Below are positions 1 to 64,000 of a DNA stretch of 64,000 bases, in pieces. Positions within the stretch are counted from its first letter, which is position 1, and every line of letters begins with the position of its first letter. A model generated the notes under the pieces. That model made no database searches and had not been told where the DNA came from. It was given only the letters and a program-made list of their open reading frames with translations. The DNA comes from Lachnospiraceae bacterium (GTDB lineage Bacteria; Bacillota; Clostridia; Lachnospirales; Lachnospiraceae). Location: contig JAIDFQ010000062.1 in the NCBI GenBank assembly GCA_029054245.1, positions 1 to 64,000 of the forward strand, in the 5' to 3' direction. Made by a program: the position numbers and the translations under genes.

Positions 1-71
1 TAGGAAATTTGTCTTTGGATCAAACCGACTTTCCTGATATACTGCAAATTTACAATGCGTTTCGCAATCAT

Positions 72-2375
72 CTATTTATGAATTGCATTTGCAATCATAA
101 TTTGTCCAAGCGAAATCCCCCCATCATTAGTAGGGACTTTTTCGTGATGCAAGACTTCAAAATTTTCTTTTTTTAATACGTTTATCATATTTAGTAAAAG
201 AAACTCATTCATAAAAACGCCACCACTTAATACTACTATATTAATTTTGTACAAATCCCTTATTTTTAAAGCCATACAACGTGACATTTCTATAATTGTA
301 CTATGAAATCTCCTGCTAATTGTCTCTATATCTTCACCATTCTGTATATCTATCACTATTTGTCTAACCATTTTTTCATATACAATTCTGTAGCACCCCT
401 CATACTCTTCAATATCAAAACTATAATAACCAGCTAAATCAAAATTTCTATTAAGAATTGCCTCTAACTCAATAGCAGCCTGACCTTCATACTCTATTTC
501 ATAACATATTCCTAGCAATGACGATATACCATCAAATAATCTTCCTAGGCTAGATGTAGGAAACGTATTTATATTATTTTCTACCATTTTTTTATAGACT
601 TTTTTTTCTATATCTGATAATTCTTTAAGAACGGATAAATCTAACTCTTCTATTCCCTCCCCATACACTTTCAACAATAAATCATAAGCCACTCTAATTG
701 GTTCCTTTACAGCCTTATCACCTCCAATAAGATTGCAATTATCTATCGCAGCCACTCGCTTAAAACTTGAATAATCCCCTACTAGAAATTCTCCTCCCCA
801 AATTGTTCCATCCAAGCCGTAACCCGTCCCATCAAAGATAATTCCCAATACTGTTTCATTTATGATATTATTTTCTGCCATACAAGAAGCCATGTGCGCA
901 TGATGATGCTGAACTTTTACCACTTCTACACTACTCTGCTCATTTACAAATCTGGTACATCTAAAACTCGGATGCATATCACAAACGTAATATTGAGGCT
1001 CTATATCAAGTATGTCTTCAAAATGTCTTTTACATGTTAATAACGAGCTGAAAATCTCATCATTTTTTACATCACCAATGTGCTGACTCAAATATATTTG
1101 ATTTTTTTTACTAAGAGCTATGGTATTTTTAAGTTCTGAACCAAATGCGAATATTTCGCCTAATTCTTGGTTAACAGTGATTGGTCTGGGAGCATAACCT
1201 CTTGCTCTTCGTATAATCGTATTATATTTTTCGCCATTTTTTTCATTAGAAATAATTCTCACAATAGAATCGTCAACTCGTAGAAATATATCTCTGTTGT
1301 TCATCAAAAAATAGTCTGCAATATTATTTAATTTTTCATACGCATAATCATTTTTATATGCAATTGGTTCTCCTGCTATATTTCCACTGGTCATAACTAA
1401 TACATTTAAATCAGAATTAGCTAATAAAAGATAATGTAATGGTGCAGACGGCAGCATAACTCCAAAGCATGGATTCTTAGGTGCAATCGACAATGGTAAT
1501 TTCGCCTCTTCCTTCTTTTTTAATAATACAATTGGACGTTTTTCACTTTTTAAAAGTATTTCTTCCTCTTCATTGACATGCATGTATCGTTTTACCACTT
1601 CAATACTTGGCATCATTAACGCAAAAGGCTTAAAATCTCTTTTTTTCAATTTTCTAAGCCTTTTAACAGAATTATCATCTTTTGCATTTACAGCCAGATG
1701 AAATCCTCCCAAACTTTTTATTGCACAAATCTTTCCTTCTAACAATTTATCAATTATAAACTCTACCTCATCATCACACTGTACTTGCACCCCATTTGAA
1801 TCAATAATATTTAACTTTGGTCCGCATTCTGGACAAGCATTAGGTTGCGCATGATATCTTCTATTTCTTACATCAGAATACTCTTCAGAACATTGTTTAC
1901 ACATTTCAAACACATCCATAGTTGTATTTCTTCTATCATACGGCATCTCCTTAATGATTGTGAATCTCGGTCCACAGTTCGTACAATTGATAAATGCATA
2001 CCTATATCTATGACTATGAGAATCAAACATTTCTTTTATGCATTCATCACAGACACATAAATCTGGGGAGATAAGCGTATTGTTTTCATCCAACTGTACG
2101 CTTTCTCTAATTTCAAACGAATTGTATTTTCCTCCTGATAAAGTTATATCTACTTCAAACACATCATCAATTTTGGATACGATTGGCTTTTTATTCTTTA
2201 TGTCTCGCAAAAAAGATTTAATATCATTTTCCTTTCCTTGAACTTCTATCAAAACACCTTTTGAATCGTTTAATACCCATCCATTCAAATTGTTTGTTTC
2301 TGCTATTCTGTGAATAAAAGGTCTGAAACCAACTCCTTGAACTATTCCTGTAACCCTGTACGATTTTGTAACCAC
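72..2375 (-). CDS. hypF: Carbamoyltransferase HypF, [NiFe]-hydrogenase maturation
   Basis: HypF makes the cyanide ligands of the NiFe site from carbamoyl phosphate and passes the carbamoyl group to the C-terminal cysteine of HypE in the cytoplasm. Seen here: an N-terminal acylphosphatase domain with VQGVGFRPF (about residues 12-20), two Zn-ribbon pairs beginning at CVCDEC and CKQCSEEY (about 105-180), a YrdC-like domain in the middle, and a Kae1-like C-terminal domain with HHHAHMAS (about 475). The length of 767 aa is normal for the family. The gene starts 9 nt after the hypE stop, so the two form one leftward unit. It is clearly more AT-rich than the glycan operons to its right. No hydrogenase or hypABCD gene is visible, though the window edge lies only 71 bp downstream. 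Confidence 0.96.
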   Translation of the reverse strand: MVTKSYRVTGIVQGVGFRPFIHRIAETNNLNGWVLNDSKGVLIEVQGKENDIKSFLRDIKNKKPIVSKIDDVFEVDITLSGGKYNSFEIRESVQLDENNTLISPDLCVCDECIKEMFDSHSHRYRYAFINCTNCGPRFTIIKEMPYDRRNTTMDVFEMCKQCSEEYSDVRNRRYHAQPNACPECGPKLNIIDSNGVQVQCDDEVEFIIDKLLEGKICAIKSLGGFHLAVNAKDDNSVKRLRKLKKRDFKPFALMMPSIEVVKRYMHVNEEEEILLKSEKRPIVLLKKKEEAKLPLSIAPKNPCFGVMLPSAPLHYLLLANSDLNVLVMTSGNIAGEPIAYKNDYAYEKLNNIADYFLMNNRDIFLRVDDSIVRIISNEKNGEKYNTIIRRARGYAPRPITVNQELGEIFAFGSELKNTIALSKKNQIYLSQHIGDVKNDEIFSSLLTCKRHFEDILDIEPQYYVCDMHPSFRCTRFVNEQSSVEVVKVQHHHAHMASCMAENNIINETVLGIIFDGTGYGLDGTIWGGEFLVGDYSSFKRVAAIDNCNLIGGDKAVKEPIRVAYDLLLKVYGEGIEELDLSVLKELSDIEKKVYKKMVENNINTFPTSSLGRLFDGISSLLGICYEIEYEGQAAIELEAILNRNFDLAGYYSFDIEEYEGCYRIVYEKMVRQIVIDIQNGEDIETISRRFHSTIIEMSRCMALKIRDLYKINIVVLSGGVFMNEFLLLNMINVLKKENFEVLHHEKVPTNDGGISLGQIMIANAIHK

Positions 2376-2384
2376 AACAATCTC

Positions 2385-3389
2385 CTAACATAATCTAGGA
2401 AGCTCAGCCCCCATCAGTTCTTCCAGTATCTTCTTTTCTCCATTACTATCTACAAGATAAACATTTCCATCCTCTGTTTCCATTACTTGACCGATTGTAG
2501 TTGCAGCCTTTCCATACTCTTCATTTTTTAATATCTCAAGGACTTTTTCTTCTTTATCCGGAGCGACAAAAATGCAAATACAACCCTCATTAGCTAAATG
2601 AATTGGATTTATTCCGAGCATATCTGCAGCCATAATAGTTTCATGCAATAATGGTAATTTTTTTTCAAAAAAAACAATATCGTAACTCGTTAAGCGTGCA
2701 AATTCGTGTAACACAGCAGATAGCCCACCTCTAGTAACATCTCTAATTGAATGAATAGAGTCTCTTCCTACACCTTTTACCAATTTATCAATCATATTAT
2801 TTAGTGGTGCACAATCACTTTGTATTCTTTGCTCAAATCCTAACCCTTCTCGTATAGATAACAGGTGAATGCTATGATTTCCAATATATCCACTTAAAAT
2901 CACTTTATCACCTTTTTTTAATTCTCTCATTCGAATAGGTTCAGTTTCAAAAACACCTATGCCAGTTGTATTGATAAATATTTTATCTGCCTCACCTGTA
3001 TTTACTACCTTAGTATCTCCTGCAACAATTTTAATATTTGCTTCAATTGCAGTTTCTCTTATCGCTACTAATATTTGTTTTAATTCATCCATTGGTAACC
3101 CTACTTCAATTATTAGTCCCAATGTCAAATATTTAGGTGTCGCTCCACTTACAGCTAAATCATTTACGGTTCCGCAAACTGCAATCTTTCCAATGTTTCC
3201 ATTTCCAAAAAAAACAGGATTAACTACGAATGAATCCGTTGTCATAGCTATTTTACTATTGTCTAAATCTAAAATAGCACTATCCTCCATCTCTCCTATG
3301 TATACTTCTCCCAAAATGTCAGCAATCATTGAAACAAGCTCTCCACTTAACTTTGCTCCAGTTCCGTGATCTAAAACTATCTTGTCCAT
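2385..3389 (-). CDS. hypE: HypE, hydrogenase expression/formation protein (thiocarbamate dehydratase)
   Basis: HypE accepts a carbamoyl group from HypF on its last residue and dehydrates it with ATP to a thiocyanate, the source of the CN ligand. The 334-aa protein has the PurM/AIR-synthase-like fold: GTVNDLAVSGA and VAGDTKVV nucleotide-binding segments and DVTRGGLSAVLHEFA in the C-terminal half. It ends in LPRLC, so the essential terminal cysteine is present (the usual ending is PRIC). It is first of two genes with hypF. Upstream lies about 150 bp of noncoding DNA and then a decayed transposase, so hypC and hypD, often adjacent, are absent on this side. Identity is secure; whether the pair still serves a hydrogenase in this strain is unknown. 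Confidence 0.95.
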   Translation of the reverse strand: MDKIVLDHGTGAKLSGELVSMIADILGEVYIGEMEDSAILDLDNSKIAMTTDSFVVNPVFFGNGNIGKIAVCGTVNDLAVSGATPKYLTLGLIIEVGLPMDELKQILVAIRETAIEANIKIVAGDTKVVNTGEADKIFINTTGIGVFETEPIRMRELKKGDKVILSGYIGNHSIHLLSIREGLGFEQRIQSDCAPLNNMIDKLVKGVGRDSIHSIRDVTRGGLSAVLHEFARLTSYDIVFFEKKLPLLHETIMAADMLGINPIHLANEGCICIFVAPDKEEKVLEILKNEEYGKAATTIGQVMETEDGNVYLVDSNGEKKILEELMGAELPRLC

Positions 3390-3544
3390 AAATAATCTTC
3401 TCCCAAATTAGTCTATAATGACAATCTCACTTCTCTATTTTAGCATTACACTACTTTAAATTACTATTTCTTTCGCATTCTATCGTTCCAAGTACTAGTC
3501 CGTCAAGTATATTGAAAACTCCCTTTTCGGACGAAAATTGAAAT

Positions 3545-4425
3545 GTTACTTTTCACGCCACGCCAAATTTTGGCATACTAATATGCCGGTGTTATAGCAT
3601 TCTGCTTTGGCACCGGCTTCTCTTTTGCTCTGGGCAGACGCTTTCGTCCATATATATTTCAGAAATCTTCTGGTATACATTTTCGTCACCCGCACGCAGC
3701 AATATACCACGCTCAGACTGTCACAGATATAGCACAGGTTCTCATAGCTCAAGTGACCGCCTGATTCTGCTTTCTCTTGTATACCCTTGCCAGCCTTTCA
3801 CACAAGGAATTATTGGCGGGTCCCCTCGTATCATGCAAGAACAGCAGTTCATTTTCTTTGTACCCCGCAGTTTTATAAATAGGTTATATCCTTCCTGGTA
3901 GTAATCATTTGGCAGCTCATCCGCATATTTAGCTTCGCTTTTTTAGGATCCTGTCATATTCCATTTCAAATCCAGAAACAACCCACGAATCTGTCTGTGC
4001 GTCTTCCGAAAACCCGTTACGGTAATGCAGCATTTCCTGGAACAGAGAGAGCATCTGCCCGTTCCATGTCAATTCTGGCTCGTTCTGTATGCTCCCGGTC
4101 AGATAGCATATATCATGCTGTATGCATTCCCAATGACCGGTACCGGTCCCATAGCTATAAAAGGTCTTGTCGTAGTTATGTACGACCGTTCCCACATAGT
4201 CCTCCAGCGTGGTGCCTCTGACTCCCGCATGCCCCTTTTTTCTCCCTGCCTATAAGCAACAGCTGAAGCGTCAGGCTTTTGCGATAATCTGTAGCAAACC
4301 ACCGATGGTCCGGCAAGCCGATAGGTACTGCAGATCATCTCATAGATTAACTCCATATCTGCTTCCAAAACACGAAGGAGCGTGCGATGATACAGAAGAC
4401 TTTGCCCCGGATGGAGAATCTAACC
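3545..4425 (-). pseudogene. IS66-family-like transposase remnant with several frameshifts
   Basis: No intact gene is present, but joining reading frames on the minus strand gives a recognisable piece of a transposase. In order it reads a segment with LIYEMICSTYRLAGPSVVCYR, then LEDYVGTVVHNYDKTFYSYG, then NEPELTWNGQMLSLFQEMLH, then LLFLHDTRGPANNSLCERLA followed by RVYKRKQNQ. The LHD..xPANNSxCER stretch resembles the C-terminal acidic motif of the IS66 DDE domain (NNxxER) in Lachnospiraceae elements. Several frameshifts separate the pieces, and the start, the TnpB partner and the ends of the element were not found. It is a fossil that marks old insertion next to hypEF. The family call rests on remembered motif patterns. 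Confidence 0.65.
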
Positions 4426-5102
4426 GCCCGCCACCTCATAATACGACGCCTTTTTCGATTGAAATCCATTCTTCTGGCATACTCTGCTTTCATGCACCAT
4501 TTCCCTCTAAGCGCTTCCAGACTTATAGGATGTTCCTTATCCTGCATTCCCAGAAACAGCCCCTTCCCGGCATAATTACCTGCCATATAAACAGGCGCAT
4601 GAAAATGAGAAGATAGCCTTAGCAAAAATGCTCAGTCCGCCTCCCTGTACTGAATAAGCGGCACTTTCATCACTTCATCCTGCCCAAAGGACAAAATAGA
4701 AAAGAAATGTTCTCTGCAGATTTCCTGCATGAAATTAAAAATAAAATGCTTCCCCTGCCATGACCTGCTCTTTCTTTCCAGATCCATGAGAAATGACAGG
4801 GAATAAGCTTTGATTCCCGAAAAAAGCAGTATCTTTTCTACTTCTACATCTACCTCCACGGCTAGTGACTCCCCTGTAAGCCTTATGCCTGCATTCTCCA
4901 CTCCCATAGGCTCAATGCCTGCCCTTATCTCTGTAACCGTATTTTTCTTATGCAGCAGTCCACGTTCTATCTTTGTTTTTATGTCGATTCTATTATACAT
5001 AAACAGCGGCAAGAAGTAACTGGCGTAATAGCGGGATTTCATAAGACCTTTTGTTCTATCACTTTTTGCTCGCAACATCTTTCTTAATCTTGCAGACCTC
5101 AT
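4347..5102 (-). pseudogene. Interrupted ORF of unknown function
   Basis: A 156-codon reading frame (5102 to 4632) ends at a TGA and continues in the same frame for about 95 more codons to 4347, which suggests one former gene with a nonsense mutation. The product is not recognised. It has a basic start (MRSARLRKMLRAKSDRTKG), an acidic and hydrophobic middle (LAVEVDVEVEKILLF), and no clear signal peptide. Its 3' end runs into the IS66-like remnant, so it may be an upstream part of that element or an unrelated gene cut by it. There is no convincing ribosome binding site. Low confidence that anything here is expressed. Confidence 0.35.
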
Positions 5103-5105
5103 ATC

Positions 5106-5182
5106 ATAAAAAAGCGCTATAAAAAATAAAGACGACGCATATCCTGTCCTGTAGACCTGCGCCGTCCTTATTTCTTATAGCG
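5106..5182 (-). terminator. Terminator of the first polysaccharide operon
   Basis: Reading the minus strand just past the 5205 stop, a long interrupted stem forms: CGCTATAAgAAATAAgGACG pairs with the GTC-rich arm ending TTTATAGCG, followed by a run of six T. This is an intrinsic terminator at the expected end of the eleven-gene operon. The arms are unusually long (over 20 pairs with a few mismatches). Confidence 0.8.
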
Positions 5183-5204
5183 TTCCCTTCTTCTTACAGA
5201 AACT

Positions 5205-6407
5205 CTATATTAAAGTCAATTTCATAAATTTATCTCTATAGCTTTCATAGGTAAAACACTGTGCCCGTTCCAACGCTGCCCCCTGATATTTTTTAAGCAT
5301 ATCATCATCTTTTAGAAGCTCTAGCACAACATCTGCCATTTTCTTCTCTTCGGGAAGAATATGTTCTGCGTCAAGATCTCTCTCCTTCGCCATGACAGGA
5401 AGTAGGATGCCATACGCCCCGTAGATGACTGGTATTGCCTTTCCGCTTTCCTGCTCCTCCAGAAGAGAGGCATCTCCGTCTTCCAAAAGGATTTCCGCCG
5501 GTCCAGTCATACAGTTTACGCTTACCGCCGCCAGTCCCAGGCTCATTCCCTCCACCAGCGCATTGGGAAATCCTTCGTTGGATGATGTAAGCAAATAGAT
5601 TTCTCCCTTGTTCAAATACTGATAGGGTTCCCTTTGCATGCCGGCAAAATAAATTGCATCCGTTATGTTTAAATCCTCCGCCAACTTCTTATAACAGGAA
5701 AAGCTTCCAGCACCCACGAGAATCAAACGGACTTCCGGCATTTTTTCATGTACCAGTGAAAATGCCTTCAGCATATGCCAGAAACCTTTCATATCATCAT
5801 CTCTTCCCATAGAAACCATGCAGCGGATCTTCCGCCCCTGATCATCATACGCTCCCCAAGGCAGTTTTGGTTCGTTCTGCTTCGCTTTTTCCCGAATTGC
5901 CTTCACATCATAAAGATTGTATAAGGTTGCTGTCTTATCAAAATGAAAGTGTTCCTTAAGTTCTTGCTCAATCGTTTTAGAGCAGCAGATCATCAAATCT
6001 GCCCGTTTCGTAAACAACTTAATCTTTAAGCGCTCCTCCACATCCGTATAATTACGCAGCCCCAGCCAGACCTTTTCTCTGCCTGTCCTGGAAAATGCAT
6101 TCACCATGTTTGCAGTGGGGCCAAAACTGTACACGATGTCCGGCTTCATCTGCTTTTTCAACTGCCGCACTTTCCGGGAACGCTTAACAATATTCCAAAG
6201 TTTCTGCAGGGTTCCCTTTTTCGCGCCCATCTGGATATCAATAATCTTCAGTCCTTCAACGTCATATGCCATATTTGCCGAATTAAAAATAACAATCGTT
6301 ACATCAAAATACGGCTCCATAAGCCTTGCCGTTGTAATGCAGACCCTCTCAAATCCTCCCTGATGAAGCATAGGAGACATCAGCATCAGTTTCTTCTTCA
6401 TTTCCAC
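5205..6407 (-). CDS. Family 4 glycosyltransferase
   Basis: This cytosolic or membrane-associated GT-B enzyme is expected to add a sugar to the lipid-linked repeat unit. The 400-aa protein has the N-terminal glycine-rich start (SPMLHQGGFERV) and the C-terminal donor-binding motif EGFPNALVEGMSLGLAAVS, with the E-x7-E pattern of GT4 enzymes. No membrane segment is seen. The start overlaps the 3' end of the preceding gene by 10 bp and has an AGGAG site 7 nt upstream. It is the last gene of the operon, directly before the terminator. Donor and acceptor sugars cannot be read from sequence. Confidence 0.88.
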   Translation of the reverse strand: MEMKKKLMLMSPMLHQGGFERVCITTARLMEPYFDVTIVIFNSANMAYDVEGLKIIDIQMGAKKGTLQKLWNIVKRSRKVRQLKKQMKPDIVYSFGPTANMVNAFSRTGREKVWLGLRNYTDVEERLKIKLFTKRADLMICCSKTIEQELKEHFHFDKTATLYNLYDVKAIREKAKQNEPKLPWGAYDDQGRKIRCMVSMGRDDDMKGFWHMLKAFSLVHEKMPEVRLILVGAGSFSCYKKLAEDLNITDAIYFAGMQREPYQYLNKGEIYLLTSSNEGFPNALVEGMSLGLAAVSVNCMTGPAEILLEDGDASLLEEQESGKAIPVIYGAYGILLPVMAKERDLDAEHILPEEKKMADVVLELLKDDDMLKKYQGAALERAQCFTYESYRDKFMKLTLI

Positions 6408-7564
6408 TCTCCTGTTTCATAAAAAGCCGTCATTTTTTCTGTTTGAACGCTTACATCAAATCCAGCTTCCTGCATTTCTTTCGCGAAACTTCTGCGTGTA
6501 TAATCAGCCGTCCTTTCAAGATAAGCTGCCCACTCGCCTGCCTCTTTCTCAATGCTCATCCTATGCACCAGCTCCGTCGCCGCTACTTCCTCACAAATGC
6601 TGTCCGACATCAGGCACCGAAGCCCCGACGCCTGCGCCTCCACAATGGTTCCCGGGAGTCCCTCATAACGGGAAGGATAGACAAAGTAATCCATTGCCTG
6701 ATAATAGTCATAAACAGGATTCTGGTTTCCCAAAAAACGCACTCTCTCTGCAATCCCTAACTGTTCCGCCAGCCGTTTTGCGTCCTCCATGCCGCTTCCT
6801 TCACCCAGAAGCAGCAACACATAATCCCGCCTCTTTTCTCCTTGAGATCCTATATCATTTATTAAATTATCTTTTAATTTTCCGCCATTGCAAAGATTAG
6901 CAAATACTTGAAGAAGGTATTCATGATTCTTCGCATAATGGAATCTCCCCACATGCCCAATCACATATTGATCCCTTATCCCAAGTCTTTCCCGCATCTG
7001 TTCCCGTATCTTTTCATCATAAGCAAAAGCCTGACAGTCAATGGCATTGGGAATAAAAATGGTCTTCCCATCCCTCACAGCCTTCTTGCCAAAAACAGAA
7101 ATACCTGCCAATCTTGAACAGGTAAACATATAATCCGTTTTCTTGGAAAGATTTCTCCTCATCCACCGTGTAAGCCTGCCCTTAGCGCCTTTATCCACAC
7201 CTGCACTTCTGGCATGGGCGATTGTGACCGGCACCCCTGCCTTTTTGGCAATGGGAAGGTAAATCGCCGCGGTACTCGTAATATGTCCCTGCACTGCCCT
7301 AAAATCGTGATGTAATTTAAAAAATTCCTTTAGCGCACGCTTATAAGAGAAATAATTGTATAGCCGAAAACGCGGAACCCGATAGATTTGACCGCCCAGT
7401 TCTTTTATCTCTTCATCAAAATGTCCCTTTTCATTCGTGTGTACTAAAAAATCGAACTGAACACGGCTTCTATCCATGTGACGGTACAAATCCATGATAC
7501 GGCTTTCAGCACCGCCAAGCTGGGTGTTTCCCAGTACATGCAAAATACGAATTACCTCTGACAC
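6398..7564 (-). CDS. Family 4 glycosyltransferase (EpsF/CapM-like)
   Basis: The 388-aa protein opens with the common exopolysaccharide GT4 start RILHVLGNTQLGGAESRIMDL and carries VIGHVGRFHYAKNHEYLLQVF (nucleotide-binding loop) and YEGLPGTIVEAQASGLRCL (donor site with E-x7-E). It likely transfers one hexose or amino sugar during repeat-unit assembly. It is translationally linked to the downstream GT4 by a 10-bp overlap. No unusual feature was seen. Confidence 0.88.
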   Translation of the reverse strand: MSEVIRILHVLGNTQLGGAESRIMDLYRHMDRSRVQFDFLVHTNEKGHFDEEIKELGGQIYRVPRFRLYNYFSYKRALKEFFKLHHDFRAVQGHITSTAAIYLPIAKKAGVPVTIAHARSAGVDKGAKGRLTRWMRRNLSKKTDYMFTCSRLAGISVFGKKAVRDGKTIFIPNAIDCQAFAYDEKIREQMRERLGIRDQYVIGHVGRFHYAKNHEYLLQVFANLCNGGKLKDNLINDIGSQGEKRRDYVLLLLGEGSGMEDAKRLAEQLGIAERVRFLGNQNPVYDYYQAMDYFVYPSRYEGLPGTIVEAQASGLRCLMSDSICEEVAATELVHRMSIEKEAGEWAAYLERTADYTRRSFAKEMQEAGFDVSVQTEKMTAFYETGEWK

Positions 7565-7576
7565 ATTACATTCCTC

Positions 7577-8329
7577 CTATTTGCTCCCACTTCTCCCCTT
7601 AACAATCAGATACTTCCCTTTTGCCATCAAAAACTCTTTTATCCTTGTAAAAATGGTTATTCTTCTAGCCGGTTGATCGATATACTCTCTAAAGGAAATC
7701 CACTCAATATTCTTGTTTTGGAAATAAGATTCATACCTCTGTAAATCTTCTTCAACAATTGTATCTGTATGGACTACCATCGTGGAAAATCCCTTTTTTT
7801 TCTGGAAAGTACTGCTCAGATGAAAGGAAATTGGGTAAAATTTCAATCCCCGCCAAAGGTAAGGGTAATTTCCGAAGCCGTCCGTTACGGCTGTAAATCC
7901 GGTTTCCTTGAGCGCTTTCAGGGTGTTTCGATCATAAGAATGGGCAGGCGCCATAAAAATTTCTGTTTTGACGCCTCTTTCTTCCAATCTCTGCTTTCCC
8001 CTTAAAAGCATATCCTTTTGCTGCGCAAAGGGAAGACCAGCAAATTCGGAAAAATTGTTCAGTGGGAAGATGCCCCCCTTTCCGGTTGTATAGAGATGAT
8101 GGACGCCATGCATAGCAAGGGTCCATCCGTCCTTTTCTAAGTCCTTTACATAGTTCCAGAAATCTTCCGGTTTATTGCTGCTTTGCTTTTTGAGGTTATC
8201 GTCCCTGTTTTCGGGAACCACCCCTATAAGCGGCTTCACCTGATAACGGTCCAGAAGGGCTTTAAATTTAAAAAACCTCTCCCAATCCATATCAGGTGTT
8301 ATATCATCAAGTCTCACTGCTATTTTCAT
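7577..8329 (-). CDS. Polysaccharide deacetylase-like protein
   Basis: The NodB-like fold is indicated by the paired aspartates near the start (KIAVRLDDITPDMDW), the metal-site motif MHGVHHLY, and PAHSYDRNTLKALKETGF. The protein probably removes an acetyl group from an amino sugar of the glycan or its precursor. It lacks a signal peptide, so it would act in the cytoplasm, unlike secreted peptidoglycan deacetylases. The start chosen is the ATG at 8329, preceded by GAGGA. A longer frame begins inside the epimerase gene at 8416 but has no binding site and adds residues unrelated to the family. The resulting protein is 250 aa. Confidence 0.78.
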   Translation of the reverse strand: MKIAVRLDDITPDMDWERFFKFKALLDRYQVKPLIGVVPENRDDNLKKQSSNKPEDFWNYVKDLEKDGWTLAMHGVHHLYTTGKGGIFPLNNFSEFAGLPFAQQKDMLLRGKQRLEERGVKTEIFMAPAHSYDRNTLKALKETGFTAVTDGFGNYPYLWRGLKFYPISFHLSSTFQKKKGFSTMVVHTDTIVEEDLQRYESYFQNKNIEWISFREYIDQPARRITIFTRIKEFLMAKGKYLIVKGRSGSK

Positions 8330-8360
8330 ACAGTCCTCACTTAATCCGTGTGTTTCATTT

Positions 8361-9335
8361 TTAAAGGTTTTCTTTGTACCAGTCGATTGCAAGGTTGATC
8401 CCTTTTGCAAAGTCATATTCGGGATCGTACCCTAGAAGCTGTCTTGCCTTAGAGATATCTGCGTTGGAATCTCTGATATCTCCGGCTCTTTCGGGTCCGA
8501 AATTTGGCTCCACTTCTTTTCCAAGGGCATTGCACAGGTCATGGTATACATCTATCAAAAATTCTCTTCCTCCTGCTCCAATGTTGAAGGCTTCGCCTGC
8601 TGCCTCGGAAGACGCTAAACATGCTTTTAGATTTGCTTCTATTACGTTATCAATATAAGTAAAATCTCTGGACTGTCTTCCGTCACCGTTAATGGTGGGG
8701 GTCTCACCGTTCATCAGCTGTTTGATGAATTTAGGAATCACCGCTGCATACATGCCTGCCGGATCTTGACGCCTGCCAAATACGTTAAAATAACGCATTC
8801 CATAGGTATCAAGTCCATAGAGGACTTTGTAAAGCCTGCCATATTCTTCATCCACCTTTTTCGTCAGCGCATAAGGAGAAAGAACATTTCCTTCCTTTCC
8901 TTCCTTTTTCGGCAGTACCGGGTGGTCGCCGTAGACAGATGAGCTGGATGCATAAACAAACTTCTTGACGCCGTTTTGTCTGGATGCCTCCATCATGTTT
9001 AAGGTGCCGCGTATATTGATTTCTTCATAAAGAAGAGGCATTTCAATGCTTCTGGGAACGCTTCCCCATGCTGCCTGGTTCAATACGAAATCTACACCCT
9101 TCGTGGCGTCCATACAAGTTTCCAATTCACGGATATCGCCTTTAATGAAAGTAAATCTTGGGTTTACCGTCAATGCTTCGATATTTTCATATTTTCCCGT
9201 GGAAAGATCGTCAAGGCATCTTACCGTATAACCCATGTCCAGAATCGCCTCACACAGGTTGGAACCAATGAATCCGGCGCCGCCTGTGACGAGAAAAACT
9301 GCATTTTCATCAAACTTTAATTCTTTATACCCCAT
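8361..9335 (-). CDS. UDP-GlcNAc 4-epimerase, WbpP/TviC type
   Basis: An extended short-chain dehydrogenase of 324 aa. It has the NAD-binding TGGAGFIGSN, the ASSSSVYG motif, the catalytic YALTK, and NVFGRRQDPAGMYAAVIPKF. These match the UDP-N-acetylhexosamine C4-epimerases (WbpP, TviC) better than GalE. The next gene upstream in the operon is a TviB/WbpO-type dehydrogenase, 1 bp away, so together they would give UDP-GalNAcA from UDP-GlcNAc, as in Vi antigen and Pseudomonas O6. The order of epimerisation and oxidation is inferred. Confidence 0.88.
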   Translation of the reverse strand: MGYKELKFDENAVFLVTGGAGFIGSNLCEAILDMGYTVRCLDDLSTGKYENIEALTVNPRFTFIKGDIRELETCMDATKGVDFVLNQAAWGSVPRSIEMPLLYEEINIRGTLNMMEASRQNGVKKFVYASSSSVYGDHPVLPKKEGKEGNVLSPYALTKKVDEEYGRLYKVLYGLDTYGMRYFNVFGRRQDPAGMYAAVIPKFIKQLMNGETPTINGDGRQSRDFTYIDNVIEANLKACLASSEAAGEAFNIGAGGREFLIDVYHDLCNALGKEVEPNFGPERAGDIRDSNADISKARQLLGYDPEYDFAKGINLAIDWYKENL

Positions 9336-9336
9336 C

Positions 9337-10653
9337 TTATAATCTCCAATAAATATAATCTTCTGACAAATAATTCTCTCTATTATATAGCCCTTTCAAA
9401 TCCATAAAGACTTTCTTCTTATGCGCGGGATTGTAGAAGCTGCTTATGGTTTCCTTGTCAAAGTCTAAAAACTGTGTGTGTGAAACCGCCACAATGACCG
9501 CATCCATATCCTTCACCGCATCCATCGATGCAAAGTGAATGCCATATAAGCGTTCTGCTTCTTTTGCATCTGCCGCCGGGTCTACAACAACAGGTGTTAT
9601 CCCATACTCACCCAGTTCTTTATAAATGTCGATTACTTTGGTATTTCTGGTGTCCGGACAGTTCTCCTTAAAGGTAAAGCCTAAAATTGCCACCTTTGCC
9701 CTTTTGACTGGGATATCCGCCTTAATCAGATTCTTCACCATGCTCTCCGCCACGTATCTTCCCATATCGTCATTGATCCGGCGTCCTGACAGGATAATCT
9801 GAGAATGGTATCCAAGCTCCTCCGCCTTATAGGTAAGATAATAGGGGTCTACCCCAATGCAGTGACCGCCCACCAGACCGGGATAAAATTTTAGGAAATT
9901 CCATTTGGTCCCTGCCGCCTCTAATACGGACTTGGTGTCGATTCCCATTTTATTGAAAATAATAGAAAGCTCATTCATGAAGGCAATGTTGATATCTCTC
10001 TGACTGTTTTCAATGACCTTGGCTGCCTCTGCCACCTTAATGGACTGGGCACGGTACACCCCTGCCTCCACCACCAGTTCATACACTTTTGCCACGGTAT
10101 CTAAGGTCTCTTCATCCATGCCGGATACGATCTTCACGATAGTTTCTAAGCGGTGCACCTTATCACCGGGATTGATACGCTCCGGTGAATACCCAATCTT
10201 AAAGTCCACACCGCATGTAAGACCTGACTCTTTTTCCAGAATCGGTACACATATCTCTTCTGTTACGCCCGGATATACCGTTGATTCAAACACCACCACC
10301 GAGCCTTTGGTAAGATTCTGCCCCAGAATCCTGCTTGCCCCCTCCACCGGCGTCAAATCCGGCGTATGATCGTCATTGACAGGTGTGGGGACGGCAACGA
10401 TGTGGAATTTAGCCTCCTTAAGCTTTGCAGCATCAGAAGTAAATTCTACACTTGTATTTTTAATCACATCATTTCCCACTTCATTCGTCGGATCAATGCC
10501 GGACTGATACATTTTAATCTTTTCTGCATTTAAATCATAACCGATTACTTTGACCTTTCTTGCAAAGGCAACCGCAATGGGCATACCCACATATCCCAGA
10601 CCAACCAGCGAGATTTTATCCCTGCCTTCCAAAATATTCTCATATAAACTCAT
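9337..10653 (-). CDS. Nucleotide sugar dehydrogenase, TviB/WbpO type (UDP-HexNAc to UDP-HexNAcA)
   Basis: This is a UDP-sugar 6-dehydrogenase of 438 aa. It has an N-terminal NAD domain (VGLGYVGMPIAVAFA), the catalytic cysteine in GGHCIGVDPYYLT, and the C-terminal UDP-binding domain with FKENCPDTRN. The sequence style (SLYENILEGRDKISLVGLGYVG) matches enzymes acting on N-acetylated hexosamines rather than UDP-glucose. The product would be an acidic N-acetylhexosaminuronic acid, giving a negatively charged capsule. An AGGAGG site precedes the ATG. A possible internal promoter lies just upstream. Confidence 0.9.
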   Translation of the reverse strand: MSLYENILEGRDKISLVGLGYVGMPIAVAFARKVKVIGYDLNAEKIKMYQSGIDPTNEVGNDVIKNTSVEFTSDAAKLKEAKFHIVAVPTPVNDDHTPDLTPVEGASRILGQNLTKGSVVVFESTVYPGVTEEICVPILEKESGLTCGVDFKIGYSPERINPGDKVHRLETIVKIVSGMDEETLDTVAKVYELVVEAGVYRAQSIKVAEAAKVIENSQRDINIAFMNELSIIFNKMGIDTKSVLEAAGTKWNFLKFYPGLVGGHCIGVDPYYLTYKAEELGYHSQIILSGRRINDDMGRYVAESMVKNLIKADIPVKRAKVAILGFTFKENCPDTRNTKVIDIYKELGEYGITPVVVDPAADAKEAERLYGIHFASMDAVKDMDAVIVAVSHTQFLDFDKETISSFYNPAHKKKVFMDLKGLYNRENYLSEDYIYWRL

Positions 10654-10682
10654 GATTTTCCTCCTGTGTCAATACTTTTTTT

Positions 10683-10712
10683 ATTATAGCACACCTTAAA
10701 GTCCATTGTTAA
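10683..10712 (-). promoter_or_regulatory. Possible internal promoter before the UDP-sugar dehydrogenase
   Basis: On the minus strand TTAACA, 18 bp, TATAAT spans the 3' end of the GT4 gene and the 42-bp gap before the dehydrogenase. It fits sigma-A, but its position inside a tightly packed operon makes it only a candidate. Confidence 0.4.
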
Positions 10713-11808
10713 CCGCTTTTTGGATTTCCTCCAGATACGCACCAATCACTTTCTGCCTGTCAAATGTGCGTTCCACATACTGCCTTCCCAAAGCGCCCAT
10801 TTGCGCCCGTTGCTGCTGTGTAAGGGAAAGGCTTGTCCTGATCGCTGACAAAAGACTTTCTGTATCCTTAGGCTGAAACAAAAATCCTGTTTTTCCCTCA
10901 CATAAGGTTTCCCTACATCCCGGCACATCACTCGCAACCACTAATCTGCCACATGCCGCCGCCTCCAGCAGCACATTGGAAAGTCCCTCATGGTAGGACG
11001 GGTGCACGATTATGTGGCTTTTTGCCATCACCTCAGGTACATTGTCAATATGACCGAAATAGCGGATCACACCCTTTGCCGCCAAAGCTTCAATCCTTGG
11101 TTCATAGTGTGCTCTCGTTTCCTCCTCATATTCCCCTACAAGATAAAACCGCGCCTCTGTGTTTTCTGATGTGATTTTCTCCGCCACCTCCAGATATTCT
11201 TCGATTCCCTTATCCTTCATAATACGTATCACCGCCAAAAAGACGATTCCCTTATCTTCCGAAGGATAAGGCACAAAAGGATGCTCTTTCAAATTTACCC
11301 CTGATCCCGGCAATAATCGGTTCTTACCCTGCACAGCTTTCTTATCCAGCATGCTTTTCCTGTTTGCCTCATTTTGAAAAAAAACGCAGGCTGCTTTCCT
11401 GGTTGCAATTCGATAAAACAAAAACAGAATGCGCCCCAGCATTCCGGAATGCTCCATTGCAGTTCCAAGCCCCGTAACGTTTATCAGATACGGCACCCGC
11501 CTTAATCTGCACGCCAAGCCGCCGTACAAATTCGGCTTGATCGTATACGTAAGCACCACATCCGGCTTTTCTTTCTTCAGCAGACGAAGATAACGCAGAA
11601 AGAGCCTTCCATCGTGAATCGGATTGTTTCCTCTACGCTCAAATGCGGTAGGAATCAGCCTCACTCCAAGATTTTCAATCTTTCCGCAGTTTTCATCGGG
11701 TGGGACGCTGACCGCTGTCTCATATCCCTTTTCCAAAAAAGCAGTCAGCACTTCTTTTCGGAATAAATATAGACCATTTGCGTAATTACATAGAATCAGA
11801 ATCTTCAT
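10696..11808 (-). CDS. Family 4 glycosyltransferase
   Basis: A 370-aa GT-B enzyme whose start KILILCNYANGLYLFRKEVL resembles WbpX/CapM-like transferases. It has VIRIMKDKGIEEYLEVAEKI and the donor motif YHEGLSNVLLEAAACGRLVV. The start is set at the ATG at 11808, with GGAGG just before it; an upstream extension to 11838 lacks a site. It likely adds the first or second sugar after the initiating phosphosugar. No membrane helix is predicted by eye. Confidence 0.86.
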   Translation of the reverse strand: MKILILCNYANGLYLFRKEVLTAFLEKGYETAVSVPPDENCGKIENLGVRLIPTAFERRGNNPIHDGRLFLRYLRLLKKEKPDVVLTYTIKPNLYGGLACRLRRVPYLINVTGLGTAMEHSGMLGRILFLFYRIATRKAACVFFQNEANRKSMLDKKAVQGKNRLLPGSGVNLKEHPFVPYPSEDKGIVFLAVIRIMKDKGIEEYLEVAEKITSENTEARFYLVGEYEEETRAHYEPRIEALAAKGVIRYFGHIDNVPEVMAKSHIIVHPSYHEGLSNVLLEAAACGRLVVASDVPGCRETLCEGKTGFLFQPKDTESLLSAIRTSLSLTQQQRAQMGALGRQYVERTFDRQKVIGAYLEEIQKAVNNGL

Positions 11809-11852
11809 TTTTCCTCCATGCCGTAGGCATGTACACAAGCGTCCCTTGCCTC

Positions 11853-12845
11853 CTAAAGCTCAGCAATAGAAGACTCGATCTCGCTCATCTTCCGTATCAC
11901 AACGCTGTCGTACATCATCATCACAACATCTTCTTCATAATTGCCGATACTCTCCTCATTTTCTCTGCCTGCTGCATTTTCGGCAATCAGTTTTATAAAG
12001 TCCACCCCTGCGCCGTAAGCGTGCAGATATGCCCCGCCAAATCTGGGATTGATTTCGGAAAGGTAATAAGCGCCATCCTGATAAAAGAAATCCATGTCCA
12101 AAGGACCGCAAAACTGCATCAGCCCCAAAACCTTTCTGATAAAGGCAAAAAGAGCCTCGTCCTTAAAGGAGATGGTCTTATTGGCGCCTCCTATGGTGGT
12201 GGAAAGCTTACGCTTGGAAAAAATGGCTACCGGTCTATGGCTGATAGTATCCACATACACGTCCGCATCCAAATCTTTTCCCGTCATGAGTTCCTGAATA
12301 ATCAGGCTCTCATCTGCATCCGTCACCTGTTTTAGAAGTTCCAGCGTTTCAATCTTTCTCGCCCCCACGCTGCCGCTGCCCGTTCTGGGCTTGACGAATA
12401 CCGGCAGGGCAATCTCCCCCGCCTTTTGCGCCTTGCAAAATTCCTCATATGTGCCATATGTTTTCACCGTATTAATCTGATGTTCCGTAAGGAACTGATA
12501 CATTTCATACTTATTAAAACAAAGCTTTGCCGTCTCCTCATAAGGGGCAAGTACCGCAACGCCAAGCGCTTCAAACTCATTTCTATGCTTGGCGAGAAGC
12601 ATGATCTCTGGGTCGATCAGCGTAGTCACTGCCTGAATCTTTTCTTTTTTACAGATTTCAAGAATCATGGGGATATAGGCAGGATCATGAATCAGTGGTA
12701 CCCGATACGCCTTGTCGGCAAATGCCATTGCCGGCGCCACTTCGCTGTTGTCCGTCACCACAATTTTCAAATCTTCCCCCAGTGTCTTCCTAAAATCCTT
12801 AAGTAATTCACATCTTCTTCCTACACTGCAAAACAAAATGTTCAT
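11853..12845 (-). CDS. ATP-grasp domain protein
   Basis: The 330-aa protein has the pre-ATP-grasp domain (NILFCSVGRRCELLKDF), an ATP-binding segment VFVKPRTGSGSVGARKI, and a metal-binding end LSEINPRFGGAYLHAYGAG typical of carbamoyl-phosphate-synthase-like ATP-grasp ligases. Such enzymes in glycan clusters join a carboxylate to an amine, for example an amino acid to an amino sugar, but the substrate is unknown here. It overlaps the following PGT gene by 4 bp (ATGA), so the two are translationally coupled. Confidence 0.85.
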   Translation of the reverse strand: MNILFCSVGRRCELLKDFRKTLGEDLKIVVTDNSEVAPAMAFADKAYRVPLIHDPAYIPMILEICKKEKIQAVTTLIDPEIMLLAKHRNEFEALGVAVLAPYEETAKLCFNKYEMYQFLTEHQINTVKTYGTYEEFCKAQKAGEIALPVFVKPRTGSGSVGARKIETLELLKQVTDADESLIIQELMTGKDLDADVYVDTISHRPVAIFSKRKLSTTIGGANKTISFKDEALFAFIRKVLGLMQFCGPLDMDFFYQDGAYYLSEINPRFGGAYLHAYGAGVDFIKLIAENAAGRENEESIGNYEEDVVMMMYDSVVIRKMSEIESSIAEL

Positions 12846-13483
12846 TCCAGTACTCCTTCGCCGCCTTCTTTGTCTTTTACAGGTGTTCCCGTAAATGCCT
12901 CCATGGTGGCATCGTTCTCGCTGCTGATTCCCTCCCTTGCAAGCACCGACCGGATAGTCCCGAAAAAGATCTTTGCGTCCAATGCAAAAGAGAGATGATT
13001 GACATATTCCACATCATATTCAAACTTTTTTTCCCAAGTAATGGCATTGCGCCCATTCACCTGCGCCAGCCCGGTCAGCCCCGGTCTCACATCGTGCCGA
13101 TGCTTCTGGGTTTCATTATAAAGGGGCAGGTATTTGATCAAAAGCGGTCTTGGACCTATCATACTCATATCGCCCTTTAAGATATTAAAAAGCTCTGGCA
13201 GCTCATCTAAGCTGGTGCTGCGCAGCTTCTTTCCAAAAGTAGTCAGTCTCACTTCATCAGGAAGCAGATTGCCGTCATCGTCCCTTGCATCCGTCATAGA
13301 ACGGAATTTGTATAATTTGAATATCTTCTCGTCTTTCCCTGGTCTTTGCTGGGTGAACAGCGCAGGACTGCCAAGCTTTACCCGTACCAAGATCCATAAG
13401 ATTACAAGAATAGGGGAAAGAACGATAATACCCATAAGGGATATGAAAAAATCCAAAAACCGTTTGATATATTTTTTATACAT
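12842..13483 (-). CDS. Initiating phosphoglycosyl transferase, PglC-like
   Basis: A monotopic phosphoglycosyl transferase that moves a sugar-1-phosphate from UDP to undecaprenyl phosphate and so starts glycan assembly. The 213-aa protein is short, as in Campylobacter PglC, with one N-terminal hydrophobic segment (IISLMGIIVLSP-like region), KLYKFRSM, the catalytic Asp-Glu in SLDELPELFN, and MIGPRPLLIKYLPLYN. The YLPLYNE stretch and RNAITWEKKFEYDVEYV are close to PglC. Together with the PglE-like and PglF-like genes next to it, a 4-amino- or 2,4-diamino-trideoxyhexose is the likely first sugar. Confidence 0.92.
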   Translation of the reverse strand: MYKKYIKRFLDFFISLMGIIVLSPILVILWILVRVKLGSPALFTQQRPGKDEKIFKLYKFRSMTDARDDDGNLLPDEVRLTTFGKKLRSTSLDELPELFNILKGDMSMIGPRPLLIKYLPLYNETQKHRHDVRPGLTGLAQVNGRNAITWEKKFEYDVEYVNHLSFALDAKIFFGTIRSVLAREGISSENDATMEAFTGTPVKDKEGGEGVLE

Positions 13484-13491
13484 CTTTTATC

Positions 13492-14640
13492 TTACCTTCC
13501 AAAACATCTGCGCACAATACCGATAATCCGATCCATATCCGCATCCGTATTCTTGATATCGCTGGGCAGACAAAGACCGTGCTCAAAAATCTCTGCTGAA
13601 ACGCTTTCCGTGTTACCATGATCCTTTACGCTGCCATCTTGTGTGATAAAATCATAACCTTCAAATACAGGCTGTAAATGCATAGGTTTCCAGATAGGAC
13701 GGCATTCTATGTTCTCTGCTTCAAGCGCATCCATGACCTGCCCCGGCGTAACCCCGCATGCAGGGTCTATGCACATGCAGCTCAGCCAGCAGTTGGCATC
13801 CCCATCCTTATTTAAGGGGTTCAAAGAAATTTCCGATATATCCGAAAATGCCTCTTTATACTTGCTGTAAATTGCCTTCTTTAGCGCCTTGTGTTCCTCT
13901 AAATGAAGGAGCTGTCCCCTTCCGATGCCCGCAACAATATTGCTCATCCTGTAATTATAGCCAATCTGTGAGTGCTGATAATGCCTTGCCTGATCCCGCG
14001 CCTGGGTTGCAAGGAAGGTTGCTTTTTGGGTAAATGCCTCTTCCCTTGCAACCAGCATTCCACCCCCTGAGGTGGTAATAATCTTATTTCCGTTAAAAGA
14101 ATAAATGCCAATCTTTCCAAATGTTCCCGTCTGTCTCCCCTTATAGGTACTGCTTAATGACTCTGCCGCATCCTCAATCAGCAAAACCTGATGAGAAGCA
14201 CAGATTTCCATAATTTCGTCAAGCCGTGCAGGGGTACCGTACAAATGAACCACAATAACAGCTTTTGGCGTATATTTTTCAAAGGCAAGCGCAAGTGCCG
14301 CAGGATCCATATTCCAGGTATCCCTTTCTGAATCGATAAATACCGGCACCGCCTTTTCATACATAATCGGATTACAAGTCGCACTGAACGTCAGGCTGGG
14401 AACAAAAACCACATCTCCTTCTCCCACTCCAAGAATCTTAAGCGCCAGATGAATGGCTGCCGTACCGGAACTAAGCGCCGATGCATGGTCGATTCCTACA
14501 TAATCCGCAAGTTCTTTCTCAAAGGCATTCACGTTAGGTCCAAGAGGCGCCACCCAGTTAGTGTCAAATGCTTCTTTAATAAATTCCTGTTCCTCTCCGT
14601 GCATGGTCGGGGAAGATAAATAAATCCTTTTTTCTGCCAT
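13492..14640 (-). CDS. UDP-4-keto-6-deoxy-GlcNAc aminotransferase, PglE-like
   Basis: A PLP enzyme of the DegT/DnrJ/EryC1 family. The PLP lysine lies in NGNKIITTSGGGML, and the start RIYLSSPTMHGEEQEFIKEAF with WVAPLGPNVNAFE closely matches Campylobacter PglE. It would transfer an amino group to C4 of the product of the PglF-like dehydratase. The start is the ATG at 14640, with AGGAG 8 nt upstream; a GTG three codons earlier sits too close to the site. The acetyltransferase PglD, the usual next step, was not found in the operon. Confidence 0.9.
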   Translation of the reverse strand: MAEKRIYLSSPTMHGEEQEFIKEAFDTNWVAPLGPNVNAFEKELADYVGIDHASALSSGTAAIHLALKILGVGEGDVVFVPSLTFSATCNPIMYEKAVPVFIDSERDTWNMDPAALALAFEKYTPKAVIVVHLYGTPARLDEIMEICASHQVLLIEDAAESLSSTYKGRQTGTFGKIGIYSFNGNKIITTSGGGMLVAREEAFTQKATFLATQARDQARHYQHSQIGYNYRMSNIVAGIGRGQLLHLEEHKALKKAIYSKYKEAFSDISEISLNPLNKDGDANCWLSCMCIDPACGVTPGQVMDALEAENIECRPIWKPMHLQPVFEGYDFITQDGSVKDHGNTESVSAEIFEHGLCLPSDIKNTDADMDRIIGIVRRCFGR

Positions 14641-14661
14641 TTTCTTCACTCCTTCTGCCTT

Positions 14662-16545
14662 TTATTCTTTATAATGGTAAGTGGGTACAATCTCCCTGAT
14701 CATAGGTCTTATATCCGTACTCTCATTCTGGGATGCCTCTTTTAAGTTCTTAAGCTGTACAAAGAACTCCATCTCATCTATTTCTATAGGTTTCCCAATA
14801 TGAATCAGTTTATTTGCCGTATCCGTCATTCCCTCTTCTGCCATCAGCAGTTCCTCATACAGTTTTTCACCGGGACGCAGTCCTGTAAATTCTATCTTGA
14901 TATCCTCATCCACCCGATAACCGGATAGACGTATGAGATTTTTAGCAAGATCTAAAATCTTGACAGGCTTTCCCATATCCAGCACGAAGATCTCACCGCC
15001 CCTGGCATAAGCGCCTGCCTGCAGCACCAGAGAAACCGCCTCCGGTATGGTCATAAAATAACGGATGATATCTGGATGCGTGACGGTAACCGGTCCGCCT
15101 GCCAGAATCTGTTTCTTAAAGAGGGGAATCACACTTCCGTTGCTTCCAAGCACATTACCGAAACGGACCGCCACAAATTCTGTATCATAATGTTTATTGA
15201 ATGTCTGGATAATCATTTCGCAGATCCGTTTGCTCGCCCCCATGATATTAGTAGGATTGACCGCCTTATCTGTAGAAATCATCACAAACCGCTTTACATC
15301 ATGGAAGGCTGCCGCCTGCGCCGTCTTCCATGTGCCGAACACATTATTCTTGACCGCCTCGTTAGGGCTGACTTCCATCAGCGGCACATGCTTATGGGCG
15401 GCCGCATGATAAACAATATCCGGCTTATAATGCTCAAAAATCCAATTCACGCGGTTGGTGTTGCGCACAGAAGCAATCAACACCGCCAACGAAAGTTCCG
15501 GATATTTAATCAAAAGCTCCTGCTGAATGTCGTAAGCGCTGTTCTCGTAAATATCTACAATGATAAGCTGTGCCGGCTTGTGGGATGCAATCTGACGGCA
15601 GAGCTCGCTCCCAATGGAACCTCCGCCTCCGGTCACCAGCACCTTCTGCCCCTTCACATATCCTAAAATGGAATCCAGATCCACTTCAATGGGATCCCTC
15701 CCAAGCAGATCCTCCACCTCCACATCCCGCAGCTTACTGATACTGACTTCTCCGTTTACCAGCTGATACATGCCGGGAAGCGAACGCAGCTTACAGCTTG
15801 TCTCTTTACAAATATCCAAGATAGCTGACATCTCGGCTCTTGATATAGAAGGCATTGCCACAATAATCTCATCAATATCAAAAATATCCGCACATTCGAT
15901 GATCTTGTCCCTTCCGCCAATCACCTTGATGCCTTGGATAAATCTCCCCCACTTCCCCTTGTCATCATCAATGATGCATCGGATAACCATGGTGGAAAAA
16001 TTGCTGTTCACGATTTCCTTGATAATCAGATTGGCAGCTTCGCCCGCACCAATCACCATAACGGAGATACTGTTTTTCTTATTCTGCTGCTTGTGCTTCA
16101 AGCTTCGGAAAAACCGATAAGAAAATCGGCTGACAAAAATAAAGCTAATCAACAAAAACGCATATAGAAAGTAATAACTGCTTGGAACCGCCTGCATGCC
16201 CGGCTCCTTAAAAAACTGGATGCCTGCTGCCTGAATCAGTGAGGAAAGCACACTGGAAATGACAACATTCTGAAGCTCCGTCTCCCCCGCAAACGCCCAA
16301 AGACTGCTGTACATTCTGAAAATGTATAAGACCGCCAGCGTAACTAAAATATTCAGCGGCAAAAACCGTGTAATGGGCTCCAGAAAATAATCTGGTATTT
16401 CCGACACGTCAAAGCTGTAACGCATTAAAAGCGCCAGATAACTTGCCATACAGACACTGATAATATCATAGACAATCAGGCAGGTTCTTCTATAAAACAA
16501 TTTTACATTAAAGGGATGTCTGGTTTTCTTGTTCTCTTTGTTCAT
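14662..16545 (-). CDS. Membrane-bound UDP-GlcNAc 4,6-dehydratase, PglF/CapD-like
   Basis: This removes water from UDP-GlcNAc to give the 4-keto-6-deoxy sugar used by the aminotransferase. The 627-aa protein has four hydrophobic segments at the N terminus, a regulatory Rossmann domain (VIGAGEAANLIIKEI), and a catalytic SDR domain with TGGGGSIGSELCRQIA and STDKAVNPTNIMGASKR, where Met replaces the usual SDR Tyr as in PglF. The start is taken at the ATG at 16545, with AAGG 8 nt upstream. It could also supply the 4-keto sugar for the pseudaminic pathway at the far side of the window, although soluble PseB normally does that with C5 inversion. Confidence 0.92.
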   Translation of the reverse strand: MNKENKKTRHPFNVKLFYRRTCLIVYDIISVCMASYLALLMRYSFDVSEIPDYFLEPITRFLPLNILVTLAVLYIFRMYSSLWAFAGETELQNVVISSVLSSLIQAAGIQFFKEPGMQAVPSSYYFLYAFLLISFIFVSRFSYRFFRSLKHKQQNKKNSISVMVIGAGEAANLIIKEIVNSNFSTMVIRCIIDDDKGKWGRFIQGIKVIGGRDKIIECADIFDIDEIIVAMPSISRAEMSAILDICKETSCKLRSLPGMYQLVNGEVSISKLRDVEVEDLLGRDPIEVDLDSILGYVKGQKVLVTGGGGSIGSELCRQIASHKPAQLIIVDIYENSAYDIQQELLIKYPELSLAVLIASVRNTNRVNWIFEHYKPDIVYHAAAHKHVPLMEVSPNEAVKNNVFGTWKTAQAAAFHDVKRFVMISTDKAVNPTNIMGASKRICEMIIQTFNKHYDTEFVAVRFGNVLGSNGSVIPLFKKQILAGGPVTVTHPDIIRYFMTIPEAVSLVLQAGAYARGGEIFVLDMGKPVKILDLAKNLIRLSGYRVDEDIKIEFTGLRPGEKLYEELLMAEEGMTDTANKLIHIGKPIEIDEMEFFVQLKNLKEASQNESTDIRPMIREIVPTYHYKE

Positions 16546-16549
16546 AACG

Positions 16550-19063
16550 TTAACCTTCATGGAATATAAGCGGTGTGATGACAAGCATGAGCGCCAGCGT
16601 ACATGGATTGCTCAGGCTGAAGATCCACTCCACCATACCAGCTACTGCAACTGCCATACTCACCACCGCCGGCAATGCCGCATATGTTATTTTATCCTTC
16701 TTTTTGTGATAATACAAACAACTTTTGATAAATGTAGCAACACCTACAATGACAAAGAGGATTCCCACAAAAATACCATGGTCATATGCCACTTGAAGAT
16801 AAATATTATGGGCGTGGGTCGCAATTTCGCCGTTTTTTAAAACCGCGCCCATCTCTTCATGCCCCGTCATATTCAGCTGTTCAATGTAAGACCTGAAAAT
16901 ATCAAGCCTGCCGTTGGTGTAGTCGTTATCTTCTGGGATTTCATCCATTCCTTCCGAAAGTTCCTTTGGGATGCCATCCGCTGACGCCACCAGATCAACG
17001 TCTAATGCGTTCTCTTCCGCTGCCTTTGCTGCATTCTGCTTCGGATGGGTTCTTTCGTATTCTTCGATTTCCCCATAAATATCAAAGGTTCCCTCTGGTA
17101 TGCCGAAAATTTTCTCTGCAAAGACGTCAATGAAACGCCCTACCCGCATGAAATTTTTTGAATCAAGGTTCCTGCCCCGCATTACATCCTCCGGGCAGTA
17201 CATCGAATACTCAATCTCATAGAGAAAAGGATCGCTTGCTAATATGGGTACATTTCTCTGTACACTAAATGTCACCGGCAGACATACAGCTACTGCCGCT
17301 ATTGCCATTCCCAAATTTCTTATAAAGGAAAGAGACCTCTTTCTTCCCTTACCCGATGCAGTCACAAGCAATGCAAACAAGACTGCAACGCCAACTGCAA
17401 AGAAAGCGGTTCTTGACATGGTGAACAACATATAAGAAGACACCACTCCAAAAAGTGTAAGCTCCTTCCAGCAATCCTTCAGCTTACGGCTCTTGCGCAG
17501 CTTATCACACAAAATGACCACAGCCGCACATTCCACAATCGTAAAATAGGTCGCTGTAATCGTCACTGTATGGAAAATATGGGTATATCGCGCATTTCTG
17601 AAAGTAACATAAGGTCTGTGCAGCAGGGCATATCCCGTGGACCAGGCAAACTGAAGAATCACTCCTCTTGCAACATTGACGAGAAGTCTGTCTTTATGCT
17701 CCCACATGCCATAATTTAAATAGAACAGGGTAAAGGCAACCACCATCGCCACGCCCCACCATCTTCCATTCCTGAAAAGGATAATCATGGCAAAGAACAA
17801 CACAAGAAGACCGGCATACAGATAAGCCGGTTTTGCCAGACTCCTCTGACCACTTCCGTCCGTTTTTTTCTTAATTAAGGCAATCACGGTGCGAATGACG
17901 ATCAGTCCAAGCAGAATCGCAATCCATACCGTGTGCTTCAAAGCCTGCACAGCCAGCACATCCATCTCTTCCGTTACATGGGTCTGGAAATAGTAATAGC
18001 CGTAAATCCCTGCTCCTGCAAGATAAACCGCATTGTACAGGTTGACAATCTCCTTCCATTTGAACATGGCAATCACCGCAAAGGAAAACCAAAGCATCTC
18101 TTTGCGCTCCGCCACAGTATGATGGATATCATACAAACCGCTCATATATTCACAACAACCTGCCATCGCGCCTGCAATGGCAATCGACTGAATCAGATCT
18201 CCCATATGGCTCTTAATATATTCCCATGTCAGCACCGCCTGCTGCCCGTCTCTATTATGGTTGATTCCATAAAATACGATTGCAGAGAGCAGTACCACAC
18301 TGATGAAATAAACGGTATTATCCAGTAGATAACTGCCGCACACGCCCAAAGCCACCGCTACAAGGCAAATGGTACAAAAAACCGCCACCAGCGGATTCAT
18401 AACCGCCTTAAACGCTTTTTCCACCGTAATCAGCTTATCTTCCCGCTTCTTATACCACTGACAAACTGCCAGACACAACGCCGCCGCTGCTGCCGCAATC
18501 AGACCGCCCAGCACAAGCACCTTGCTTTTCCTAAGGGGCATGCTGTAATGGTAATTGGCAGCAAGGCTTACCCCTTCCTGAGTATCATCCGCATAATACA
18601 TGGTTCCCAGATATGGCATTTCCGTCATAGAAACCGCCTCATATCCTGCAAAGATTTCTGAATCATTTCCCTGCAGAATCACGTAATACATTTTTCCTAC
18701 TTCCATGTCCACATCTATCATGACCTGCTGAAAACCCGGCAACGCTTCCTTATCAATTACCGCCTTTTCCTCGCATACCTGCTGCCACTGTTCATCCAAG
18801 ATCCGAAGATAGAAGGTGTCCCCTGTACAGTTTTCACCCAGATAAACCTCTATGGTGTCCATATGATCGTACTGCGCCACTATGCCCTGCAAAAGAGTCT
18901 TCTCATTGTTGATTGCCTCCGTCACAGTTCCCTGAACAGGGGAAACGGAAGTCGTCACCGTCTCACGCCATATCCTGAGCGGCCAGAGAAAGACCAACAG
19001 ACATGCAGCAGCAATCAAGATAACTGCCTGAATTGCTTTACTTTTATATACAATCTTTTTCAT
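16550..19063 (-). CDS. O-antigen polymerase/ligase-like membrane protein (Wzy family)
   Basis: A large 837-aa polytopic membrane protein, first gene of the operon. One N-terminal helix is followed by about 150 residues of soluble, beta-rich-looking sequence (to about residue 180), then ten or more hydrophobic segments. Near the C terminus is THAHNIYLQVAYDHGIFVGI, the Wzy_C/O-antigen ligase motif. It is likely the polymerase joining repeat units outside the membrane. The soluble N-terminal insert and an acidic loop (rich in E and D, around 690-730) make it longer than usual Wzy proteins. The start has AAAGGA 4 nt upstream. Confidence 0.82.
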   Translation of the reverse strand: MKKIVYKSKAIQAVILIAAACLLVFLWPLRIWRETVTTSVSPVQGTVTEAINNEKTLLQGIVAQYDHMDTIEVYLGENCTGDTFYLRILDEQWQQVCEEKAVIDKEALPGFQQVMIDVDMEVGKMYYVILQGNDSEIFAGYEAVSMTEMPYLGTMYYADDTQEGVSLAANYHYSMPLRKSKVLVLGGLIAAAAAALCLAVCQWYKKREDKLITVEKAFKAVMNPLVAVFCTICLVAVALGVCGSYLLDNTVYFISVVLLSAIVFYGINHNRDGQQAVLTWEYIKSHMGDLIQSIAIAGAMAGCCEYMSGLYDIHHTVAERKEMLWFSFAVIAMFKWKEIVNLYNAVYLAGAGIYGYYYFQTHVTEEMDVLAVQALKHTVWIAILLGLIVIRTVIALIKKKTDGSGQRSLAKPAYLYAGLLVLFFAMIILFRNGRWWGVAMVVAFTLFYLNYGMWEHKDRLLVNVARGVILQFAWSTGYALLHRPYVTFRNARYTHIFHTVTITATYFTIVECAAVVILCDKLRKSRKLKDCWKELTLFGVVSSYMLFTMSRTAFFAVGVAVLFALLVTASGKGRKRSLSFIRNLGMAIAAVAVCLPVTFSVQRNVPILASDPFLYEIEYSMYCPEDVMRGRNLDSKNFMRVGRFIDVFAEKIFGIPEGTFDIYGEIEEYERTHPKQNAAKAAEENALDVDLVASADGIPKELSEGMDEIPEDNDYTNGRLDIFRSYIEQLNMTGHEEMGAVLKNGEIATHAHNIYLQVAYDHGIFVGILFVIVGVATFIKSCLYYHKKKDKITYAALPAVVSMAVAVAGMVEWIFSLSNPCTLALMLVITPLIFHEG

Positions 19064-19081
19064 AAAATCCTTTCGTCACTG

Positions 19082-19161
19082 CCAGATGGTATCTGCTCCA
19101 GATGGTATCTGCTCCAGATAGCATCTGGTTCAGATAGCATCTGGTTCAGATTACTTCTGGT
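19082..19161 (-). repeat. Five tandem 16-bp repeats in the operon leader
   Basis: Units begin at 19082, 19098, 19114, 19130 and 19146. The first two are identical (CCAGATGGTATCTGCT); the third and fourth read YCAGATAGCATCTGGT; the last is diverged. Each unit contains an imperfect or perfect dyad (CCAGAT, 3 nt, ATCTGG). They sit between the promoter at 19203-19231 and the start codon at 19063, so they would be transcribed into the 5' leader. Confidence 0.9.
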
Positions 19162-19202
19162 TTATTCCATCTTTTCCGGTTTGTTCCATTTTTACGCATG
19201 TA

Positions 19203-19231
19203 AGTATATCACAATTGGTTTCAATTATCAA
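19203..19231 (-). promoter_or_regulatory. Sigma-A promoter of the first polysaccharide operon
   Basis: On the minus strand TTGATA, 17 bp, TATACT. The predicted transcription start is near 19196, giving a leader of about 130 nt that contains the 16-bp repeats. The rightward abi promoter (19278-19306) lies back to back with it. Confidence 0.8.
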
Positions 19232-19277
19232 ATTTTGTGGAGATTATTTCCTGCTTAGCATAATCAAATATCAATTG

Positions 19278-19306
19278 TTGTACTGTGTCGATAATTGGCG
19301 TATAAT
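19278..19306 (+). promoter_or_regulatory. Promoter of the Abi protein gene
   Basis: TTGTAC, 17 bp, perfect TATAAT at 19301-19306. It lies 45 bp before the ATG at 19351, which has a GGGG-type ribosome binding site. Confidence 0.65.
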
Positions 19307-19350
19307 AATTTAGTAAATAACGTTAAATTTATACGAAGTGGGGATAATAG

Positions 19351-20352
19351 ATGGAGGAACAAATAGAAAAAGTAAAACTGACTGTAGAAGAACAGATTCA
19401 GGACATGGTTAACAAGAATATACAGTTCGAAGTATGCTCAAAAGAAGAGGCAATGAAATTTTTAAAATACAATAATTATTATTTTAAATTAAAATCTTAC
19501 GCAAGGAATTATAATATAAATCCACAAACGAAAAAGTATTACAACTTAGATTTTGCATACCTTGTAGAACTCTCCAGGCTCGATATGCATATAAGAAAAA
19601 TCATTTTGGAATTGTCCTTAGACGTAGAACATTATTTAAAAGCACGACTAATGAATGATTTGAGTAATAATCCGGAAGAAGACGGGTATAATATAGTAAG
19701 GCTCTTTCTTCAATATCATCCAAATGCTGCAACAGATGTTCAAAGTAAGGCAAACAAATACTCATTTTGTTCGGATTTAGCGGAAAAGCACTTAGATGAA
19801 TATAAAGAACCTCAAAAATTAGCTGTTTGGAATGTTGTTGAATTGTTTTCTTTTGGAAACTTTATGGAATTATATGAGTTGTATTATCAAACGTATCCAT
19901 CATTCAACTATTCCGAATATTTAAAGTCTATAAAATTTATAAGAAATGCAGCAGCACATAATAATTGTATTCTAAGCACACTAAAGAAGCCTAATAGCCT
20001 AAAAAAGTTCAGCAAGACAAAGAAACTGGCAAATATACTCGGAAAGATACCAGAATTTCGGAAATTGGATAACAGAGATGCTATGATGAAAAATCCGGTT
20101 ATTCATGACTTTGTAACATTACTTTTTGTATATAACGATATAATGAAAGTATCAGCAACAAAAAATATTCGAAATAGAAAAATGGAAGAAATTTCATATC
20201 TATTTTGTGATGAAGATGGACGGATAAAAAAGAACAAATCTTATTTTGAAAAAAATCCTTATATAAAGGAATCCTATTTGTTTATTTGTAATATAATAAA
20301 GTATATAGATAAAAAGAATAAAAATCCTAAGCATACAAATTTTTTGCAATAG
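19351..20352 (+). CDS. Abi_2 family (AbiD/AbiF-like) HEPN abortive infection protein
   Basis: The family contains phage-induced RNases of the HEPN type. Seen in this 333-aa protein: an N-terminal helical region with FLKYNNYYFKLKSYARNY, the family helix LDMHIRKIILELSLDVEHYL (residues 77-96), and FIRNAAAHNN, which holds the R-x4-H catalytic HEPN motif (R198, H203). The C-terminal part is lysine-rich, suiting an RNA partner. GC content is far below that of the glycan genes, consistent with transfer. Directly after the stop codon is a strong promoter and a terminator-bounded unit likely to be an RNA gene. AbiF-type proteins have been linked to cognate noncoding RNAs in recent work on Cas13 ancestry; that this pair works the same way is inference. 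Confidence 0.88.
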   Translation: MEEQIEKVKLTVEEQIQDMVNKNIQFEVCSKEEAMKFLKYNNYYFKLKSYARNYNINPQTKKYYNLDFAYLVELSRLDMHIRKIILELSLDVEHYLKARLMNDLSNNPEEDGYNIVRLFLQYHPNAATDVQSKANKYSFCSDLAEKHLDEYKEPQKLAVWNVVELFSFGNFMELYELYYQTYPSFNYSEYLKSIKFIRNAAAHNNCILSTLKKPNSLKKFSKTKKLANILGKIPEFRKLDNRDAMMKNPVIHDFVTLLFVYNDIMKVSATKNIRNRKMEEISYLFCDEDGRIKKNKSYFEKNPYIKESYLFICNIIKYIDKKNKNPKHTNFLQ

Positions 20353-20356
20353 CCTG

Positions 20357-20385
20357 TTGACAAGAATGTTGGAAAAGAGTAAAAT
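20357..20385 (+). promoter_or_regulatory. Strong promoter directly after the abi stop codon
   Basis: Consensus TTGACA, 17 bp, TAAAAT, starting 5 nt past the abi stop. No open reading frame follows before the terminator, so it most likely drives a small RNA beginning near 20392. Confidence 0.75.
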
Positions 20386-20391
20386 GCCATC

Positions 20392-20509
20392 TATAGAACA
20401 AAAATCCTAGAGATTTTTACTAGGGCGGTGCGTGCACTAAACTAGATTTGAGCTTGTTGAATAAAAAGGTTCACTAGAGAATATTATGTGTTTTCTAGTG
20501 AGCCTTTTT
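20392..20509 (+). ncRNA. Putative Abi-associated small RNA of about 118 nt
   Basis: The unit is bounded by the promoter at 20357-20385 and the terminator at 20463-20509. It holds a perfect 7-bp stem (AAAAATC, 5-nt loop CTAGA, GATTTTT). The loop region contains CCTAG, complementary to a CTAGG just downstream, so a pseudoknot is possible. A short GTGC..GCAC dyad follows. The tetramer CTAG occurs five times. No ribosome binding site plus ORF is present. Size, position and lack of coding capacity argue for a noncoding RNA partner of the HEPN protein. Expression is not proven. Confidence 0.6.
20463..20509. terminator. Bidirectional terminator after the small RNA
   Basis: The arms GGTTCACTAGAGAA and TTTTCTAGTGAGCC pair with two non-Watson-Crick positions. 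T runs follow on both strands (AAAAAGG left, CCTTTTTA right). It ends the RNA unit and can also stop leftward transcripts of the nuclease-recombinase gene ending at 20630. Confidence 0.85.
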
Positions 20510-20629
20510 ATGAATATGTTCGATAATATCTACAGAAATATGCTCTTGAACAATAATATATTACTTTCACAACGAAAAATATCATACCTTATATAGTCAA
20601 GATACAGTATCTTCAAAATCACAAGGCAA

Positions 20630-22072
20630 TTATAAACTTTCACATAAAATGCCATCATATAGTTGTTTCCAGCTTACCCTATTATTTTTTCTTTCAAATA
20701 TTTCATCCCTATCAATAAGATTAGCCAGATTCTTCATGTCAATCCCTGTAATATATATAATATCTTCTATTGAATATCCAGTCGCAAATAAGGTTTTAAT
20801 AAGGCAGCACCTTAAATACTTAGGGGAATAGTTTTTCCACTTTTCGTCGTTTGTAATCTTTGCACAATTATTAAAAACATCATTTATATTCCATTCTTTC
20901 ATTGGTTTATACTGCTTATTATAATGTAACTGAAAAACATAAGGTGTTTTCACTCTATTTTTCTTTTTTTCTTTATATAATTGTGTTAAATATTTTTGTA
21001 AAATGTCACACAATTCTATTTTTCTTTCTTGTACAACTATATACTTAAAGCTGTTATCAAAATTATCCCATGTCAATTCCAAAAGCTGTGACCGTTCTAA
21101 TCCTAAAGTAACTGTCAACAAAAATAACACTATATCTCTTATTGAATTTCTTCCATGTTTCAAAAAATCTATGACTTCTTGTATATCTTCTGTTTTTATA
21201 ATATCATAGGTTTTCTTCTGCTCCGTTCCTTCATATTCCACAAGGTTTTGTTTCCGGCTATCATACAAACTTATATAGCCTATTTCTCCATGTTGTTTTA
21301 ATTCATATAACATATTATAAATATGTGTATAATTATTATTGATCGTATCCTTTGAAGCATTTATCGAATTTCTTTTTCTTACCTTAATAAATTCTTTTAT
21401 TGAATCCATCCCCAAGGTTTCATAAGCTCTTTTGCCCTTTGATTCAAACTTATCCTTGTATAATAATTTTGAGGAATAAAAATCAAAGAACTGATATAAT
21501 GTACAACGGTAAGCATTCCAAGATACCTGCTTCATTCCCTGTTCTAACTTCCATTCCCTATATTGTGCAATGTCACAATAAAAGAGTGTAGACTGCCTTA
21601 TACATAAATTCTCAAAGTTTAGATACTTAAAATATTTTAACGCCGTCAGTTTCTTTCCTCTTGCCTGAAATATATTGAACCAAAATACTACATAAGATTC
21701 CAATGTATCTCCCTCTATTACAGGAACTAACGTAATATCAAAATCTAGTAAAACATACTCATATCCATTAGAGAGAATCGCAAACCTTTGTCCTTTAGTA
21801 GATGCATATCTTTTGATCTGGTCAATATCTTTCACACTTAAAGGTTTTTTTCCTGTTTTTACTTCTATAACAATGGCATTCTCGCCCACCGTTGGCACAA
21901 GCATGTCACAATATCCCTTTCCTGTTGGTGCTTCATAAATACACTTTTGTGTATCATATCCATAATACTCCAAAAAAGTATTCGCAATAATATGAATCCT
22001 TATATTATCTTCTTGTAAATTGTCTTTCCTTTTATTGAACTCGCTTCTAAGCTCCTTAATAATTTCTTCCAT
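20630..22072 (-). CDS. PD-(D/E)XK nuclease domain fused to a degenerate tyrosine recombinase
   Basis: The N-terminal part (about 1-130) resembles the HsdR N-terminal nuclease fold: E47, D56 in GKGYCDM, E70-V-K72 in IVIEVKTGKK, and Q85 in IDQIKRYA, followed by ILSNGYEYVLLD. From about residue 170 it looks like a tyrosine recombinase: a SAM-like core-binding part (180-270) and a catalytic-like fold (290-480). Key recombinase residues are changed: box I reads LGLERSQLLELTW, with Glu where the Arg is expected; box II reads SPKYLRCC, with Lys for His; TGI replaces GH; and no nucleophile Tyr follows. So it is probably a DNA-binding nuclease rather than an integrase. AGGAGG lies 6 nt before the ATG. 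It may be a defence effector; no known system name is assigned. Confidence 0.75.
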   Translation of the reverse strand: MEEIIKELRSEFNKRKDNLQEDNIRIHIIANTFLEYYGYDTQKCIYEAPTGKGYCDMLVPTVGENAIVIEVKTGKKPLSVKDIDQIKRYASTKGQRFAILSNGYEYVLLDFDITLVPVIEGDTLESYVVFWFNIFQARGKKLTALKYFKYLNFENLCIRQSTLFYCDIAQYREWKLEQGMKQVSWNAYRCTLYQFFDFYSSKLLYKDKFESKGKRAYETLGMDSIKEFIKVRKRNSINASKDTINNNYTHIYNMLYELKQHGEIGYISLYDSRKQNLVEYEGTEQKKTYDIIKTEDIQEVIDFLKHGRNSIRDIVLFLLTVTLGLERSQLLELTWDNFDNSFKYIVVQERKIELCDILQKYLTQLYKEKKKNRVKTPYVFQLHYNKQYKPMKEWNINDVFNNCAKITNDEKWKNYSPKYLRCCLIKTLFATGYSIEDIIYITGIDMKNLANLIDRDEIFERKNNRVSWKQLYDGILCESL

Positions 22073-22092
22073 TAGAAACCTCCTGTACTTTT

Positions 22093-22121
22093 CATATAGT
22101 TAATCATTTCCAGATTAGCAA
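22093..22121 (-). promoter_or_regulatory. Promoter of the nuclease-recombinase fusion gene
   Basis: On the minus strand TTGCTA, 17 bp, TATATG, ending about 20 bp before the ATG at 22072. The short leader includes the AGGAGG site. Confidence 0.55.
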
Positions 22122-22272
22122 AAGTTATTCAAACTATTTTATTTTCTTATGCTTTGTTCCAATGAAATCATTGTTTTAGGACACTTGCAAATTATAAGTA
22201 ACACATGAATACATCAGCTATACCCTTTTCAGAAAATACAGTTACTCTCTAAAATGTAAACTACCCCGATAT

Positions 22273-22313
22273 AAAAAGACATCACTACCTATATCACTAT
22301 AAGTAATGATGCC
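22273..22313 (-). terminator. Terminator hairpin upstream of the fusion gene
   Basis: On the minus strand an 11-bp stem with two G.U or mismatched positions (GGCATCATTAC with GTAGTGATGTC) is followed by TTTTT. It would end leftward transcripts coming from the GIY-YIG gene. Confidence 0.7.
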
Positions 22314-22532
22314 TAACCGTTTTGCGTACCCAGTTTTTACCCAAAATATCCCAATATTTTGCGGTACTTTATAATAGGTTATGATACTTTGAAATTCCTT
22401 CTAAAATCGTCTGCAAGGCTTAAAAATGCTGTGTTTTGAGACTTCGTTCCTCCTAAGAAATCTATCTTAATTCCCAGCCATGCGGATAGCAGTTTATTCG
22501 GTGAATAATACAAAATAATTTACTAATATTTA
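22314..22532. other. AT-rich intergenic stretch with no recognised gene
   Basis: The 219 bp between the terminator and the GIY-YIG stop contain stop codons in all frames and no strong start signals. The texture resembles eroded coding DNA, possibly left by a past insertion. No repeat or att-like duplication was found by eye. Confidence 0.4.
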
Positions 22533-23129
22533 TTATTCTAAACTCTTATTATTGTTGTTTGAAAACTCAATCGTTTCTACATCACTCCATTCTTTATTGC
22601 ATTGAGTATTATCATATTCTCCAACATAACCAATTTTACAGCATTCTATAGAAAAATTTTGTTTGATTTTTGGGGGATTCAAAAATTCTAATTTAAGTAA
22701 ATAATCCGTAATTTCTTTATCAATATCATTTAGATTGTTTTTTAGATTATCAACTTGAATCTCAGTGATATAAGTATCTTCTTTTTCTTCTGTATCAACA
22801 AATTTACCGTTTCCTACATGTATTTCCTTATTCAATTTTTTTATTTCATCAACAAGTAGTTTGGCTAAACAATTTTCGCAATGTTCTGCCTCTCCTTGCT
22901 TAATGCCTTCATTTTCAATTTTAAACCAATAAAACTTGAAGCCTTTTGTTGATTTATTTTCTTCTGACCATATTGGCAACTCACTTTTTGATGATGTTTG
23001 TCTCCAATGTTCTTTCATTCTTCTTTCAAAATCTATTGTTGTTCCAACATAATAATTACCAGAGTAATTATATCTCAATACATACAAGTTCCAATTCTCT
23101 TTATTTTTTTCGCCATTCAATTCAATCAC
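22533..23129 (-). CDS. GIY-YIG domain protein
   Basis: A 198-aa protein. The N-terminal GIY-YIG nuclease motif appears as NLYVLRYNYSGNYYVGTT (LYV and YVG in place of GIY and YIG), followed by DFERRMKEHW with the conserved Arg. A Cys pair (HCENC) and a glutamate-rich, weakly conserved-looking C-terminal half follow; the latter is not recognised. The start is a GTG at 23129, one nucleotide from AGGGAG, so a TTG at 23120 is also possible. It lies between the fusion gene and the Wadjet operon on the same strand, with its own AT-rich upstream region. Likely a nuclease of the defence island; its target is unknown. Confidence 0.7.
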   Translation of the reverse strand: MIELNGEKNKENWNLYVLRYNYSGNYYVGTTIDFERRMKEHWRQTSSKSELPIWSEENKSTKGFKFYWFKIENEGIKQGEAEHCENCLAKLLVDEIKKLNKEIHVGNGKFVDTEEKEDTYITEIQVDNLKNNLNDIDKEITDYLLKLEFLNPPKIKQNFSIECCKIGYVGEYDNTQCNKEWSDVETIEFSNNNNKSLE

Positions 23130-23230
23130 TCTCCCTTTAAACTAGAAATTCTATATAACCAATAGTTTTATTACGTCTTTATAATATTACATATCAAATC
23201 ATATTTCCACATCATTTTCACTTTCTGGCT

Positions 23231-23261
23231 GTGTCCTGATTCTGGTTTTCCAGCCGGACAC
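23231..23261 (-). other. Hairpin downstream of jetD
   Basis: GTGTCC pairs with GGACAC, and inside it CTGG with CCAG around a short A-rich loop. It lies about 40-70 bp after the jetD stop and could end the operon, but it has no clear T run. Confidence 0.4.
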
Positions 23262-23298
23262 CTAATCCGAACAGTTCTGCTGCCGGTTTTAGCCAAAC

Positions 23299-24633
23299 CT
23301 AGATATTATCATCCGGCTTTTCCATCAAATATTCCCGGAGCATAGCCTCCTGATATGCCGCTTTCTTCTCTTTCAGTAAAGCCGTCTTCATTTCCTGCAG
23401 CTCCTCTAAGTAAATCTTATCCAGTTTTCTTAAGCTTCTTTCCGTAATTTCTACCTCTGACTTATATTTTTCATAGTATTCCTTATGATAGTTCCACAAT
23501 TGCAGCCGATTTTGATATCGCTCCTTCAAGCGTTGCGCAATTTGTAGGCCCTCCGGATCAAAATCTCCAGCATAATAAAAGATTGTCTCATCGTCAAATA
23601 GATCGAGCAGCGTAAGTGTTGCGAGGCGGATCTGACCATTTCCGCATAAAATCGTCTCATTCCTCCACTCCCTGATAAGGGTAGAAAAGACGGCAGGATT
23701 TTCAACGATATAAACATTTTTCTTTCCCGCTGTCCCTACGCTGCCAAGGCTTCCCAGATTCATCAAGGTCAGCAGGACCGGTTCTCTCCTCATCCAAAAA
23801 CCTTCCACTCCCTCATGTACTTTCCCATCCCTTGCCCATGCATGAATCCCATATGCAAGCGTATAATTTGACAATTCATCAATTAAAAGCCCCGCCTCAT
23901 AAAAAAGAGAAGCCTTATCCTCCGCGCAAAGTCTCTTCCTTTTATCAACCCCAGGCAATGCTGACTTTAAAAAGGCAATCAGCAATTGTTCTGCCAAAGT
24001 ACCTGCGTCAAAGAAATGGGGATCGCCTGTGGTTCCTGCCGCAAAAACAGCAAGCAATATCTTTTCCGGCTGCCTGAATGCAGTCTGCTTCTCTTCCCTG
24101 AAAAGCGGGAGCTGCAAAATCGCCTTAAGAACCTGTTCCAAAACCCGGCGGAGGAAGTCCGGATTTTCCTTATAGTTTTTCATCAGTAAAAGATTCCCCT
24201 CTCCCTGTGTTCGGAGAATCATTTCCAGCCACACCTTCCCCGCCCCTGGCGCGGTCGTCTCCAAAATGGCATTAAAATATCTTTCCTTCTCTTGCTGCTG
24301 TGAAAGCTTCCTCTCCTTTTGAGAAATAAGCGGTTCCCCAAAATATGCCTGTAAGATTTCCTCCCACGCAAGCCCTGCAAAGCGGCTGCTTTCCAATGCC
24401 TTTTCCATGGATGCTGCTGAAACAGTAACAGCCTTTCTCCCTGCGAAATCCTTCTGAAAGAATCCTCCAAGCTGCTGCCAGTCCTCTGTTTCCAATCCCT
24501 TCAACGTCACCGTCCCGCCAAAACGTCCCAGGCTGACATACTTTTCCCTTATTTTTAAGAACAACTTGTCATAGCTTTTCCGTTCCTTAAAGTAACTGAT
24601 ACATTCCTCCAATAATTCCTCATGTTTGTCCAT
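23299..24633 (-). CDS. jetD: Wadjet protein JetD (TIGR02679 family, Toprim nuclease subunit)
   Basis: JetD is the nuclease that cuts plasmid DNA held by the SMC-like JetABC complex. The C-terminal Toprim part shows ETIFYYAGDFDPEGLQIAQR, with the acidic DxD. The N-terminal part (YDKLFLKIREKYVSLGRFGG, then LETEDWQQLGGFFQKD) fits the DUF3323 domain that accompanies DUF2399 in this family. The ATG at 24633 is chosen (overlap of 14 bp with jetC); the frame could begin at 24657. The resulting protein is about 444 aa. It is the last gene of a complete four-gene operon. Confidence 0.9.
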   Translation of the reverse strand: MDKHEELLEECISYFKERKSYDKLFLKIREKYVSLGRFGGTVTLKGLETEDWQQLGGFFQKDFAGRKAVTVSAASMEKALESSRFAGLAWEEILQAYFGEPLISQKERKLSQQQEKERYFNAILETTAPGAGKVWLEMILRTQGEGNLLLMKNYKENPDFLRRVLEQVLKAILQLPLFREEKQTAFRQPEKILLAVFAAGTTGDPHFFDAGTLAEQLLIAFLKSALPGVDKRKRLCAEDKASLFYEAGLLIDELSNYTLAYGIHAWARDGKVHEGVEGFWMRREPVLLTLMNLGSLGSVGTAGKKNVYIVENPAVFSTLIREWRNETILCGNGQIRLATLTLLDLFDDETIFYYAGDFDPEGLQIAQRLKERYQNRLQLWNYHKEYYEKYKSEVEITERSLRKLDKIYLEELQEMKTALLKEKKAAYQEAMLREYLMEKPDDNI

Positions 24634-27600
24634 CGCTCTTTTCCCTGTCCGCCTCATCCACTAAAATACGTTCTTTTCCATTCCAGATGTAGGGCGTAAC
24701 TGCCACGAACTTTGCGTTCTCCGGTCTCTGGAGATAGTAGATTGCCAATCCGGGAACCGTGTCATAATCACCCCACAATACCTGGGAATTAATCATAAAG
24801 TTGAATCTGCATCCCACCATCAGCCTGAACATGTCCCGTATGTTTGTCTCATCCACGCCCGCAAACGCCTCATCCAAAGAGATAAGGCGCGGTGCATCCT
24901 CATTCGCTCCCGCATATTTTGCGACCACTGCTGAAAAAAGAGGTACATACATTGCCATTGCTTTTTCACCGCCGCTGAAAGTGAAGAATACCCTGTCTGT
25001 TAATTCTTTCTTCTTTTCTCCCGTTTTTTGGCATTCCAGCGTAAATTCAAACCATTTACGATAATCCAGCACTTCGCGGATAACCGCATGGAAGGACTGA
25101 ACAGAATTGCTGTCCTCGGAGACCTTTCTCGCCTCTGCTATCTTCGAGCGGAAATGGAGGGACAGCTTCTCCACCTCTTCCTTGCGCATGATTTCCACAT
25201 CCTTTGACAGCAGCTCCACAAGTTCTCTGGTATCTAACTGTTCTTCCTTCAACGCATGCTTCTTTTTCCAATTCAAACTTAATTTCAATCCGCTAGAGGT
25301 ATGCATGGTATCCATCAGCTGATTCATTTTCGCCACCCATCGGTTGCTTGCCTGAATCCTGATTCGGATTTTTTTGCTGACCGTATTCGCAAGAATATCT
25401 TCAAATAATTCCCGGTCTCTGTCGCCAAGCAGCCTTTGAAGTTCTTCCGCGTCTTCCCTCAATTTGGAAATGAGCTCTTTGAAGTGGACATTCACGCCTC
25501 TGTATTTTCCCGTAATGTCAATCCGCCTTACCGATTCCTCAAGTGCGGCAAACTCCTCATTTTCCTCCCCGAACAGGCTCTGCATCGTGAGCTGATAATC
25601 TAAGAGATACCCCCGGTTCTGATGATAAGATGCCTGCAGATTTTCCAAAAGGTCTGTCTGTTTCCTGTTTCCATATTTACCTTCCAGCGCCGCATATATC
25701 TTTTCTGCCTGTTCTTGCGGGTCATCGCTGATGACAAAGGTCCGTTCCACGTAACCGAGCCGGTATTCCGCCTCAAAAGCTTTTTTCAGCAGTTCCGCCT
25801 TTATCCTGACTTTCTGAAATTCGATTTCCTGCTGCTCCAGTTCATGGCAAAGGCGGTCCCCCTCATCTTTCCAATGGGTCATCCCTTTCGCTGCATTTTC
25901 TCTCTCATCCGGCAGAGCCTTAAGACGCTCTAAACATGCATCCAATCGTTCCCTGATCTGTTCATAATCCGTCAGCTTTAGCTGCTCTCTGACCGATTGT
26001 AAGGATGCTTTCTTTTCGCCTGCCTTGCGGAAGGCTTTCCCCAATTCATAGCGTATCCCATCCAAATCATAATCAATTGCCTCTAAATTATCCTTTAATG
26101 TCTGTAAATATTGTATTCCGCTAAGGAAACTCCCATGCTTTACCTGAAGCTCAGACAGGAGCCCTCTGTATTTGGAAAGCGCCTCCAGTGTGCTCTTAAA
26201 CACATCCATGCGGGGCGGAAGATAGCACTTGCTGCAAAGTTCACGGACTTGTATCTCCATTCTGTCCAGTTCATCCCTAAGCTGCTGCAGGTTTACCCTT
26301 AATTCTTCCATCTGACCCTCTAACCGCGTCATTTCATAGCTCCTGTCCGCATATTCCTTTGCCGCAGTCTTTAAATCCGCATCAGAAGGAAAGGCTCTCC
26401 ATTCTTTCTGAAGGACTTCTATTTTTTCTTCAAGCTGCTTTTTCTCTTCGGTGTACATTTCCATCTGCGCCTTCAATCGTGCAGCATTTTCCTCAAGTTC
26501 AGCAATTTTTTCAGCCCGGAACTTTTCCCGCGCCCTGACGCCGATATATCTCGCCTTATAATCATGGGTAATCGTCCCCTCAAGAACGCCGATACGGTAA
26601 TTTCCCCTATCGTCCACCCAGGTGCTGTTTCCTTCTTCCGAAGACACATCCGTCTGCGCGCCGATGGCGGACAAAATATTGGCAACACTTTGATACTTTA
26701 AAATGTCCCCCTCTTCATTATCTACATCCAGAATATCCAACATATTCTGCTTCACGTGCGCCACGTCACTGAAAATGTAACGATCGCATACGCCGGGATC
26801 CATCTCCCTGACCTTTTCCCTGTACTGCGCCGGCACAATTAAAGCATCCAGAATCCCCATAGTATACAATGCCTCTTCCACGCAAGCTGCCTGCTCCTCA
26901 CTCAACCCGGCTCCGAAATCAATTGCTTTATAAAATTGCAAAAAAGGAATGCCTTTTTCTTGCAAAAGCCGCCTGTTCCTTGCCACTGCCTCGCTGCACT
27001 CCGGCTCGGGATCCTTTTTATTCTGCCATTCGGCAAGTTCCCCGCAGGCTTCCTCATACTTTACTGCCTGCTCTTTCTCGTGCTGCTGCGCGGCATACAG
27101 CTTTTGCACCAGTTCCCTCTCTTTTGCAGAAAAAACTTCTTTTCCAAGATCCCTGATTTCCGAATAATCCGTTCCGAACTGATACTGCTCCAGCCGCCGT
27201 GCCACTTTCTGCTTTACTTCATCCGGGAGACGGAGCTGCTCATTTCCCTTCTCCCACAAATAAAACCGCTCGATTGCCTCATCTATGGTTTCTGAAAGAA
27301 GCTTTTCGCACTGCCGGCATTCCCGTTCCTTTTTCCCCTGTCTGTCACGGCATTCGTCCACTTCCTGCAGCTTTCTATCATAACGCTCCTTAAAGTTCTC
27401 CGTCTTCTGAATCGCCTCTCTGCCGCTTTCCACCCTTTTTGTATATTCCGTGAGCAGTTGAATATGCCCCTGAAACGCATACTCTTCTTCCATTTTTCCT
27501 GTCAGTTCCGTCTTCATAAAAGAAAACTCATCAAAAGGAACAATCTCCATCGTTTCTTCCATTTCCGCCAGTTTCTCTTCCATCTCTTCCTTTATCTGCT

Positions 27601-28738
27601 CATTCCGGTTTTGCTGCTCCGTATGCTTTTTCTCAATTTCCCGGTACTTGTCTTTCTTCTCCTGCTCCTGAGCGGATTTCGCCGAAACCTCTTTTTCTGC
27701 CTCCTCCAGCTCCTGCTGCAGAACGATTTCCTGATCTTTTAAACGTGCCGCATCACTGTCTCTTAAGGAATCCCTTTCTTTAGAAAGAACACCCTCTTCC
27801 TGTTTTAAGCTTTCGTAGTGTTTTGTCTCCTCATCTAATAATCTGCCGCATTCTTCTTTCTGCCTGTGAATCTCTTCTGCTTTCTTCTGTAGATTCCTCT
27901 GATCCCGCATTGCCTCACAAAGGCGCTTCGCCTTATTGTGCAGCACAATTTCATTGTAATTATCATAGGTCCGTTCAATCTGCTCCGCCGCACGGACGCT
28001 CTCCTTTAGTGCATCCAGATTGATTTTCAGGTTATCCATGTTTTCTATTGCTTCCGACATTGGACGGAGATCATCCTCTGACAAGGTCTGTAAAGACCGG
28101 CTTAAAATTTCATTGATGACCGTAGGCTTGAAATCCTTGGATAACTTAGGGGTGCGCAGCTGTATCAGAAGTTCAATCATCTCCTGATACTCTTCCATCG
28201 TCTCAAATCCAAATAACAGCCGGTTGACGCATTGGGCATACTCACTCTGGGTTTCCATAACCCGTCCTCCCTCACCAATCCTGTTTCTAAGTTCCTGTCT
28301 GGTCAGGGTGAGTCTGGTCTGCACATCTTTATATAGAAATAAATCTTTTCCGATTCTTCTCCCGTCAGTCACACAAAAATACCATGTGTCCAACTTTTTA
28401 CTTTTCCTGGCACGGATCCCAATACCGATTGTCAGACAGGCATCGCTCTTAAGTTTTCTCAACTCCATATAAAGATAGCCTGTCCTCTCTTCCCGCTCGT
28501 CTCCTTCTTCCAAAAGATAATTTTCCATCTTTCTTGCCCGGGAGCCAAAGGGATCGAGCCGCTCCGGTCTCATATTTCCATCCAGGAGAAGCGGTATAAA
28601 ACTCTGCATGGTTACAGATTTTCCTGAACCGTTGGCGCCTCTAAGCAGCATCCTTCCGTCCAGAAAATCAAATTCCTGTTCATCATAATACCAAAAATCC
28701 AATAGCCCTATCTTATTCAACTGCCATTCTCTATTCAT
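24620..28738 (-). CDS. jetC: Wadjet protein JetC (SMC/SbcC-like ATPase, TIGR02680 family)
   Basis: The motor subunit of a Wadjet complex, related to MukB and MksB, thought to extrude DNA loops and recognise small circular plasmids. The 1372-aa protein has Walker A GANGSGKS at residues 34-41, long heptad-rich coiled coils on both sides of a central hinge-like region (about 560-720), the signature FSGGEKAMAMY, and Walker B ending LISLDEAFAGVD near the C terminus. All ATPase motifs look intact. The start follows the jetB stop by 9 bp. Confidence 0.95.
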   Translation of the reverse strand: MNREWQLNKIGLLDFWYYDEQEFDFLDGRMLLRGANGSGKSVTMQSFIPLLLDGNMRPERLDPFGSRARKMENYLLEEGDEREERTGYLYMELRKLKSDACLTIGIGIRARKSKKLDTWYFCVTDGRRIGKDLFLYKDVQTRLTLTRQELRNRIGEGGRVMETQSEYAQCVNRLLFGFETMEEYQEMIELLIQLRTPKLSKDFKPTVINEILSRSLQTLSEDDLRPMSEAIENMDNLKINLDALKESVRAAEQIERTYDNYNEIVLHNKAKRLCEAMRDQRNLQKKAEEIHRQKEECGRLLDEETKHYESLKQEEGVLSKERDSLRDSDAARLKDQEIVLQQELEEAEKEVSAKSAQEQEKKDKYREIEKKHTEQQNRNEQIKEEMEEKLAEMEETMEIVPFDEFSFMKTELTGKMEEEYAFQGHIQLLTEYTKRVESGREAIQKTENFKERYDRKLQEVDECRDRQGKKERECRQCEKLLSETIDEAIERFYLWEKGNEQLRLPDEVKQKVARRLEQYQFGTDYSEIRDLGKEVFSAKERELVQKLYAAQQHEKEQAVKYEEACGELAEWQNKKDPEPECSEAVARNRRLLQEKGIPFLQFYKAIDFGAGLSEEQAACVEEALYTMGILDALIVPAQYREKVREMDPGVCDRYIFSDVAHVKQNMLDILDVDNEEGDILKYQSVANILSAIGAQTDVSSEEGNSTWVDDRGNYRIGVLEGTITHDYKARYIGVRAREKFRAEKIAELEENAARLKAQMEMYTEEKKQLEEKIEVLQKEWRAFPSDADLKTAAKEYADRSYEMTRLEGQMEELRVNLQQLRDELDRMEIQVRELCSKCYLPPRMDVFKSTLEALSKYRGLLSELQVKHGSFLSGIQYLQTLKDNLEAIDYDLDGIRYELGKAFRKAGEKKASLQSVREQLKLTDYEQIRERLDACLERLKALPDERENAAKGMTHWKDEGDRLCHELEQQEIEFQKVRIKAELLKKAFEAEYRLGYVERTFVISDDPQEQAEKIYAALEGKYGNRKQTDLLENLQASYHQNRGYLLDYQLTMQSLFGEENEEFAALEESVRRIDITGKYRGVNVHFKELISKLREDAEELQRLLGDRDRELFEDILANTVSKKIRIRIQASNRWVAKMNQLMDTMHTSSGLKLSLNWKKKHALKEEQLDTRELVELLSKDVEIMRKEEVEKLSLHFRSKIAEARKVSEDSNSVQSFHAVIREVLDYRKWFEFTLECQKTGEKKKELTDRVFFTFSGGEKAMAMYVPLFSAVVAKYAGANEDAPRLISLDEAFAGVDETNIRDMFRLMVGCRFNFMINSQVLWGDYDTVPGLAIYYLQRPENAKFVAVTPYIWNGKERILVDEADREKSDGQT

Positions 28739-28747
28739 CCTAAACCT

Positions 28748-29887
28748 CTATTCCTGCTGTATGTCATTCCCATTAAAATCAACCGGATATCTCCCGATCA
28801 CTCTGCCGAGAGCAGGTCGTATCAGCACATCCTCCCGCTGCTTTTCCACCAGTTCCATATTGATCAGACTGGCGGATATTTCACGATAAAACTCTTCCGT
28901 CACCATTTCTCTGTAAGTTTTTGTAAATCCGCTGCCAAACCGCTTTTTACACTCTTCCATCAGACTGCGGAACTCCTCTCCCGAAATTTTAATATTCTCG
29001 CCGTCCTTCAATTCATATCTCCCTGTCTCCACCTTCTCCCGGATTAATTGCCCAACCAGAAGTACGATATCTGATAAGGTATTTTCCTCCGGCAGAAAAC
29101 GCCCTAATTTGCATTCTTCTCCCAGAATCAAAAAGGCACAGCTCCGGTACACCTGCAATTCACAGGGAAATAGTTCTTCCAGTTCCCCTTGTATCGTGTT
29201 CCGGTAATTCCTCACATAAGCAAAGTCCTCCGCATTCTCTTCCGACACATACATCCCTAAGGACATTAAAAGACTTCTGTAAACACGCTGCCTTCTCACG
29301 ATTCCACGGTCCTCGTCCACGCCGATCCATTCTGCCTTCTGGAAATCAGAGTAGTCTGTATAATCCATAATGTCCTGGGTAAAATTTCTCATAAAATAGC
29401 GGGAAGCTCCAGTATTTTCATATAGAACTTCACTGCTGTCATTTTTTGCAAATCCCTCTTCACTGCCATCGTTCACATCTAAAATTCCTTCCGCCACACA
29501 GAACTTCAGCACTTTGATCAGATGTCTTCTATAATGATATACTGTCCAATCAATCTGTTCGCTTTTATACTGCCCCTGCACATACTCCGTAAGGCCAGAC
29601 AACACAAACTGCTCCTGTGCCTCCTTATCCTCCAGAAACATGAGGATCAGGCAAAAAAAAGCATATTCAATAGGAGCGGTGAATTCCTGAATTCCCATCC
29701 ATCGTTCCGCTCTCGCCGGCAGCTTTTCCACTTTCACCAAATAAGCATTCACGATGATCTGATACCCCAGTTTTTCTGTGAGGAACTTTTTCCATCCGCC
29801 CACCTCGTCTCTCATTTGATAGTATAGTTCCCGATCCCTGGATTTCAAAATCCACCGCCTGCCCAACAATATATCCAGTGCGTTCAT
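28748..29887 (-). CDS. jetB: Wadjet protein JetB (TIGR02678 family, KITE-like subunit)
   Basis: A 379-aa protein of the DUF2398/TIGR02678 family that pairs with the kleisin-like JetA and JetC. Visible features are LLGRRWILKSRDRELYYQMR at the N terminus, winged-helix-like segments, and FTKTYREMVTEEFYREISA. It plays the same part as MksE. It begins 2 bp after the jetA stop. Intact; no catalytic motif is expected. Confidence 0.88.
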   Translation of the reverse strand: MNALDILLGRRWILKSRDRELYYQMRDEVGGWKKFLTEKLGYQIIVNAYLVKVEKLPARAERWMGIQEFTAPIEYAFFCLILMFLEDKEAQEQFVLSGLTEYVQGQYKSEQIDWTVYHYRRHLIKVLKFCVAEGILDVNDGSEEGFAKNDSSEVLYENTGASRYFMRNFTQDIMDYTDYSDFQKAEWIGVDEDRGIVRRQRVYRSLLMSLGMYVSEENAEDFAYVRNYRNTIQGELEELFPCELQVYRSCAFLILGEECKLGRFLPEENTLSDIVLLVGQLIREKVETGRYELKDGENIKISGEEFRSLMEECKKRFGSGFTKTYREMVTEEFYREISASLINMELVEKQREDVLIRPALGRVIGRYPVDFNGNDIQQE

Positions 29888-29889
29888 CC

Positions 29890-31398
29890 TTATTTTTCTC
29901 TTTCCTTTCTGAAATCCGGTTGCTGCTCAAAAATAATACTGTATGCCGGCATACGGAACGTCCCGTCTGTACAGTCCAGGGTACAGGTTTTTCCCGGCTG
30001 TTCCAATGCAATACGATATACCCTTCCATCTTCCGTCTTCGCCCGCTGTGACTTACTTTCCAAGCCCTTAGAAAGCCAGCTAAGAAATACATCCCGTACC
30101 TGAGGCGAAATTACCGGAAGCTCTGAAAATTCTAATCGTCCGTCTTTGATATAACTTTCCAACAGTTCCCGTTCCCTTGCCAGTCTTTCCACCATGGCAC
30201 GCCTTACCGCTTCTTTTTCCGCAGTCCTGTCTATCACACCGCTGCGTTTGGTCTTTTCCCTGTAATTCCGAATACGCGGCGTAACCGTAATCTCCTGCGG
30301 TTTTTCATCGTAAACTCCGCTGTTGATGCTTTCCGTTTCCCTTGCGAAATCACCTTTAAAGTGAATCGGTTTCTCTATCCCGAAGACAACAGATGACAGC
30401 TTATGCGCCTCCTCAATATCCTTGCAGCGCGCAAACATCTCCGCCAGCTTTCTATACTCTTCCCTGCGGTTCGCCCCGCTGTTGACCTGCTCGCTGAGCC
30501 GCGTCGCATAGCGGGTAATCTTGCGGATGATTTCATTGGTCGTATCAAACACTTTAATTGCCTCTGAATCTATCCCATTTATTCCCACAAACCAATTGTG
30601 TATATTTTCAAGCCGCCCCGCCATCCGCTCATAAATCTGCTGCTCATCCCTTTCCATTTCGATTCTCGGAATCGACATCTCATAAGTTGTCACCTCTTCT
30701 AAGATGTATTTTTCCGTTTCCGGCTTCACCTTCTTTAGCGACTGTTCAATCGCAGTGACGTTCATCTGCAGACTTTTAACAAAAGACCGGAGATACTCGA
30801 TTAATCTGTCCTTAAAAATCAAAAACTCCTTGGTCTTCATCATTTCTTCCGCCTTCACGCTGTTCAGCTCTCTCATGTAATCCTGATAATTCTGATTTAG
30901 ACGAATAAAATCATTGTTGAGATCATTCCACCATCCATAAATCTTTTCCGTATCTTCCTCCGCCATGTCTTCCATTTTCGTCAAGGCAATCCGAATCCGT
31001 TCAAGCAACGTCGGCTCAAGCGAGGAACCTTCAATAAATAAGTTCTCCAGCCGTATCACCATTCGCTCAATCTCAACAGCCGTTTCCGTAAGCTGATAAC
31101 GGAATTTCTTGTTCTTAAACTCTTCAATGGAAGTAACTCTTCTTGTGTCCTGAATGGTTGCAAGGTTTCCCCACTCTTTCAAGGCTGCCAGATCCTGCTG
31201 GCACTGCTCCATGGTGTAGGAAGCAAAATACGGGTCTTGCGTTAATTCATCATACACCTCTTCCTGATACATCCAGTATTTTAATTTTTCATAATTAAAA
31301 TAAAATAACCGGATAATGGAGCGATATCTGCCTGTATTTTCTACATTGAGATATTTCGCCTCCATAACCGGTTTTACCAGCTTTTCATGTATTTTCAT
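29890..31398 (-). CDS. jetA: Wadjet protein JetA (TIGR02677 family, kleisin-like subunit)
   Basis: First gene of the operon, 502 aa, matching the DUF2397/TIGR02677 family: YLNVENTGRYRSIIRLFYFNYEKL at the start, helical middle with KIYGWWNDLNNDFIRLNQNY, and a Lys/Arg-rich linker before the C-terminal winged-helix-like end. By analogy with MksF it closes the SMC ring. The DUF2397-DUF2398-SMC-DUF2399 order corresponds, as I recall, to type II Wadjet. An own promoter lies upstream, back to back with a toxin-antitoxin promoter. Confidence 0.88.
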   Translation of the reverse strand: MKIHEKLVKPVMEAKYLNVENTGRYRSIIRLFYFNYEKLKYWMYQEEVYDELTQDPYFASYTMEQCQQDLAALKEWGNLATIQDTRRVTSIEEFKNKKFRYQLTETAVEIERMVIRLENLFIEGSSLEPTLLERIRIALTKMEDMAEEDTEKIYGWWNDLNNDFIRLNQNYQDYMRELNSVKAEEMMKTKEFLIFKDRLIEYLRSFVKSLQMNVTAIEQSLKKVKPETEKYILEEVTTYEMSIPRIEMERDEQQIYERMAGRLENIHNWFVGINGIDSEAIKVFDTTNEIIRKITRYATRLSEQVNSGANRREEYRKLAEMFARCKDIEEAHKLSSVVFGIEKPIHFKGDFARETESINSGVYDEKPQEITVTPRIRNYREKTKRSGVIDRTAEKEAVRRAMVERLARERELLESYIKDGRLEFSELPVISPQVRDVFLSWLSKGLESKSQRAKTEDGRVYRIALEQPGKTCTLDCTDGTFRMPAYSIIFEQQPDFRKEREK

Positions 31399-31472
31399 TT
31401 ATTATCGGTCCTCCGGATATATCTGTTCATACTGTATGAATCTGCTTTTCCGCCCTGCATCCACTGTTTTTG

Positions 31473-31501
31473 ATTATAAGTAATATGAAATTTAAAAGCA
31501 A
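31473..31501 (-). promoter_or_regulatory. Promoter of the jetABCD operon
   Basis: On the minus strand TTGCTT, 17 bp, perfect TATAAT, about 75 bp upstream of jetA, which has a CGGAGG site. The -35 box is weak. Confidence 0.55.
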
Positions 31502-31560
31502 TCCTTTACCAATGTATTTTTTCAGTTTCAACCATTTTTTTCTTATTCTTTGAATTTCCC

Positions 31561-31588
31561 TTGAAAAATTGCTAATAAATAGTATAAT
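31561..31588 (+). promoter_or_regulatory. Promoter of the Phd/PIN toxin-antitoxin pair
   Basis: TTGAAA, 16 bp, TATAAT, followed 16 bp later by AAAGGAGG and the ATG at 31620. Confidence 0.7.
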
Positions 31589-31619
31589 AAAATTAGCTAA
31601 ATTAAAAGGAGGACATTTC

Positions 31620-31862
31620 ATGATCGGTGCAACTGCAACAGCAACAGAAATGCAAAACAATTTTGGGAAATACCTCAATATGGTCATAAACGGCGATGAA
31701 GTCATCGTAACCAAAAATGGAAAAGAAATCGGAAGGTTTATCCCAAAAGATACCGCAGTTTCCTATCTTACCGACTCCCTTACCGGAATCCTTAAAGGAA
31801 ACTATGATCTGGAACAGGAAAAAGACGCAAAATTAAGGGAAAAATATGAGATTGTTGATTGA
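31620..31862 (+). CDS. Type II antitoxin, Phd/YefM family
   Basis: An 80-aa protein. The N-terminal part, TATEMQNNFGKYLNMVINGDEVIVTKNGKEIGRFIP, is the Phd/YefM DNA-binding fold, and the acidic, lysine-rich C terminus would cover the toxin. It should repress its own promoter together with the toxin. The ATG at 31620 is set by a perfect AAAGGAGG site; an in-frame codon upstream at 31569 lies in the promoter. The toxin start overlaps its end by 17 bp. Confidence 0.9.
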   Translation: MIGATATATEMQNNFGKYLNMVINGDEVIVTKNGKEIGRFIPKDTAVSYLTDSLTGILKGNYDLEQEKDAKLREKYEIVD

Positions 31863-32253
31863 TGCCAATATTTTATTAGATGTGTTACAAAAGAGGGAGC
31901 CGCATTTCCACGATTCATCATTGATATGGAAATTATGTGAAACCAACTCCGCAGAAGGTTATATCTCATCTCTTACAATTGCCAATATTATCTATGTGAT
32001 GAGAAAAGAACTGGATCCTGATAAAATCGAAAGTGTTCTGCGCCAGTTAAAACTGATATTTCAATTAACTGATTTGAGTGTATCGGACATTACAAGAGCC
32101 GCCGAAATGAAATGGGATGATTTCGAAGATGCCGTACAAAGTACAATTGCAGAGCGAATTCATGCCGACTGCATCATCACAAGAAACATCCGGGATTTCA
32201 GGGCAGGCAGGACCGTTGCCTTTACACCGGCAGAATACCTGGCAAGAATATAA
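31846..32253 (+). CDS. PIN-domain toxin (VapC-like RNase)
   Basis: The 135-aa protein carries the acidic residues of the PIN fold: D6 in LIDANILLDVL, a mid-region Glu in YVMRKELD, the Asp/Glu group in WDDFEDAVQ, and ITRNIRDF near the C terminus. VapC-type toxins cleave tRNA or rRNA. The overlap with the antitoxin gene gives translational coupling. The target is unknown. It is the right-hand end of the defence island. Confidence 0.9.
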   Translation: MRLLIDANILLDVLQKREPHFHDSSLIWKLCETNSAEGYISSLTIANIIYVMRKELDPDKIESVLRQLKLIFQLTDLSVSDITRAAEMKWDDFEDAVQSTIAERIHADCIITRNIRDFRAGRTVAFTPAEYLARI

Positions 32254-32316
32254 TCCCAATAACGGCTGTTTGCATTACCATATAACAGCCCCGCTCGCTG
32301 TTCGCCGGAATAAAAC

Positions 32317-32357
32317 TTCACACCATCAAAAGATTATGGTAAAATTTAATACCATAA
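32317..32357 (+). promoter_or_regulatory. Promoter with a dyad operator overlapping the -10 box
   Basis: TTCACA, 17 bp, TAAAAT (32340-32345). A perfect 8-bp inverted repeat, TTATGGTA and TACCATAA, separated by 8 bp, spans 32334-32357 and so covers the -10 box and start site. This layout is typical of a repressor site. It lies just before the GGAGG of the membrane protein gene. Confidence 0.6.
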
Positions 32358-32370
32358 CCGGAGGAACAAC

Positions 32371-32811
32371 ATGATCGATGCATTCAAACCCTTTTTCATT
32401 TATTGGACCATACTTATACTGGGATGTATATTATTTTTCCTCTGTCCTCTTGTGCTCTTTCTTTTCTTCCCATTACTGATCATAATCATACCCACATGGG
32501 CTGTTATCGTTTACCTTATAGGCAATTCTGTACAGCAAAGAAGCGACCTAAAAGGAATCGGAAAAAGAATCACCGCATCCCTTTTATGCTCATTTTTACC
32601 CACAATAATTCTTCCCATCGGCTTCCTCCTGGAAGACGTTATAAAATGGGGAACGCTTCATTTCAAATACTTTACCGACCCATCTCTTTGGATCACATTC
32701 GCCATACACCTTTTCATCTTTTTCATAGGTATGCAGACAGCACATCTTATGACCAAAACAGACCATAACAAAAACACTGCAACTGAAGACAACCGTTCAG
32801 CACTGCCCTAG
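32371..32811 (+). CDS. Small membrane protein of unknown function
   Basis: The 146-aa protein has four hydrophobic segments (about 8-30, 33-50, 68-88, 103-122) and a short polar C-terminal tail. The family is not recognised. The start has GGAGG 7 nt upstream. It stands alone between the toxin gene and a long palindromic element, with its own promoter and a candidate operator, so it is probably expressed under control of an unlinked repressor. Confidence 0.7.
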   Translation: MIDAFKPFFIYWTILILGCILFFLCPLVLFLFFPLLIIIIPTWAVIVYLIGNSVQQRSDLKGIGKRITASLLCSFLPTIILPIGFLLEDVIKWGTLHFKYFTDPSLWITFAIHLFIFFIGMQTAHLMTKTDHNKNTATEDNRSALP

Positions 32812-32875
32812 AAAACAGCGCACACCATAAGAGCAGTCACTCCATGATATTTCAGGTCGAACGAATCGGAGTCAT

Positions 32876-33267
32876 AGGAATCCGTGCCAATGTCAGTCAG
32901 TTAAGGGGTAGCGTCGGCAGGGCAGCAGTACCGTATGGATGGAGAACAGACCGGGCACAGGGGTCGGCATATGGTATCGTTTCAAGTCTCTGCGAAAAAT
33001 CGGCAATTTCACTTACAGAATGGTGAAACACCAGGGGAATCCGGCATGGATGCCGGATTAAGAGCCATGCGGCACGGATGCCGCACGGCTCTGTCCTCGT
33101 ACGGTTTAAAACATTTATGCCCATTCTGTTAGTGAAATCCGATTCTTGAGATGAGACTTGAAACGATACCATATGCCGACCCCTGTGCCCGGTCTGCTCT
33201 CCATCCATACAGCACTGTTGCCCTGCCGGCGCCACCCCTTAACTGACTGACACTGGCACGGATTCCT
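32876..33267. repeat. Long palindromic element, copy 1 (392 bp)
   Basis: Left and right arms of about 100 bp (from 32876 and ending at 33267) are near-perfect reverse complements. Inside them is a 194-bp core (32975-33168) whose own ends pair (TATCGTTTCAAG with CTTGAAACGATA). At its tip are two hairpins: TCCGGCAT with ATGCCGGA (33038-33059) and AGAGCC..GGCTCT with an inner GCGGCA stem (33061-33092). A second copy with the same core lies at 56675-57028. It ends 13 bp from the stop of the gene at 33280 and separates two convergent genes, so it can also act as a terminator. Confidence 0.92.
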
Positions 33268-33279
33268 CCAGTTGCACCA

Positions 33280-35109
33280 CTACCGTCCTTCCAGCACTTC
33301 CCAAATCATAAGCGGCACCAATGCCCACAAAAACACCACATATCTCACCAGATAAGTAGGTCCCAAAATCACCGTAAGCCATGTAAGCCCCGGCAGCATA
33401 AAAGGCACTGCCTTCGCCCAGCATTTACAATAGCACAAAAACCCCAGCCCAAACGCCATCACCCAGAACAAAAATCCGGGAGAAAATAGCATAGACACCA
33501 CGGGAATCTTCTGCTGCGCGATTTCCAGCGACATCCTCCGGTAGCATTCGTCAAGCCATGGAATCTTGCTCTCCCTCGTGCCCGGTTGTTCCACCTCATA
33601 GCCGAAGTAAGAGCTGTCCCCATAGGTAAAGGTAAAGACAGTATTTCCACGATACACATCAATAACCGTATCTGGATACCAAAAGCCATAAGAAGTCATA
33701 AACCAGGCATTCAAATAGGTAAAAGGATGCTCCGTCCCCCATTTAAACCATAACTTAAAAAATGCAGAAGAGTCAGCCGCAAAAGACTCATTATTAAAGC
33801 TGATCTTCACACCGTCAGACACCTTTGGCGTATATCTTTCAAGCGCTTCCTCCGACAGATACTTGTAAAGAATCTCCTTTTCCCCCAAAGGAAGGGTTTC
33901 CTTCTCGTCCGCATACACCCTTGCCATCTGGGAAATGGGCACTGTCAGCATTTCCTGATTCTCAGAATCATCCGCATGAAGCAGCGCGGCAACGCCTGCA
34001 TTGACCACCATATATGCCGCTATAATCACTCCGAAGCAGACCACTATCTTTCCCCGAAAGCCTTTTAAATAGAATAAGATTACCAAAGCAAAGACCAGAA
34101 AAGCATAAAATCCATTGTGCCGAAGCAGCATCATGCACCAAGAGGCAATTGCAAACAGACAAACCGTTCCCTTTTTTTCAAAAAACCTCGCCGGTTCCTG
34201 ACATAATTCCTTCAAGAGAACCACCATAACCAGCAGCATCCCCGTAAAAAGCCCATCCTTTGCCGAGCACAGGGCAAACATGACCAGCACCGGACAAAGT
34301 CCAAAATAAAGGGTAAGAAGCGCCCTGTACCACTTGGCAGCTCCCCAATCTTTCAATTTTTCGATAAACCAGGCAAAGATACCTGCCATCAGGATCATTT
34401 GAATCACCGTATAGCAGGCGATTCCCAGATTATAGGAACCGGTAAGTTTATAAACTGCATGTATGATGCCCCCTAACAAAAGCACATGCATCAGCGGATG
34501 ATGCGTCGAAAAATTTCTGGTCACCACCTGCAGATACTCATCCTGTGCATCATATACGAAAAAACCCGGATAGACTGCCAGAAAAACAGGAAGATACAGA
34601 AGCAGAATCACCCCTGCTGTGAGAAAGAAACTGCGGCGGCTCTTAGAACCGGCTTTCTGCTCCGTTACTGAAAGTCTGTTCTTTTTTGCCTCTGTTTTCC
34701 ATTCCAGCAGCCTGTCCCAGAAATGCCGCACAGCCAACGTAACGAAAACAGTCAGTGTTAGTATGCTGATCCACATGCCCCCCTGCTTAAAGGGAATCCG
34801 CTCCGTCAAATCCAACTGCGTGCCAAAAACCATGCAAATGCTGAAAAAAAGTCCGAATAAAAGCGGAAAAAACCACTTGGCGCCTTTCCCCTCAAATCCT
34901 GTCTTTAAAATCCTGTTCACCAATGTCCAAATCGCCAAAAACAAAAACACTGGCACAATACTATTGGTAAACCAAAGCCTGTCCCCGGTGACAGGAAGCA
35001 TCCAGACAAACCCACAGACTGTCATAAAAGACAGCAGCGCCGACACTGCCATCCGCACAGTACTGGATGCTTTCAAATATGCAGTTATGCTCTTGTCAGT
35101 TCTCCTCAT
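33280..35109 (-). CDS. Polytopic membrane protein, DUF6020-like (GT-C-type)
   Basis: A 609-aa protein with about twelve hydrophobic segments. YPGFFVYDAQDEYLQVVTRNFSTHHPLMH is the hallmark region of the DUF6020 family, whose acidic loop after an early helix and overall layout suggest a GT-C glycosyltransferase using a lipid-linked sugar outside the membrane. The partner GT2 (35096) overlaps it by 14 bp and could make that lipid-phosphosugar. A large extracellular loop follows around residues 390-500. Function is inferred. Confidence 0.75.
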   Translation of the reverse strand: MRRTDKSITAYLKASSTVRMAVSALLSFMTVCGFVWMLPVTGDRLWFTNSIVPVFLFLAIWTLVNRILKTGFEGKGAKWFFPLLFGLFFSICMVFGTQLDLTERIPFKQGGMWISILTLTVFVTLAVRHFWDRLLEWKTEAKKNRLSVTEQKAGSKSRRSFFLTAGVILLLYLPVFLAVYPGFFVYDAQDEYLQVVTRNFSTHHPLMHVLLLGGIIHAVYKLTGSYNLGIACYTVIQMILMAGIFAWFIEKLKDWGAAKWYRALLTLYFGLCPVLVMFALCSAKDGLFTGMLLVMVVLLKELCQEPARFFEKKGTVCLFAIASWCMMLLRHNGFYAFLVFALVILFYLKGFRGKIVVCFGVIIAAYMVVNAGVAALLHADDSENQEMLTVPISQMARVYADEKETLPLGEKEILYKYLSEEALERYTPKVSDGVKISFNNESFAADSSAFFKLWFKWGTEHPFTYLNAWFMTSYGFWYPDTVIDVYRGNTVFTFTYGDSSYFGYEVEQPGTRESKIPWLDECYRRMSLEIAQQKIPVVSMLFSPGFLFWVMAFGLGFLCYCKCWAKAVPFMLPGLTWLTVILGPTYLVRYVVFLWALVPLMIWEVLEGR

Positions 35110-36055
35110 CCTCTTTTTTTCTCTCTCCTGTCATTTCCCGTATCACATACTGGGGAGAATTGTTCATCGATATATACATCCTGCCCATGTATTCACCTAC
35201 CAGCCCCATCATGAGCATCAGCATTCCCCCCATGAACACCAGCACTGACATCAGTGCACTAAACCCGGTCACCAGTCCCGGGGGATTGATAAAAATCTTC
35301 TTGATGATTGTATAAATTCCATACAAAAAACCCACAAAAGCACAGCTCGCACCGCTTACCGTGGCGATTCTTAAAGGCTTTACGCTAAAAGCGGTAAAAC
35401 CATTGAACCAAAGGCTTAGGAGCTTTCCCAGCGTATAACCGGAAGTTCCCGCCTGCCTGTCTCTGTGTTCCACTTCCACATTAATGATATTTTGGGTGGT
35501 GCGCAGCACCAGACCAATGACATAAGGGAAGGCATACTCATAACGTATCATTTCATCGACTACGAAACGCCGCACTGCAAAGTAACTGGATAGGAATAAA
35601 TCTTTCGGCTTTCCAAGCATAACGCGTGTCATTAATTCATTTACATGGCTGCCCCAGTTGCGAAAACCGGAATGATGCTTATGATTATACTTCGCATATA
35701 CCACATCCGCGCCATCCTCTATCCCGGCAAGCAGCTTATCCACTTCATCTGCTGGTGTCTGCCCATCGTCATCCAGACAGACAATGATATCCCCTTTGAC
35801 ATAATGGAAACCAGCCATAAGCGCGCTGTGCTGACCAAAATTCTTTGCCAAATCAATGCCGGTAATATTGGCATTTTCCTGGCACAGCTTCCGTATACTC
35901 CCAAAAGTATCATCCGGAGAGCAATCATTCACCAACACCACTTCATATGCATAATTCTCCAGTTTTTGCATTGTTTCCTTGATTTCCTCTATCACACCAG
36001 GCAAAGTAGCCTCGGAGCGATAACAGGGAATCACGAAGCTGACCAGTTTTTTCAT
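35096..36055 (-). CDS. Family 2 glycosyltransferase with C-terminal membrane helices (ArnC/GtrB-like)
   Basis: The 319-aa protein has a GT-A domain with VIPCYRSEATLPGVIEEI, NDCSPDDTF and CLDDDGQTP, followed by two C-terminal transmembrane helices (about 235-260 and 270-295). This is the layout of polyprenyl-phosphate glycosyltransferases, which make undecaprenyl-phosphate-sugar for a GT-C enzyme. The DUF6020 gene that follows it is the natural partner. It overlaps the upstream GNAT gene by 4 bp. Confidence 0.88.
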   Translation of the reverse strand: MKKLVSFVIPCYRSEATLPGVIEEIKETMQKLENYAYEVVLVNDCSPDDTFGSIRKLCQENANITGIDLAKNFGQHSALMAGFHYVKGDIIVCLDDDGQTPADEVDKLLAGIEDGADVVYAKYNHKHHSGFRNWGSHVNELMTRVMLGKPKDLFLSSYFAVRRFVVDEMIRYEYAFPYVIGLVLRTTQNIINVEVEHRDRQAGTSGYTLGKLLSLWFNGFTAFSVKPLRIATVSGASCAFVGFLYGIYTIIKKIFINPPGLVTGFSALMSVLVFMGGMLMLMMGLVGEYMGRMYISMNNSPQYVIREMTGERKKEDEEN

Positions 36056-36618
36056 GCAAAAGCCTCCTGTTTCTTATCGTTTATGACCGCCATATAAATC
36101 ACATCCTGATAATGTCCATCCAAATAGACTTCATCCCTCAAATAGGCTTCCTTTACAAATCCTGCCTTTTCATAGCTCCTTTGTGCCCGCACATTTTCTG
36201 CAAGCACCCGCAGCATCAATTTGTGAAGACCTTCTATGCGGAACGCATACGCAATCATCATCTTTGCCGCCTCAGTGCCATAACCTTTCCCAAGCGCTTC
36301 CTCTTCTCCTATAAAAATTCCGTATTCCGCCTTATTGTGCGTCCGGTCGATATCCCTCAAGTAAACACTTCCTACAGGTCTGCCGTCTGCCTTCCTTAAG
36401 ATGATAAATTGAATCACCTTCCCGGTATCCACCATGGTCTTCCTCCAGCTTTCGTGTCCCTGCCTGGTAAAAAGTTCCCGATAGATAAAATTCCGGCGGA
36501 CAAACTCCGTATTGCGCCACTTGACGATACAATCCGTATCCTCCTCATTCATAAGGCGTAAGTTAATAGCATTCCCTTCAATAACATATGCTTTTTTATC
36601 TTCGTCTCTCGTCTTCAT
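36052..36618 (-). CDS. GNAT N-acetyltransferase, RimJ/RimL type
   Basis: A 188-aa acetyltransferase with INLRLMNEEDTDCIVKWRN at the N terminus and the acetyl-CoA loop EALGKGYGTEAAKMMIAYAF. In this setting it may acetylate an amino sugar: either the 4-amino group made by PseC (the PseH step) or that made by WecE (the WecD step). It is not close enough to either by eye to decide. The ribosome binding site is weak. It is coupled to the following GT2 gene by a 4-bp overlap. Confidence 0.85.
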   Translation of the reverse strand: MKTRDEDKKAYVIEGNAINLRLMNEEDTDCIVKWRNTEFVRRNFIYRELFTRQGHESWRKTMVDTGKVIQFIILRKADGRPVGSVYLRDIDRTHNKAEYGIFIGEEEALGKGYGTEAAKMMIAYAFRIEGLHKLMLRVLAENVRAQRSYEKAGFVKEAYLRDEVYLDGHYQDVIYMAVINDKKQEAFA

Positions 36619-36629
36619 TATAGATCATC

Positions 36630-38462
36630 TTACCTTCCAACTGCCGATACTGCGTATATTTCAAAAATATTGGCTATTGTTTCTACCAATTCCACCTGGA
36701 CAGGCGTCCCATGTCCTTCGTAATAGTCTAAAAGCCACTGCATATCCTCGCTCTTCATACGGACAAAATACACATCTTCCCGCTCCCTTAAAGCCTGCTC
36801 CATACTCTCGATTCCGAAACTTGCAAACTTCTTTCTCTGGAGAGGGCTTTTACATGCCCACCCTCCCATAATATCATAATTGTCCAGAGAATTGTCCACA
36901 TCCACAAACATTTTTTCGCAGTAGGGCTCGCCTGCATAAGAAACGGTAGAATACACATCAATCAAGTAAAAGTTCTCTTTATTCTCCTCACCAGAAAGGT
37001 AGTCATAAAGCTCTCTGTAAAGCTTATTCACCTCTTCCCTGCGAACCTGCTTATCGGAAACTGCCTCTATGCTATCCGGCAGAATCCCTATTGCCATGAC
37101 CGCAAATCCTGCCACCAGAATTGCTCCCATAAGCTTCCTTGTCCTGACATAGCAGATTCCTCCGTACTGTGCAAAGACAAAGGCGGCCAAAATGCAAAAT
37201 TCCATCAGATACAAGGAATGAGTGATCCGCTCGGGCGCCCGCTCCCGCATCAAAATGTACATCCACAAAGCAGTGCGCACGGCAAACAAGAAAAACAGCT
37301 TCCAAGAACCCCCAAGGATGTTCCTTACATAAGTCATCCTGCCTTCTTCCTGAATCCGCTCCTTTGCATACTTCCTTGGAACAGCGGTCAAAAACGCCGC
37401 CATATATCCAAGTATTACCATCCAATTCCACGGATAATCGCTTCCTGCCTTTCCCTTACCGCTTAAAAAGCGATATCCATAATCCTTCAGCTTTTCAGGT
37501 AACTTTTCCAAAAACGGTTTTTCTGCTTTTCTGTTCTCACCAGCATACTGGGCAATCTGTCCAACCATGAATTCATCGATTTCTTCATCCATGCCAAAAT
37601 TGTAATTGTCCAAAAGAATCTTTTCACTTTCGCTTAATCCGATACTTTCATAAAATGCCTGATTTTCTGCATAAGAAGGGATTTCCTGAAAATCATATAG
37701 TTCCGTCCTATTGTTAAAAAATTCCGTAAATGACCGCCACTTTAACGCTCCATATGCCGCCATATGTGTCAATTGCCCGATAGCGATACCTGCCAGAATC
37801 ATCCCGATTACAGCAAGATATTTGAGGGCATGTTCTTTCGTGAAAATCTTTGCTTCGCTTCCCCATTTTGCCACTCCCGCCACACAAATCATGGGAAGCA
37901 CCAAAAGCAGCATCTCTGACCGGATCAAATATGCTGTAAAAACAAGAAATGCCACCGGAATATTTTTCTTAATGAAAGCCTTGCTGGAAAGTTCTATATC
38001 GGTAGTGTAGAATAAAAAGGCTGCCGCCGCCGCAAGAAAGGTACAAGTCACCGTATATTGGGCAAAGATCAAATGTTCCAGAAACAGCGCGCCAAATAAA
38101 AGCAGCTCTGCCAATGCCACTGCCAGTTTTCCTAAAACCGTCCTGCCAAAGACAAGGCTTCTTTTCAGAATTAGGAAAAAGCATCCGAAATGACAGACGC
38201 ACAGAAAGATCCCATACCAGGGAAGACTGCGCGCCGCCCTGTAAAGCAGGCTGATAAAAGCACTGACAAGCCACAACATCTGAATATTATGCCCCTCCGG
38301 CGTCCCCGTATAAACACCTGCAAGAATGTCTTTCATCAGCACATCATCATTCAAATCATAAAAATAATCAAACCGCATCCCTGCCAGAAGGCAAAGGACT
38401 GCTGTTGCCGAAAGCGCAATGATCCAGTTTTCTTTTTGCTTTAGCTGATTTCTAATATCCAT
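36630..38462 (-). CDS. Large polytopic membrane protein of the glycan cluster
   Basis: The 610-aa protein has about ten to twelve hydrophobic segments in the first 460 residues and a soluble C-terminal part of about 130 residues. An acidic pair follows an early helix (YFYDLNDDVLMKDIL, about 33-47), as in GT-C enzymes. No family is named. It starts 11 bp inside the end of wecE, with AAAGGA upstream. Likely a glycosyltransferase or polymerase acting outside the membrane. Confidence 0.7.
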   Translation of the reverse strand: MDIRNQLKQKENWIIALSATAVLCLLAGMRFDYFYDLNDDVLMKDILAGVYTGTPEGHNIQMLWLVSAFISLLYRAARSLPWYGIFLCVCHFGCFFLILKRSLVFGRTVLGKLAVALAELLLFGALFLEHLIFAQYTVTCTFLAAAAAFLFYTTDIELSSKAFIKKNIPVAFLVFTAYLIRSEMLLLVLPMICVAGVAKWGSEAKIFTKEHALKYLAVIGMILAGIAIGQLTHMAAYGALKWRSFTEFFNNRTELYDFQEIPSYAENQAFYESIGLSESEKILLDNYNFGMDEEIDEFMVGQIAQYAGENRKAEKPFLEKLPEKLKDYGYRFLSGKGKAGSDYPWNWMVILGYMAAFLTAVPRKYAKERIQEEGRMTYVRNILGGSWKLFFLFAVRTALWMYILMRERAPERITHSLYLMEFCILAAFVFAQYGGICYVRTRKLMGAILVAGFAVMAIGILPDSIEAVSDKQVRREEVNKLYRELYDYLSGEENKENFYLIDVYSTVSYAGEPYCEKMFVDVDNSLDNYDIMGGWACKSPLQRKKFASFGIESMEQALREREDVYFVRMKSEDMQWLLDYYEGHGTPVQVELVETIANIFEIYAVSAVGR

Positions 38463-39582
38463 AAAATTCCTTTACTTTTCCTGCAATGTACTCTGTCTGC
38501 TCTGCGGTCAGCTGATAGAACATAGGAAGCCGCAAAATCCGCTCGCTTTCTTTCGTGGTATATCTATCCTGTCCGTGGAATCTGCCAAACTTAAGTCCGG
38601 CAGGCGCCGAATGAAGAGGCACATAGTGAAATACGGAAAGGATCTCATTTTCCTTCAAAAACTGAATCAGCCGGGTGCGTTCTTCCATATCCTTTGTCTT
38701 AATATAGAACATATGTCCATTGTGCACACAACCTTTTGGTATCACCGGAAGCTCTATTTTCCCACCCTCAGCAAGGGGCGATAAAAGCGCGTAATACTGG
38801 TTCCATCTTGCAAGGCGCGCATCATTGATCTCATCCGCCACTTCAAGCTGTGTATAAAGATACGCCGCATTAATTTCACTTGGAAGATAAGAAGACCCAA
38901 AATTCTGCCACCGATACTTGTCCACCTGTCCCCGGAAATACTTACTTCTGTCTGTTCCCTTTTCCCGTAAAATCTCTGCGCTTTCAATATATTGAGCATC
39001 ACGAATCAAAAGCGCGCCCCCTTCGCCCATGCTGAAATTCTTCGTTTCATGAAAACTGTAACAACCAAAGTCTCCAATCGTGCCAAGAGGCTGTCCTTTA
39101 TAAGAACACATCATTGCCTGTGCGGCGTCTTCTACTACCATAAGGTTATGCCTTCTGGCAATATCCATGATCACACCCATCTCGCAGGCAACCCCCGCGT
39201 AATGAACCAGCGCAATGGCTTTGGTTTTTTCTGTAACCGCGTCCTCAATCAATGTCTCATCGATATTCATGGTGTCCGGTCTGATATCTACGAACACTAC
39301 CTTCGCTCCCCGCAGCACGAAGGCATCTGCCGTAGAGACAAAGGTATAGGAGGGTAGTATCACCTCATCCCCTTCCTTGATATCACATAAAAGCGCCGCC
39401 ATCTCAAGCGCATGGGTACAAGAAGTGGTCAAAAGGCATCTTGCCGTACCGGTGGTCTTTTCCAAATATTCACTGCACCTTCTGGTAAATTCTCCATCAC
39501 CGCATATATGCATGCTTTCTATTGCCTTCTGAATATTTTCCATTTCTCTCCCTGTATAAGGAGGTACATTAAAGCGAATCAT
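38452..39582 (-). CDS. wecE: dTDP-4-amino-4,6-dideoxygalactose transaminase WecE
   Basis: Turns dTDP-4-keto-6-deoxyglucose into dTDP-4-amino-4,6-dideoxygalactose (Fuc4N) with glutamate and PLP. The 376-aa protein follows E. coli WecE almost segment by segment: CGDGEFTRRC, SYTFVSTADAFVLRGAKVVF, RPDTMNIDETLI, VHYAGVACEM and the PLP lysine in SFHETKNFSMGEGGA. The ATG at 39582 has GGAGG 7 nt upstream; a GTG two codons earlier is less likely. RmlA and RmlB, which make the substrate, are not in this window. Confidence 0.95.
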   Translation of the reverse strand: MIRFNVPPYTGREMENIQKAIESMHICGDGEFTRRCSEYLEKTTGTARCLLTTSCTHALEMAALLCDIKEGDEVILPSYTFVSTADAFVLRGAKVVFVDIRPDTMNIDETLIEDAVTEKTKAIALVHYAGVACEMGVIMDIARRHNLMVVEDAAQAMMCSYKGQPLGTIGDFGCYSFHETKNFSMGEGGALLIRDAQYIESAEILREKGTDRSKYFRGQVDKYRWQNFGSSYLPSEINAAYLYTQLEVADEINDARLARWNQYYALLSPLAEGGKIELPVIPKGCVHNGHMFYIKTKDMEERTRLIQFLKENEILSVFHYVPLHSAPAGLKFGRFHGQDRYTTKESERILRLPMFYQLTAEQTEYIAGKVKEFYGY

Positions 39583-39665
39583 TTCCACTCCTCCATTCTC
39601 GCATGATTACATATGTTATTTAAGTTTCCTTCTCAATCCAGAAGCTGCTTTGCCTCCTCGCATTC

Positions 39666-41519
39666 TCATTCATATACCACAAATGCCTCGTTAGCAAAAA
39701 CCTGCTTGTAAGCGTTCTGCTCCATAAAATCCCAGATTGCATGCAGCTTCTCGTCCTGGTCATAGCATTCCGCATCTGCTCCCCAGAACGCCATGGCACC
39801 AGCATCACCCGAAAAATAAGCATCGATTGCCGGTGTCATAATGACCAGCGGTCTATCCATATCGCCTGCCTTGATTCCGTCTGACACCGCTTTCAGTTCT
39901 TCAGAAAGCTGAGACAAGGAACTGGTATTTAAATCTGGCCATGTGGTATAGACAGCCGGCTCCTTGTCAAGGTAATAAGCAATTCCTGGAATATTTCCAT
40001 AGAGAATCAGTTTCTTATTATTAAATCCTGATTTATTTTCCACCATAAAGGCATTGATTTCTTCCAAGGTCTCTGCATTCATCTCACTTGTTCGCATTCC
40101 TCGCAGCACCGGATTGTCGGATACTCTGTACATTCTCCGCTCGCCGCCTTCTCCGTCCAAAAAAACATAAACACAGCCAATTCCAACGCTTTGTATCATA
40201 AAAGCAATCAGAATCCCTGCCACCATGGCTTTCACCGGAAAAAGCGGTACCTTGCCAGAAGCATCCAGATAAATCCTTCCCCATCTGGCAAAGCGATACA
40301 CCATCCAAAAGATAATCGGCACAATAAAAAACAGATTATTAAGCACCGGCCAAATATGATTATTGCTTCCAAGTGGGGTGACAAGAAGTATCAGAAACGC
40401 AATGCAGGCAATCAACCGCCACTGTGCATCCACCCATCTGGTACAGAGCATCCAGATAAGGATAACAAACGATACCAACAAAAAGACGGCGCCCCACTGC
40501 AGCGCTGCTTCTTTCTGATAATATTTAAAATTGAACATCCCCCATTTTCCCAAAACGAAAAACAAAAGAGGGATACAGATACAGTAAATCACCTTTCTAA
40601 TCCGAAGAAATTGCCCTTCTTTTATTGCAAGAAACGGGATCCCCGGAAGGATGCACAAAATCATATAAAGCATCCATTTAAATCCATGCAGATAAGCATC
40701 CAGAATTGCCAGCAGCATTTCACCTAATGTATAATCAGAAGCGCTTCCAGCCATACCAAAAACGCCCGTTATCATATTTCCTAAGGTTCCTGCCCCATAA
40801 AGCCCCGAAATCAAAGCGAGCATTCCTGCAAAAGACACCAAATATCCAGCTACACAAATCCCCGTCTCCTTTAAGACCTGCATAAACGATTTCCTTTTCA
40901 GGACACCATAATACCACACCGCCACAATGAGGGCTGCTTCCAAGATATTATTAGGAAAGCGCACCCACACGTTAAGTCCCAGGATCATCCCCGCCAGTGC
41001 CAGACAAAAAGGTCTGCTTCCCGCCAGCCCACGGAACAGCAAAATTGCCCCCAAAAGAAACAGCAGATAAGTAAGATAATTATATAAAATCACTGTAGGG
41101 CACCAGCAAAAACCAATTGCTGCAATTTCTCCCGCGAAAGCCAGCGTCGCCGGCATCTTGGTCTTAAAGAAACGATATCCTAACAGCGCCATGAGGCTGA
41201 CGATAAGAGATGCATACAGCTTCATACCCATCATCGTCTGACCCATAGGCAGCTTTGTCAAAAACGCACCCACTGTATTAGCAAGGAATGTAAGCAACAT
41301 CCAGATTCCGTCTATCTGCCCAAAAAACCGATAGTTTCCGAGGCTATAGCCAGTATCGGTCAAATCAATTCCCTGATTGATTTTGATAAGCGGAAACAAA
41401 AATAAAATCAAGGGAAAGACCACAGTCTGCAAAATATACTGTACCTTTTGGACTTCTTTTCTGTCAGCAGCCTTCCACTTCCTTTTATCATGAAATACGC
41501 TCGCTATTTTATTTTCCAT
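39666..41519 (-). CDS. Large polytopic membrane protein, GT-C-like
   Basis: The 617-aa protein has about twelve hydrophobic segments and an extracellular C-terminal domain of about 150 residues. After the first helix the sequence INQGIDLTDTGYSLGNYRFF carries the acidic residues expected for a GT-C active site. The ATG at 41519, with AAAGGAG 7 nt upstream, is preferred over 41540. Probably transfers a sugar from a lipid carrier outside the cell; donor unknown. Confidence 0.72.
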   Translation of the reverse strand: MENKIASVFHDKRKWKAADRKEVQKVQYILQTVVFPLILFLFPLIKINQGIDLTDTGYSLGNYRFFGQIDGIWMLLTFLANTVGAFLTKLPMGQTMMGMKLYASLIVSLMALLGYRFFKTKMPATLAFAGEIAAIGFCWCPTVILYNYLTYLLFLLGAILLFRGLAGSRPFCLALAGMILGLNVWVRFPNNILEAALIVAVWYYGVLKRKSFMQVLKETGICVAGYLVSFAGMLALISGLYGAGTLGNMITGVFGMAGSASDYTLGEMLLAILDAYLHGFKWMLYMILCILPGIPFLAIKEGQFLRIRKVIYCICIPLLFFVLGKWGMFNFKYYQKEAALQWGAVFLLVSFVILIWMLCTRWVDAQWRLIACIAFLILLVTPLGSNNHIWPVLNNLFFIVPIIFWMVYRFARWGRIYLDASGKVPLFPVKAMVAGILIAFMIQSVGIGCVYVFLDGEGGERRMYRVSDNPVLRGMRTSEMNAETLEEINAFMVENKSGFNNKKLILYGNIPGIAYYLDKEPAVYTTWPDLNTSSLSQLSEELKAVSDGIKAGDMDRPLVIMTPAIDAYFSGDAGAMAFWGADAECYDQDEKLHAIWDFMEQNAYKQVFANEAFVVYE

Positions 41520-41545
41520 CTGCAATCTCCTTTCCGCCAATCCGC

Positions 41546-42658
41546 TTAAAACGCGTTATCCAGCTCTTTTATCTTTTGGTATAGCTTCGTCCTTGTAATC
41601 ACTCTTGTTGTAACAAATGAAAACAACATGCTCCTAAACCAGTCTATGATGATACCCGCCGCAAAAAGAATCACAACGCAAAAAACCATTTCTTTGAAAA
41701 AGACGCCACCCCCGTAGTTTCCCTCTGGATTAATGATTCCTCCAAGCCACCCATACCACAAGGCACGCACATCCATATGCTCATGGAGCAGGTAGACACC
41801 AAAGCATAAACTTCCCATCTTCCGTATGGCATGCGCTGCTTTTCCCTCTTTTATGGAAATACGGGAAAACCCAAAAAAGAGCCCAATTGCCCCCGTCAGA
41901 CAAAAAATGAAATTATAGTGAAAGGGAACTGTAAAATAATAGCCAAAGCTATCCCATCTCTGACTTAAAAACCATGTAGAAAGATTGATGAAAAAACCTG
42001 CAAGGCAGCTGCCCACATAGACGATCCATCCTTTTTTTTCAAGAAAATCCCATCCATACAGACCCAAATACGCCGCTGTCAGATACACGCAGATAAACCA
42101 CGAAAGATCGTAGCCATACCTGTCAAAGGCAAACACAATCGGACTGATGCTCTTTATACCACTGAACAAAATGAGCAGTCCCCCAATGGTAATCTGAAAC
42201 TGTCTTCTGGTCAGATTCCTTGCCGCCGCATTTAGCGCCGGAGAAAGGAGATAAAGCATAAAGTAGGAAGTTGCAAACCAATAATGCTCTGTCTCTATGG
42301 GAAAAAGATATTGAACAAGTCCATAGATTCCCTGCTTCTGTACCGCCGTCGGCACTCCTAAAAGAAAAAGAACCGCCAAAAGAAGTAGTGCATAGAACCA
42401 GATCTGGCACAAGAGAGCAATCGCCTTACCAGGCTTAAAGGTACTTTTGACGCTAAAATATCCGCTGATGAACACATAGGTATTCACTGCCACCAAACAA
42501 AAAGCTTCCAGCAGCCCGCCAATCATTCTTATCCCGTCAAGCGGTGCATCAAGCGCCGGAAGATAATCCCCATGGGCCAAAAAATGCATAACGACCACCA
42601 TGACCATCGCCAAGATCCTTAATAATTCATAGTTCGCCATGCGCCTGCCTGCTGCCAC
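41546..42658 (-). CDS. Acyltransferase family 3 membrane protein
   Basis: A glycan O-acetyltransferase candidate of 370 aa with about ten transmembrane segments. The start NYELLRILAMVMVVVMHFLAHGDYL includes the conserved R and the catalytic-type His of the Acyl_transf_3 family. The start is taken as the GTG at 42658, because AAGGGAG lies 8 nt upstream. The frame is open further up to 42781, but that part overlaps the ABC transporter gene and reads as charged, non-family sequence. The ATG at 42640 is the alternative. Confidence 0.85.
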   Translation of the reverse strand: MAAGRRMANYELLRILAMVMVVVMHFLAHGDYLPALDAPLDGIRMIGGLLEAFCLVAVNTYVFISGYFSVKSTFKPGKAIALLCQIWFYALLLLAVLFLLGVPTAVQKQGIYGLVQYLFPIETEHYWFATSYFMLYLLSPALNAAARNLTRRQFQITIGGLLILFSGIKSISPIVFAFDRYGYDLSWFICVYLTAAYLGLYGWDFLEKKGWIVYVGSCLAGFFINLSTWFLSQRWDSFGYYFTVPFHYNFIFCLTGAIGLFFGFSRISIKEGKAAHAIRKMGSLCFGVYLLHEHMDVRALWYGWLGGIINPEGNYGGGVFFKEMVFCVVILFAAGIIIDWFRSMLFSFVTTRVITRTKLYQKIKELDNAF

Positions 42659-42729
42659 TTTCTTATCTCCCTTTCTCTTTATATCTGATACTGCGTAGTT
42701 TTCTGCCGCTATACTTCTGTCTTTGTCTC

Positions 42730-44487
42730 CTACCGCTCTCTGGTCACCTTTCCGTTTTCTACCCGGTAGACCATATCGCACTTCTCAATGGTCTGAAGAC
42801 GGTGCGCGATGATAATCAGCGTCTTCTTCCCATGGAGCCGATTAATAGAGTCCATGATTGCCGCTTCCGTTTCATTATCCAGGGCAGAAGTCGCTTCGTC
42901 CAAAACCAGCACCTCCGGATCCTCAAAAAGCGCTCTCGCAATGCCGATTCTCTGTCTCTGACCGCCTGAAATACGGATTCCTCTCTCCCCTATACTGGTA
43001 TCAAGCCCTTCCGGCAAACCTTTCACAAATTCATCCAACTGTGCTTCCCCAAGCGCCCGCCATACCTTATCATCATCAATATCTTCATCAGCAAATCCAA
43101 AGGCAACATTTTTGCGGATGGTAGAATCAATCATAAAAATCGTCTGGGGAATATAACCAATGTTCTTAAGCCATGACTGATAATGCTGCCGCACCTCCAC
43201 TCCATCGGCTAAAATCTGCCCCTCCTGCACATGTAACAGCCCCAGCAGGATGTCCACCACCGTTGTCTTTCCTGCACCGGAAGTTCCCACGATTCCCACT
43301 GCCTGTCCTATGGGAATCTCCATATTAGCATGGTCAAAAATGAGCGTCTCCGTATTGGGATATTTGAAAACAATGTCCTTAAGTAAAATCTTATCCTCAA
43401 TATTGAGCTTTTCCACTTCCATCTTCTTCTGATAGGCGCTTTCATCATACACGATTGACTCGTCCCTGATTTCTTCCTGAAGATTGTCGCTCACTCCCAT
43501 AAAGAACGGCTCGAAGTAAGATATAGAGGTCAGATGGTTATTGATTCTGTTGGCACACGGAATAAGCCGCATCGCCGCCACGCCTAGCGCCACCACTTGA
43601 GGCATGATATCCGTCACCGCTGCTCCGCGCATCAGCTGGAACATCATGTAGAAAATCATGCCTGCTATGGCAAGAGTTTCAATCAGAAGCCTGGGAGTCG
43701 CATTATAGAGATTATACCTCTGCACTGCATTTACATATCCTGCCCCACATTTGGCATATTCATTGATAAAATAATTCTCCTTATTGGCAATCTTAATCTC
43801 TTTAATTCCCATCACAGACTGGTCAATCCACTTATACAGACCGCTGTAATAATCCTGATTTTCCTCTCCCGCCTTTTTCATTATAGGCTTTAAAACACAC
43901 TTAATGACCGCAAGCGCCGCTACCAGCACCACCGTCACCGTAATGGTCATCCAGATATCCGTCACAAAGCTGACGCCCACAAGGCATATAAAAACAATCC
44001 CCTCACTAAAAAGCTGCAAAAGGGACAGAATCAATCCGTACATATTATTCACATCAGAGGTAATACTTCTTTGAATGACAGAAGTGTCGGCGTTCAGATA
44101 ATATTCATAAGGACGCTGCATAAAGTTGATCATCATCCTTCTGGAGGTCGCAAACTGATTGGTATAAACAAACTTGAGCTGCGCCTTCTGCTGAAAAAAC
44201 AAAAAAACATTCTTTAGAACGAAGACCATAATCAGCGCCAGCATCGTGACCGTCATCAAAGTCCTGCTGTCATCATGGGCAATGTGCAAAAGGTCACAGA
44301 ACATCTGAAGATAATCACTTTTTGCTACCGCCTGCTCGTCCAGCACCATCTGCATGACGGGAACGACCATACCCACGCCTGCCGTTTCCAGGATAGCTCC
44401 TATGAGCATCATGAAAACCAGAAATATCATTATTCTTTTCTGCCGCTGATCCAGCAGCACCATTAATTTTTTAAAGATTTTATTCAT
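42730..44487 (-). CDS. ABC transporter, lipid-linked oligosaccharide flippase (PglK-like)
   Basis: A half-transporter of 585 aa with an N-terminal six-helix domain and a C-terminal ATPase: Walker A GTSGAGKTT, Q-loop YIPQTIFMIDSTI, signature RISGGQRQRIGIARAL, Walker B VLVLDEATSAL and H-loop IIAHRL. The membrane domain (VMMLIGAILETAGVGMVVPV and RLIPCANRIN) resembles Campylobacter PglK, which flips undecaprenyl-pyrophosphate glycans. No Wzx is seen in the window, so this is the best flippase candidate for one or both glycan clusters. Confidence 0.88.
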   Translation of the reverse strand: MNKIFKKLMVLLDQRQKRIMIFLVFMMLIGAILETAGVGMVVPVMQMVLDEQAVAKSDYLQMFCDLLHIAHDDSRTLMTVTMLALIMVFVLKNVFLFFQQKAQLKFVYTNQFATSRRMMINFMQRPYEYYLNADTSVIQRSITSDVNNMYGLILSLLQLFSEGIVFICLVGVSFVTDIWMTITVTVVLVAALAVIKCVLKPIMKKAGEENQDYYSGLYKWIDQSVMGIKEIKIANKENYFINEYAKCGAGYVNAVQRYNLYNATPRLLIETLAIAGMIFYMMFQLMRGAAVTDIMPQVVALGVAAMRLIPCANRINNHLTSISYFEPFFMGVSDNLQEEIRDESIVYDESAYQKKMEVEKLNIEDKILLKDIVFKYPNTETLIFDHANMEIPIGQAVGIVGTSGAGKTTVVDILLGLLHVQEGQILADGVEVRQHYQSWLKNIGYIPQTIFMIDSTIRKNVAFGFADEDIDDDKVWRALGEAQLDEFVKGLPEGLDTSIGERGIRISGGQRQRIGIARALFEDPEVLVLDEATSALDNETEAAIMDSINRLHGKKTLIIIAHRLQTIEKCDMVYRVENGKVTRER

Positions 44488-44574
44488 TACTCTTCTTCCA
44501 AATTTTGTATGATTTTAAAAATATCATTCTATTTTACCATAGGTAGAGGGACAAAGCAAATATCGCGCACATAG

Positions 44575-45684
44575 TCAAATTTGTTCGTTCTGTCGGTGAA
44601 TCTCGGGCGATTCATATTTGTCCATAAAATCTTCTCCGAGAAATATTTTTTCTTTTACAAAGGTGATAGCATCGGGAACCGTAAAGACCGTAACTACACG
44701 GTCTAAGGCAAGCCCCTTTACTTCGTTTAATACCTCCATGGGAAATTTCTTATCCAGAACGATATGTTCCGGGAATAATTCTCTGTAGTTAAGCACATCT
44801 CTAGGGTGCGGCTTGATTAAGATCTGTGCCCTTTGCCCGTCAATTTCACCATATTCTTCAATGATATCTCTAAAAATCCGCTTCCTTGTCTCTAAATCGC
44901 AGAGAGGTTCCGAGAGAACCAGTACCTGATGCCCACAGCCCGCGCCAAAGGCAAGGGCGCTTTCCAACTCCTGTCTGTTTTCGATAAAGATAGATACCAA
45001 AATTTCTTTTTCCTTTTCTCCCAGACTTCCTACGAGTTCCCTGCGGGGTCTCTCGATGTATTTGGGGCAGGGATACTGCAAAACAGAGATATCATTGACC
45101 TCCATGTCCAGACAATATTTAGAATACCCATTTTGAATAAAAATAAGGTTTTTTGATGCCATCCATGCTTTCAGCTTAAAATGCCCCCGGTTGTCATAAC
45201 GCGCCGTATCATAGTACCGAATACAGTCAAGCCCATCTTCAAGTGCGTGGTAATAAATCTTGTGGGTACTCAAATAATATCCTATGGGATCGGAATCACA
45301 AAACACATAAATATCCTCATATTCCCTAAGATTTACCGGCACAAAGGGCTCCTGCAGCTTTCCCATCAGTCTGGTATATCTGATTCTGGAAAGCATATTA
45401 ATCACGATATTTCCCCGATCCTTGTGATATTTTGCAAGTTCCGGGAAGAAGCGCTCTTCCTTTTCGTCATAGCAGATTACCTGCTCGAACAAGCCGGACC
45501 GTTCTGCCCTCTCCTTCAGATTTCCAAAATCAGTGGACATTGCGCTGAGCATAAGATGTGCCTGCCCTCTGACTGCGCCGTCACCACTTGCCGGGAGATT
45601 CAATTCCTTCAGGCAGGAAATGTATACATGATAATATGTGTGGCAGATATATATGCGTTTTCCTGACTTTCTTTCTTTTTTCAC
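44575..45684 (-). CDS. Sialyltransferase-like glycosyltransferase (GT52/polysialyltransferase type)
   Basis: The 369-aa protein shows the two motifs of bacterial sialyltransferases: an acidic-Gly motif in YYHALEDGLDCI and the HP motif in ILIKPHPRDVLNYRELFP. The N terminus IYICHTYYHVYISCL is also typical of the GT52 group. It would transfer a nonulosonate from its CMP form. This fits the neighbouring divergent operon, which makes a CMP-pseudaminic-acid-like sugar. It is the first gene of the leftward operon; the GTG start has AAGGAG 11 nt upstream, which is a rather long spacing. Confidence 0.78.
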   Translation of the reverse strand: MKKERKSGKRIYICHTYYHVYISCLKELNLPASGDGAVRGQAHLMLSAMSTDFGNLKERAERSGLFEQVICYDEKEERFFPELAKYHKDRGNIVINMLSRIRYTRLMGKLQEPFVPVNLREYEDIYVFCDSDPIGYYLSTHKIYYHALEDGLDCIRYYDTARYDNRGHFKLKAWMASKNLIFIQNGYSKYCLDMEVNDISVLQYPCPKYIERPRRELVGSLGEKEKEILVSIFIENRQELESALAFGAGCGHQVLVLSEPLCDLETRKRIFRDIIEEYGEIDGQRAQILIKPHPRDVLNYRELFPEHIVLDKKFPMEVLNEVKGLALDRVVTVFTVPDAITFVKEKIFLGEDFMDKYESPEIHRQNEQI

Positions 45685-45742
45685 TTTAGCCTAAGCTCCT
45701 TGCACCTAATTTATGTATGAATTTGCAACCTATTCCGTAACA

Positions 45743-45772
45743 ATATTATCATAGATTTTTGCCTAACTGCAA
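45743..45772 (-). promoter_or_regulatory. Candidate promoter of the leftward glycan operon
   Basis: On the minus strand TTGCAG, 18 bp, TAATAT. It lies about 60 bp upstream of the 45684 start. Confidence 0.45.
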
Positions 45773-45789
45773 TTCCTTTTAATTACAGT

Positions 45790-45819
45790 TTGCGGAAGCC
45801 CAAGGTATTGGTGTATAAT
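45790..45819 (+). promoter_or_regulatory. Promoter of the pseF operon
   Basis: TTGCGG, 18 bp, perfect TATAAT at 45814-45819, then a leader of about 30 nt and AAAGGAG before the ATG at 45855. The two divergent glycan operons share this 170-bp region. Confidence 0.6.
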
Positions 45820-45854
45820 CGGAAGTGTTAAATTGTAGATTAAAGGAGCACAAT

Positions 45855-46568
45855 ATGAAAGGCAAAAAACTGGCTATCATCACTGCCAGGGGCGGCAGTA
45901 AACGGATTCCCAGAAAGAACATCAAGGATTTCTGCGGCAGACCCATCCTGTCCTATTCCATAGAGGCGGCAAAGGAAGCTGCTGTTTTTGACGAAATCAT
46001 GGTTTCCACCGATGATGAGGAAATTGCGCGGGTAGCAAAGGCTTTCGGTGCAAGTGTTCCCTTTTTCCGCTCTAAGGAAAATGCGGGGGATTACGCTTCT
46101 ACCGATGATGTGATCATGGAAGTTCTGAAATCTTATAGGGAAATCGGACAGTCCTTTGATGCTTTTTGCTGCATTTATCCCACAGCCCCCTTTTTAACCG
46201 GCAATCGGCTCAAAGGCGCCATGGCGCTTTTAGATGCTGCTGATTCCGTCATGCCCGTGGTGCCTTTTTCTTACCCGCCGCAGAGAGGTCTGATCATCAA
46301 CGGACACGGTCTTTTAGAAAGACAATTTCCTGAATATGCCGCGGCGCGCAGCCAGGATCTTCCAAAAATTTACCACGACTGCGGACAGTTTTATGCCTGC
46401 CGGACAAAAGCATTTTTAGCCGCCGGCACGACCGATGTAGAAAATCTCCTCCCCCTTGTCCTTTCCGAACTCGAAGTGCAGGACATTGATACCCCGGAAG
46501 ATTGGGCATTGGCGGAGATCAAATATGACCTGCAAAAGAACAGGCAATTACAAGGCGAACTGCCTTAA
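45855..46568 (+). CDS. pseF: CMP-pseudaminic acid cytidylyltransferase
   Basis: Activates the nonulosonate with CTP. The 237-aa protein has the nucleotide-binding start IITARGGSKRIPRKNIKDFCG, MVSTDDEEIARVAKAFGA and CCIYPTAPFLTG, all typical of the NeuA/PseF family. The PseF subtype is chosen because PseI, PseG and PseC homologues lie nearby. The ATG at 45855 follows AAAGGAG with a 6-nt spacing; codons before it fall between promoter and site. First gene of a four-gene rightward operon. Confidence 0.92.
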   Translation: MKGKKLAIITARGGSKRIPRKNIKDFCGRPILSYSIEAAKEAAVFDEIMVSTDDEEIARVAKAFGASVPFFRSKENAGDYASTDDVIMEVLKSYREIGQSFDAFCCIYPTAPFLTGNRLKGAMALLDAADSVMPVVPFSYPPQRGLIINGHGLLERQFPEYAAARSQDLPKIYHDCGQFYACRTKAFLAAGTTDVENLLPLVLSELEVQDIDTPEDWALAEIKYDLQKNRQLQGELP

Positions 46569-46590
46569 ATACTTCAATACGGAGGAAATT

Positions 46591-47790
46591 ATGAAGCAGC
46601 TTCAAACACCTTTTTACAGAATAAAAGAAAAAGATTTATTTTATGACGTCACTCTTTTAAAGGAATCCCTTGAAAAAAACTGGGGAAATTACATCGTAGG
46701 GTATTCTGTTAAAACAAATGCCCTTCCCTGGCTGCTTACTTATATGAAGAACCAGGGATTTTACGCAGAAGTAGTATCAAAAACGGAATATGATCTTGCA
46801 AGCCGGCTTGGTTTTTCAGGGAAGCAGATCATCTATAACGGTCCCATCAAGGATAAAAAGGTTTTCGAGACGGTTCTGCTTGCAGGCGGATTTATTAATC
46901 TGGATTCCAATTACGAACTTGACTGGATGGAAGAATTGAGCACGCTTTATCCCAACCGACATTTCAGAATTGGTCTGCGCATCAACTGTGACCTCGCCGC
47001 CATCTGCCCGGATGAGACGCTTGCAGAAGAAGAAGGGGGACGGTTTGGCTACTGTTATGAAAACGGCGTGTTTAAGTCTGCCCTCGACAGGCTGTGTGCC
47101 CTGCCCAATGTGTGGGTATCAGGACTTCACCTGCATTCCTCCACCAAGTCCCGCACAGTGCATGTATTCGGCGCTCTAGCGAAAATGGCAGTAAAAATTG
47201 CGGAAGAATATGATCTTTCCTTGGATTACGTAGATATGGGCGGCGGTTATTTCGGCGGCAGGGATGATAAGCCGGATTACCGGGATTACTTTGCCGAAAT
47301 CTGCAAAGAACTTTCCGTTCGCTTTGACCCGCAAAAGACCACTTTAATTGCCGAGCCCGGCGTCTCCTTGATTTCAAGAGCTTCCACCTTTGAAACCTCC
47401 GTGATTGACATAAAGGATATCCGCGGGCGGAAATTTGTGGTGACAGATGGCAGCCGCACCAATTTAAATCCGTTGGTGACAAGACACGTTTATCCTCATC
47501 ATATAGAATATAGCTCTGACGCCGCTGCAAGAAACAGGGAACCTAGCCAGTGGATTTGCGGCGCAACATGCATGGAATATGACAGGTTATTTGAAATAAC
47601 AGATGGTACAGCGCTTATCCCCGGTGATAAGATTATTTACGATACGGCAGGGGGCTATACCATGTGCCTGAATCCACTGTTTATCAATTATTTCCCTGCT
47701 GTTTATGTAGAACATGAGGATGGATCGATTTTTACCGCCAGAGATGCCTGGACAAATGAAGAATACCTTCAAAAGAACCATATAGAGTAA
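46591..47790 (+). CDS. PLP-dependent decarboxylase (LysA/ornithine decarboxylase 2 fold)
   Basis: A 399-aa fold-III PLP enzyme. The PLP lysine is in VGYSVKTNALPWLL, HLHSSTKSR lines the barrel, DYVDMGGGYFGG binds the phosphate, and CGATCMEYD with YDTAGGYTMCLNPLFINYFP supplies the second active-site half. It resembles diaminopimelate or related amino-acid decarboxylases but sits between pseF and pseI. Its job there is unknown; it may make an amine that decorates the nonulosonate, perhaps joined by one of the ATP-grasp enzymes. The ATG at 46591 has GGAGG upstream. Confidence 0.85.
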   Translation: MKQLQTPFYRIKEKDLFYDVTLLKESLEKNWGNYIVGYSVKTNALPWLLTYMKNQGFYAEVVSKTEYDLASRLGFSGKQIIYNGPIKDKKVFETVLLAGGFINLDSNYELDWMEELSTLYPNRHFRIGLRINCDLAAICPDETLAEEEGGRFGYCYENGVFKSALDRLCALPNVWVSGLHLHSSTKSRTVHVFGALAKMAVKIAEEYDLSLDYVDMGGGYFGGRDDKPDYRDYFAEICKELSVRFDPQKTTLIAEPGVSLISRASTFETSVIDIKDIRGRKFVVTDGSRTNLNPLVTRHVYPHHIEYSSDAAARNREPSQWICGATCMEYDRLFEITDGTALIPGDKIIYDTAGGYTMCLNPLFINYFPAVYVEHEDGSIFTARDAWTNEEYLQKNHIE

Positions 47791-47803
47791 CAGGAGACAT
47801 TAT

Positions 47804-48856
47804 ATGAATAAAGAGATTAAAATTGGCTCCCACATAATAAGCCAGCATTCACCGGTGTTCATCGTCGCAGAATTATCTGCCAACCATAATCAGGATTACA
47901 ACCGCGCTGTAGAGATTCTTCACGCGGCAAAAGAAGCCGGCGCCGATGCTGTAAAACTGCAGACTTATACCGCAGACACAATTACCATTGACTGCGACGA
48001 TCCCTGTTTTCAAATAAAGGAAGGCACCATTTGGGATGGGACTACACTTTATAAGCTCTATCAACAGGCATACACGCCTTGGGAATGGCAGCCGGGGCTG
48101 ATGGAAGAAGCTTCCCGGCTTGGGCTTATATGCTTTTCCTCTCCCTTCGACCTTTCCTCAGTGGACTTTCTTGAGCAGATGCATGTACCTGCTTACAAGA
48201 TTGCTTCTTATGAAATTAACGATATTCCCCTGATCCGGAAGATTGCCAAACTGCACAAGCCAATGATCTTTGCCACAGGCATTGCCTACCCGGAAGATAT
48301 TGAGCGGGCGCTTTCCGTCTGCAAAGAAGAAGAAAACGAAGACGTGATTCTCCTTAAATGTGTATCCTCTTATCCCACTCCTTATGAAGACGTGAACTTA
48401 AATGTCATCCCCACCTTAGCACAGACTTATGACTGTCTGGTGGGAATTTCCGATCACACCATGGGAAGCATTGTCTCTGCCGGTTCCATTGCACTGGGCG
48501 TCAAAATGGTGGAAAAACATTTTACCCTGCGCCGGTCAGACGGCGGACCAGACGGAGCATTTTCCATGGAACCGGAAGAGTTCTCCCAGATGGTAAAGGA
48601 TATCAGAATCATGGAAAAGGCACTGGGAAGCAGAGAATATAAGCTTACTCCCACACAAGAGTTGGAGCATGGCGGTTCCCGTTCCTTATTTGTGGTAAAA
48701 GATATTGCCAAAGGGGAAACTCTGACGCCCGAAAACATACGCTCCATCCGTCCGGGTAACGGTCTCCACACCATGTACTACGAAGAAGTGCTCGGCAAAA
48801 CGGCAAAAACATTCTTACGGAAAGGAACGCCGCTTCAATGGGAATTCATCCAATAA
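47804..48856 (+). CDS. pseI: Pseudaminic acid synthase
   Basis: Condenses 2,4-diacetamido-2,4,6-trideoxy-L-altrose with phosphoenolpyruvate. The 350-aa NeuB-family protein has IVAELSANHNQDYNRAVEIL, LYQQAYTPWEWQPGLMEEA (a PseI-type stretch), KIASYEINDIPLI, GISDHTMGS, and a C-terminal antifreeze-like SAF domain (SLFVVKDIAKGETLTPENIR). It starts 13 bp after the decarboxylase stop. The TPWEWQ motif separates it from sialic and legionaminic acid synthases. Confidence 0.94.
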   Translation: MNKEIKIGSHIISQHSPVFIVAELSANHNQDYNRAVEILHAAKEAGADAVKLQTYTADTITIDCDDPCFQIKEGTIWDGTTLYKLYQQAYTPWEWQPGLMEEASRLGLICFSSPFDLSSVDFLEQMHVPAYKIASYEINDIPLIRKIAKLHKPMIFATGIAYPEDIERALSVCKEEENEDVILLKCVSSYPTPYEDVNLNVIPTLAQTYDCLVGISDHTMGSIVSAGSIALGVKMVEKHFTLRRSDGGPDGAFSMEPEEFSQMVKDIRIMEKALGSREYKLTPTQELEHGGSRSLFVVKDIAKGETLTPENIRSIRPGNGLHTMYYEEVLGKTAKTFLRKGTPLQWEFIQ

Positions 48857-50007
48857 TCTACATCCGAACAGACGGCAATGCCAAAATAGCGTCCGGGCAT
48901 CTGGTACGCTGTTTTTCTATCGCCCTTGCCTGCCGGGCGCTGAAAATGAAGGTTCACTTCCTCGTCTCTGACAAGGAAAGCCGCCTCTTGCTTGAAGGAA
49001 TTGTCGGTTCCAATGCAGGTTTTACTATTACCCAGCTGGAAACCGCCGCTTATGACTTTCTTGAGAGGGAACTCCCGGAAGTGCTTTCCCTCCTTTCCCC
49101 CCACACCTGCAGCCCTTCCGTTCCATCTGACTGCACGCCATTTGCCCCCCAAAAGCCCATTTTTCTGCTTGATTCCTATTATGTTACTGAAAAATATTTA
49201 TCATCCTTAAGACCTTACGCGAAAACAGCCTATTTGGATGATTTGCGCCTTTTTGATTACCCTGTTGACCTTATCATCAACTATGACGTGATTCCTGATG
49301 ATAAGATGGAGTCTTACAAGTCTGCCTACCAAAATGCAGGGCAGCTCCTTTTAGGCGCCTCCTATACTCCCCTTCGCGACCAATTCCGAAACCAGCATAC
49401 TTCTGTCCGCGAAAAAGCATCTGACATCCTCATCACCTCAGGCGGCAGCGATTCCCTGCACTTTTGCCTGCGTCTGGTTTCCCAGATTGCCAACGCCTTC
49501 CGACCCGACAACTTAACTTGGCCCCCGTCCATGGCGGTCCTTGCCAATATGAATTTTCATGTTGTAATTGGGAGATTAAATGAAGATAAAGAACAACTAT
49601 ACCGACTTGCAAAGGATTTTTCCTTTTTAACACTTCACGAAAATGTACAGGACATGGCTGCACTTATGGTTAAATGCGATCTTGCCGTGTCCGCTGCAGG
49701 CACTACTTTATATGAGCTCTGCGCCCTTGGTATTCCTGCCATCAGCTTTGTTATGGCAGACAATCAGTTAGACTGTGCTTACGCATTCGATGCAGCAAAC
49801 ACAATCCCCTGCGCCGGAGACCTGCGCACATCTGCTGATGAAGTTTTCAAAAATATTCTTCATTATATTGCAGACGCCTCCGCTCCATCTGAAAATTCCT
49901 ACCTCCAAAGAGTAGCCGTACATGACAGAATGGTAAAACTTGTTGACAAAGACGGCTCTGCCCGCATAGCCCACGCTTTACTGAGTCTATGTTCACATAA
50001 AAAATAG
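48838..50007 (+). CDS. pseG: UDP-2,4-diacetamido-2,4,6-trideoxy-beta-L-altropyranose hydrolase
   Basis: Removes UDP from the PseH product to release the sugar used by PseI. The 389-aa GT-B-like protein starts IYIRTDGNAKIASGHLVRCF, with the catalytic His in the SGHLVRC motif, and has FLLDSYYVTEKYL, TSGGSD and AAGTTLYELCALGIPAI. It overlaps pseI by 19 bp, so it is coupled. A proline/cysteine-rich insert (about residues 85-105) is unusual for PseG. The gene ends 15 bp inside the convergent ATP-grasp gene. Confidence 0.92.
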   Translation: MGIHPIIYIRTDGNAKIASGHLVRCFSIALACRALKMKVHFLVSDKESRLLLEGIVGSNAGFTITQLETAAYDFLERELPEVLSLLSPHTCSPSVPSDCTPFAPQKPIFLLDSYYVTEKYLSSLRPYAKTAYLDDLRLFDYPVDLIINYDVIPDDKMESYKSAYQNAGQLLLGASYTPLRDQFRNQHTSVREKASDILITSGGSDSLHFCLRLVSQIANAFRPDNLTWPPSMAVLANMNFHVVIGRLNEDKEQLYRLAKDFSFLTLHENVQDMAALMVKCDLAVSAAGTTLYELCALGIPAISFVMADNQLDCAYAFDAANTIPCAGDLRTSADEVFKNILHYIADASAPSENSYLQRVAVHDRMVKLVDKDGSARIAHALLSLCSHKK

Positions 50008-51153
50008 ACCCTTTAACATTTCTGCCTGGTTATGCAGGAAAGCGGCATCCTTACCTTCCAATACAAAGTACCCGCGCCCCATGACAGAATGACCATCCGA
50101 TACAGGCGCTAAATCCTCTCCTTCCTTTATCTGGCAATTCCATGCTGCCAGATGTGCATCAAGAACATTCTCCACCTGTTTTACATCAGGGACAGCCGTT
50201 ACCTTTCCCTGCATATCAAAATAATGGATCATCATAGACTTCGTTTGTTCCGGCACAAAACTATACGGACGCCCCAGCCGATACCTTATATATTCCTCCG
50301 CCATATCCACCCCTGTGCACAAAGGTGTAAACAGATTATGCAGATTATGACCGGAAGGTCTCGCAGAAATTTCTATGGCGAAAGGATCCTTTTCTCCCCG
50401 TATAAGGTCTGCATGCAGGAGGCATTCATTCAGTTCGAGACATTCGATTACATTTTTCATGTATTTTTGTACCTGCTGCCAGAATGCATCTGTCGGCGGA
50501 ACAGAATAATAGCCGACCGCCTGCCTGGCGGGAGGGGGTGTATTTTCTTTTCTGCGGAGCAAAATCATCCAGAAACCATCTTTCGTCACGGCTCCGTCCA
50601 CGCCGTATTCCTCGCCTTGAGCGCATTCCTCCAGTACATAGGGTTCACCCTCCGTTTCCGCAAGCGCTTTCTCTAGGTCTTCCATGCAAGCGAGCATAAA
50701 AAGCCCCCTGCTTCCTGAACCGTATCTTGGCTTTAAAATCGCCGGAAACGAAATATGAATCTGGCTCAAGTCAGCCCTTCCTCCATCAACTGGATAGCAT
50801 TGGCAGTTGCGCAGCCCCTGACTGCTCAGTCTTTGATGAAACTTCCATTTATCAGTGCATAACACTGCCGCTTTCTTACTGATTCCTGGCAGCTTTAGCG
50901 CATCATTGGCTGCTCCTATGGTAGTCAGATATCTTCCAATAGGTACCGTCAATATAAAATCCGGCTTCTCCTGCCGAAGCGCCTGTATCGTACTTTCCTC
51001 GTCAGAAATATCTGTGATAAGCGGTATATCTGCATATTTCAGCCCTTCTGCCTTTGGGTTCCCGTCCAATGCCACCACATCAAGTCCATATTCATGAACC
51101 TTTTGAATCGTATGAACAGCCTCCCCACTGGCACCTATAATTGCTGCTTTCAT
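49993..51153 (-). CDS. ATP-grasp domain protein of the nonulosonate cluster
   Basis: The 386-aa protein has a biotin-carboxylase-like N domain (KAAIIGASGEAVHTIQKV), ATP-binding FPAILKPRYGSGSRGLFML, YVLEECAQGEEYGVDGAV, and a metal-binding end FAIEISARPSGHNLHNLFTP. Such ligases attach amino acids or other acids. Its convergent contact with pseG and same-strand run with pseC suggest that it modifies the sugar or its precursor. The substrate is not deducible. Confidence 0.85.
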   Translation of the reverse strand: MKAAIIGASGEAVHTIQKVHEYGLDVVALDGNPKAEGLKYADIPLITDISDEESTIQALRQEKPDFILTVPIGRYLTTIGAANDALKLPGISKKAAVLCTDKWKFHQRLSSQGLRNCQCYPVDGGRADLSQIHISFPAILKPRYGSGSRGLFMLACMEDLEKALAETEGEPYVLEECAQGEEYGVDGAVTKDGFWMILLRRKENTPPPARQAVGYYSVPPTDAFWQQVQKYMKNVIECLELNECLLHADLIRGEKDPFAIEISARPSGHNLHNLFTPLCTGVDMAEEYIRYRLGRPYSFVPEQTKSMMIHYFDMQGKVTAVPDVKQVENVLDAHLAAWNCQIKEGEDLAPVSDGHSVMGRGYFVLEGKDAAFLHNQAEMLKGLFFM

Positions 51154-52205
51154 TTTCCCGCCTTTCTCTCTGCCGCTTTATTTTTGAGTCTTTTCCTCAA
51201 TTTGCGGTATGACCACAGTGCCTTATAATAGAGCATAAAGTACAGGGTGGATTTCATATGCATTTTAATCAGCCTGCGCTCCTCTGCATGAACCCGTTCC
51301 TGATAATAGGGATTCTCCATAAAATTCGGAAAGGTCTTTTTCATCTCCCTGCCAAGGTCTTTTACAAATCCATACTTCTTTTTCTTTACACCCATCATGT
51401 AAGAAAACAAGGTGTTGACATAAAAAAGTGTGGTGAAGCTGCTTTCTATCTCAGGATAATATTCCTCAAGAAAGCCGAACTGCTTCGCCTCCCTTATCAT
51501 CACCCTAGCCGCCTCCATACGGTCCTCACAGCGCTTTTGGGTAATCGTGTGGACGGTGGAGGTATCGTGCTGATAATAATAATAAAGCGGCTCTTCCAGA
51601 TACTCAAAGCGCTTTGCCCGCAGCATCCACGAATTGCTGATGGCATTATCCTCATAAAAAATATGTTCCGGGAAACGGTTGGGAAAATCAAAAATGATAT
51701 GACGTCTATAGATTTTTACCACCAGGCTTCCGCTGTCCAAAATCAGCGACCTGTATTTTTCTTTCGTTAGGACACCGGATTGTGCCTGCGTATTATTGTG
51801 CACTACCTGACCAATCTCCATGCTGTGTTCATGAGTGAGATGATAATCGCAGCCTACAATATCCGCTCCGGTTTCCTCCCCTCGCGCAAGGAGTCTTTCA
51901 TAAAAATCAGGTGTCACCCAGTCATCACTGTCTATAAAACCGATCCAATCACCTTTTGCCATTTCCAGACCTAAGTTTTTGGCGCCCCCCTGCTTCTTGT
52001 TGACCGGCGAAGCAATCACATGAATTTTATCCGCATATTTCTGTTCATAGCCGCGCAGAATTGCCAACGAATCATCTGTGGAACAATCATCCACCGCGAT
52101 AATTTCATAATCTGCTATGGTCTGATTCACCAGTGAATCAAGGCACCAGGCAAGCTTATCCTGCGCTGCCATATTATAAACAGGTACAATTACGCTCAGC
52201 TTCAT
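51150..52205 (-). CDS. Family 2 glycosyltransferase
   Basis: A 351-aa GT-A enzyme: VIVPVYNMAAQDKLAWCLDS, the nucleotide-sugar site AVDDCSTDDSLAI, and metal-binding WIGFIDSDDWV. The C terminus is basic (RKLRKRLKNKAAERKAGK), suiting contact with the membrane. It overlaps the ATP-grasp gene by 4 bp. It probably builds the glycan that carries the nonulosonate. Confidence 0.88.
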   Translation of the reverse strand: MKLSVIVPVYNMAAQDKLAWCLDSLVNQTIADYEIIAVDDCSTDDSLAILRGYEQKYADKIHVIASPVNKKQGGAKNLGLEMAKGDWIGFIDSDDWVTPDFYERLLARGEETGADIVGCDYHLTHEHSMEIGQVVHNNTQAQSGVLTKEKYRSLILDSGSLVVKIYRRHIIFDFPNRFPEHIFYEDNAISNSWMLRAKRFEYLEEPLYYYYQHDTSTVHTITQKRCEDRMEAARVMIREAKQFGFLEEYYPEIESSFTTLFYVNTLFSYMMGVKKKKYGFVKDLGREMKKTFPNFMENPYYQERVHAEERRLIKMHMKSTLYFMLYYKALWSYRKLRKRLKNKAAERKAGK

Positions 52206-52271
52206 CCAATGTTCTCCCTTTCACGGCTGCAAGATGCCTCAATCGTAACAGTTAAGCCTACAGCTTCCCTG

Positions 52272-53474
52272 TTATTCTTCATCTGCTGCATAGTACCTTG
52301 CAATTCTCGTCACTGCATCAATCACATCCTGTACATCCCTATCTGTCATCGCATAGTATAATGGCAGGCTGATGATTTCCTCATATAGCTTTTCTGCCTT
52401 GGGACAAATCCCCCTCTTATACCCAAGCTTTTCATAATAGGGAAAATAGTAGGTGGGAATATAATGTACGTTACAGCAGATATTTTCTGCCCCCAACGCC
52501 TCAAAAAACTGCTTTCTGTCTATTTTAAGTTTCGCAGGATTTAATCTTAAAATATACAGATGCCGCGTGGTATCTGATTCCGGTATTTCCTTCTGCACTA
52601 TAATCTGGGGCAGCTTTGAGAATGCCTCATTGTAAGTCTTAACGATCGCCTTACGCCTTTCTGAAAACATGGGCAGTTTGTCAAGCTGGCTGATTACCAG
52701 TGCCGCCTGCATGTCCGTCATCCGGTAATTCATCCCAAGTGCGATCTGCTCATAATACCACGCCCCGTCCGGTTCATGCTCCATCAACTGTGAATCCCTG
52801 GTAATGCCATGAGAACGGTACAAAAGCAGTTTCTGGTAATATGCTTCACTGTTGGTAAGAACCGCACCGCCTTCCCCTCCGGTCACAGTCTTAACCGGAT
52901 GGAAGCTTAAGGTCGTCATGTCGGCTATGGATCCGTTGCATTTTCCATTATAACGGGTTCCAATGACATGGGCGCCGTCCTCGATGAGTACCAAATGGTT
53001 TTCACGGCAATGGACAAGCAGTTCATCAAGCTGAACCGATTGACCTGTAAAATCTACCGCCACTACAGCCTTTGTCCGCTCATTCGTCAATTTCTCCACC
53101 TGCGCAGGATCAATATTATATGTTTCCTCGTTGATATCCGCAAATACCGGCTTCGCCCCGCAATACAGAGCGCAGTTTGCCGATGCAGCAAAGGTGATTG
53201 GCGTAGTGATGACCTCATCACCTTCTTTCACCCCCGCCGCCTGACATGCCATATGAAGCGCAGCAGTACCGTTGCTGCACACCACTGCATATTTTGCTCC
53301 AGTAACCTTACAAAGCTTATCTTCTAATTCATGGATTTTGGGACCGCAGGTCAGAAAATCACTTTTCAACACCTCCACCACTGCCTGAACGTCGTCATCA
53401 TCAATATACTGATGACCATAAAACAATTTCGTGCCGCGAATCGGCGTTCCTCCACAAATTGCCGGTTTATCCAT
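52272..53474 (-). CDS. pseC: UDP-4-amino-4,6-dideoxy-N-acetyl-beta-L-altrosamine transaminase
   Basis: The second step of pseudaminic acid synthesis: C4 amination with PLP. The 400-aa protein has SDFLTCGPKIHELEDKL, the glycine-rich TTPITFAASANC, FADINEETYNIDP, LIEDGAHVIG, and the PLP lysine in SFHPVKTVTGGEGGA. HYIPTYYFPYYEKLGY near the C terminus is PseC-like. It has an AGAGGA site. The PseB dehydratase that usually stands before pseC is absent; a Spo0A-domain gene is found there instead. Confidence 0.93.
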   Translation of the reverse strand: MDKPAICGGTPIRGTKLFYGHQYIDDDDVQAVVEVLKSDFLTCGPKIHELEDKLCKVTGAKYAVVCSNGTAALHMACQAAGVKEGDEVITTPITFAASANCALYCGAKPVFADINEETYNIDPAQVEKLTNERTKAVVAVDFTGQSVQLDELLVHCRENHLVLIEDGAHVIGTRYNGKCNGSIADMTTLSFHPVKTVTGGEGGAVLTNSEAYYQKLLLYRSHGITRDSQLMEHEPDGAWYYEQIALGMNYRMTDMQAALVISQLDKLPMFSERRKAIVKTYNEAFSKLPQIIVQKEIPESDTTRHLYILRLNPAKLKIDRKQFFEALGAENICCNVHYIPTYYFPYYEKLGYKRGICPKAEKLYEEIISLPLYYAMTDRDVQDVIDAVTRIARYYAADEE

Positions 53475-53513
53475 AAAATTTTCCTCTGCTTTCCCGAAAG
53501 ACAGAAAATTTCT

Positions 53514-53897
53514 CTAATCTTCCGTACATCCCGTATTCATCTGTATTCTGACCGTATCTGCAATCACCGCTATGTATTCGCTATTGGTCGGTCTTCCCTG
53601 TCCGCTCTCAGAACAGTATCCAAACAGTCCTTCAAACGTTTCCTTATTCCCTCTTTCCCATGAAATCTCAATCGCATTGCGGATCGCTCTTTCAACTTTA
53701 CCGTCAGTAGTATTATATTGCTTTGCAATTTCTGGGTAAAGCAGCTTTGTGACGCTTCCCACGACCTTCATGTCTTCTTCCGCCATAAGAACCGCTGACC
53801 TCACATAGCGATAGCCTTTCAAATGTGCCGGGACACCCATATCAAGCATCATATGCGAAATCATTTGTTCTACTTTTTTATCTTCAAATCTCTGCAT
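53514..53897 (-). CDS. Stand-alone Spo0A C-terminal DNA-binding domain protein
   Basis: A 127-aa protein corresponding to the Spo0A effector domain without the receiver: DMGVPAHLKGYRYVRSAVLM, LLYPEIAKQYNTTDGKVERA, the recognition-helix region ERAIRNAIEISWERGN, and GYCSESGQGRPTNSEYIAVI. Without a phosphoacceptor domain it should bind 0A-box-like DNA constitutively, or compete with Spo0A. It could control the neighbouring pse genes or sporulation. A dyad lies about 50 bp upstream. It is intact, not a truncated spo0A: there is no receiver-coding DNA upstream. Confidence 0.9.
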   Translation of the reverse strand: MQRFEDKKVEQMISHMMLDMGVPAHLKGYRYVRSAVLMAEEDMKVVGSVTKLLYPEIAKQYNTTDGKVERAIRNAIEISWERGNKETFEGLFGYCSESGQGRPTNSEYIAVIADTVRIQMNTGCTED

Positions 53898-53943
53898 GAC
53901 AGATCACTCCCACTTTACGTATTTTGTTTCTAGTATAAGTATA

Positions 53944-53975
53944 AATTACAACGATATATGTGAAAAGTTGTAATT
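53944..53975 (-). promoter_or_regulatory. Dyad overlapping the promoter of the Spo0A-domain gene
   Basis: A perfect 9-bp inverted repeat (AATTACAAC and GTTGTAATT, 14-bp spacer). On the minus strand a TTTTCA, 17 bp, TATACT promoter overlaps it, with the -35 inside the spacer. It could be an operator or a weak terminator of the upstream glycosylase gene. Confidence 0.45.
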
Positions 53976-53994
53976 CATCGCGCAGCGGGGTATT

Positions 53995-54528
53995 TTACTT
54001 AGCCGGCTTGTACATGCCGTCATTTACAATAAATCGCCACAAAATATCTCTATATTCCTCTGTTGCGTAGTCGATCCCAACTCTCTTTGCCGCTATATAT
54101 TCCGGTCTGCACCCATCGTCCTCCAGCCAGAGCCGGTCTGATACCACCATATCCTCATAGTTTAGATCCCTGCCGATTTCCATGGCACGGGTAAGTTTGC
54201 CCGGTCCATTATAGCCCGTTACTCCGCGTATCAGTACCGCCTCAGGATGTCCTTCCCTGCCGCTTACCACATTAAACAGGGAGTGGATGCCATAGCAGAG
54301 ATAGATATAAGCGGTTCCCCCCTTTTCATACAAGACCTTCGTCCTGTCGGTCTTACCCTTACTGGCATGGCAGGCAGTGTCCTCCTCTCCAAAGTAACAC
54401 TCCGTCTCCATAATCCTGTATTTAAGAATCCCCTGCGCTGTTCTCCTACATAAGAGCCTGCCAAGCAGTTCCGGGGCAAGCTGCGTCGCCGGCTGCTCAA
54501 GTACATCCCTTAAAAGTCGCATGGTCAT
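53995..54528 (-). CDS. DNA-3-methyladenine glycosylase (AAG/MPG family)
   Basis: Excises alkylated purines in base excision repair. The 177-aa protein matches the AAG fold: APELLGRLLCRR, the catalytic Glu in YRIMETECYFGEEDTACHAS, GGTAYIYLCYGIHSLFNVVS, and GPGKLTRAM. The ATG at 54528 is preferred, with GGAGG 8 nt upstream; a TTG five codons earlier is not. It is a usual chromosomal gene; nothing odd was seen. Confidence 0.93.
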   Translation of the reverse strand: MTMRLLRDVLEQPATQLAPELLGRLLCRRTAQGILKYRIMETECYFGEEDTACHASKGKTDRTKVLYEKGGTAYIYLCYGIHSLFNVVSGREGHPEAVLIRGVTGYNGPGKLTRAMEIGRDLNYEDMVVSDRLWLEDDGCRPEYIAAKRVGIDYATEEYRDILWRFIVNDGMYKPAK

Positions 54529-54596
54529 TTCCAATTCCTCCAAAATCCTGCTTAGCGTACCGACACGTTCCCTTCCGCCAAATGCGCTATCCTAAA

Positions 54597-54701
54597 CTAG
54601 TTTTCCAGATAATCTATATAGTCATCCTCGCTGGCAAACAGCATGTAGTTTCCGTTCACGAGTCCCATATAACCATTATTTACTACATATCCCTTCATCA
54701 T
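54597..54701 (-). CDS. 34-aa small protein of unknown function
   Basis: A short ORF starting MMKGYVVNNGYMGL and ending YIDYLEN, preceded by AGGAGG 4 nt before the first ATG (7 nt before the second, at 54698). It is rich in Tyr, Gly and acidic residues, and has no membrane segment. Similar short Lachnospiraceae proteins with a GYMG start are recalled but not named. It lies between the Na/Pi transporter and the glycosylase on the same strand. The binding site and clean codons favour a real gene. Confidence 0.65.
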   Translation of the reverse strand: MMKGYVVNNGYMGLVNGNYMLFASEDDYIDYLEN

Positions 54702-54795
54702 ACTGCCTCCTGTCATTCTAAATATTTTCTTTGTTATATTTAGAATAACATTTCAGCAGTCCAATAAACCGGACTTTTATATCTATTTTAAATTT

Positions 54796-56568
54796 TTACG
54801 GCAACGCATACTGTTCCCTCATGCGTTTCACTTCCTCCGTAAATGTCACATTTTCCTTACTGGACAAATTAATCTGATATTCATGTGTATCAAAATTTTC
54901 TTCATTTAGCTGAAGCAGACAAAGCGCTATATTTGAACAGTGATCCGACACTCTCTCATAATTCGTCGTAATATCCGAAAGGATAAATCCCATCTCAATC
55001 GTGCATTTTCCTTTACGGAGGCGTTTGATATGACGCTTCTTGATCTCAGCGTTCAGATAATCGATAACTTCCTCCATTGGTTCCACCGTGCGCGCCAGAT
55101 TCAGGTCTTCTTCGGCAAACACCAAGATGGATGTGTTGATGATGTCTTCAATGGCAGTTGTAAAGACTGCCAGCTCTTCTTCTGCTTTTCTTGAGAAGTA
55201 TAACTCCTTTTCGTGCATCTCCTTTGCAGATTCCATGATATTAATCGCATGATCTGAAATCCTTTCAAAATCGCCAATACAGTGGAGAAGTATGGAAAGC
55301 TCCTGACTGTCTTTTGCCGTAAGATGCTTACTGCTTAATTTTACCAAATAAGAACCCAGTTCATCCTCATAATAATCGACCAATTCCTCAAGCTCAATTA
55401 CCTTTTCGGATGCCTTTTTATCAAACTTATCCATCAGGTGGATTGCCAGAAACAGCGCATCCTTGGCATAATTTGCCATGTCCACCGCCGCATTCTTACA
55501 TTGCTCAAGGGCAATTCTGGGCGTATCCAAAAATCTGGGGTCCAGAATCTGAATTTCTTTCTTTGCAGATTCATAGACCATCGTCTCCTCAGCGGTTTCA
55601 GGAAACGTCAGATATGCCAGCTTCTCAAGCACCCCAGTAAAGGGATACATGAGAATAACGGAAACCACATTAAATGCCGTATGTATCACGGCAACGCCAA
55701 GTGCGCTTGCCGGGCGGCTCAAGAACGCAAAATGCATCACTGCATCCAATGTATAAAAAACTGCCATAAAAGCCACCGCTTTTATGAGTTTATAGTACAA
55801 ACCAATAAACGCCGCACGCTTTGCCTGCTTGCCGGCGCCTGCACTGGAGACGAGCGCTGCCATACAGTCTCCCACATTCTGACCCATGATAATGGGAATC
55901 GCTGTTGAATAGCTGACTGCACCTGAAACACAAAGGGCTTGCAGGATACCGATGGATGCAGAAGAGGACTGGATCACTGCTGTAAGCACGAGACCAATCA
56001 GCATCCCCAGCACTGGATTTGAAAACATGAGAAGCATACTAGTAAATTCAGCATTTTCCGCAAGCGGCTTTACTGCATTTGACATAGTATCCATTCCAAT
56101 CATAAGCACACCGAAACCAATCAAAATAGTCGCCGCCGCTTTATGTCGTTCTTTTTTGCCCATGCTCAGCATAACTACACCCACAAAGGCAAGAATCGGA
56201 GAAAAAGAGGATGGTTTCAGAAGTTGAAGAAAAAAGCCTGAGCCCTCCACCCCCGTCAGACTAAGAAGCCATGACGTCACTGTTGTACCTACATTGGCAC
56301 CCAAAATAACGCCTATCGCCTGGGAGAGCTTCATAATTCCAGAATTTACGAAGCCTACCACCATAACAGTAGTTGCAGAGGATGATTGGATGACTGCCGT
56401 CACACCGGCCCCTAAAAGAATCGCCATCATCTTATTAGAAGTGAGTTTTTCAAGGATTATTTCCAGCTTACCGCCGGATGCCTTTTTAAGCCCCTCCCCT
56501 AATACCTTCATACCATACAAGAACAACGCCAGCCCGCCGATCATCGTCAGTACACTAAATATATCCAT
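54796..56568 (-). CDS. Na/Pi cotransporter family protein (NptA-like, with PhoU domain)
   Basis: A sodium-driven phosphate transporter of 590 aa. It has two inverted repeats, each with the QSSS signature (VIQSSSATTVMVVGFVNSG and VIQSSSASIGILQALCVSG), eight or so membrane segments in the first 320 residues, and a C-terminal PhoU-like helical domain (about 345-560) with ELEELVDYYEDELGSYLV. The start has GGAGG. It is independent of the neighbouring genes. Confidence 0.93.
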   Translation of the reverse strand: MDIFSVLTMIGGLALFLYGMKVLGEGLKKASGGKLEIILEKLTSNKMMAILLGAGVTAVIQSSSATTVMVVGFVNSGIMKLSQAIGVILGANVGTTVTSWLLSLTGVEGSGFFLQLLKPSSFSPILAFVGVVMLSMGKKERHKAAATILIGFGVLMIGMDTMSNAVKPLAENAEFTSMLLMFSNPVLGMLIGLVLTAVIQSSSASIGILQALCVSGAVSYSTAIPIIMGQNVGDCMAALVSSAGAGKQAKRAAFIGLYYKLIKAVAFMAVFYTLDAVMHFAFLSRPASALGVAVIHTAFNVVSVILMYPFTGVLEKLAYLTFPETAEETMVYESAKKEIQILDPRFLDTPRIALEQCKNAAVDMANYAKDALFLAIHLMDKFDKKASEKVIELEELVDYYEDELGSYLVKLSSKHLTAKDSQELSILLHCIGDFERISDHAINIMESAKEMHEKELYFSRKAEEELAVFTTAIEDIINTSILVFAEEDLNLARTVEPMEEVIDYLNAEIKKRHIKRLRKGKCTIEMGFILSDITTNYERVSDHCSNIALCLLQLNEENFDTHEYQINLSSKENVTFTEEVKRMREQYALP

Positions 56569-56674
56569 ATTCCATTCCTCCGAATGTATGTAAGAAAATG
56601 CTACGTTTTTTATTTTACACTATTTCCATAATTTTGGATATAGGTATTTTTGATGGATTTGGGATTTTGGGGGT

Positions 56675-57028
56675 AATCGTTCAGCCTGCAAGGACGGCGC
56701 AGCAGAAGTGATAGGACACCTACAGAAAGGAACCGCTGCCGCTGACATCACCACTATCGTTTCAAGGCTCTGGCGAAAAATCGGCAATTTCACTTACAAA
56801 ATGGTCAAGCAACAGAGGAATTCCGCCATGGATGGCGGAATTAGGAGCCATTAGGCAGGATGCCGCTTGGCTCCGACTCGTCCGCCTTGAAATATTTAAA
56901 GCCATTTTGTTAGTAAAATTCGATTTTAAGACGAGACTTGAAATGATAGTGGTGATGTCAGCGGCAGCGGTTCCTTTCTGTAGGTGTCCTATCGCTTCTG
57001 CTGCGCCGCCCTTGCAGGCTGAACGATT
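56675..57028. repeat. Long palindromic element, copy 2 (354 bp)
   Basis: Arms of about 80 bp starting AATCGTTCAGCCTGCAAG at 56675 pair with CTTGCAGGCTGAACGATT ending at 57028. The core at 56755-56948 is exactly 194 bp, the same as in copy 1, and is alike in sequence. The two tip hairpins are kept by paired changes (TTCCGCCAT with ATGGCGGAA at 56819-56842; GGAGCC with GGCTCC at 56844-56874). The outer arms share no sequence with copy 1. It lies 19 bp past the mfd stop codon, again just 3' of a leftward gene. Confidence 0.92.
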
Positions 57029-57046
57029 GCGGATTTGGAAAAGGCG

Positions 57047-60000
57047 TTATAAGCAGAGCAGTTCCATATCATGGAGCAGGGTTTCCGTTAATTCTAACAG
57101 CATCTGAGCATCTTTTTCTACCATTCCGCATTTTTTGTAGCGGTATAGAAAGCTTGCCATTTTGTAGTTGAAGGTTAGTTTTTCGTGCGCTTCAAGGAGC
57201 TGCGGTATTCTCTCTGCGTGTATTTTTGCATCTGGTTTGAAGGTAAATTGGATTTCTCCATTTTTTCCTTTGATGTCAGTAATGTAAAGTCTGTGGGCGT
57301 TGACGCGGATCATGGAGATGCGGAACAGGTTTTCAACTGCAACAGGAGTCTCGCCGAAACGGTCTAAGAGTTCTTCTTTCATATCGTCGCTCTCTGACTG
57401 GTTTTCGATTCCAGCAATGCGTTTGTAGATATCCAGCTTCTGAATCTCATTCACGATATAGGCAGGCGGTATAAAAGCATCTACATCCAAGTCTACGGAA
57501 GTATTGAAATCTTCTTCTGTGCTGATTCCCTTAAGATTCTTAACCGCCTCGTTCAGCATCTTGCAGTACAGGTCGTAGCCTACGGCATGCATATGCCCGT
57601 GTTGTTTCGCACCCAGAAGATTTCCAGCGCCTCGGATTTCTAGATCGCGCATGGCAATCTTGAATCCGCTTCCTAAATCAGTAAATTCTTTGATTGCGGC
57701 AAGTCTCTTTTCCGCCACTTCTTTTAACATTTTGTCTCGCTTATACATCAAAAAAGCATAGGCGGTTCGATTGCTCCGTCCTACTCTTCCCCGAAGCTGA
57801 TATAGCTGGGAAAGTCCCATATTGTCAGAATCATGAATAATCATGGTGTTTACATTGGAAATATCAAGTCCGGTCTCTATGATGGTTGTGGAAACCAGCA
57901 CATCGATTTCGCCGTTGATAAATTCATACATGATGCGCTCCAATTCCCGCTCCTGCATCTGCCCATGGGCAAAAGCAACGGCTGCCTCGGGCACCAGGTT
58001 TTGAATCGTTGCAGCAATGTCCGCAATATTGTTGACCCTGTTATAAACATAATAGACCTGACCGTTTCTGGATAATTCCCGGACGATTGCTTCTCTGACC
58101 ATTTCTTCATTATACTCCAGCACATATGTCTGGATGGGCATTCTGTCGTTGGGCGCCTCTTCCAGCACGCTCATGTCACGGATACCCACCAGGCTCATAT
58201 GCAGCGTCCGTGGGATAGGTGTTGCCGTCAAGGTCAACACGTCTACATTTTCTTTCATCTTTTTAATCTTCTCTTTGTGAGAAACACCGAAGCGTTGCTC
58301 TTCATCGATAATCAAAAGCCCCAGATCTTTGTAGATTACATCAGAAGATAGAACTCTGTGAGTACCGATCACGATATCCACGAATCCCTTTTTCAGATCC
58401 TCCACCGTTTTTTTCTGCTCTGCGTTTGTTCTGAATCTGGACAGCATATCCACGCGCACCGGAAAATCCTTCATTCTCTGAACAAAAGTATTATAATGCT
58501 GCTGCGCCAGAATGGTAGTTGGTACAAGGTAGACTACCTGCTTGCCCTCCTGAACTGCCTTAAACGCGGCACGGATCGCAATTTCTGTCTTGCCGTAACC
58601 TACATCGCCGCAGATCAGGCGGTCCATAATCTTACTGCTCTCCATGTCATTCTTAGTTGCCTGGATAGCTGCAATCTGATCTTCCGTTTCCTCAAAAGGA
58701 AACATTTCCTCAAACTCCCTCTGCCAGACCGTGTCCTTCCCATATTGAAATCCATTTTTCTGCTGACGTGCCGCATACAACTCCACAAGGTCTTTTGCCA
58801 CCTCTCCGGCTGCTTCTTTGACCTTGCTCTTCGTGCGAATCCATTCTTGTGTTCCCAGCTTATTCAGTTTCGGACGCTTGGTATCTGCTGACGCATACTT
58901 CTGGATTACATCCAGTCCCGTCGCCAACACATAAAGATTCCCGCCATCCCGATATTCAATCTTAATATAATCCTTTACAACTTTTTCGACTTCTACCTTC
59001 TCAATCCCTTTGTAGATACCAAGCCCGTGGTTCTCGTGAACCACATAATCTCCCACCTTAAGCTCATGAAAGTCATTGATTTTGCGACCTTCATAGGTCT
59101 TCTTTTTTTTCTTCTTCTTTTTATCTGCGCCGAAAATATCGCTTTCCGATATGATTACGAACTTGAGCAGGGGATATTCAAAACCTTTCATTACCCTGCC
59201 ATAAAAGGTCATGATTTCGCCCGGCTGCACCTCCCTATCCGGATCCTCGGTATAAAAAGCGGTCAGTTCTTCATCCCTCAGATCCTGTGCAAGTCTTGCC
59301 GCCCTGGTCCTGGAACCGGACAAAAGCAATATACGGTACCCATTCTTTTTATAGCGTTTTAAATCCTGCACCAATGCTTCAAAACTATTGTTGTAAGAGG
59401 AAATACTTTTGACAGAAATATCCGCCTTTTTCTCCATCTTAAACAGGGTATTTTTTAATTCCAGCGACGCCAATGTCACAACTCTGCCCTGCTGTATCTT
59501 TGCCGCAGTCTCTTCTGCCGAATACAAAAGCTTCATCTGCCCTGGAAGGATATATCCCTTTTCCACACGATGCATCATGCTTTCCCTAAATTCCAGTTCC
59601 ACTGCGTCTGCGTGCTCCCGTACCCTGGCAGGTTCATCCACAAAAACACAAGTGCTGCTTTTATCAAACAACTCCAGGAACGAAACCGTATCCTCATAAA
59701 AATAATGTACATAGGCATCCAGATTGACCAGATTCCGAAATTCATAAACCTGCTCTTTCAGTTCTTTCAGCTGGGTCTCCACCCGGTATGCCTCTTCCGT
59801 GTGAAATTCTTTCCGCAATTTTTCACAAAAGGCTTTCCCTTCCTTTTCGATCTTATCCATGCCCTGGCTAAGACGCTTAGGAGAAAGCAACATTTCCCCT
59901 GCCGGATAGATTGTTATGCTGGAAAGTTTCTCAATAGAACGCTGGCTAAGCACATCAAAGCTTCGGATGGACTCAATTTCATCCCCCCACAATTCAATGC

Positions 60001-60568
60001 GGTAAGGATTTTCTTCCGTCAAATCAAAGATGTCCACAATACCGCCCCGGATGCTGAACTGCCCCGGCGCCTCCACCTGATAATTCTTTTCATATCCCAT
60101 CTCCACCAGACGTTCCGCCAGCTTCTTTTCATCCACCTGGCTTCTCCCATCAATAGAAAGAAGATGCTCCTTCCACACGGAAAGAGGAATTTGAGGAGCC
60201 ATCAGGCTGCTGAAGGTGGTGACTACTGTAACCGGTTTTCCCTCCAGCATACGCCTAAGGCATTTGATACGCTCCATCACCAGCTGATTTCCGTGAATAT
60301 CTGCCTGATAAAAAATCAAGTCTTTTGCAGGATAAGATGTGACATTTCTGTCATAAACACGATAATCTTCCATCAGCTCCTTTGCTTTAAGGTCACTGAA
60401 AGTAACAATGAGTTTATGCTTAATCCCTTCACCAAGTCCATATATCATATGCAGTTTCTGGGACTCCATACAGCCTGTCAGCGCCACTGAAGCACTGTCC
60501 CTGCGCAGGCTTTCCTTTATCTCTATAAATTCTCCCAGTTCCTCTAAAGGCGCTGTCAATACTCTCAT
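57047..60568 (-). CDS. mfd: Transcription-repair coupling factor Mfd
   Basis: Removes RNA polymerase stalled at DNA damage and recruits UvrA. The 1173-aa protein contains the UvrB-like N-terminal modules, an RNA-polymerase-interacting CarD-like domain ([20 protein letters not shown]), a RecG-like translocase with Walker [19 protein letters not shown] and DEEQRFG, and the C-terminal TRCF domain. A lysine run (eight or more) precedes the CarD-like domain. The ATG at 60568 has AAAGGA upstream. It follows pth in one unit. Confidence 0.96.
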
Positions 60569-60632
60569 GAAACATTTTCCTTTCAACTTAGTGACCGTCT
60601 AACTTTACGGCTTCACCACTGCCATTGAGCTT

Positions 60633-61208
60633 CTACAAAGATACCTTGCGATTAAATTCGTTCATCGCAAGGTCCACATCACCGGCAAGCATAATTTCTG
60701 CTGCCTTGACCGCTTTTTCCACGCCCTCTTCCATAAGAGGCTTTTCCTCTTTTGAAAAGTGCCCCAGCACATAATCTGCAAGATCATATCCCTTTGGTTT
60801 TTCTCCGACTCCTATACGGATCCGCCCAAATGCCTCGCTTCCAAGATTGCGGATAATGTTTTTCAGCCCGTTATGCCCGCCAGCACTGCCCCTTTTCCTC
60901 ACCCGGATCTGTCCCGGCGGCAGAGCGATATCATCCGAAATCACGATCAACTGTGTCTCGATATCAATCTTATAGTAATCCGCAAGGGGACGAATGCTTT
61001 CGCCGCTTAGATTCATGTAAGTGAGCGGTTTGACCAAAATCACTTTTTGACCGTTTATGATGCCTTTTCCGGTAAGCGCTTTGTTTTTAATGTCCATGAC
61101 GGAAATGTTATACTTGTCCGCCAAGGTGTCGATGGCAGCAAAGCCAATGTTGTGCCTTGTATTATCATATTCCTTTGTTGGATTTCCAAGTCCTGCTATG
61201 ATGAACAT
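60633..61208 (-). CDS. pth: Peptidyl-tRNA hydrolase
   Basis: Recycles peptidyl-tRNA that drops off ribosomes. The 191-aa protein has IAGLGNPTKEYDNTRHNIGF with the catalytic His, KPLTYMNLSGES, and GSAGGHNGLKNIIRNLGS. The length is standard. AAAGGA precedes the ATG. The pth-mfd order is common in Firmicutes. Confidence 0.96.
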   Translation of the reverse strand: MFIIAGLGNPTKEYDNTRHNIGFAAIDTLADKYNISVMDIKNKALTGKGIINGQKVILVKPLTYMNLSGESIRPLADYYKIDIETQLIVISDDIALPPGQIRVRKRGSAGGHNGLKNIIRNLGSEAFGRIRIGVGEKPKGYDLADYVLGHFSKEEKPLMEEGVEKAVKAAEIMLAGDVDLAMNEFNRKVSL

Positions 61209-61292
61209 TATTTAATCCTTTCGTCACTTTATTTCTGAGGGTCAAAATGGGAGATGCAAAAATAAATAATGTGCTTTCCATTTGTCGGTGTA

Positions 61293-61321
61293 ATTATAAT
61301 CTATTTGAGGTAAGAAAACAA
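61293..61321 (-). promoter_or_regulatory. Promoter of the pth-mfd unit
   Basis: On the minus strand TTGTTT, 17 bp, perfect TATAAT, about 85 bp upstream of the pth start. The rest of the 264-bp gap holds the spoVG terminator and nothing else recognised. Confidence 0.65.
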
Positions 61322-61428
61322 TTCTGAAAAATAGTTTTCTACCAAGTAATACCTGTGCCATGACATAGATATTTTATCCCATCGCAGCGGGGAACAACGC
61401 CCCCAGCCGCCCAGGCAGGCTCCCGTTT

Positions 61429-61458
61429 AAAAAAGAGGCCATCTTCCGATGACCCCTC
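61429..61458 (-). terminator. Terminator of spoVG
   Basis: On the minus strand GAGGGGTCATC, GGAA loop, GATGGCCTC, then TTTTTT, 15 bp past the spoVG stop. Confidence 0.9.
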
Positions 61459-61472
61459 TTCCTTCATTCTTT

Positions 61473-61745
61473 TTATTCTTCCTCCGGCTCCGTCAGCGCC
61501 TTTTGGTACCTGTCCAGAATAATCGCCTGTATCTTCTCCCTCGTAGCCGAATTAATGGGATGGGCAATATCCCTGTATTCACCATCTGTAGCTTTCTTAC
61601 TAGGCATTGCTATAAACAACCCTTTATCCCCTTCTATTACCTTGATGTCATGAATCACAAATTCCTCATCAATCGTAATCGAAACGATGGCACGCATCTT
61701 GCCCTCTTTTGTAATTTTTCTCACTCTTACATCCGTAATTTGCAT
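61473..61745 (-). CDS. spoVG: Septation regulator SpoVG
   Basis: A 90-aa nucleic-acid-binding regulator of division and sporulation. It starts [20 protein letters not shown] and has [20 protein letters not shown] followed by AMPSKK, the family core, and an EPEEE tail. AGGGGG precedes the ATG. It is monocistronic, with its own terminator. Its presence supports a spore-lineage Firmicute. Confidence 0.96.
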
Positions 61746-61846
61746 TTTCTTGTCCCCCTTGGTCAGTCATTTCATACCTGAACTTTCCCCATGATCAACG
61801 TTGGCCTCCTGTCGAATGCGAAACATGTGCTTACTGTCTGAGTGTA

Positions 61847-62965
61847 TTACATAACGTATCTGTCGTTTCTTTCCAGCACAATCTTAATACCGTCATTGCC
61901 TGTGTGATAAGAGTTTGCTCTGATTGTATCGCGGCTTTCCACGATACAGTTCTCAATATGTGTATTATCTCCAATATAAACATCATTCAAAATAATGGAA
62001 TTCTTGATGTAGCAGTTATTTCCAATGTAAGCCTGTTTAAAGATAACAGAATCCTCCACCGTACCATTGATGATACATCCGCTGGAAATAAGGCTGTTTC
62101 TGACCTGTGATCCCACATTGTATTTTGCCGGCGGCAGATCATCCACTTTTGAATAAATATCCGGATACTGCTTAAAGAAATAATCCCTTATTTCAGCCTT
62201 AAGGAAATCCATATTCGTGCTGAAATAGTCATCCACGGTTGCTATATTTCTCCAGTAATCCTGGAGCTTGTATCCATAGATCCTCTTCATGTTCTTGTAC
62301 CGGATTAAAATATCTTTTACAAAGTCATGTCTATCTTCTTCTGCGCATTTTTCAATCATTTCTATGAGCTGGCGCCTTCTTACTACATAAATACCGCAGG
62401 AAATCGTGTTGGATTTAGCCACTACAGGTTTCTCTTCAAATTCTTCAATGCGGCTTTCTTCGTTCATCTTAATCGTACCGAATCTGTCAACGTTCACCTT
62501 GGAAGGCATGTCTTTACATACTACCGTAATGTCAGCTTTCTTTGCTATGTGATATTCCAGCACCTTGTTGTAATCTAACTTATAGACACAATCGCCAGAA
62601 GCGATTACCACATAGGGTTCATGACTACTCTTTAAAAAAGATAAGTTCTGAGCAATCGCATCCGCTGTTCCTCTATACCAGAAATTACTCTCAGCAGTCA
62701 CTGCCGGCGTAAATACATATAAACCGCCTTGTTTACGTCCAAAATCCCACCACTTGGATGAATTCAGATGTTCATTCAGGCTGCTCGCATTATACTGGGT
62801 AAATACAGCCACCTTTTGAATATGGGAGTTCGTCATATTACTCAGTGCAAAGTCAATACTTCTGTAACTGCCTGCGATAGGCATTGCACATACCGCTCTC
62901 TTCTGTGAGAGTTCCTTCATCCTATAACTGTTTCCGCCTGCTAATACTATACCAATTGCTCTCAC
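61847..62965 (-). CDS. glgD: Glucose-1-phosphate adenylyltransferase subunit GlgD
   Basis: The regulatory or partner subunit of ADP-glucose pyrophosphorylase for glycogen synthesis. The 372-aa protein has VLAGGNSYRMKELSQKRAVCAMP in the nucleotidyltransferase domain, DFALSNMTNSHIQKVAVFTQ, and a C-terminal left-handed beta-helix. The N-terminal signature is altered relative to GlgC, as usual for GlgD. The GTG start overlaps the glgC stop by one base, so the pair is coupled. Confidence 0.94.
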   Translation of the reverse strand: MRAIGIVLAGGNSYRMKELSQKRAVCAMPIAGSYRSIDFALSNMTNSHIQKVAVFTQYNASSLNEHLNSSKWWDFGRKQGGLYVFTPAVTAESNFWYRGTADAIAQNLSFLKSSHEPYVVIASGDCVYKLDYNKVLEYHIAKKADITVVCKDMPSKVNVDRFGTIKMNEESRIEEFEEKPVVAKSNTISCGIYVVRRRQLIEMIEKCAEEDRHDFVKDILIRYKNMKRIYGYKLQDYWRNIATVDDYFSTNMDFLKAEIRDYFFKQYPDIYSKVDDLPPAKYNVGSQVRNSLISSGCIINGTVEDSVIFKQAYIGNNCYIKNSIILNDVYIGDNTHIENCIVESRDTIRANSYHTGNDGIKIVLERNDRYVM

Positions 62966-64000
62966 TATTCCTCACCCGCCTTAATCAATGTTTTTCCGCT
63001 TGCAAGACAATTATCCGGATAATCTTCCTTGGTGGTTATGCCGAATATGCAGGAGTTCTTGCCAACCGTAATTCCAGATGGTATCACGCTCTTTTCTCCT
63101 ATGGTAACAATACCGCTGTTGTAAATATGAGGATCCGTCTCATTAGGAACTTCATTGCCATAGCCAAGCTTAACACCATTTTTAATATCCGCTCCTTCAG
63201 CCACGATTGCCTTATAAAGCTCGCATCCGTCTCCAACCACTGTATTATTCATAATGATGGAATCTCGGATAATGGTGTCCTTGCCAATCGTAACGCCACA
63301 GCCAATAACAGAATTGTAAACCTTTCCGTAAATGTCAGTTCCTTCTCCTACAATGCTTCTCTCCACAACAGAATCATTTGCAATATACTGTGGCGGAAGC
63401 GTATCGCTCTTTGTATAAATCTTCCAATATTCCTCATACAAATTAAATTCGGGAACCAGATCGATCAGCTCCATATTTGCTTCCCAATAAGAATTCAAGG
63501 TTCCTACATCTTTCCAGTAGCCGTTAAATTCATAAGCATAAAGGGGATCCCCTTTGCCATGGCAGTAGGGAATGACATGTTTGCCGAAGTCTAATCCTGG
63601 CTGCTCAGCATTAGCAAGCAATGCTTCTTTTAATGTTTTCCAATTGAAGATATAGATTCCCATAGATGCCAAATTACTTCTGGGATTTTCCGGCTTTTCC
63701 TCAAAATCAGTAATTTTCCTGTTTTCATCTGTGATCATGATTCCAAACCGCTTTGCCTCTTCCATAGGAACCGGCATAACTGCTATCGTCACATCAGCCT
63801 CTTTCTCCTTGTGGAAATCAAGCATGACCTCATAATCCATCTTGTATATGTGATCTCCGGAAAGAATCAGAACATATTCCGGATTAAAGCTGTCCATATA
63901 ATCCAAATTCTGATAAATTGCATTTGCAGTACCGGTATACCACTCACTATTTGCACTTTTTTCATAGGGTGGGAGAACTGTTACACCGCCTATATTTCTG
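62965..64000 (-). CDS. glgC: Glucose-1-phosphate adenylyltransferase GlgC, N-terminus beyond the window
   Basis: The frame is open to the window end and continues upstream of the first internal Met with [20 protein letters not shown] and TANAIYQN, so the gene starts outside. Visible parts are the catalytic [40 protein letters not shown] with the glucose-1-phosphate site, and the beta-helix domain. About 345 codons are present of roughly 420 expected. It makes ADP-glucose together with GlgD. Confidence 0.94.

Follow-up and report, generated by a model that had tools for sequence, protein, structure and literature searches.

The palindrome at positions 56,673 to 57,030 of the window, by which we mean the whole 64,000-nt stretch of DNA analysed here, is probably one of many dispersed copies of a palindromic transposable element that lacks genes and has ends of the IS66 type (ISBst12 group), a TwoAYGGAY core and two arms that would be kept matched by copying at the DNA level. 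The window, which belongs to the genome referred to below as G000, holds two such palindromes; the one under study is called copy 2 and the other copy 1.

Two palindromes with similar cores

Copy 2 is a 358-bp element on the plus strand with GTAATCGTTCAGCC and GCAATCGTTCAGCC at its arm tips. Its 5′ arm (96 nt, positions 56,675 to 56,770) is 96% complementary to the 3′ arm (56,933 to 57,028), with which it forms an inverted pair, and the B-type core between them (56,771 to 56,933) matches the Rfam family RF01731 (TwoAYGGAY) with 82.7 bits, the gathering score being 43. Copy 1, also on the plus strand, consists of a 5′ arm of 115 nt (32,876 to 32,990) that is 94% complementary to its inverted 3′ arm (33,153 to 33,267), and of a B-type core (32,991 to 33,151) that scores 84.2 bits. 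The match spans the full model in both cores. Both loops, ATGGAT and ACGGAT, are intact in copy 1; copy 2 has ATGGAT and a second loop that is one base short (A-GGAU). Arm complementarity of 94–96% over 96 and 115 nt is far beyond chance.

The two inverted pairs described by the first-pass annotation are therefore present at these positions, and inspection of the sequence confirmed two more of its observations: the cores at 32,975–33,168 and 56,755–56,948 are alike and equal in length (194 nt each, with 162 of 197 aligned columns identical), and differences between copies 1 and 2 occur as pairs in both arms. Its statement that the outer arms have no sequence in common is correct for copies 1 and 2, whose 5′ arms show a similarity of 0.510 against a shuffled mean of 0.505 (sd 0.028), but not for the family, where arms are shared with other copies. 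In the same way, a location 13–19 bp past the stop of a leftward gene was found for both window copies but is not general across the 45 copies of the genome.

Putative terminal inverted repeats of the ISBst12 type were located at the tips of copy 2, on the left at 56,673 to 56,686 (plus strand, one mismatch to GTAACNNYTCAGNC) and on the right at 57,017 to 57,030 (minus strand, two mismatches). Because matches of the GTAACNNYTCAGNC type with up to two mismatches occur 30 times across the window, against 19.4 expected, single end matches of copy 2 mean little; it is their placement at both arm tips that would mark them as ends. The sequences next to these ends agree at only three of eight positions, so that copy 2 has no target duplication there, and GGATTTGG touches the right end but lies 10 bp away on the left. 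Terminal inverted repeats starting with GTAA, as in the ISBst12 group, were found in the family and in copy 2; no recognisable IS66-type end was found in copy 1. Elsewhere in the window, positions 3,758 to 4,207 (minus strand) hold a degraded sequence similar to an IS66-type transposase (30% identity, interrupted by four stops).

Distribution and genomic context of the TwoAYGGAY core

A covariance-model search of G000 returned 45 matches to TwoAYGGAY, 44 of them over the cut-off; by sequence, the 44 typed cores comprise 11 of type A and 33 of type B. When 60 genomes were searched, G000 included, 17 carried the core, each with between one and at least 38 scored matches. All 17 belong to the genus of G000, in a sample that held no other genus of its family. 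Class-wide, matches were present in 36 of 391 genomes; these represent 24 of 223 genera, among which five are further genera of the family of G000. In this set from other genera up to seven loci per genome were scored, one of the 29 new loci (L280) was left out and three lay just under the gathering score.

Copies in G000 sit between larger ORFs without a fixed orientation to them. A called ORF flanks the copy on each side in 40 of 45 cases, and the four possible strand arrangements occur 14, 9, 9 and 8 times; with neighbours so inconsistent in strand, we rejected cis-regulation by the copies. ORFs of 81–151 aa overlap 19 of the 45 copies and were taken as spurious. Rfam types TwoAYGGAY (RF01731, clan CL00106) as Cis-reg, and a table in the 2010 paper (PMC2864571) enters it as a probable RNA that is probably not cis-regulatory and gives human gut, gammaproteobacteria and Clostridiales as its sources. 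In the literature covered, the family has no assigned function. Arms, ends or transposition are not mentioned in the accessible sections of the 2010 paper or of one other, and a palindromic transposable element with this core appears to be unreported, within the limits of our literature search.

Plasmid and phage collections gave no match at blastn sensitivity. Viral contigs yielded one 17-mer match, which we took as chance since the surrounding 651 bases look coding by eye and contain no core. A pattern scan of genome contigs matched 89 stretches, of which two MITE-like ones were used.

Neighbouring copies are arranged head to head. Where two copies lie no more than 1.5 kb apart, they are divergent, with their 5′ ends facing, in 4/4 cases in G000 (C69:30527-31156, C69:111489-112112, C36:55886-56411 and C34:121661-122496) and in 21 of 22 distinct cases elsewhere, among them L032, L052, L140, L203, L215, L219, L224, L232, L248 and L258. 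The total is 25/26, where chance would give one quarter; several cases are orthologous, and the 22 cases elsewhere remain from 26 rows after four repeat listings were dropped. Since a palindrome alone has no direction, something must read the orientation of the core. Twenty of the 22 pairs elsewhere were compared (both pairs at L218 were left out): their spacers measure 9 to 936 bases, and 17 of the 20 join cores of the same type, with a similarity of 0.795 versus an average of 0.744. Three of the four head-to-head pairs in G000 join an A with a B core. In two related genomes (L032 in G035:C23 and L033 in G019:C15) a head-to-head pair adjoins the RNase P RNA gene, with one copy within about 75 bp of it.

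Copy 2 was inserted together with both arms

The orthologous region was compared in related genomes. At the copy 2 site, the flanks are separated by 20 bp in G004 and G009 versus 385 bp in G000, and neither arm is present in any of six relatives whose flanks adjoin (G004, G009, G019, G035, G010 and G034). G031 has other DNA between the flanks and was not counted among the empty sites. Because neither arm is present in the six relatives, copy 2 is an insertion that brought both arms with it. The first-pass annotation had asked whether one arm might be native at an empty orthologous site; this comparison shows that neither copy 2 arm is, and its proposal that arms are formed by inverted duplication of flanking DNA is not supported at this site. 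The copy at C36:40215 is likewise absent in G004 and G009. When 2.2 kb around copy 2 was searched for host genes from which the arms might have been copied, the only arm matches in G000 were to further copies of the element.

G004 has an orthologue of copy 1 at the corresponding site, and the arms of the two are 76–77% identical. Between the two genomes, 21 columns changed in both arms (11 transitions and 10 transversions) and eight in one arm. The right arm of copy 1 has about 12 bp more than its G004 orthologue, and this extra segment is complementary to the left flank; in this one case the element may have gained about 12 bp by inverted duplication of its flank.

Arms could be measured in 41 of the 45 copies of G000 (all except L005, L064, L072 and L073). 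Their median length is 94 bp (43–170), and the 3,162 positions compared contain 86 mismatches and 11 indel columns. A larger set comprised 144 copies from 12 genomes, namely 44 copies of G000 (L072 left out) and 100 from 11 genomes taken best score first, three of 113 having been dropped as partial core matches or repeat cores. In this set the median arm is 78.5 bp long and the median identity between the two arms of a copy is 94.5%. Arms form subfamilies: those of copy 2 align with five G000 copies (on C37, C34, C36, C26 and C72) at 79–83% identity, and copy 1 aligns with one (C26:18182-18548, 80%). Arm sequence is thus common to copies at different sites, although only 35 of 8,128 arm pairs (128 arms) can be aligned. 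At the site of C69:42402, the outer arm ends are similar in G000 and G004, but the core between them is of type A in G000 and of type B in G004 (L140, G004:C14:7900-9800); opposite C69:46710 of G000, G009:C9 and G004:C14 (L142, L143) have an apparent single arm and no core. This core difference and these single-arm remnants suggest that cores can be exchanged and that elements decay.

IS66-type ends and target duplications

The best-preserved copies terminate in GTAACNGTTCAGNC and are bordered by 8-bp target duplications. Outer segments within two mismatches of GTAACNGTTCAG were found in 24 of 113 B-type cases, versus one with the reverse complement of the motif and none with a shuffle, and in 9 of 172 A-type cases, versus two and one. 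The end motif was read off some of the same B copies, and therefore the independent support comes from the A-type copies of other genomes, the short MITEs described below and the target duplications. Ends with up to two mismatches on at least one side are carried by 22 of the 144 copies and most copies have none, so an IS66 origin of most copies is inferred from the shared core.

In 19 of the 144 copies, ends lie at an equal offset on both sides (up to four mismatches per side and six in all). The adjacent 8-mers of these copies agree at 4.3 of 8 positions, versus 2.2 in re-paired flanks, a value not reached in 10,000 shuffles, with single values from 0 to 8. A 360-bp element, G000:C37:556-915, has an 8/8 target duplication, and a 331-bp element in G034 (L420) one of 7/8. 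A search for target duplications by the longest word shared between the sequences near the two arm ends gave only a slight excess over shuffles; anchoring the ends on the GTAAC motif brought out a clear signal.

Genus-wide, exact GTAACNGTTCAGNC has 236 matches in 37 genomes versus 23 for the reversed motif; at least one match occurs in 31 of the 37 genomes, and 29 of the 37 exceed their own control. Thirteen short elements of 69–188 bp (L407-L419), picked for paired exact ends, have GTAACAGTTCAGCC-type ends and lack the TwoAYGGAY core. Their duplications agree at 8/8 positions in six, at 7 in one and at 1 to 6 in the remaining six.

GTAAC-type ends with 8-bp duplications are shared with the ISBst12 group of the IS66 family. 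The published ISBst12-group element ISDge4 has the ends GTGACTACTCAGCA and GTAACTGCTCAGCA and an 8-bp repeat (PMC12898284). Classical IS66 ends start with GTAAGCG, also with 8-bp repeats (PMC11946415), whereas those of the palindromes start with GTAAC. Unlike ISBst12-group elements, the palindromes have no transposase gene, are almost completely palindromic inside and carry an RNA-family core. With bacterial MITEs they share small size, absence of genes, terminal inverted repeats, target duplications and many copies, and MITEs of 69–188 bp with the same ends occur in the genus of G000; they differ in that palindrome arms make up most of the element, hypervariable between copies and matching within a copy.

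We also looked for a transposase that could act on these ends. In G023, which belongs to the same genus as G000, the 1,824-bp ISBst12-type element L170 resembles the palindromes in its ends: it has GTAACTATTCAGCC at both ends and an 8/8 duplication, AGGAATTA, on both sides. Its open frame of 485 aa belongs to the IS66 transposase family (Pfam PF03050, 72.6 bits, over the cut-off), and NCBIfam IS66 gave 144 bits, under the cut-off of 180. In G018, the ends of the element L168 are of a similar kind but lack a clean duplication, and its protein is over both cut-offs (Pfam PF03050 and NCBIfam IS66). A search of G000 for an intact helper with matching ends found none. The number of IS66 genes is not related to that of the copies: G019 and G010 lack such genes and carry 36 and 29 matches, but G008 has ten and carries 2. 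An IS66-type transposase probably moves, or has moved, the element in trans.

Arms change in pairs, with no preference for G-U in the mismatches that remain

Changes between copies were counted in the 35 alignable pairs, which share copies (31 distinct) and are not independent. Both arms were changed in 569 columns and one arm in 135, with 17 complex columns. The paired changes comprise 309 transitions and 260 transversions (46% transversions); those in a single arm comprise 125 transitions and 10 transversions (7% transversions), so that transitions make up 93% of single versus 54% of paired changes. Gaps were paired in 491 columns versus 45 unpaired, many paired gaps coming from arms of different length.

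The mismatches left within arms were then classified in 131 copies over 8,728 positions, after leaving out the 13 of 144 copies with arms under 40 bp. Of 292 mismatches, 101 were G-U, 117 A-C and 74 transversions (p=0.31). Core helices gave similar results, with 41 G-U versus 37 A-C in type A (14 of the 37 in one column pair) and 9 versus 14 in type B. Mismatch density rises slightly from the inner to the outer arm (133/4527 versus 159/4166, p=0.02), a trend too weak to be used. Because the leftover mismatches show no preference for G-U, the data favour DNA-level copying between arms, which would fit better than selection on an RNA. The excess of transitions among single mismatches does not follow from copying alone and also fits tolerance of G-T and A-C in a DNA hairpin.

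Homogenisation of inverted-repeat arms by template switching has been described for short inverted repeats in yeast (PMC8604942; see also PMC7202029). The process that we infer here resembles quasipalindrome template switching in making the arms identical; it differs in that its arms would measure about 94 bp and belong to a transposable element of a bacterium, whereas the yeast repeats are short.

The core has an RNA strand signature outside the genus of G000

A functional RNA is expected to constrain its annotated strand and to tolerate G-U but not A-C. We compared the folds of the annotated strand and of its complement for each core extended by 30 flanking bases, using sequences free of N (136 of 144 copies and 29 of 30 RNase P genes; L447 was left out). 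Among copies from other families the annotated strand was the more stable one in 42 of 43, and among those from the remaining genera of the same family in 23 of 25, a total of 65/68 for other genera. In contrast, it was more stable in 62 of 136 copies in the genus of G000 and less stable in 74, which is not the behaviour of such an RNA; RNase P of the same genus favoured the annotated strand in 29/29 cases. The Rfam model picks the orientation of a match and could favour the annotated strand, an effect that is not visible in the genus of G000.

The core alone gave the same picture. The annotated strand was better in 38 of 43 copies from other families and 21 of 25 from other genera of the same family, versus 40 to 39 (A) and 26 to 29 (B) in the genus of G000. 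Arms alone in this genus gave 38 to 31 for type A and 20 to 36 for type B, the latter against the annotated strand (p=0.044). In other genera, the arms mostly reach less than 45 bp past the core; longer, less perfect arms occur in G370 and G172, and weak examples of them in G424 and G278. In G370, a genome from another genus of the family, the copies L263 and L475 have such less perfect arms of about 240–260 bp.

The palindromes share with the TwoAYGGAY RNA the core structure, terminal loops of the AYGGAY type, of which the second is one base short in copy 2, and scores far above the gathering score. They differ from it in that the core lies inside a palindrome of about 280–450 bp with copy-specific arms, that some copies have transposon ends, and that the strand signature of other genera is lacking. 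Because the RNA-like strand constraint was not found in the genus of G000, we assign the core to RF01731 by its sequence and structure only.

Discussion

The first-pass annotation suggested a new class of mobile or RNA element. Mobility is borne out by the empty sites, the 8-bp target duplications and the IS66-type ends of the better-preserved copies. The RNA half of the suggestion is right in that the core is a catalogued RNA family, although its strand signature is missing in this genus, and "new class" is too strong, IS66-ended MITEs being known and the core already catalogued. On the reading that we consider probable, an IS66-type transposase would move the element in trans. After insertion, one arm would be copied onto the other at the DNA level, by template switching during replication or by hairpin conversion, and a mutation in an arm would either be lost or be copied to its partner. 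Arm sequence would then drift and become copy-specific while the arms within a copy stay complementary. The core would be a structured RNA that the element captured; in this genus it would have become subject to the same copying and thereby have lost its G-U wobble pairs. That copies 1 and 2 have seemingly unrelated arms would follow because the arms of each copy evolve together and fast.

Other origins of the matched arms were weighed against these data. If the arms of every copy arose by inverted duplication of the DNA next to it, this would explain why copies 1 and 2 have no arm sequence in common, and the roughly 12 bp that complement the left flank of copy 1 look like such an event; but neither arm exists at the copy 2 site in six relatives, arms are common to copies at different sites, and it is at the arm tips that the ends common to copies and the target duplications are found, so we reject this as the main source of the arms and regard it as very improbable. 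The first-pass annotation also proposed that structure is kept while sequence drifts, which describes the pattern well, although the mismatches favour arm copying over RNA selection as its cause. If the whole hairpin were a functional RNA, selection on the helix would keep the arms complementary through compensatory changes, and three results speak for this: the core is a curated RNA family, the annotated strand is favoured in 42/43 and 23/25 copies of other genera, and neighbouring copies are locked in orientation in 25/26 cases. Such an RNA should nevertheless leave G-U mismatches in excess over A-C, which neither the arms (101 versus 117 of 292) nor the cores (41/37 in A, 9/14 in B) do; its fold should be more stable on one strand, as with RNase P (29/29), yet the copies show no difference (62/136) and the B arms lean the opposite way; and its paired changes should show the transition excess expected from G-U intermediates, whereas 46% are transversions. 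We consider this explanation unlikely.

In place of copying, the arms could be kept perfect because a DNA hairpin or cruciform is under selection, for instance where a transposase or nuclease uses it as a substrate. The equal tolerance of G-T and A-C and the rarity of transversion mismatches are what a hairpin formed by either strand would give, and the orientation-locked pairs also agree with it. Paired transversions are common, however (260/569), and each would need two separate events; gaps, too, are mostly paired (491 versus 45 columns, many from unequal arm lengths). This, too, seems to us an improbable account. Several results sit badly with the transposable element whose arms are copied at the DNA level: most copies have no recognisable ends, copy 2 has no target duplication next to its ends and six of the 13 short MITEs have no clear one; the search of G000 gave no intact helper with matching ends, and the numbers of IS66 genes and of copies disagree; the difference in transitions between single and paired changes (93% versus 54%) is not predicted by copying that is blind to the mismatch; and head-to-head pairing means that the direction of the core matters, for which a DNA palindrome alone offers no explanation.

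More tentatively, a structured RNA may have turned into a DNA element in one genus. TwoAYGGAY would have been captured between IS66-type ends, its helix extended into a long palindrome and its wobble pairs erased by copying; the head-to-head pairing would show that the core has retained a direction, for instance a signal for a strand-specific protein or for transcription that acts when a new copy lands beside an old one.

On this more tentative reading, base-pair covariation in these elements would be the product of DNA copying and not of RNA function. The palindrome arms covary almost perfectly and show no sign of RNA constraint, a warning that covariation in repeated palindromic elements can stem from copying at the DNA level. 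The strand test, which compares the folds of the annotated strand and its complement and G-U with A-C mismatches, separates the two cases within one family. In the genus of G000, TwoAYGGAY seems to be carried about by an IS66-type MITE as its cargo, which would give the family a mode of spread and a helper that can be tested.
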